DNA from: a virus
Length of the DNA: 21,106 nt
Virus record (IMG/VR): IMGVR_UViG_3300036466_000380
Location: 1-21,106 of that record
Strand: one strand, 5' to 3'
Shown piece after piece: positions 1-21,106 of the stretch; position 1 is the stretch's first letter, and each line of letters starts with the position of its first letter. Made by a program: the position numbers and the translations under genes. The notes under the pieces were generated by a model that searched no databases, had not been told where the DNA came from, and worked only from the letters and a program-made list of their open reading frames with translations.

Positions 1-463
1 CCCAGGCACCGGCAGAGCCTTCCTCTACCATTACGCCGTCCACATTGTGCGAATAAGTAATGGTGATATAACCGTTCAACAGGTAGTTGCGAAAAACCAC
101 CGAAAGCGGATAATCCGGATCAGCCGGAAAATCAAACTGGTTGTTGGTGTCTTCAGTAGCCCGTGCCTGCATGATATTGTTGTACATACCATCCAGCAGC
201 TCGTTGATATCGAATTCGGCCGTTTTATTGTAGTCCCCATCGGCAATAGCCGGAAAAGAACGTGTGTAGGTAAGTTGACTGTCGGTATTAATTACCAGGT
301 CGGGGTGGTTGTGCACATGCAGGTTGATGTACACATTCTCCAGAGGAGTAGGAGCCTGCGGATCGGGGTCGGTCATTCGCACCTTTATTTTGGTGCTTTG
401 TCCCGGCCCCACCCAAAAAAGATTGCCATCCGGGTAATTGTCGAGTGTTAGTGCCCAAATCAT
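1..463 (-). CDS. Partial gene of unknown function, 5' part only, runs off left edge
   Basis: An open frame starts with ATG at 463 and stays open for 154 codons to the window edge, so the C-terminus is missing. The protein begins MIWALTLDNYPDGNLFW and reads as a soluble, beta-rich protein with many Asp, Asn and Pro. I see no signal peptide, membrane segment or coiled coil, and I do not recognise the family. A weak AAGG lies just before the start, and the gene has its own copy of the late-gene element (510-519) 46 nt upstream. That element precedes each late block here, so this is probably another virion or tail gene placed beyond the DGR cassette. The frame has no stop and good composition, so I am fairly sure it is real, but its role is open. 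Confidence 0.75.
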   Translation of the reverse strand, partial: MIWALTLDNYPDGNLFWVGPGQSTKIKVRMTDPDPQAPTPLENVYINLHVHNHPDLVINTDSQLTYTRSFPAIADGDYNKTAEFDINELLDGMYNNIMQARATEDTNNQFDFPADPDYPLSVVFRNYLLNGYITITYSHNVDGVMVEEGSAGAW

Positions 464-481
464 ATTCCTTACTTTTTATGG

Positions 482-519
482 TAAAGAAAGGAGGTGAGAG
501 GGGGTGGGGAAAGGACAAA
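482..519 (-). promoter_or_regulatory. Late-gene element, copy 1 (TTTGTCCTTT + T-rich octamer)
   Basis: TTTGTCCTTT occupies 519-510 on the minus strand. Twenty nt later comes TTTCTTTA (489-482), then an A-rich stretch, and the start codon at 463 lies 46 nt after the element. It sits between the stop of the 100 aa DGR-linked gene and the partial gene at the left edge. Four more copies with the same architecture precede other late blocks. A phage promoter is the preferred reading; an RNA-level element is possible. Confidence 0.5.
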
Positions 520-531
520 GCGCCTATCACA

Positions 532-834
532 TCACATAAAAGTATAATACCGATTAACCTTCTGTATCTTTGCCTCAAAAGGCATCTCATTTTTGTACTT
601 CTCGCACTGATTGATAAGCACGGAAGAGCCTGAAAAAAAGACAAACTGTTTTTCCGGATTGTCGGTGTAAGCAAACTGCACAGTAATGCACTTATCTGCA
701 TTTCCCTTTTTGTACTTACTATCCTTTAGCCGGTAGTCAGATACAATTATGGGTATGTTTAAAAGCTTTTCGAGTGGCACTTTATCACCGGTAAAAGCCA
801 TGTCTTCTTGTGCAAAATCTGAAAATTTCTTCAT
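532..834 (-). CDS. 100 aa DGR-linked protein, possibly ssDNA-binding/OB-like
   Basis: This small soluble protein starts immediately after the stop of the 102 aa gene (TAA then ATG with no gap), so the two are almost certainly translated together. It contains a central beta-rich stretch (IIVSDYRLKDSKY, then CITVQFAYTD, then KQFVFFSGSSVLI) and ends in KVNRYYTF. The pattern of alternating strands with basic and aromatic residues resembles the small ssDNA-binding-like (OB-fold) proteins that I recall near Bacteroidota DGRs, but I cannot confirm the fold from sequence alone. Lying directly downstream of the RT and before the next late element, it probably serves the retroelement, for example by handling cDNA. 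It could instead be an unrelated phage gene. Confidence 0.8.
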   Translation of the reverse strand: MKKFSDFAQEDMAFTGDKVPLEKLLNIPIIVSDYRLKDSKYKKGNADKCITVQFAYTDNPEKQFVFFSGSSVLINQCEKYKNEMPFEAKIQKVNRYYTFM

Positions 835-1143
835 TTAAGCGGGGAAAAACTGGTTTGCAATTGTTTTACATTCATTCCTAAAAGACTGATAAGAGTGGTA
901 CTCATCCACGTGCGATGGTTCGTTATCCTGATAATTGTTTATCAAGGCGAGTTCATCATCAGGGGTGTATTCTCTTCTGATAAGAGCAGCAATAAGTGCG
1001 CTGCGATTGGCTGCACTGACGACGCATTCAAATTCAAACACCGTTCCGTCTTCCGTTGTTTTCTCCTGGATATTGAAGTTAAAACGCTTTTTCCGACCAA
1101 GGTCTTCAACTTGCGGCGGCATCTCTGCTGACTGTGCTTTCAT
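835..1143 (-). CDS. 102 aa DGR-linked protein of unknown function
   Basis: The start codon at 1143 lies inside the 3' end of the reverse transcriptase gene, giving a 38 nt overlap in another frame, which suggests translational coupling. The protein has a charged N-terminus, then beta-like segments (RFNFNIQEK, TVFEFECVV), then helices (RSALIAALIRREY, DDELALINNY) and a C-terminal segment with several Tyr and His. It is about the length of the DGR accessory protein Avd, but it is acidic and does not look like Avd's basic four-helix bundle. I therefore do not call it Avd. It may be a different accessory factor, or a fibre-related factor. I recognise no catalytic motif. Confidence 0.8.
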   Translation of the reverse strand: MKAQSAEMPPQVEDLGRKKRFNFNIQEKTTEDGTVFEFECVVSAANRSALIAALIRREYTPDDELALINNYQDNEPSHVDEYHSYQSFRNECKTIANQFFPA

Positions 1144-2089
1144 AAAAATATTTTTTTTGAAGGTTGTAACAATTGGCGTGTTTCATCCACCCATAATAAC
1201 TTGGAAATGCTTTTTCGTTCCCGGATGCGATTGCTTTTAGCATGTTCTTTTTTATTTGCTTTCGAAGCAATGTGTAGCCATGAAAAAAGCGATAGCCCAG
1301 AAAATCAATGCCACGGCTATCGACCGGGAATATCTGATAATTAGACTTGATTGATAATCTTAGCCTTTTGCCCAGATAGTTCCTGCTTTTCCTTAATACG
1401 TGATGAAGAAACTTTTTGTCATGAGACAGAATTACCACATCATCGCAATAGCGGAAATAATATTTTGCTTTTAATTGCTCCTTACAGTAGTGGTCGAAGC
1501 CTGACAAATACAAGTTACCAAAGATTTGAGATAGCAGATTCCCAATTGGGAGACCCTTTTCTTTGTCGATAATCTCATCCAGAAGCCAAAGAAGATCCTT
1601 ATCCTTTATTTTTGAACGAAGAATTTGCTTTAGAACATCATTGTCGATTGATGGATAAAATTTGGTTATATCCATTTTGAGACAATAGCGGGTTTGCTCT
1701 TTATTTTTCAGTGATTGTCTTATTCGGCTTGCTCCATCATGAATGCCTCTGTTTTTTATCGATGAATAAGTGTCGCGTATAAGAGTATTTGTCCAAAGTG
1801 GCTCCACGATATTCATGACAGCATGATGTACTATGCGATCCGGGAAGTAGGGCAGTTTGTAAATTTCTCTCATTTTTACGCCGCACTTTTTGGTAAATAT
1901 ATCATAGTCGGCACATCGATATGTTTTATTCACCAATTGATGGTGAATTTCATCAACACAATAATCGATATTATCATTCACCCACTTCACATCCTTATAA
2001 AAGCTTTTACCCTTTCTGGCTTTGATGTGGGCGGCAAGAATATTCTCCTTGTCTGCAATGCGATTGTATAAATTATTGTGTCGTTTCAT
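1106..2089 (-). CDS. DGR-type reverse transcriptase
   Basis: This 327 aa protein has the ordered motifs of a DGR/group II-type reverse transcriptase: KMDITKFYPSID (138-149, first catalytic Asp D140), IGNLLSQ (182-188), YCDD (214-217, catalytic Asp pair) and FLGYRFF (263-269). The IGxxxSQ form of the motif B region is characteristic of DGR RTs, which copy TR RNA into cDNA with errors at adenines. The YxDD box has Cys where Met or Ala is usual. The full palm is present and I see no frameshift, so it should be active. The gene starts 103 nt downstream of the TR and is followed by two overlapping or abutting small genes. The RT probably acts with TR RNA and an accessory protein. I am very confident of the family. 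Confidence 0.96.
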   Translation of the reverse strand: MKRHNNLYNRIADKENILAAHIKARKGKSFYKDVKWVNDNIDYCVDEIHHQLVNKTYRCADYDIFTKKCGVKMREIYKLPYFPDRIVHHAVMNIVEPLWTNTLIRDTYSSIKNRGIHDGASRIRQSLKNKEQTRYCLKMDITKFYPSIDNDVLKQILRSKIKDKDLLWLLDEIIDKEKGLPIGNLLSQIFGNLYLSGFDHYCKEQLKAKYYFRYCDDVVILSHDKKFLHHVLRKSRNYLGKRLRLSIKSNYQIFPVDSRGIDFLGYRFFHGYTLLRKQIKKNMLKAIASGNEKAFPSYYGWMKHANCYNLQKKYFYESTVSRDAAAS

Positions 2090-2194
2090 GCTTTGCTTTT
2101 ATGAGCCCGGAATCTTCGCCAGTGGCTACCAATACCGTTGTGGCTATGCGTTTTGTATTTTGCCAAGAGGCAGCGTCCACGGATACTCCTGATT
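2090..2194 (-). ncRNA. Spacer between TR and RT, probable 3' part of the DGR template RNA
   Basis: This is the 105 nt stretch between the TR end and the RT start codon. In characterised DGRs, such as the Bordetella phage BPP-1 system, the RNA downstream of TR is needed for cDNA priming, so this region is the expected counterpart. The minus-strand frame through TR stays open a short way into it before a stop at 2144. I see no late element and no good promoter here. Exact RNA ends cannot be read from sequence. Confidence 0.5.
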
Positions 2195-2319
2195 AAAGCT
2201 TAGGTGGGAACCGATATTCGGGTTCGAATTCGTGGAATCGTTATTCGCATTCAGCGCACTGACACCCGCTTGAGCGCCATTATTCGACGTGCCACCTGAC
2301 AGGCACACCCGCCAGTCCG
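2195..2319 (-). repeat. DGR template repeat (TR)
   Basis: This 125 nt block aligns without gaps to 2396-2520, the end of the fibre gene, at a constant offset of 201. There are 23 mismatches, and 21 fall where the TR coding strand has A. The TR holds 28 adenines, so three quarters are changed in VR while nearly all other bases are kept. TR codons include eight AAT/AAC, the classic DGR pattern. It sits between the target gene and the RT, in the same orientation as both. It reads as an open frame only because it mirrors the VR frame. The signature is close to decisive. Confidence 0.97.
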
Positions 2320-2392
2320 AATATCGCATCCGTGCAACGCTTATTTATTAAACATATTTTAACACTCTCAAAAATTTCCGACCGCCCTGCGC

Positions 2393-5245
2393 TTAAAAGC
2401 AAAGGCGGGAACCGAGAGCCGGGTACGAATGCGCGGAATCGCTAGACGCAACCAGCGCACCGACACCCGCTTGAGCGCCAATAGCCGACGAGCCACCCGA
2501 CCAGCACACCCGCCAGCCCGTGTTTGTCCATAGTGCGTCACCATAGCCACTGACAGAGCTACCACCAGTACTTTTAGGAACAAACGCACCACCGAATGAA
2601 TGCAATCTATTATAGAACGAACCTCCTGCAACAGGCATTAATAATGAGTTATCACCGTAACCCGAAGCGGTATCTGAAGCAATCACAGACTTATTGTTTG
2701 TGACCAATAAGTTTCTGTCATATACATTCGCGGCATCCATAAATTTCCACAGATGTCCCCATAGGTTCTCAATACCACGGTAACTGTTCCCAACTACTTT
2801 ATCTGCTAACCACAATGCATCGGAATAAATATCAGAATCCAGCCAACTATCAGCATACACAATGCCATTGCTGTGTCCAAAGTGTAATGATCGCCCTGTT
2901 TTACGGCCGTCCGATGAACGAAAACCATCTCTCCATATATAAGATAACAATCTGAAATCAGAGTTCATATCTGCATATTCGACATAGAATAACAACTGCA
3001 TTGCGTGATAATACCAGAACATATGTTGTTGCCACCCTATGCCTCTCGCTTGGGCATCTGCTCTAAAATCCACGATATTCTTATTTACAGTAGGGATGTA
3101 ACCGGGCAGGCTGCACATTTTAGTGCCGTCAACGTATCCCTCAAAAGCAGAGAAGTAGATAGCCGGTAGGATTGTTCCAGTGCCATCGACAAAAGCCGGA
3201 TGCACCGAGAATCCGGCATAAGGATAAGTACTCACATCTACTTTCATAAGAGATGCTCCAGATACAGATGGGGAGGGCTCAAAAGTGTGCCTGTAATAAA
3301 ATAACGGAACTTTAACCATTACCTGTCCATCTGAGCCGTCAAACTTTGCGGTCATTATCTCAAATGTATCGTCAAGATCGAATGTATTGTCAGCCGCCGA
3401 AAATGAACGGGGGTCTTCAATCGTTAGCGTATTGTCATCGACCTTGCTTGTAATCTTACAATAACGATTTGTTTTCCCACTCGTGGTATTGTGAACGTAA
3501 TGACCTACATAGTTATCGGCTGTAAGAGGGAAACTGCCAGTTGATATAAGCTGCAAGCGTGATCCTGTTGTAACTGTGCCGGTAATTGAAGGGTAAACCC
3601 CCTGCTTATTGTAAGAATTAACAGCGTCCAAGAAGTAATTCTCTGTACCATCATCCAGCAACATCACTCGCTTAATACGATTATGCACAGTAAGCATAGA
3701 TTCAGGAATGTTGGAATTTGGGCGGGTATTGATACTATAACTTTCTTCGCTGTAAGCTCCACCCCCGGCATAACCTCCAAGAGTCCCTCTGCGAACCGCT
3801 CCGGTAACCGGGCGCCCTTCATCGAATTCTATTCCGTACCACCCCAGGTTATCTCCATCGGGAGATGTTCCGCCAGGATTAAAGTTTGCAATTTGGTTCT
3901 GAACCATTTCCTCTGACCATTTTTTAGGAACAGGGTCATCATCGTGTGTTGGGGTAAACGAGCCTGATGCACCACCTTTTAATATTACCTCCGATTTGTA
4001 GGCAATATTACTGCTTTCACGGATTATCTTGTACCAGTACGTATTCCCGTCGTACCAGAAATCAATGGTATTCTTTGTGCCATTGATATTATTCCAGATC
4101 ATTGAGTCCGGAGATTGTTTGAATGCCGGATCAAAGCCTGGAACATTGGCACTATTACCGTCTGCTGTCATTACAACAATACAACGCCCTCCTGATATTG
4201 CATTCGCTGTTATTGGCACAAACACCCGTTCTGCATTAGATGCAGTAAGTGGCATAGAAGATAGCATTGAATTGAAAGGGATGTTCACGGAAAAAGCGAC
4301 GTCCTGCTTACGTGTCTCAGTCACTGCCTGCTGAACCGAGGTACCGTCGGCCATCTGTACTTCTGTTGCCTGATGGGTATGTCCCTCTGTGCTGAAGACT
4401 TTTGTCTTTACCCAGCGCCCCGGATCACCGCTGGCAACATCATCAGGTTTCAGATAATTATCACCGTCATCCTCAGCCGTGGTGGTTGCGTTGTATTCGT
4501 AGATGGCTCCGGTTGTGTAGTTTCCTACATCCATGCCGGCATCGTGAGTGGTTAGTGCGCGTATGGCTGCTGCATCGGCTTCCCAGGTGGAGGGGAGGCC
4601 GGTGGCGCCGGATGCCAAACTCCCATCCTCAACCCACCTACCGGCCGCTTCCGAGTTGTCATTCGGTTGCAGCCCCTCGGTAGCCGTTGCACTATACCGG
4701 TAAATAATACCCGTCGATTTATCCACTGCATTGTTCCCATCCTTGTAGTCGGTAAGGGCGCGGATGGCAGCCGTGGAAGCAAAGAAAACACTTGCAAGGG
4801 TGCCGCCGCCAACTTCAACAGTTTGTCCCTGTGCTTCCCACTTGGCAGGATGTGTTTCCGGGCTCTCGCCCTGTAAGGCATTTTCCACGCATCGGTAAAT
4901 AGACTCATCGTGAAAGACCGGATCCGCCGACTCCGTATTTTTATAAGTAACGTAAGTGTTGCCCGCATAGTAGGCATACCCGTTCTCATCGTTAGGGCGG
5001 GCGGCATCGTACACTCCCACATTTTCGGGAGTGAGCGTTTGCGTGGGGGCGTTGATGCTTTTTATTTCGGTGCCGTTGTTGTAGTACCAGGTGTCACCGG
5101 GCTGGTTGTATGCCCACATGCCCGGCAGTAGGTCTGTGCTTTTCCACTCCGGAGAGGAGGGATTGATGCCCTCAGCGGGAATTGTGGGCTTCTGACCGCC
5201 TATCTTTAAAATGAGATGCTGTATGTGCGTGCCTTGTAGTATCAT
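2393..5245 (-). CDS. DGR-diversified tail fibre/receptor-binding protein with C-terminal C-type-lectin (FGE-like) domain
   Basis: This 950 aa protein starts at 5245 with a 1 nt overlap (TAATG) with the upstream 284 aa gene. Residues 1-60 form an N-terminal attachment-type segment. Residues 89-140 are an aromatic, carbohydrate-binding-like stretch. Residues 159-205 and 226-279 are two related modules (AAIRAL ... IY.Y.AT ... GRWV). A DGTSVQQAV segment is near residue 300. The last roughly 280 residues form an FGE/C-type-lectin-like domain, with RGIENLWGHLWKFMD, PVAGGSFYNRLHSFGGAF and GWRVCWSGG as recognisable parts. The VR encodes the final 42 residues. This is the usual architecture of a DGR target displayed on a phage tail. 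The binding ligand is presumably on the host surface but cannot be inferred. Confidence 0.93.
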   Translation of the reverse strand: MILQGTHIQHLILKIGGQKPTIPAEGINPSSPEWKSTDLLPGMWAYNQPGDTWYYNNGTEIKSINAPTQTLTPENVGVYDAARPNDENGYAYYAGNTYVTYKNTESADPVFHDESIYRCVENALQGESPETHPAKWEAQGQTVEVGGGTLASVFFASTAAIRALTDYKDGNNAVDKSTGIIYRYSATATEGLQPNDNSEAAGRWVEDGSLASGATGLPSTWEADAAAIRALTTHDAGMDVGNYTTGAIYEYNATTTAEDDGDNYLKPDDVASGDPGRWVKTKVFSTEGHTHQATEVQMADGTSVQQAVTETRKQDVAFSVNIPFNSMLSSMPLTASNAERVFVPITANAISGGRCIVVMTADGNSANVPGFDPAFKQSPDSMIWNNINGTKNTIDFWYDGNTYWYKIIRESSNIAYKSEVILKGGASGSFTPTHDDDPVPKKWSEEMVQNQIANFNPGGTSPDGDNLGWYGIEFDEGRPVTGAVRRGTLGGYAGGGAYSEESYSINTRPNSNIPESMLTVHNRIKRVMLLDDGTENYFLDAVNSYNKQGVYPSITGTVTTGSRLQLISTGSFPLTADNYVGHYVHNTTSGKTNRYCKITSKVDDNTLTIEDPRSFSAADNTFDLDDTFEIMTAKFDGSDGQVMVKVPLFYYRHTFEPSPSVSGASLMKVDVSTYPYAGFSVHPAFVDGTGTILPAIYFSAFEGYVDGTKMCSLPGYIPTVNKNIVDFRADAQARGIGWQQHMFWYYHAMQLLFYVEYADMNSDFRLLSYIWRDGFRSSDGRKTGRSLHFGHSNGIVYADSWLDSDIYSDALWLADKVVGNSYRGIENLWGHLWKFMDAANVYDRNLLVTNNKSVIASDTASGYGDNSLLMPVAGGSFYNRLHSFGGAFVPKSTGGSSVSGYGDALWTNTGWRVCWSGGSSAIGAQAGVGALVASSDSAHSYPALGSRLCF
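2396..2520 (-). repeat. DGR variable repeat (VR) at the 3' end of the target gene
   Basis: This block matches the TR (2195-2319) and encodes the last 41-42 residues of the 950 aa protein, ending at the TAA stop at 2395-2393. Relative to TR, Asn codons have become Ala, Ile, Val, Ser, His and Tyr, with changes spread along the whole length. Constant parts (GWRVC, GAQAGV, AL, GS) fit the conserved scaffold of a C-type-lectin fold, with variable residues between. Only two bases of one codon differ at non-adenines (CTG in TR, TGG in VR, 2502-2503). Confidence 0.97.
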
Positions 5246-6099
5246 TAGAGCCGTTCTATTTTTATATTACAAATTTCCATCATTGAACCGGGGAGAAGTG
5301 TCATTGGATCAAAAGATGCAGCCCCCAGCTGAAGCTGCAAATAGATATGGTCAAACAAGTCGTAGTACCAATCCCCGTATTTGTAAAAACTATCCCAATA
5401 CAATCCAATTAGGGCTGATTTGGCATAACCTCCTGAATAAGGGTTCGTAACAAAACCGGCACCGTTTATTCGACTGGCTTCAAAAGAATCGTAAAACTGT
5501 TGATTAACCTTAAAATCTGCGCTCACACGGAAATTATTTCCAACGCCTGACGCCAAATCAAAATACCCGAGTTTCTCCAGATCCAACTCTAATACTTTAA
5601 AATTTTCACCGCCAAAATCTCCATCCAACGTCAGCCCATTGGGAAACTCAACTGCATACGATGATTGTCCACTGTATCTCCCTCCATTCTCACGCTCATA
5701 TACCAATACATCAGTTTCAATATTGGCAGATGGAGCGGACTCAAGAATCTTAGCCGTATCGATTTTAATCGGTATATCAAGTGGTGCCGGGGCAGGCTCA
5801 TCCGGTTCCTCCACCCCGTTAGCCGTTATCATCTTCAGATTCATCCACACCACATCCTCTACAATCTTAAACTGCTCCGAAAACTGGGTGTCGCCCACTG
5901 CACCGCCACCGGCACGATTGCGAAGTTCCTGAATGGCCTTTTCTATACTGGTACCATCCAGCAGATGCATTTCCGCCGTAGAGTCAAGAATATTGACAAT
6001 AAACTGGCGAAGCACAGGACCGGTAATCTCTTTATTGAGATTGGCCCAGACAAAGTCGCTGATAAGTTGAAGGTATTGTTCGCGTGATAATCGTGCCAT
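5245..6099 (-). CDS. Tail/baseplate or fibre-adaptor protein, 284 aa
   Basis: The gene follows a late-gene element (6144-6153) with a 44 nt leader and overlaps the fibre gene by one base. The N-terminus (MARLSREQYLQLISDF, then ITGPVLRQFIVNILDS) is helical. Residues 45-60 contain LLDGTSIEKAIQEL, closely similar to ADGTSVQQAVTETR in the fibre protein. The rest is beta-rich with many aromatics (YWDSFYKYGDWYYDLF near the end). No membrane segment or enzyme motif is visible. Position between tape measure and fibre, and tight coupling to the fibre, point to a distal tail or fibre-attachment component. I do not recognise the exact family. Confidence 0.85.
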   Translation of the reverse strand: MARLSREQYLQLISDFVWANLNKEITGPVLRQFIVNILDSTAEMHLLDGTSIEKAIQELRNRAGGGAVGDTQFSEQFKIVEDVVWMNLKMITANGVEEPDEPAPAPLDIPIKIDTAKILESAPSANIETDVLVYERENGGRYSGQSSYAVEFPNGLTLDGDFGGENFKVLELDLEKLGYFDLASGVGNNFRVSADFKVNQQFYDSFEASRINGAGFVTNPYSGGYAKSALIGLYWDSFYKYGDWYYDLFDHIYLQLQLGAASFDPMTLLPGSMMEICNIKIERL

Positions 6100-6115
6100 T
6101 GACTTAATTTTTCAT

Positions 6116-6153
6116 TAAAACTACATGCGGGCGAATAGGGCAGAAAGGACAAA
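6116..6153 (-). promoter_or_regulatory. Late-gene element, copy 2
   Basis: TTTGTCCTTT at 6153-6144 follows the tape measure stop directly. TAGTTTTA lies 20 nt later (6123-6116), and the start of the 284 aa gene is 44 nt after the element. The octamer matches TAnnTTTG at seven of eight positions. Confidence 0.55.
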
Positions 6154-9100
6154 TCAGGTCTGAACGTCCCGCTCTATGCGGTCCATTTTGGCCATTGACT
6201 TCTTAAAATAATCGTGCGACCATACGCCCTGAACGCCATTAGCCTCAATTCTATCCAATACAGAATTAAGCCTGTTTAGGGAGTTGGTCATTTCTGGATC
6301 TGAATAAGGTAGTGTGATGTTTTGCGTGGGCGCCGGTGCATTGGCATATCCTCCCTGTTGGCGACCGGGAACTGACCGCCCCCCCATTACACTGGTAAGA
6401 TCGAGCTGGGCAATACTGCCATTTTTCTGCGCAATGTCGATAATGTCCAAAAACGGTTTAATGGTAGGATTGCGTACCGCAGGCGCTGATGCGATAAACT
6501 CATTCGCATGATAAATACCCACCGGAGTGGAGTCGGAAGCGTCGCGTTCAGCGTATCCTCCTGATTGGAGGCCGGGGAGTTCTTGTTTAGATGAAGAAGA
6601 TTCATTACTACTTTTTTTCATCGATACAATATGGCCAACTGCCTGAGCAGTAACCAATGCTGTTTGAACGGCGCCCATAGCATAGTTAGCAGACACCCAC
6701 GGTTGACCTCCGGTTAGGGGAGATGCCGCAATGGCTTTTGCATTAGCCTTAGCAATATTCACCCAAATTTCACCAATAGCCAAAGCTTTTTGTAGTCCAA
6801 ATAAAGCCATTCCCATAGATGATTCCTGAGAAACCAATCCACTCAGAGCACTTAAATATTGTTGCCCCGTTTGAATGTTTGTTTGAGCTAAGTCGTAACG
6901 TGATTGAGCTTGCTCCTGATTAAGGGCAATCATTTGTTGACTATACCGTTTTTCGGCAGCAGCAAGAGCTGCCTGATTGTCTCCGGCTAACTGTTGTTCT
7001 CTTTTATACTGCGCTTCAATTAATGAGTTTTTTTGCTCATAATACTCATTGATATGTTCAAAATCCACGAACCCCAACTCATTGGTGGCATCAACAAACT
7101 CGCTTCCTTCACTATCAACCCCGAATTTAATCTCTCTCATTCGTTGTTGATGAGCTCTTTCTTTTTCTTCTATAAGTGCATACACCGTTTCGTTGTATGC
7201 AAGTTCCTGCTCAGAAAGTTCCTCTTTTTGTATAACCTGTTGAGCCAAATTTTCTCTTTCACTTTCCCATCTGGCTTGCTCCATTGCCTGCTCTTTAGCT
7301 ACACCTTCGCTCATATTCTGAAGTCTAGCTTCTGTTAATTCCTGCTGAGCAGTAATCATTCTTTCCTTTATAGCCTCATCAACATCTGCTTGTTTTTTAA
7401 GAAACTGTGCCAGGGTTTCTTCGTACTCAACGCTACCATTCTCAAGATATTCAAGTTTTTTCTTTAAAAAAGTAAGGTCAGCTCTCAATACATCTGACCG
7501 ATATTCATCTTCTGTTATCTTTTTGCTGTGAAGATTTTGTTCTAAAACAGCCAATTGTTTGGCGTAACTGTCTTTAAATTCCTGTTCAAGCCCCTTATCA
7601 ATCAAATCCAACTCCATTTTATCCATCTCAGCCAATGACCGCTCAAATTCATCCTGAAAAGAACTAGTATCAATTTTTGGAGCTAATGTTATTGTTGATT
7701 TAGGTTTATCTCCTTCTCCAGAAACAGCCTTTACGTAATCACTTATTGCTTGTTGAATTCGTTCAATAGATAGCCCTGTTCTATTTGCCAGATCTTCATC
7801 AGACAAACCGATTTCTCTTAACTTCAACAAGGAGGTAGCTAGTTTTTTATTATTCTCTTCTAGTATAGCATTTTGCTGCTTAATAGTCTTAATGTTCGTT
7901 TTCCTAAAATTTTCTTCAACTACGGCTCTATCCACTTTCGAGTAAGCTGCTGCTTTATCTATTACAGATTCATTTTTTAATAATTCTTGTTTTTCCTGAA
8001 TAACCCTATTTGAGTTTTCAATTATTGAATTATAAGACTCTATTTGTTCTGAAATATCATCAATCACCTCTGATTGCATTTCAACATTCAGCAACCTTTG
8101 AGCTTCTCTGGCCTCGATTATTTTATCCTTATTAATGCTTATTGCATTACCATACTTGTCAACTTCTGAGATCGCACCAGGTACAATCTCACCTATCTTA
8201 CGTATAGCATCGTTTAATTTTCCCTGCTCATCTTTTGTTAGATTAGTCTTCCCTTGCAAACTATCATAAGTCACCAATAATTCAGATAAAGCTGAACTTT
8301 CGTTATCAAAAGATTCGATTCTTTTTTCTGAAACATCAAGATCGTCAAACAACCGGGCTTCCCTGGTTGAATTCAAGTACTCCACCACATTTTCTTTCAT
8401 CTGTTTCCACCAGGCGGTAACAGACTTCTGCATCCTCAATAACTTATTCCCCTCCCGGTTATAAGCCGCCTGCGCATCAGTAGATTTACGCTGAATAAGT
8501 TCAAGTGTAGCAAGTGCCTGAGCTTGAGCCTTAGTAACATTCCCCGCAGCTTCTTTCTGCTTCACCAGGTCTTTATACTCATCGCTGTCCTGGCGAATAG
8601 CAATACCCAATTGTTTCAGCTGTTCATTCTCACCCAGCATGGCTTTTGTGAGTATTTGAGAAACACCGGCAGCACCATATTGGCCGCCTGTCCACTCGTC
8701 CAATGCTCCGGATAAGCTCTGGAGCTCCACCGACATCTCGGCGGCCTGTTCGCGGGTAAAATCGAGCGGAATAAGCAAGTCACCGGTAGCAGTAGCAGCC
8801 GCCACGAACTCACGAGTGGTAAGTCCCATTTTTGCGGCCAGTTGTTCGGCCTGTTCGGTTACATATCCCAAGTTGTCTCCAAACACCTGACTGCTTCGGA
8901 TGGAGTCGGCCTCCATTACTTTTGCGAGATTGAAGAGTTCGGAAACGGCTCCTTTCAGTACGCCCACCAATGCACCCACTCCGGCAATGGGAAGCAACTC
9001 CCTGAATATGCCAAAGCTGCGTCCGGCACGCTTACTGCCGGTGTTCACCTGGTCCATGCGCCCTTTTACGGCATTAAGTTGTTTGTTGTAGTTTTTCCAT

Positions 9101-9447
9101 GCGGCAGTTCCGGGAGTGGTACTGTCCATGGCTTGCTTAAGTTTGCGGTATTCCGTACGAAGCTGTTTCGCGGTGAGTCCATTAAGCCCAACTTCTTTGC
9201 GCAAGACCTCCATGCGCGACTTATTGGTTCTGATAGTGGCATTATTCTCCCGTATCTGCTTTTGCAACCGTCCGTATTCGTTAGTATTTGCTTTTCCGGC
9301 GGCTTCCAGTTTTTTTAGCTCCAGACGCAAATTTTTATTAGTTGCCTGCAACCCCTTGGTAGATTGTTCCAGCGTACCAAGTTCCTTCCGGGCCTTGCTC
9401 CCGTTTATGTCAATATTGAGTCTTAGAGTATCATCAGTGAGCGCCAT
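6154..9447 (-). CDS. Phage tail tape measure protein, 1097 aa
   Basis: This is by far the longest gene and has typical tape-measure architecture. Residues 1-150 are Lys/Glu/Leu-rich coiled coil (GSKARKELGTLEQSTKGL onward). A hydrophobic stretch LLPIAGVGALVGVL (151-164) leads into a conserved core (about 175-330: MEADSIRSSQVFG, TREFVAAATATGD, GVSQILTKAM). A long helical region follows, then a second Ala/Gly-rich hydrophobic segment (876-943) and a C-terminal GIYHANEFIAS motif near 977. Such proteins set tail length and form part of the DNA-ejection channel. Its length fits a long, non-podovirus tail of about 165 nm if the usual 1.5 angstrom per residue holds. Several start codons are near the N-terminus; ATG at 9447 puts the late element 44 nt upstream. 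Confidence 0.95.
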   Translation of the reverse strand: MALTDDTLRLNIDINGSKARKELGTLEQSTKGLQATNKNLRLELKKLEAAGKANTNEYGRLQKQIRENNATIRTNKSRMEVLRKEVGLNGLTAKQLRTEYRKLKQAMDSTTPGTAAWKNYNKQLNAVKGRMDQVNTGSKRAGRSFGIFRELLPIAGVGALVGVLKGAVSELFNLAKVMEADSIRSSQVFGDNLGYVTEQAEQLAAKMGLTTREFVAAATATGDLLIPLDFTREQAAEMSVELQSLSGALDEWTGGQYGAAGVSQILTKAMLGENEQLKQLGIAIRQDSDEYKDLVKQKEAAGNVTKAQAQALATLELIQRKSTDAQAAYNREGNKLLRMQKSVTAWWKQMKENVVEYLNSTREARLFDDLDVSEKRIESFDNESSALSELLVTYDSLQGKTNLTKDEQGKLNDAIRKIGEIVPGAISEVDKYGNAISINKDKIIEAREAQRLLNVEMQSEVIDDISEQIESYNSIIENSNRVIQEKQELLKNESVIDKAAAYSKVDRAVVEENFRKTNIKTIKQQNAILEENNKKLATSLLKLREIGLSDEDLANRTGLSIERIQQAISDYVKAVSGEGDKPKSTITLAPKIDTSSFQDEFERSLAEMDKMELDLIDKGLEQEFKDSYAKQLAVLEQNLHSKKITEDEYRSDVLRADLTFLKKKLEYLENGSVEYEETLAQFLKKQADVDEAIKERMITAQQELTEARLQNMSEGVAKEQAMEQARWESERENLAQQVIQKEELSEQELAYNETVYALIEEKERAHQQRMREIKFGVDSEGSEFVDATNELGFVDFEHINEYYEQKNSLIEAQYKREQQLAGDNQAALAAAEKRYSQQMIALNQEQAQSRYDLAQTNIQTGQQYLSALSGLVSQESSMGMALFGLQKALAIGEIWVNIAKANAKAIAASPLTGGQPWVSANYAMGAVQTALVTAQAVGHIVSMKKSSNESSSSKQELPGLQSGGYAERDASDSTPVGIYHANEFIASAPAVRNPTIKPFLDIIDIAQKNGSIAQLDLTSVMGGRSVPGRQQGGYANAPAPTQNITLPYSDPEMTNSLNRLNSVLDRIEANGVQGVWSHDYFKKSMAKMDRIERDVQT

Positions 9448-9463
9448 ATCAGTAATTTTTAAT

Positions 9464-9501
9464 CAAAAAAAGCAGGTAATAAAAGCAGCAAAAAGGACAA
9501 T
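9464..9501 (-). promoter_or_regulatory. Late-gene element, copy 3
   Basis: ATTGTCCTTT at 9501-9492 overlaps the stop codon of the 162 aa gene. TTTTTTTG lies 20 nt later (9471-9464). The tape measure start at 9447 is 44 nt after the element. The first base differs from the TTTGTCCTTT consensus. Confidence 0.5.
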
Positions 9502-9989
9502 CAACGGTAACCGGTACGCATAGCCTTCGACAGCATGGCTCCCAAATTGCGGTCATATTCAGATATTCGTTCCAGAGCCATATTCGATATCTTATAGAAT
9601 GGCAAGTCCTGATCGTAAATGGCTTTCAGATCTTCGCCAATGGCTTCGCGGATGTCTTCGGTCAATCCCCACTGTAGGGTATTGATAGTCGGGTTGTAAA
9701 GCACTCCGAAAACAATCTTGTTGTAAAGGTGATACCCATCTTTCTTCCACTTGCGGCGCGGATCTTCCATGTCCAGCATACGCATGTAAGGCAGATACCG
9801 CATTGTAAGATTGCCGCCTCCATCCTGACTGCCAACAGAGAAATGCCCTGTCAGTGATTTGCGAAGGCGTCCGCTCTCAAACAGATTCCACTCCTCCACG
9901 GCTTTGCGTTGTTTCGACTGAATTATTTCAGCCGTTTCGCGCAGCACAGCCCCTATAAAGGCGGTTTTTATCCGTAAATCGTTTGGCAT
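9501..9989 (-). CDS. Putative neck/tail-completion protein, 162 aa
   Basis: This soluble protein sits just upstream of the tape measure and 3 nt after the 182 aa gene. The segment LFESGRLRKSLTGHFSV (residues 37-53) resembles the SGRLR-type motif of HK97 gp10-like neck proteins. It is followed by beta segments (LTMRYLPYMRMLDMEDPRR) and a helical C-terminus. Position between portal and tape measure also fits a head-tail joining or tail-completion role. The match is by pattern only, so other morphogenesis roles remain possible. Confidence 0.8.
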   Translation of the reverse strand: MPNDLRIKTAFIGAVLRETAEIIQSKQRKAVEEWNLFESGRLRKSLTGHFSVGSQDGGGNLTMRYLPYMRMLDMEDPRRKWKKDGYHLYNKIVFGVLYNPTINTLQWGLTEDIREAIGEDLKAIYDQDLPFYKISNMALERISEYDRNLGAMLSKAMRTGYR

Positions 9990-9992
9990 AGC

Positions 9993-10541
9993 TTACTCCA
10001 TTAATTCTGATGCATTGCGCTCAAACGATACATCCCAACCTATACAGTTGAGCAATACCGCCGGCTCTACAGGTGCAATGGTTATTCCTCCGTCCAACAT
10101 CCGTTTGGCGGCACACCGGTCACTGTCTGCCGCTTCAAAATGTTTCAACATCCTCTTTACATACCCCAGCAACGTATCATTCCAAAGCATCTCTTCCATT
10201 GCATCCTTATTGCGGTCGTTAAAGGGCATGGCTATGATGCACGAAAAAACAAAGCGCAAAGAACTGCCGGCATCCTGAAATATATTGGCCCCTCTCACAA
10301 TGCCGTAATCGATAAGCATAAAAGGGCCTTTAATGGTGCGAATGCGTTCATTTACCGAATGAGCATCCAGTCCGAAAACAAAATCGGTAATCTCAGAAAG
10401 TACCGGAGCGGTAGCATCGGTCTCCAATTCTGTTTTTAATGCTGCGTAGTCGGGGTGAGCACTTTCGGCTCTGTTAAAGTTTTCCAACACTCCCGGGCGT
10501 GCTGGCAGTAGCGCGAACTCTTTGATAATGTCTGTAATCAT
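9993..10541 (-). CDS. Putative tail terminator/tail-associated protein, 182 aa
   Basis: The gene begins 5 nt after the stop of the 335 aa gene and is followed 3 nt later by the gp10-like gene, so it belongs to the same translational block. The protein has a helical N-terminus (MITDIIKEFALLPA), a central beta-rich part (PFMLIDYGIVRGANI, SLRFVFSCIIAMPF) and a C-terminal strand segment (NCIGWDVSFE). Order and size fit a minor tail or tail-terminator protein, but I recognise no diagnostic motif. This is inference from context. Confidence 0.8.
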   Translation of the reverse strand: MITDIIKEFALLPARPGVLENFNRAESAHPDYAALKTELETDATAPVLSEITDFVFGLDAHSVNERIRTIKGPFMLIDYGIVRGANIFQDAGSSLRFVFSCIIAMPFNDRNKDAMEEMLWNDTLLGYVKRMLKHFEAADSDRCAAKRMLDGGITIAPVEPAVLLNCIGWDVSFERNASELME

Positions 10542-10546
10542 GGCGG

Positions 10547-11554
10547 CTATATTTGAGCAATTATTTCAGCCGAAAGGCCTGTTTTTTCTTCAATCTTGTT
10601 TGTTTTCATATCCATCTCCTTCATGCTGCGCACCGCCTCCACCAATTCGCGCAAAAGGATGGAGAAATAATCCTGTAAGGGGAAGTGTTCCACATCCGTT
10701 TTTGGGCCATAACCTCTTCCGGCTATCGAAAAGATGGTATCACCAATACCCAACGACATACCTCCATTTTCTCTGGGTTGCCGCTTAAAAAGAATGGTAA
10801 AAGGGCTGCGCTCTGCCAAATACTCCAGCAGCGACTGAAACCAAACCATAACCACGCGCTTGGTGCCCCTGGGGATGGCCTTAAACAGGTGCGCCCGTTT
10901 TTGCGCTTCATAGGTGCTGTATTTCCCCCTGATGCGCCGGTATAGCACCGACATGAAGCTGTTCAAATAATTGTCATCGCGCGTTTGCATATACAGATGA
11001 AAGAATTCGTAAGCATCGATGTATTCCCCTGCCAGCATATCGGTTGTTACCACCCCATTGGCATCAATATCAAACGTAGGTCCCTTGAATGCGGCATCCT
11101 TGATAACCACGTGCGGAATCAGGCATTTCCTGATGTCCATATTCATTTCCGGCTCCACCTGCAATATTTTCCCCACCATTTGCAACTCATCCAGCCAGTC
11201 CGGATCTGTTATTTCAAACGGGAAAAAGGTTTTTAGTGCCTCCTGCAACTCAGCAGAAAGAACCTCAATTACTTCTGGGTTTACAATGCGTGGCCGCAAC
11301 GGGAAGCGGATCATTTCAGAAAGCATGTAAAGATTGTTCCGCACCTGCTCCAAATCATCCTCAGAGAACTTCTTTAATCTTTTTTTGTCTGGCTCATAAC
11401 CGGTAAGCTTCTGCAATAGCCGCAAACGAAAATTACCCACCGACATCTCCTCGGTGAAGAATTCATCCAGCACCGCCACAGTATCAATGGCCTGTTGGGG
11501 CGTTAATTCATCCCATCGCTCAGGCAGGGTTACTTTGTCTTCAATATTTATCAT
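10547..11554 (-). CDS. Morphogenesis protein of unknown function, 335 aa
   Basis: The start overlaps the 3' end of the 362 aa gene by 4 nt. The N-terminal phrase LPERWDELTPQQAIDTVAVLDEFF resembles the opening of some tail-assembly chaperones, where a W..LT..Q helix is common. The remainder is a mainly helical soluble protein with a basic patch near residues 205-235 (YRRIRGKYSTYEAQKRAH) and a helical C-terminus. It lies two genes before the gp10-like protein and three before the tape measure, the usual place of tail chaperones. At 335 aa it is much longer than most chaperones, so this assignment is weak; it may be a structural protein. Confidence 0.82.
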   Translation of the reverse strand: MINIEDKVTLPERWDELTPQQAIDTVAVLDEFFTEEMSVGNFRLRLLQKLTGYEPDKKRLKKFSEDDLEQVRNNLYMLSEMIRFPLRPRIVNPEVIEVLSAELQEALKTFFPFEITDPDWLDELQMVGKILQVEPEMNMDIRKCLIPHVVIKDAAFKGPTFDIDANGVVTTDMLAGEYIDAYEFFHLYMQTRDDNYLNSFMSVLYRRIRGKYSTYEAQKRAHLFKAIPRGTKRVVMVWFQSLLEYLAERSPFTILFKRQPRENGGMSLGIGDTIFSIAGRGYGPKTDVEHFPLQDYFSILLRELVEAVRSMKEMDMKTNKIEEKTGLSAEIIAQI

Positions 11555-12639
11555 ATCGATGAGTAATATTTCTTGTCTGCCGATTGCTCCACATTAAATT
11601 TATCGTACGGCGCCGGGTCTTCATCCAAATTGGAGTTTTCCGCCTCCCGCCCCATATCCACGGCTTTCAAAAAGTCCTCTGCATCTTCCACAATGCGGTT
11701 GCGAAGCTTGTCACGCACATAGTCCACATCTCCGCCTTTCTTATTCATTTCATTGTTGATGGGGCCCCGAATACTTTTAGGCAGATAATTGAAGTCCATC
11801 TTTACAATGGCATCGGCAATGGTAAAATGAGCAATGGCGGCCTTTATGTTATCGACATACGTGTCGGGAACATCCTCTCCAAAGCGGGAAACAACGTGCC
11901 GGTTGTAATTTTGACGGATAATCTGATGCGCGCGAACAAAGAATGTAGCACTGTCATCAATATCAAAGTGCTGATTAAAGTCCTTGTATCCGGCAAATAA
12001 CAGATTCTCACTGTTTACTTTTTGCGGACTCACCGACCACTGCCAAAAATCAATATCGGTCAGAGGTGTCACTGTCCAGTTGGATAGGTTAAAAAAATCA
12101 CCGCTCATAAACGCAGCATTAGCGGTATAAAACACCCCTTCATGGCGAATCAATTCATCAGCCTTGAACTCGGTATTGGCACTCCAACTGCCAAACGGGG
12201 TTGCTTTTTCGTTCAGAAAATCCACCAGGCGTGACACGCCTTTGTTGTGTTGCTCCAGCAAGGCTTCTTTTGCCTCCTGTTTCTGATATTTGTAAGCAGT
12301 TGTTTCGCGGTCGCTCTTAACCGTTGTAACCCCGTGATTGTTAACGCTTATTTCCAACCAAATAAAGTGGTGAAACAAGCTTTTGGAAGCCACAGCAGCC
12401 CTGTACAGATGGGTAAACTTATCCATCAGCAAGAAATGGGCATCTATTTGCTCCGGGCGGTCAAAATTGCCGGAGTAGTAATGACTCACAGCCAACTGAG
12501 CGGTTTCTTTGCCAATGATGTATTCCACATCGCTCATGGCTTGCTCCACACTGCTTTTAACATTGTCGATGTCCAGCGCGGCATCAATGCCGGAGACGTA
12601 CTCTTTTATTTCGGAACCCTGTATAAATGGTATTTTCAT
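11551..12639 (-). CDS. Virion-associated protein of unknown function, 362 aa, with chitin-binding-like insert
   Basis: The gene starts 3 nt after the portal-like gene stop and overlaps the next by 4 nt. The N-terminal half is helical. Residues 149-190 hold an aromatic module (FGSWSA, IRHEGVFYTANA, GDFFNLSNWT) similar in pattern to ChtBD3/CBM5-type carbohydrate-binding repeats. The C-terminal half (LPKSIRGPINNEMNKKGGDVDY, then RNRIVEDAEDFLKAVD) is helical and charged. Immediately after a portal one would expect a capsid, protease or connector gene. I cannot match it to any of these, so a divergent connector or capsid component is possible. Confidence 0.85.
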   Translation of the reverse strand: MKIPFIQGSEIKEYVSGIDAALDIDNVKSSVEQAMSDVEYIIGKETAQLAVSHYYSGNFDRPEQIDAHFLLMDKFTHLYRAAVASKSLFHHFIWLEISVNNHGVTTVKSDRETTAYKYQKQEAKEALLEQHNKGVSRLVDFLNEKATPFGSWSANTEFKADELIRHEGVFYTANAAFMSGDFFNLSNWTVTPLTDIDFWQWSVSPQKVNSENLLFAGYKDFNQHFDIDDSATFFVRAHQIIRQNYNRHVVSRFGEDVPDTYVDNIKAAIAHFTIADAIVKMDFNYLPKSIRGPINNEMNKKGGDVDYVRDKLRNRIVEDAEDFLKAVDMGREAENSNLDEDPAPYDKFNVEQSADKKYYSSI

Positions 12640-12642
12640 AGC

Positions 12643-14148
12643 TTATGATGTTTTTTGAACAGAATCGAGTCGCTCATCACTGCTCAACTCTTTTTGCCTT
12701 TCGGGGATACGGCGAAACAACCCGAGTTTCACGCCTTCGCGTTCCAAACGCGGAAAGTTTATGCGCAAAGCCCTGTTGATATCTGCACACACGAAATCCT
12801 CGGCAAATGTGAGCTGAGAGAGATATATAATATAGTTGTAATAGGCTTGCGATCCGCTGCTCTGGAATAAACCTTCGCCCGACACATTACTGATAGATGG
12901 ATCAATGCCCTTTCCTTCCAGAATTACCTTCACGGTGTGCTTGTCCAGGCTTGTAAGGGTATCAATGAACTCCTTATATTTCACAGGTATTTCCTTAAAC
13001 TGCCACTCCTCTACGCCGTACTGAGTTCTGAATGACCGGCTGTAAAAGGCTTTACCCTGATTGTCACCCTCGCCCGAAAGAACATTGGTGAGCTCTTCCA
13101 ACTTCAGATCAATGAGTTTCTGAATCATCGCCACGCTAAATGTGGTTCCAATCTCTTTCAGTCCCTCATATTCAGTAATCAATGCTTTCCCCTGCTGGTC
13201 CAGTTCGCGGTTTTTCCGGCAAATCTCCTCCAATGTCTTTTGCTTCGACACAATCCACGAATCAGGGATAATGACATGAAGCTTTGCGCTGAGGCTGTTC
13301 CTCAGATACGAATTTATGTATTTGGGATTTAGGTTTGATGAGCGGATCCATTCTTTAAGCCCATAATAAAAGGTGGGGATGGAGTAAATTTCATCGCCAA
13401 AGCTCAAGTCGGCCACATAATTCACGGCAACCGAATGACGCAATGGATTTGCGCGGTCGAGAAGCGGAAACACCTCCATATTTTCGCGCGTTGCCATGTC
13501 CCAACGGCCCACCATGGCATGTGTGAAGTCTTTTCGTTCGAGCAATTCTCCAATTTCGCGGTGTCCCTGCTTTGCAAAGCGAAACTTTGTAGAGGGCACA
13601 TATTCCAATCCGCGAACAGGCAGCACATTGGCGGCACGCACGGCCAAACGGCGCGAACGGTTGTAAAGCCATTTGGTGGGGATCCCCTCGGTGTAATAAT
13701 ACTCCATGGCGGCACCTTTAAGGTACTGCTCCACGCTGTTTTCAATGCCGTTGCTCTCCCACGAGTTGAGCCATTGCCACACATCGGCATATTTTTGTTT
13801 CGACAGAGCAATGCGGCGGATATTATCACCCGTCTCATCCACTTCCTCCCGATATAGAAAAGGGCCGTTGCCATACAAAAATCGAACCTGCTTTTTAAGG
13901 ACTTCCGGCAACAGGTGATTGTCCTTAATCATGTTTTTTACCTCGGTAGGCAGCTTATTGTCTTCGCCGTAGCTGGCCAGCGTATAATCTGCAAAGGAGA
14001 AATATTCGCCATACACGTTGAACACATTGTATTTGGATCGTTCCTCTTCAATTGTGGTTTTATCTGCCGCCGAAACTATTTCGAACGACAGCATCGCCGT
14101 GTCTTTTTGGCCGTAAACCAGGCCGTGGTTTCCGTAACGTTTTATCAT
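12643..14148 (-). CDS. Probable portal protein, 501 aa
   Basis: This large soluble protein is encoded just downstream of the large terminase and the 105 aa gene, with a 4 nt overlap at its start. Length and position fit a portal, the dodecameric ring through which DNA enters the head. It contains a helical N-terminal part (LPEVLKKQVRFLYGNGPFLYRE), a mixed alpha/beta body (LAVRAANVLPVRGLEYVP, VAVNYVADLSFGDEIYSIPTFYYGL) and a long helical segment (SKQKTLEEICRKNRELDQQGKA). The C-terminal quarter (VSGEGLFQSSGSQAYYNYIIYLSQL) resembles portals in which a helix follows a clip region. Bacteroidota phage portals are divergent; I assign it mainly by context and architecture. Confidence 0.82.
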   Translation of the reverse strand: MIKRYGNHGLVYGQKDTAMLSFEIVSAADKTTIEEERSKYNVFNVYGEYFSFADYTLASYGEDNKLPTEVKNMIKDNHLLPEVLKKQVRFLYGNGPFLYREEVDETGDNIRRIALSKQKYADVWQWLNSWESNGIENSVEQYLKGAAMEYYYTEGIPTKWLYNRSRRLAVRAANVLPVRGLEYVPSTKFRFAKQGHREIGELLERKDFTHAMVGRWDMATRENMEVFPLLDRANPLRHSVAVNYVADLSFGDEIYSIPTFYYGLKEWIRSSNLNPKYINSYLRNSLSAKLHVIIPDSWIVSKQKTLEEICRKNRELDQQGKALITEYEGLKEIGTTFSVAMIQKLIDLKLEELTNVLSGEGDNQGKAFYSRSFRTQYGVEEWQFKEIPVKYKEFIDTLTSLDKHTVKVILEGKGIDPSISNVSGEGLFQSSGSQAYYNYIIYLSQLTFAEDFVCADINRALRINFPRLEREGVKLGLFRRIPERQKELSSDERLDSVQKTS

Positions 14149-14462
14149 TGCTCTGATTTAAACCAGTTTACTTTCATGAGTTCAAAGCGAGGAGGAAAAG
14201 CCACATACCGGATCAGCTTCTTAAAGCACGTGCGGGGCTCCTGCATATCCAAGTCGGTATAAGGGAGATACAACTCCGAAGGCAACGAAAACGCCTCCTT
14301 TGGCAACGACTTTCTGATGCGACACCGCGCCACGCGCCGCAATCCGTGTGTTTTGCCGGTAGCATGATTATAGGTGAGGTGATGCATCTCAAAAAACAGC
14401 TTTTGGTTATGCCGTATTTCGCGCATTCGTGCAATGGCTTCGCTTCCACTTATTTCTTTCAT
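14145..14462 (-). CDS. 105 aa protein of unknown function between terminase and portal
   Basis: The gene opens a block after a late-gene element (14496-14505; here only 33 nt before the start) and overlaps the portal-like gene by 4 nt. The protein is basic, with KLFFEMHHLTYNHATGKTHG, RRVARCRIRKSLP and CFKKLIRYVAFPPRFELMKVNWF as distinctive parts. I recall similar small proteins between terminase and portal genes in Bacteroidota phages, with no assigned function. Its basic charge would allow nucleic-acid contact. An internal Met at residue 13 is an alternative start. Confidence 0.82.
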   Translation of the reverse strand: MKEISGSEAIARMREIRHNQKLFFEMHHLTYNHATGKTHGLRRVARCRIRKSLPKEAFSLPSELYLPYTDLDMQEPRTCFKKLIRYVAFPPRFELMKVNWFKSEQ

Positions 14463-14467
14463 GTAAG

Positions 14468-14505
14468 CGAAAATGGGGAGACGGGGAAGAAATGGAAAGG
14501 ACAGA
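14468..14505 (-). promoter_or_regulatory. Late-gene element, copy 4 (shortened leader)
   Basis: TCTGTCCTTT at 14505-14496 lies between the terminase stop (14513) and the 105 aa gene. CATTTTCG is 20 nt later (14475-14468), leaving only 5 nt to the start codon at 14462. This copy is the weakest, with a changed second base and a spacing of 33 rather than 44-46 nt. Confidence 0.4.
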
Positions 14506-14512
14506 AAGAATG

Positions 14513-16228
14513 CTACAACCCCGGCACATCCACAGTCGGATCCTCAGCCTGTGGAAGCCATTTTTCATACAATCCGTAAACAAGGTACATGAATGCCGAC
14601 GGTATCTGGGTAGAATACCACGCCTGGTCTTCAAAATCAAGTTTCCGCTCACTGCTTTTGTCAAGCTCTATGCGGTTATCTTCTGTGCGCTTGCGCGGAC
14701 TCATATATATGCTGCTTATGAGCTCCTCGCACTCGTACTGACAAATACGAATGCGCGGTGTACGCATTTCGCGCTCTGCCATGAGGCGACTCAGCAGCAA
14801 ATAGTGTTGCCAAAAGAAAATGGTGCGCTGGTCCTGATTCATCAGGTGCACTTCCCACCCAAGGTTTTCAAGTTCTGTTGCCAAAATCTTTGCATCGGTG
14901 TCTCCTTTCGGATTGTTGCGATAACGCTCCTTGCGCTGATTCCCTGCACGGTCGTAATACAAATAAATTACCCGGCGCTGATGAAACTCAAAAAAAGCGT
15001 TGGTTTTTTGTGCCAGCGCGTGATGCTCATCCGGAAGGTAGGCATATATGTTTTTTATGGTGCGCAATTCGTTGTTTCGCTCCTGGGCAAATACCAAGCT
15101 GGAAAAACCACCTGGATCATACCCCACCAACAGCGGTTTGGTGCCGTCGCAATGCTTTAGATCGCGGCTACTCTTCTTGTAGCTGCCATCCACCGAGTGC
15201 ATATCAATGCTGTTGTACTGATAGGAGTCCTCAAATATGTGACGCTGAGTCATCTGTGCAAAAAACAGATCTTTCACCATTTTTGGGCGGATACCGAGAA
15301 TGGAAAGCTTGAATTTATCGATGTTATGACGGCTTCCCTGGTACTGTTCTTTCATATAATCGAGCCCCAACACCACAAGGTTGGTAAAGCTGGTTCCCTT
15401 AAGAAAAAGCGTCTGTCCGCGTCGCTTCTGGTTGGCTTTTTTCTCCCATTTGGCTGCAAAACGCAGGTTTTTCTCTATGTCGCGATCTATTTTCTTTGCC
15501 AGATAGATGGAATCCCGTCCGGTGAGCTGTTCTTTTTCTTTTTTCCATTGCTCCACCTTTGCCAAAGCAACGCTTACACGGTATGCCACATATACAATCT
15601 GCTCCATCAGCTCTTTGTCCATGTTTTCTTCGAGCGAAAGCCACCAGTCGTGGTCGTTTTCGAAATTGGGAGTCGATGAAAACCCGGTGATGCCGCCAAA
15701 ATAGTGCGAATGGCCAAAGATCTGGCGGTTTCCGCGTTTCGCTGGTGCCAGGCGTTCGGTAAAGTTGGTTTCTGATATGCGAAGGAGCTCATCCAAAAAT
15801 ACGTGCGAGAAATTCTGCCCCGGACCGGCCGTGTTGGCGCGGTCAACCCCTACAAACTTAGCCACGGTGCCCCATACTGTACTGATGGTGTGTTTCCAAC
15901 TCACTACCTCAAACAGTGGTTCTTTAAAATGGCGGGGAGGGCGCTTCCCATACTCAAAATGAATGCCCCGCTTGTAGTGCGTATTCAGAAACTCCAGCAA
16001 TCCCGGAACAATGGTATCTATTACAAATGAGTACGACGGGCCTCCCAATGCAACCGTAGATTGCGGCATGGCCTCACAAACCCGCACAAATCTCGGCCCC
16101 AGTATGTGTGTGGTTTTTCCGGATCCTCGCCCCAGATCGCCAATAAGGTTTTGCGGATCTCCCAACATGGCCCGGGTCTGAATCACCGAATAATACGCGC
16201 GTTGCAAGTCTGTTACCGTGCTACTCAT
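14513..16228 (-). CDS. terL: Terminase large subunit (DNA-packaging ATPase/nuclease)
   Basis: This 571 aa protein has an N-terminal ATPase with a Walker A loop GRGSGKTT (33-40) and a Walker B VFLDE (143-147). The C-terminal RNase H-like nuclease has catalytic Asp candidates in LLVGYDPGG (D371) and YYDRAGN (D426), and a late DFEDQAWY segment with further acidic residues. It powers DNA translocation into the prohead and cuts concatemers. The gene overlaps the preceding small-terminase candidate by 8 nt. A Lys/Glu/Arg-rich helical linker (about 225-275) separates the two enzymatic domains and is longer than in compact terminases. The family call is secure. Confidence 0.95.
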   Translation of the reverse strand: MSSTVTDLQRAYYSVIQTRAMLGDPQNLIGDLGRGSGKTTHILGPRFVRVCEAMPQSTVALGGPSYSFVIDTIVPGLLEFLNTHYKRGIHFEYGKRPPRHFKEPLFEVVSWKHTISTVWGTVAKFVGVDRANTAGPGQNFSHVFLDELLRISETNFTERLAPAKRGNRQIFGHSHYFGGITGFSSTPNFENDHDWWLSLEENMDKELMEQIVYVAYRVSVALAKVEQWKKEKEQLTGRDSIYLAKKIDRDIEKNLRFAAKWEKKANQKRRGQTLFLKGTSFTNLVVLGLDYMKEQYQGSRHNIDKFKLSILGIRPKMVKDLFFAQMTQRHIFEDSYQYNSIDMHSVDGSYKKSSRDLKHCDGTKPLLVGYDPGGFSSLVFAQERNNELRTIKNIYAYLPDEHHALAQKTNAFFEFHQRRVIYLYYDRAGNQRKERYRNNPKGDTDAKILATELENLGWEVHLMNQDQRTIFFWQHYLLLSRLMAEREMRTPRIRICQYECEELISSIYMSPRKRTEDNRIELDKSSERKLDFEDQAWYSTQIPSAFMYLVYGLYEKWLPQAEDPTVDVPGL

Positions 16229-16862
16229 CTTCCTCCTCGTTTACGTCTTCATAATCGATATCCTCGGTGCGGTTCAGCGCCAATGCGGCATCGCTGAGGG
16301 CTGTCTGCTTATCCCGTTGATCTATAGGTAAGTCCCTAATAAACTTCTCGGTATTTGTCCACAACTGCCCCAGATTGAATTCCTCCAAACCAAGAAGCGA
16401 AGGATTCACCTCCGGAGATATAAGGAATGTGTGTGGTTTAATCTCGTTGGGATCAATGGCCAGATTGGAAGCCTCCAGACGAAACTCTTTCGACCGCTCT
16501 ATGCAGCGGCGAGCCTCAGTAATATTATTGGCGGCAATAGAGAGCCGCGCCAAATCCTCCATGCGGTCGGCGTAGTAGTTCGACCATGCCTCTGCCTTAA
16601 CTGTGCTGTTTAGGTGAAAGTAATTGATGGCATCGTAAATACGATTCTTAGCTGTGGAGAGAGATATCTCCGGAAAAGACTCCCTCAGTCGCTTAGCCCC
16701 GCGCATGATGTTATGCTCATGCTCCTGGGTGCGAATCTCCACCGCCCGGTCTAGCTGCAAGATATATTGCTTCAAATCGTCGCCCAACGCCATTGATTCG
16801 CCGGTCTTACGAAAATCCTGAAGTATCTCCACAGGTATGGTCTCAAGGTCTTTCAGGCTCAT
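16221..16862 (-). CDS. Putative small terminase subunit, 213 aa
   Basis: The gene lies directly upstream of terL (8 nt overlap), the canonical position of the small subunit, which binds the packaging site and feeds DNA to the ATPase. The region AKRLRESFPEISLSTAKNR (about residues 56-74) looks like a helix-turn-helix. It is followed by a long helical stretch (RMEDLARLSIAANNITEARRC) and a strongly acidic C-terminus (EDIDYEDVNEEEDE). The order of HTH, oligomerisation helices and acidic tail is typical of small terminases. I see no direct family signature, so this remains a context-supported call. Confidence 0.85.
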   Translation of the reverse strand: MSLKDLETIPVEILQDFRKTGESMALGDDLKQYILQLDRAVEIRTQEHEHNIMRGAKRLRESFPEISLSTAKNRIYDAINYFHLNSTVKAEAWSNYYADRMEDLARLSIAANNITEARRCIERSKEFRLEASNLAIDPNEIKPHTFLISPEVNPSLLGLEEFNLGQLWTNTEKFIRDLPIDQRDKQTALSDAALALNRTEDIDYEDVNEEEDE

Positions 16863-17020
16863 ACACCAAATAGTTGTTTGCGAAGTTCGAGAACCCGTTG
16901 CTTTTCTTCCAGTTCAAGCTTTTGAGCTTGAGCCTGAATGAGCATAAGCATATCAACTGCCTTGGGCTGCTTTCTTTCTTCTTGCGATTCTTCGCTGTTG
17001 TGTTCTTCGTTTTCGTCCAT
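16859..17020 (-). CDS. 53 aa charged helical protein, first gene of the late block
   Basis: I take ATG at 17020 as the start because it places the late-gene element (17065-17074) 44 nt upstream, as at other late genes. An in-frame ATG at 17053 would add 11 hydrophobic residues and lie within the leader. The protein is acidic at the N-terminus (DENEEHNSEESQEE), then forms one amphipathic Gln/Leu/Glu helix (MLMLIQAQAQKLELEEKQ) likely to be coiled coil. It overlaps the small-terminase candidate by 4 nt, so the two are probably coupled. The function is unknown. Confidence 0.72.
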   Translation of the reverse strand: MDENEEHNSEESQEERKQPKAVDMLMLIQAQAQKLELEEKQRVLELRKQLFGV

Positions 17021-17036
17021 ATACAAGACTTTTAAA

Positions 17037-17074
17037 CAAAAGAAACAAACCAACTAAAGCCGTTAAAGGACAAA
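17037..17074 (-). promoter_or_regulatory. Late-gene element, copy 5, ahead of the packaging genes
   Basis: TTTGTCCTTT at 17074-17065 follows directly on the T-tract of a terminator. TTCTTTTG lies 20 nt later (17044-17037), matching TAnnTTTG at seven of eight positions. The start at 17020 is 44 nt from the element. Placement just after a terminator is what a promoter would need in order to start a new transcript. Confidence 0.6.
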
Positions 17075-17100
17075 AAAAGCCCCGACCAGAAGGCCGGAGC
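17072..17100 (-). terminator. Rho-independent terminator after the KilA-N gene
   Basis: On the minus strand GCTCCGGCC, loop TTCT, GGTCGGGGC form a 9 bp stem including G-U pairs, followed by seven T. It lies 29 nt after the KilA-N stop and directly before late element copy 5. The same sequence with one base changed in the loop occurs at 18451-18478. Confidence 0.85.
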
Positions 17101-17128
17101 TCACTTTTATTGCACAAAAAAAAAATCT

Positions 17129-17680
17129 TTACGGTATAGGCTGCGAGGAAAACTCAATTTTTAATTGATTAAGCTGTCTTTTTGAAGCAGAAAGCCGCTT
17201 GTAATTGGCTTCTTTCTCCTTTTCCTCCAGTTCAAAATACTCTGCCATTTCAGGATATTTACTTAAAAGCTCCTTCTTTTTGGCCTCCCGCTGCGATTTA
17301 ATATTGAGTTTTTCAATCATTGCATCGCGCTGTTCCCGAAAATAATGGTTTATCATCCTGTCTATGGTAACATAAACCCATAATTCAAAAGCAGGATCTA
17401 ACCATGCAGCAAATTTCAAGGCCAAAATACGATGCATCCATGTTCCTGATTTTTGTTTTGAAACCAATAAATCTTCCTCCGATTCTATTCCTAAAAAGCG
17501 AGAATTCTCGCTTTTTAGACACTCATTTATAAATGATTTTGTGGTTTCATTTCTTACAAATGCCTCTACTTTGCGGCCAAAAACTTTCCCCATTTGGGTA
17601 GCATTAACCATTACATTGTCTTTTCCTGCCGATAAAAAATCCACAGGTTGATTATCGTAAATAAAATGTACTACTTCCAT
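17129..17680 (-). CDS. KilA-N domain protein, putative DNA-binding regulator
   Basis: This 183 aa protein has a KilA-N domain at about residues 20-110. VMVNATQMGKVFGRK is the usual opening, and GTWMHRILALKFAAWLDPAFELWV matches the conserved W.h..LA..fA.WL.P.F segment. Residues 118-180 are a Lys/Glu-rich coiled coil, suggesting dimerisation. KilA-N domains are common in phage antirepressors and regulators and are thought to bind DNA. It follows the RadC-like gene with 21 nt spacing and is the last gene before a strong terminator, so it is early or regulatory in character. Its target is unknown; the CTTAAG repeats upstream are one candidate. Confidence 0.92.
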   Translation of the reverse strand: MEVVHFIYDNQPVDFLSAGKDNVMVNATQMGKVFGRKVEAFVRNETTKSFINECLKSENSRFLGIESEEDLLVSKQKSGTWMHRILALKFAAWLDPAFELWVYVTIDRMINHYFREQRDAMIEKLNIKSQREAKKKELLSKYPEMAEYFELEEKEKEANYKRLSASKRQLNQLKIEFSSQPIP

Positions 17681-17701
17681 AATAAAAAAGGTTTAGATTG
17701 A

Positions 17702-18184
17702 TTAGATGTAAAAGAAATTCTGGTCTTTAAGGCTCTTAAATCGCTTGCCATCTAACAACATGTAATCGTGCATAAACACACCATGCTCTATAGCCTGACT
17801 GTGAACTTCGCCTGCCAGTAGGTAATCCGAAGAGGGTGTTTGAGCAGGAAGCTCAGAAACATTCCGCGCCAAAATAAAGCCATTGGCCCCCATTACAGAG
17901 CACCATGCCAACAATTCGTTTATTTCGGTCTGATTAAGCTTCTTTTTTCCGGAAGCCACAATGCGAAAACCAACGGCATGATGGTTTTTTGTGAAAATTA
18001 CGGAATACTGAGGTTTAGAATAGAACTCTTTGCGGTTCCACATCCGCAAAAACACATGCTGAGAGTCCAGCGGATCGCCCAATAATACAGTGTTAGATTC
18101 TGAATTGGGCTTCTCACAAACGTCAACGCGTGGCACCTGCCACATTTCATCGATTTTAAATCGATTCTCTTTTTGTTTTTTCAT
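17702..18184 (-). CDS. RadC/JAB-like protein lacking the metal-binding histidines
   Basis: This 160 aa protein follows the layout of the RadC C-terminal JAB domain: VIFTKNHHAVGFRIVASGKK, then LLAWCSVMGANGFILARNVSEL, then TPSSDYLLAGEV and HDYMLLDG. In active RadC-type domains the segment after FILA reads HNHPSG; here it is RNVSEL, so the two metal-ligand His are gone while the later Asp (D120) remains. It is probably not a working metallohydrolase and may be a binding protein. I chose ATG at 18184, the first residue of MKKQKENRFK; an upstream in-frame extension runs through a hairpin and poly-A tract and looks non-coding. The start codon lies in a repeat arm that can pair with 18239-18252. Confidence 0.85.
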   Translation of the reverse strand: MKKQKENRFKIDEMWQVPRVDVCEKPNSESNTVLLGDPLDSQHVFLRMWNRKEFYSKPQYSVIFTKNHHAVGFRIVASGKKKLNQTEINELLAWCSVMGANGFILARNVSELPAQTPSSDYLLAGEVHSQAIEHGVFMHDYMLLDGKRFKSLKDQNFFYI

Positions 18185-18259
18185 TGGTCTTAAGCATTTA
18201 ATTAAGGGTGCAAAAAAAAAACGGCGCACCCGACCCGCTGCTTAAGACCAATTAAGGGC
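18183..18259 (-). repeat. 14 bp inverted repeat over the radC-like start codon, with internal hairpin
   Basis: On the minus strand ATTGGTCTTAAGCA (18252-18239) is the exact complement of TGCTTAAGACCAAT (18196-18183), whose last two bases are the A and T of the radC-like start codon. Between them GGGTGC and GCACCC form a second 6 bp stem around a T-rich loop. A transcript could fold so that the start codon is sealed. The longer arm extends to 18259 with CCCTTAATT and is complementary to a copy at 18387-18409. Confidence 0.75.
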
Positions 18260-18347
18260 TTGAATTAACCATTACAATTAATCCACGGGAGATACGCCGC
18301 CATATCAAAAAAACTATCGTAAGTAAAGAACGTTACCGAACAGGCAT

Positions 18348-18378
18348 AAAAAAACCACCATTTCGGCATGAAAGGTGG
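18348..18378 (-). terminator. Terminator-like hairpin of the short transcript
   Basis: On the minus strand CCACC+TTTC pairs with GAAA+(T)GGTGG, with one bulged T, around the loop ATGCC, followed by seven T. It stands between a strong promoter and the radC-like gene, so it would act as an sRNA terminator or attenuator. Confidence 0.65.
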
Positions 18379-18407
18379 GCGTCTCCGCCCTTAATTGAAA
18401 TCTTAAG
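18348..18407 (-). ncRNA. Candidate small RNA or attenuated leader
   Basis: A consensus promoter (18413-18443) predicts a start near 18407. About 60 nt later lies a hairpin with T-tract that would end transcription. The RNA would carry a GGGCG, GAGA tetraloop, CGCCC hairpin (18377-18390), then the terminator stem. No open frame of useful size fits. It could be a stand-alone regulatory RNA or the leader of the radC-like/KilA-N genes with partial read-through. The ends are inferred. Confidence 0.5.
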
Positions 18408-18412
18408 CACTT

Positions 18413-18443
18413 CAAATATACGAATGATTTGTAAAAATGCAAA
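18413..18443 (-). promoter_or_regulatory. Bacteroidota-type promoter ahead of the short RNA/radC-like gene
   Basis: TTTG (18443-18440), 19 nt spacer, TATATTTG (18420-18413) match the Bacteroidota vegetative promoter (TTTG, about 19-20 nt, TAnnTTTG) exactly. The repeat TGCTTAAGA begins at 18409, right at the expected transcription start, where an operator would sit. Confidence 0.82.
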
Positions 18444-18450
18444 TAGTTTG

Positions 18451-18478
18451 AAAAAAGCCCCGACCATAAGGCCGGAGC
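18451..18478 (-). terminator. Rho-independent terminator ending the early gene run
   Basis: The stem GCTCCGGCC, loop TTAT, GGTCGGGGC is followed by six T on the minus strand, 24 nt after the stop of the 90 aa gene. It is identical to the terminator at 17072-17100 over the hairpin except for one loop base. Confidence 0.85.
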
Positions 18479-18501
18479 TGGGGCTACGTTCAGAAATAAA
18501 C

Positions 18502-18774
18502 TTATAGGTTTGTTTTAGATAAAAAAAGCACATTATAGCATTGCTCCATAAGATTCTTAGAAATATGGTCATCCCCAATAGCTGCGCAATAGCCAACTAA
18601 TACCATGTACAAACTGTTAAGTCTGTCTTTCTCCATTGATTCAAGCGAGGCCCCTAGTCGAAGGTCATAAACAACGGAATACGCTTGTATTATTGTTGAA
18701 CTCCGATTCTCTTTGGAAAAAGAAAAATCCAAAAAATCGATAAAGTCTTTAGAAATATATAACTGATGTGCCAT
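18502..18774 (-). CDS. 90 aa protein of unknown function
   Basis: The start codon lies 3 nt after the stop of the 153 aa gene, and a terminator follows the stop, so it is the last gene of the early run. The protein is mostly helical: IYSKDFIDFL-like opening (LYISKDFIDFLDFSF), a central helix (SSTIIQAYSVVYDLRLG), then a hydrophobic helix (LNSLYMVLVGYCAAIG) that is short for a membrane span, and a C-terminal helix with two Cys. No family is recognised. Coupling and neat termination argue that it is real. Confidence 0.72.
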   Translation of the reverse strand: MAHQLYISKDFIDFLDFSFSKENRSSTIIQAYSVVYDLRLGASLESMEKDRLNSLYMVLVGYCAAIGDDHISKNLMEQCYNVLFLSKTNL

Positions 18775-18777
18775 ACA

Positions 18778-19239
18778 TTACTCCTTCCCACACATTTCAT
18801 CCAAAAACGCTTCAAGATCCGGAGTAGGGCTTCCCCATGCCACCGGTTCGTTCCAAAAGCGGTCGATCTCATCCATGAGAAAGTAACACTGTGCGGCAGT
18901 GAGTAGCGCGATCTTAGTATAAATATCCTCCGGATCTACATTCCAGTTTGTAAGTAAGCCGTCGTATTTCTGACCATCCTCTATTCCTGCCCGCAACACA
19001 TTGTTGTTGGCAGCATAGGCCGGATCAAACATTACCGCATTCAGGTTATCAACCATGGCCGACAGTTCGGCGCGGGTAAACATGCCTTTCAACTCGTGCA
19101 GCGTGGCAGCGCGAAGGTGCACAAAAGCATGCGCAGCACGCGACGCACCGGTGGTTGGCTTCCCGTAAAGGCGGGTGTACTTTTCTCTGATTTCCGGTGC
19201 CAGGTAAGTCTGGGTAATCTCTTTTCGTTCTGTTTTCAT
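18778..19239 (-). CDS. 153 aa early-region protein of unknown function
   Basis: I choose ATG at 19239 because the preceding gene stops at 19242-19244, leaving a 2 nt gap; the longer frame to 19278 would run deep into that gene and begins with a low-complexity basic stretch. The protein is alpha-helical. It contains TGASRAAHAFVHLRAATLHELKG near residues 30-52, an ELSAMVDNLNAVMFD helix, and AALLTAAQCYF-like (IALLTAAQCYFLMDEIDRFW) helices near the C-terminus. It has no catalytic motif. I recall similar proteins on Bacteroidota mobile elements but no function. Confidence 0.8.
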   Translation of the reverse strand: MKTERKEITQTYLAPEIREKYTRLYGKPTTGASRAAHAFVHLRAATLHELKGMFTRAELSAMVDNLNAVMFDPAYAANNNVLRAGIEDGQKYDGLLTNWNVDPEDIYTKIALLTAAQCYFLMDEIDRFWNEPVAWGSPTPDLEAFLDEMCGKE

Positions 19240-19241
19240 CG

Positions 19242-19553
19242 TTATTTTTCTTTTTTTACAATTGCATAAACGTACCATTCAGCCGCGCGACGCATAAGGC
19301 GGGCAATATGGTTGGCATCATTCTGTGTCGTCATTTCCACGTCATCAAAAAAACGTATAAGCCGAAAAACATAATAGCGGTCCTGGTGCTCTGCCTTGCC
19401 GCCAATTTTTATCGATGGCTCAACAACCATACTGGCCGCTTCATTATCGAACTCATGTATCTCGCCTATAAATGCGGGGTTTCTGGTTTTGATAACGAAT
19501 TTGCGACCGCTCTTGGGGTCGCTGGCGTAAAGGTGTTTTGGTTCTTGCCTCAT
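19242..19553 (-). CDS. 103 aa early-region protein of unknown function
   Basis: The start is placed at ATG 19553 (MRQEPKHLYASDP), because the longer in-frame extension to 19604 would be translated from a GC-rich hairpin and would overlap the preceding gene. The protein is basic with a beta-rich N-terminal half (KFVIKTRNPAFIGEIHEF) and RYYVFRLIRFFDDVE, then a C-terminal helix (ANHIARLMRRAAEWYVYAIV). It is followed 2 nt later by the 153 aa gene, so the two are coupled. No family is recognised. Confidence 0.75.
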   Translation of the reverse strand: MRQEPKHLYASDPKSGRKFVIKTRNPAFIGEIHEFDNEAASMVVEPSIKIGGKAEHQDRYYVFRLIRFFDDVEMTTQNDANHIARLMRRAAEWYVYAIVKKEK

Positions 19554-19558
19554 AATTA

Positions 19559-19590
19559 AAAAAAGGATAAAGCCCCCTGACAGCCGGGGG
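19559..19590 (-). terminator. GC hairpin between the ASCH gene and the 103 aa gene
   Basis: CCCCC, loop GGCTGTCA, GGGGG is followed by CTTTATCC and seven T on the minus strand, starting 6 nt after the ASCH stop. It may be a leaky terminator or, like two similar hairpins upstream, a leader structure in front of a start codon (19 nt away). Confidence 0.4.
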
Positions 19591-19596
19591 AGAGCT

Positions 19597-19986
19597 CTAT
19601 ACATAATTATCTAAACAATCACTTATCTGATCATAATTATAGATAAGGTCACCCGGCTCATATACTTTTGAAACCTTCGGACTTTGAAAATGCCCAGGCG
19701 GCGACTTCACTTTCAATTTGTCAATGTTCGAAGACGAAAGCACTCGCCCCAGGGATATATCATAACAATCGGTTTCAGTGACACCGCAAAATTCAACAAT
19801 CATAACCGGGGCATCTGTAGCATAACCATTTCGAAACTGAACTACATCATATTTTTTTGGCGTGCCGTCTTTATGAAAAAGACGGCTTCGCCAATAATGG
19901 GTAATATCTCTGTACTCGTTAAGCTTACGCCCTTCAAGAATCTGATTGAAGTAATAAGCGTGCAGTGTGAGGTTCAGTATTTTCAT
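19597..19986 (-). CDS. ASCH-domain protein
   Basis: This 129 aa protein has the ASCH pattern of small phage and bacterial members. It opens MKILNLTLHAYYFNQILEGRKLNEYR, where the Gly-Lys region and the Glu-Tyr-Arg form the substrate-facing part of the fold. It continues with HYWRSRLF, YDVVQFRNGYATDAPVMIVEF and a C-terminal strand/loop region. ASCH (ASC-1 homology) domains have a PUA-like barrel and are thought to bind RNA or modified nucleosides; some are hydrolases of modified nucleosides. The gene follows the 76 aa gene with a 3 nt gap, in the early run. The exact activity is not evident. Confidence 0.9.
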   Translation of the reverse strand: MKILNLTLHAYYFNQILEGRKLNEYRDITHYWRSRLFHKDGTPKKYDVVQFRNGYATDAPVMIVEFCGVTETDCYDISLGRVLSSSNIDKLKVKSPPGHFQSPKVSKVYEPGDLIYNYDQISDCLDNYV

Positions 19987-19989
19987 TCT

Positions 19990-20220
19990 TTAAAAGAATA
20001 TGGCAACTCTTCTGAGGCCGTTAGGTTCAATTCGTATTGAGTTATATTTATCAGCAAATCGCTCAAGTTTCGAAAAATCAGCAGATTCACTCAATTTTTG
20101 CTTCAACACAACGTTAAAATACTTGTGCCCCCGATGCTCTCTTATGCCGCAAAAATACTCGCACGATTCAACTATTACCCCTGTTTGTTCATAAATAAAG
20201 TTCAAAATCTCGTCTATCAT
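19990..20220 (-). CDS. 76 aa early-region protein of unknown function
   Basis: The gene has a 63 nt leader with a GC hairpin 14 nt before the start codon and ends 3 nt before the ASCH gene. The protein reads as a small alpha/beta domain: helix (DEILNFIYEQTG), strand (ESCEYFCGI), strand (YFNVVLKQKL), helix (SKLERFADKYN) and a final strand (RRVAIFF). No motif identifies a family. Composition and tight coupling to the ASCH gene support it as real. Confidence 0.75.
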   Translation of the reverse strand: MIDEILNFIYEQTGVIVESCEYFCGIREHRGHKYFNVVLKQKLSESADFSKLERFADKYNSIRIEPNGLRRVAIFF

Positions 20221-20234
20221 GTTACCAACTTTTT

Positions 20235-20250
20235 AGCCCTGGTGCCGGGC
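20235..20250 (-). promoter_or_regulatory. Leader hairpin before the 76 aa gene
   Basis: GCCC, loop GGCACCA, GGGC on the minus strand is followed by TAAAAAGT. The last base of AGGGCT-like arm lies 14 nt before the ATG at 20220. The same arrangement, again with 14 nt, precedes the 188 aa gene. Confidence 0.5.
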
Positions 20251-20283
20251 GGTTAAAATATCATTCTATTTTTTTCGAAACAA

Positions 20284-20850
20284 CTAAAGACTCTGATAAT
20301 AAATTAAATGCCCAGGCTTGCCACCAACCTTAAATTTTCGTTCATTCTCAACGCCATAATTTCGATCAAAAATAGGCTTATCGAGCGTTATTGTAGTTGC
20401 TTTAACACCCTCGCAATCGTACTGGTGAGCTGAATAACCGATTGAAAGTTTCGGCAATTGCCAGGTACCCCAGTTATGAGAATTCAATTCAATCAATACA
20501 GTGCGAATGTTCTGAACAGTAGCCGGAATTACCTCTAATTGTTTAAGAACTGACCAGGCGGCAGCATGCTCTATATTCGACTTTTCGCGTAATTCGCGAT
20601 TTTCTGCCTGATTTACTTTCTTTGATGCATTATGAGCCGCCCGCTCTTTTTTTAGAAAAACAACCGCTTCATCTAGTGAAACGAATTCAGGCGAAAGAGC
20701 TCTAATTTCAAAGCCCTGACTCAACACTTCGTGCCTGGCGTTTTTCTTAATTTCAATTAATTCGCCTGTATTCATCAGACGAATGATTTTTTCATTTTTG
20801 CCATCGAAAATAAACGACTTACCGCGCTTGCTGTGATTTGCGTAATACAT
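20284..20850 (-). CDS. 188 aa protein, first gene of the early run
   Basis: This is the first gene after the strong promoter at 20910-20941, with a leader of about 50 nt. The protein has a basic N-terminus (MYYANHSKRGKSFIFDGKNEKI), a helical, Lys/Glu/Ala-rich middle (LDEAVVFLKKERAAHNASKK) that may be coiled coil, and a beta-rich C-terminus (LSIGYSAHQYDCEGVKATTITL, then KVGGKPGHLIYYQSL). I do not recognise a function. Its place at the head of the early region would suit a regulatory or host-interaction role, but nothing in the sequence proves it. Confidence 0.82.
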   Translation of the reverse strand: MYYANHSKRGKSFIFDGKNEKIIRLMNTGELIEIKKNARHEVLSQGFEIRALSPEFVSLDEAVVFLKKERAAHNASKKVNQAENRELREKSNIEHAAAWSVLKQLEVIPATVQNIRTVLIELNSHNWGTWQLPKLSIGYSAHQYDCEGVKATTITLDKPIFDRNYGVENERKFKVGGKPGHLIYYQSL

Positions 20851-20864
20851 AGTTGTGACTTTTA

Positions 20865-20879
20865 AGCCCTTACCGGGCT
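20865..20879 (-). promoter_or_regulatory. Leader hairpin before the 188 aa gene
   Basis: AGCCC, loop GGTAA, GGGCT on the minus strand is followed by TAAAAGT and the start codon 14 nt away. It lies inside the predicted leader, so it would be present in the mRNA and could affect stability or translation. Confidence 0.5.
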
Positions 20880-20909
20880 GTTAAACGTAAATAATCTGTA
20901 ATTGTACTT

Positions 20910-20941
20910 CAAATATAACCCCTTTATTTTTATTGTGCAAA
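20910..20941 (-). promoter_or_regulatory. Bacteroidota-type promoter of the early run
   Basis: TTTG (20941-20938), 20 nt spacer, TATATTTG (20917-20910) on the minus strand is a full match to the Bacteroidota consensus. Transcription would start near 20904. Just upstream are two direct copies of TAATGCAAA (20976-20968 and 20964-20956) in an AT-rich stretch, possible activator or repressor sites. Confidence 0.82.
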
Positions 20942-21106
20942 TTTTTGCTTTATTTTTTGCATTAAAATTTGCATTATTTTACAGTAAGCGATCCAGGTGA
21001 TATAAAAATCAATTATTTCCGTTAAAAATGACAATTGCAAAGAACTGATAATCATTGCAAGTTCCTGCAATGATCAAATTTTAACCCCAAACGAAGACAA
21101 TTAACT
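20942..21106. other. AT-rich gene-free segment with operator-like repeats
   Basis: I see no gene here. The segment holds a 9 bp perfect inverted repeat, ATCATTGCA and TGCAATGAT with a 6 nt spacer (21051-21074), and a further ATTGCAA half-site at 21034-21040, exactly 20 bp from the one at 21054. With the promoter next to it, this looks like a control region for the early genes. The regulator must lie outside the window. Confidence 0.55.

Follow-up and report, generated by a model that had tools for sequence, protein, structure and literature searches.

The 21,106-base IMG/VR record IMGVR_UViG_3300036466_000380, analysed in its entirety and called the window here, is probably a fragment of a phage genome, and it raises two questions: whether a reverse transcriptase (RT) gene lying beside two long and nearly identical repeats belongs to a diversity-generating retroelement (DGR), and, if it does, how such an element might work with no detectable Avd. 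BPP-1, the main mechanistic model for DGRs, requires Avd. The cassette lies on the minus strand in the order target gene, variable repeat (VR), template repeat (TR), RT, and we argue below that it is almost certainly a complete and fairly ordinary Avd-less DGR of lineage 3, which would act by the route set out in the final section.

The two repeats differ almost exclusively at template adenines

Read on the minus strand, the TR (2319-2195) and VR (2520-2396) align over 125 nt without a gap at 82% identity, and 21 of the 23 differences fall on the 28 adenines of the TR coding strand (A to G 9, A to T 7, A to C 5, C to T 1, T to G 1), a concentration with a hypergeometric P of about 7e-16; only 2 of the 97 non-adenine TR positions differ. 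Our recount reproduced exactly the coordinates and figures given in an earlier, first-pass annotation of this DNA. Because no difference falls on any VR adenine, the TR must be the donor and the direction of transfer, TR to VR, is unambiguous. No other direct repeat in the region approaches this length, the next being 23 and 22 nt, and near-identical repeats that differ at adenines of one copy are what a DGR should possess. Read in the VR frame, the TR contains 8 AAY codons, and mutation of its adenines can never turn a codon into a stop; the mutable adenines allow about 8e14 different proteins.

The two non-adenine differences, which count against the DGR reading, are adjacent (CT in the TR, TG in the VR; window 2302-2301 and 2503-2502) and replace Leu with Trp; they may possibly reflect a single event or selection on the fold. 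Also counting against it is the lack of a consistent stem-loop of the BPP-1 type after the VR, where the window gives a z of -2.1 and the relatives are inconsistent. Two other candidate features were set aside: complementarity of 10 bp between the TR 5′ flank and the TR 3′ end (CGATATTCGG/CCGAATATCG), which 18 of 200 shuffles equalled and which is not conserved in relatives; and a 61-aa ORF spanning the TR (2144-2329), which we regard as mechanical.

The reverse transcriptase is of the DGR kind

The 327-aa RT (1106-2089, minus strand) matches RVT_1 (E 2.5e-15) and, far more strongly, phrog_1423 (E 3e-115, 387 bits); its best PDB match, aligned over RT residues 2 to 306, is 8ub7 (E 1.9e-40), which we take to be the BPP-1 bRT, the PDB file itself being named only "Reverse transcriptase". 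The ORF is full length, and the motifs that had been read from the sequence at first pass are both present and intact: LPIGNLLSQ, containing IGNLLSQ of the DGR form [I/L/V]GxxxSQ, and YCDD of the form YxDD; the phrog_1423 and 8ub7 matches agree with them, as does the place of the protein in an RT tree. The closest RT found is at most 58% identical.

One could suppose that the repeats are a coincidence or a plain duplication and that the RT next to them is something else (a defence RT, a group II intron RT, or a retron); generic DRT and group II intron RT models do match the window RT. Yet phrog_1423 and 8ub7 match it far more strongly than these models, which do not reach the NCBIfam cut-offs; the adenine bias has the P of about 7e-16 given above; and the cassette is conserved together with the RT in relatives. 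The mutation pattern and the relatives refute this explanation, to which we assign a vanishingly small probability.

The cassette belongs to the Avd-less lineage 3

No Avd-type ORF lies between target and RT, and the Pfam bAvd model (PF22296) finds nothing elsewhere in the window record, although the record is probably a fragment and an unlinked Avd is possible. The same model, at its curated cut-off, is likewise without a match in the records of 43 relatives, and it detects Avd in BPP-1 (123 bits), BalMu-1, YPCBV-1, phiARM81mr, VHML, and Magia as positive controls; it misses the Avd reported in a paper for phage nd4. Among the 43 relatives, the bacterial genome G025 gives a weak PF22296 match (26.9 bits against a cut-off of 40), located on a different contig from its DGR RNA. 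The alternative model PF05635 has no match, but also misses the BPP-1 Avd. In an RT tree (quickly built, with long branches and without the reference set of Wu et al.), the six Avd-bearing RTs and nd4 form one clade, and the window RT sits together with the RTs of ten Avd-less phages (SH-aLRT 90), the long branches leaving the details unsure.

The published precedent is crAssphage LMMB, which has the order TG-VR-TR-RT, lacks avd, and carries a lineage 3 RT; VRs of this lineage usually end in SRLC/A (PMC7290462). The window has the same target-VR-TR-RT order with no Avd detected, and its VR peptide ends in GSRLCF; unlike a BPP-1-type, Avd-dependent element, it has no Avd gene in the cassette. 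We conclude that it belongs to the known lineage 3. An initial description of the DGR as complete holds for this lineage, the absence of Avd being as published for LMMB (PMC7290462).

The comparison with LMMB goes further: i) in both, a tail-type gene carries the VR at its 3′ end; ii) the LMMB RT is 46% identical to that of the window; and iii) the LMMB spacer between TR and RT carries the RNA described below, at 57 bits. LMMB is crAss-like, however, and the SRLC/A end is gone from its VRs (PMC7290462), whereas the window terminase is not crAss-like and its target, at 950 aa, is longer. BPP-1 shares with the window the TR/VR logic, the gene order, the RT family (8ub7), a C-type-lectin-like target in the tail module, and a structured TR-RT spacer, but differs in having Avd between target and TR, and a spacer of the Phage_DGR family with an extra 5′ hairpin.

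The target is a tail-type protein with a predicted C-type-lectin-like domain

The target ORF (2393-5245, minus strand) encodes 950 aa and stops directly after the VR (2396-2520), which supplies its final codons. From residue 515 to 950 it matches phrog_5302, a family of tail proteins (E 2.7e-63). An AlphaFold model of residues 500-950 (pLDDT 74, pTM 0.81) finds as its best PDB match TaqVP (5vf4; Foldseek E 2.4e-5), a DGR variable protein from Thermus aquaticus with a C-type-lectin fold, at a Z of 18.5 over 247 residues against 7.5 for the next entry; a model of residues 672-950 (pLDDT 61) matches TaqVP alone (Z 11.6 over 215 residues). Thus the expectation that structure prediction of residues 672-950 would give a C-type-lectin fold was borne out by both models, and a C-type-lectin-like C-terminal half is supported at the level of prediction. 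The VR closes a gene of this predicted fold, and the VR end itself is modelled with low confidence, a further point against the DGR reading. TaqVP resembles the target in fold and in having its VR at the end, but is only about 20% identical over the aligned residues and is a protein of about 380 residues, whereas the window protein has 950 with a different N-terminal half. Most aligned targets share the pattern GG....G..AG and a VR end resembling G.RLC. In its N-terminal half (window 3700-4850) the target contains degenerate repeats of the type AIRALTDYKDG...IIYRY...GRWV, which from their sequence are possibly shaft modules.

The same-strand neighbours of the target are a 284-aa ORF (5245-6099), a tape measure gene (6154-9447, minus strand; phrog_25337, E 3.4e-23), a portal-like gene, and a terminase. 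The target had been described as lying beside the tape measure gene; its length of 950 aa stands and the tape measure gene is near, but the 284-aa ORF intervenes. This ORF had no family match in profile searches and is assigned to the tail module by position only. Tail family and neighbourhood together suggest that the target contacts the host. The terminase is 33-35% identical to terminases of Porphyromonas phages and further matches those of Flavobacterium and Cellulophaga phages, so that the host is probably a member of the Bacteroidota. A KilA-N domain protein (PF04383, E 8e-17) is encoded upstream of the packaging genes (17129-17680, minus strand).

The lineage is active

Relatives of the lineage were collected by RT searches (L001-L006, L008-L011, and L016-L095, plus named phages), and their repeats were found by a script seeking pairs that differ at A. 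The same DGR cassette occurs in about 80 relatives; nearly all have TR/VR pairs, in which one to three VRs precede a TR that itself lies just upstream of the RT, and several loci without a pair end close before the RT. The window itself is isolated: it has no near DNA relative among phages, neither its target nor its terminase has a near relative in IMG/VR, and a search with the TR/VR pattern, the covered adenines mostly masked, gave none.

Over 12,978 bp, L005 and L006, which come from two metagenome records, differ at just 20 positions, every one of them a substitution in the VR that faces a TR adenine. In a second pair (L091/L092), 16 of 18 substitutions in the 103-nt VR lie opposite TR A, with 104 substitutions across the other 8.3 kb; in a third (L080/L081) the figure is 21 of 36 VR substitutions. 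Judging by the VR divergence of L005 and L006, the lineage is active. These pairs establish that the lineage is able to work and do not extend to the window copy, whose own activity we consider likely. L005 also contains, far from its DGR, a second and weaker direct repeat (2560-2643 and 9473-9556), whose two copies differ at 10 positions, 7 of them adenines in one copy; this repeat is present in L006 as well.

The window might instead hold a genuine DGR whose VR was diversified formerly and whose cassette is now a relic or silenced; the two adjacent non-adenine differences hint at time since the last copying, and other near-identical pairs of relatives show no VR change. We consider this unlikely: the RT is full length with YCDD intact, the TR, VR, and spacer RNA are intact as well, and with so few non-adenine differences the TR and VR have not drifted apart.

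A conserved RNA lies between TR and RT

The spacer between TR and RT, overlooked in the first-pass annotation, is a conserved, covarying two-hairpin RNA (2104-2181, minus strand) with hairpins P1 at about 2173-2160 and P2 at about 2136-2109. In relatives the conserved stretch consists of CCUUGCCUCUUGGCAAAA, an A-rich linker, and then UUGGUAG...CGAAGACUC. Among 30 sequences, the 12 pairs of three helices are 91.9% paired, compared with 72% in shuffles and at most 52% when the alignment is slid, and there are 75 double changes compared with 21 in shuffles; for 78 sequences, in an alignment fitted to the model, the double changes number 206 compared with 52. The window spacer folded alone gives an uninformative z of 0.27, so the case for the RNA rests on covariation.

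A lineage model of the RNA, R1, matches the window spacer at 60.6 bits and finds the RNA upstream of the RT in 76 of 78 lineage loci, the window included (E up to 0.0034; 46 of the 76 outside the model). The RNA begins a median of 19 nt after the TR end (IQR 14-22) and ends a median of 12.5 nt before the RT start (IQR 11-17). Over 296 Bacteroidota genomes R1 has three matches, all preceding an RT of the lineage; the genome of L008 accounts for one.

The usual distance of 9-17 nt from RNA to RT start codon, and an Rfam family named after the nearby RT, could suggest that the RNA regulates the RT gene in cis or forms its leader, like a riboswitch or attenuator, and lies outside the template RNA. 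In L008, L003, and L090, however, the RT start is 1069, 791, and 193 nt from the RNA, which still lies 19-23 nt behind the TR; in L008 and L003 another gene separates the TR-linked RNA from the RT. Since the RNA keeps its distance from the TR where the RT start is far, it goes with the TR and not with the RT start. The BPP-1 spacer, which works together with the template (PMC12875486), has the same layout. A leader is thus quite improbable. The intervening gene in L008 (6901-7884) and L003 (3025-3786), judged by sequence, resembles a PAPS-reductase/ATP-pyrophosphatase.

In BPP-1 the folded spacer attracts bRT-Avd, and cDNA synthesis into the TR starts from an internal adenine as primer (PMC12875486). 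Because the window spacer parallels that of BPP-1 in position, conservation, and layout, we infer that it is probably the RNA that loads and primes the RT, the start signal of the DGR.

The spacer RNA is of the Rfam RT-17 type

Rfam at default cut-offs has no match in the window; below the curated score, RT-17 (RF03020) matches 2177-2089 at 37.5 bits (E 1.6e-5; cut-off 40.4), 3 bits under the gathering score for formal membership. The alignment runs end to end, and the window RNA has the hairpins, conserved core, and place of RT-17, one lineage model fitting both; the name RT-17 marks only nearness to an RT. The RT-17 cut-off is exceeded in L016, L046, L012, L019, L022, L017, L008, and L041; within one search set, 6 of 12 relatives lie above it. 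We did not find the link between RT-17 and DGRs in the literature searched, though it may have been stated elsewhere. Of what this analysis adds, the link to the spacers of Avd-less DGRs is the most useful, the DGR itself being of a known lineage.

Other RT-n families show similar placements. The BPP-1 spacer is Phage_DGR (RF03022); the TR-RT spacer contains RT-3 in hankyphage, RT-14 in BalMu-1, and RT-18 in L005; RT-18 stands just before the RT in LBR48; and in Magia (L110) RT-15 adjoins the TR on the opposite side, preceding it. These RNAs (RT-3, RT-14, RT-18, and RT-15: L107 2819-2968; L104 2831-2974; L103 702-777; L005 5915-5992; L110 2718-2900) all adjoin a DGR TR or RT, and several RT-n families may be DGR RNAs. 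Run against other DGR records totalling 105 kb, R1 has its ten best matches just before an RT in every case, among them weak ones in the Avd-bearing BalMu-1 (E 0.0012), YPCBV-1 (0.07), and phiARM81mr (0.19), and it has no match in BPP-1. Compared by eye, Phage_DGR is arranged similarly in its 3′ half (a hairpin, AAxACA, and a hairpin with GUA/GAA), and its 5′ hairpin has no counterpart in the window. These likenesses suggest an RNA core common to the spacers of Avd-less and Avd-bearing DGRs, and the GUA/GAA loop, on inspection, resembles a sarcin-ricin-type motif.

A proposed mechanism and its meaning

Carrying the BPP-1 scheme over to the window, i) a transcript with the TR and the structured spacer RNA would be bound by the RT without Avd; ii) the spacer would position and prime cDNA synthesis at the TR 3′ end; iii) the RT would misincorporate opposite TR adenines; iv) the mutated cDNA would take the place of the VR that closes the target gene; and v) residues at the tip of the C-type-lectin-like tail protein would be randomised, so that adsorption could change. 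That BPP-1 needs Avd counts against this Avd-less scheme.

More tentatively, as an idea that we hold possible but somewhat doubtful, the "orphan" RNAs RT-17 and RT-18 might be indispensable to Avd-less DGRs as the RNAs that prime and load the RT, sharing with Avd-dependent spacers a core (a hairpin, an A-rich linker, and a second hairpin with a GUA/GAA loop) minus the 5′ hairpin domain; RT and RNA would then suffice, and Avd would be an addition that arrived with an extra RNA domain. If this is true, RT and RNA alone would be enough for adenine mutagenesis and homing.

The window alone is one more phage DGR, and the lineage matters more: a large group of phages diversifies its targets with no detectable Avd, and the best candidate for explaining how is the conserved TR-RT spacer RNA. 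This RNA points to a function for an Rfam family whose name reflects nothing but proximity to an RT, and offers a small system of RT plus RNA for reconstitution.
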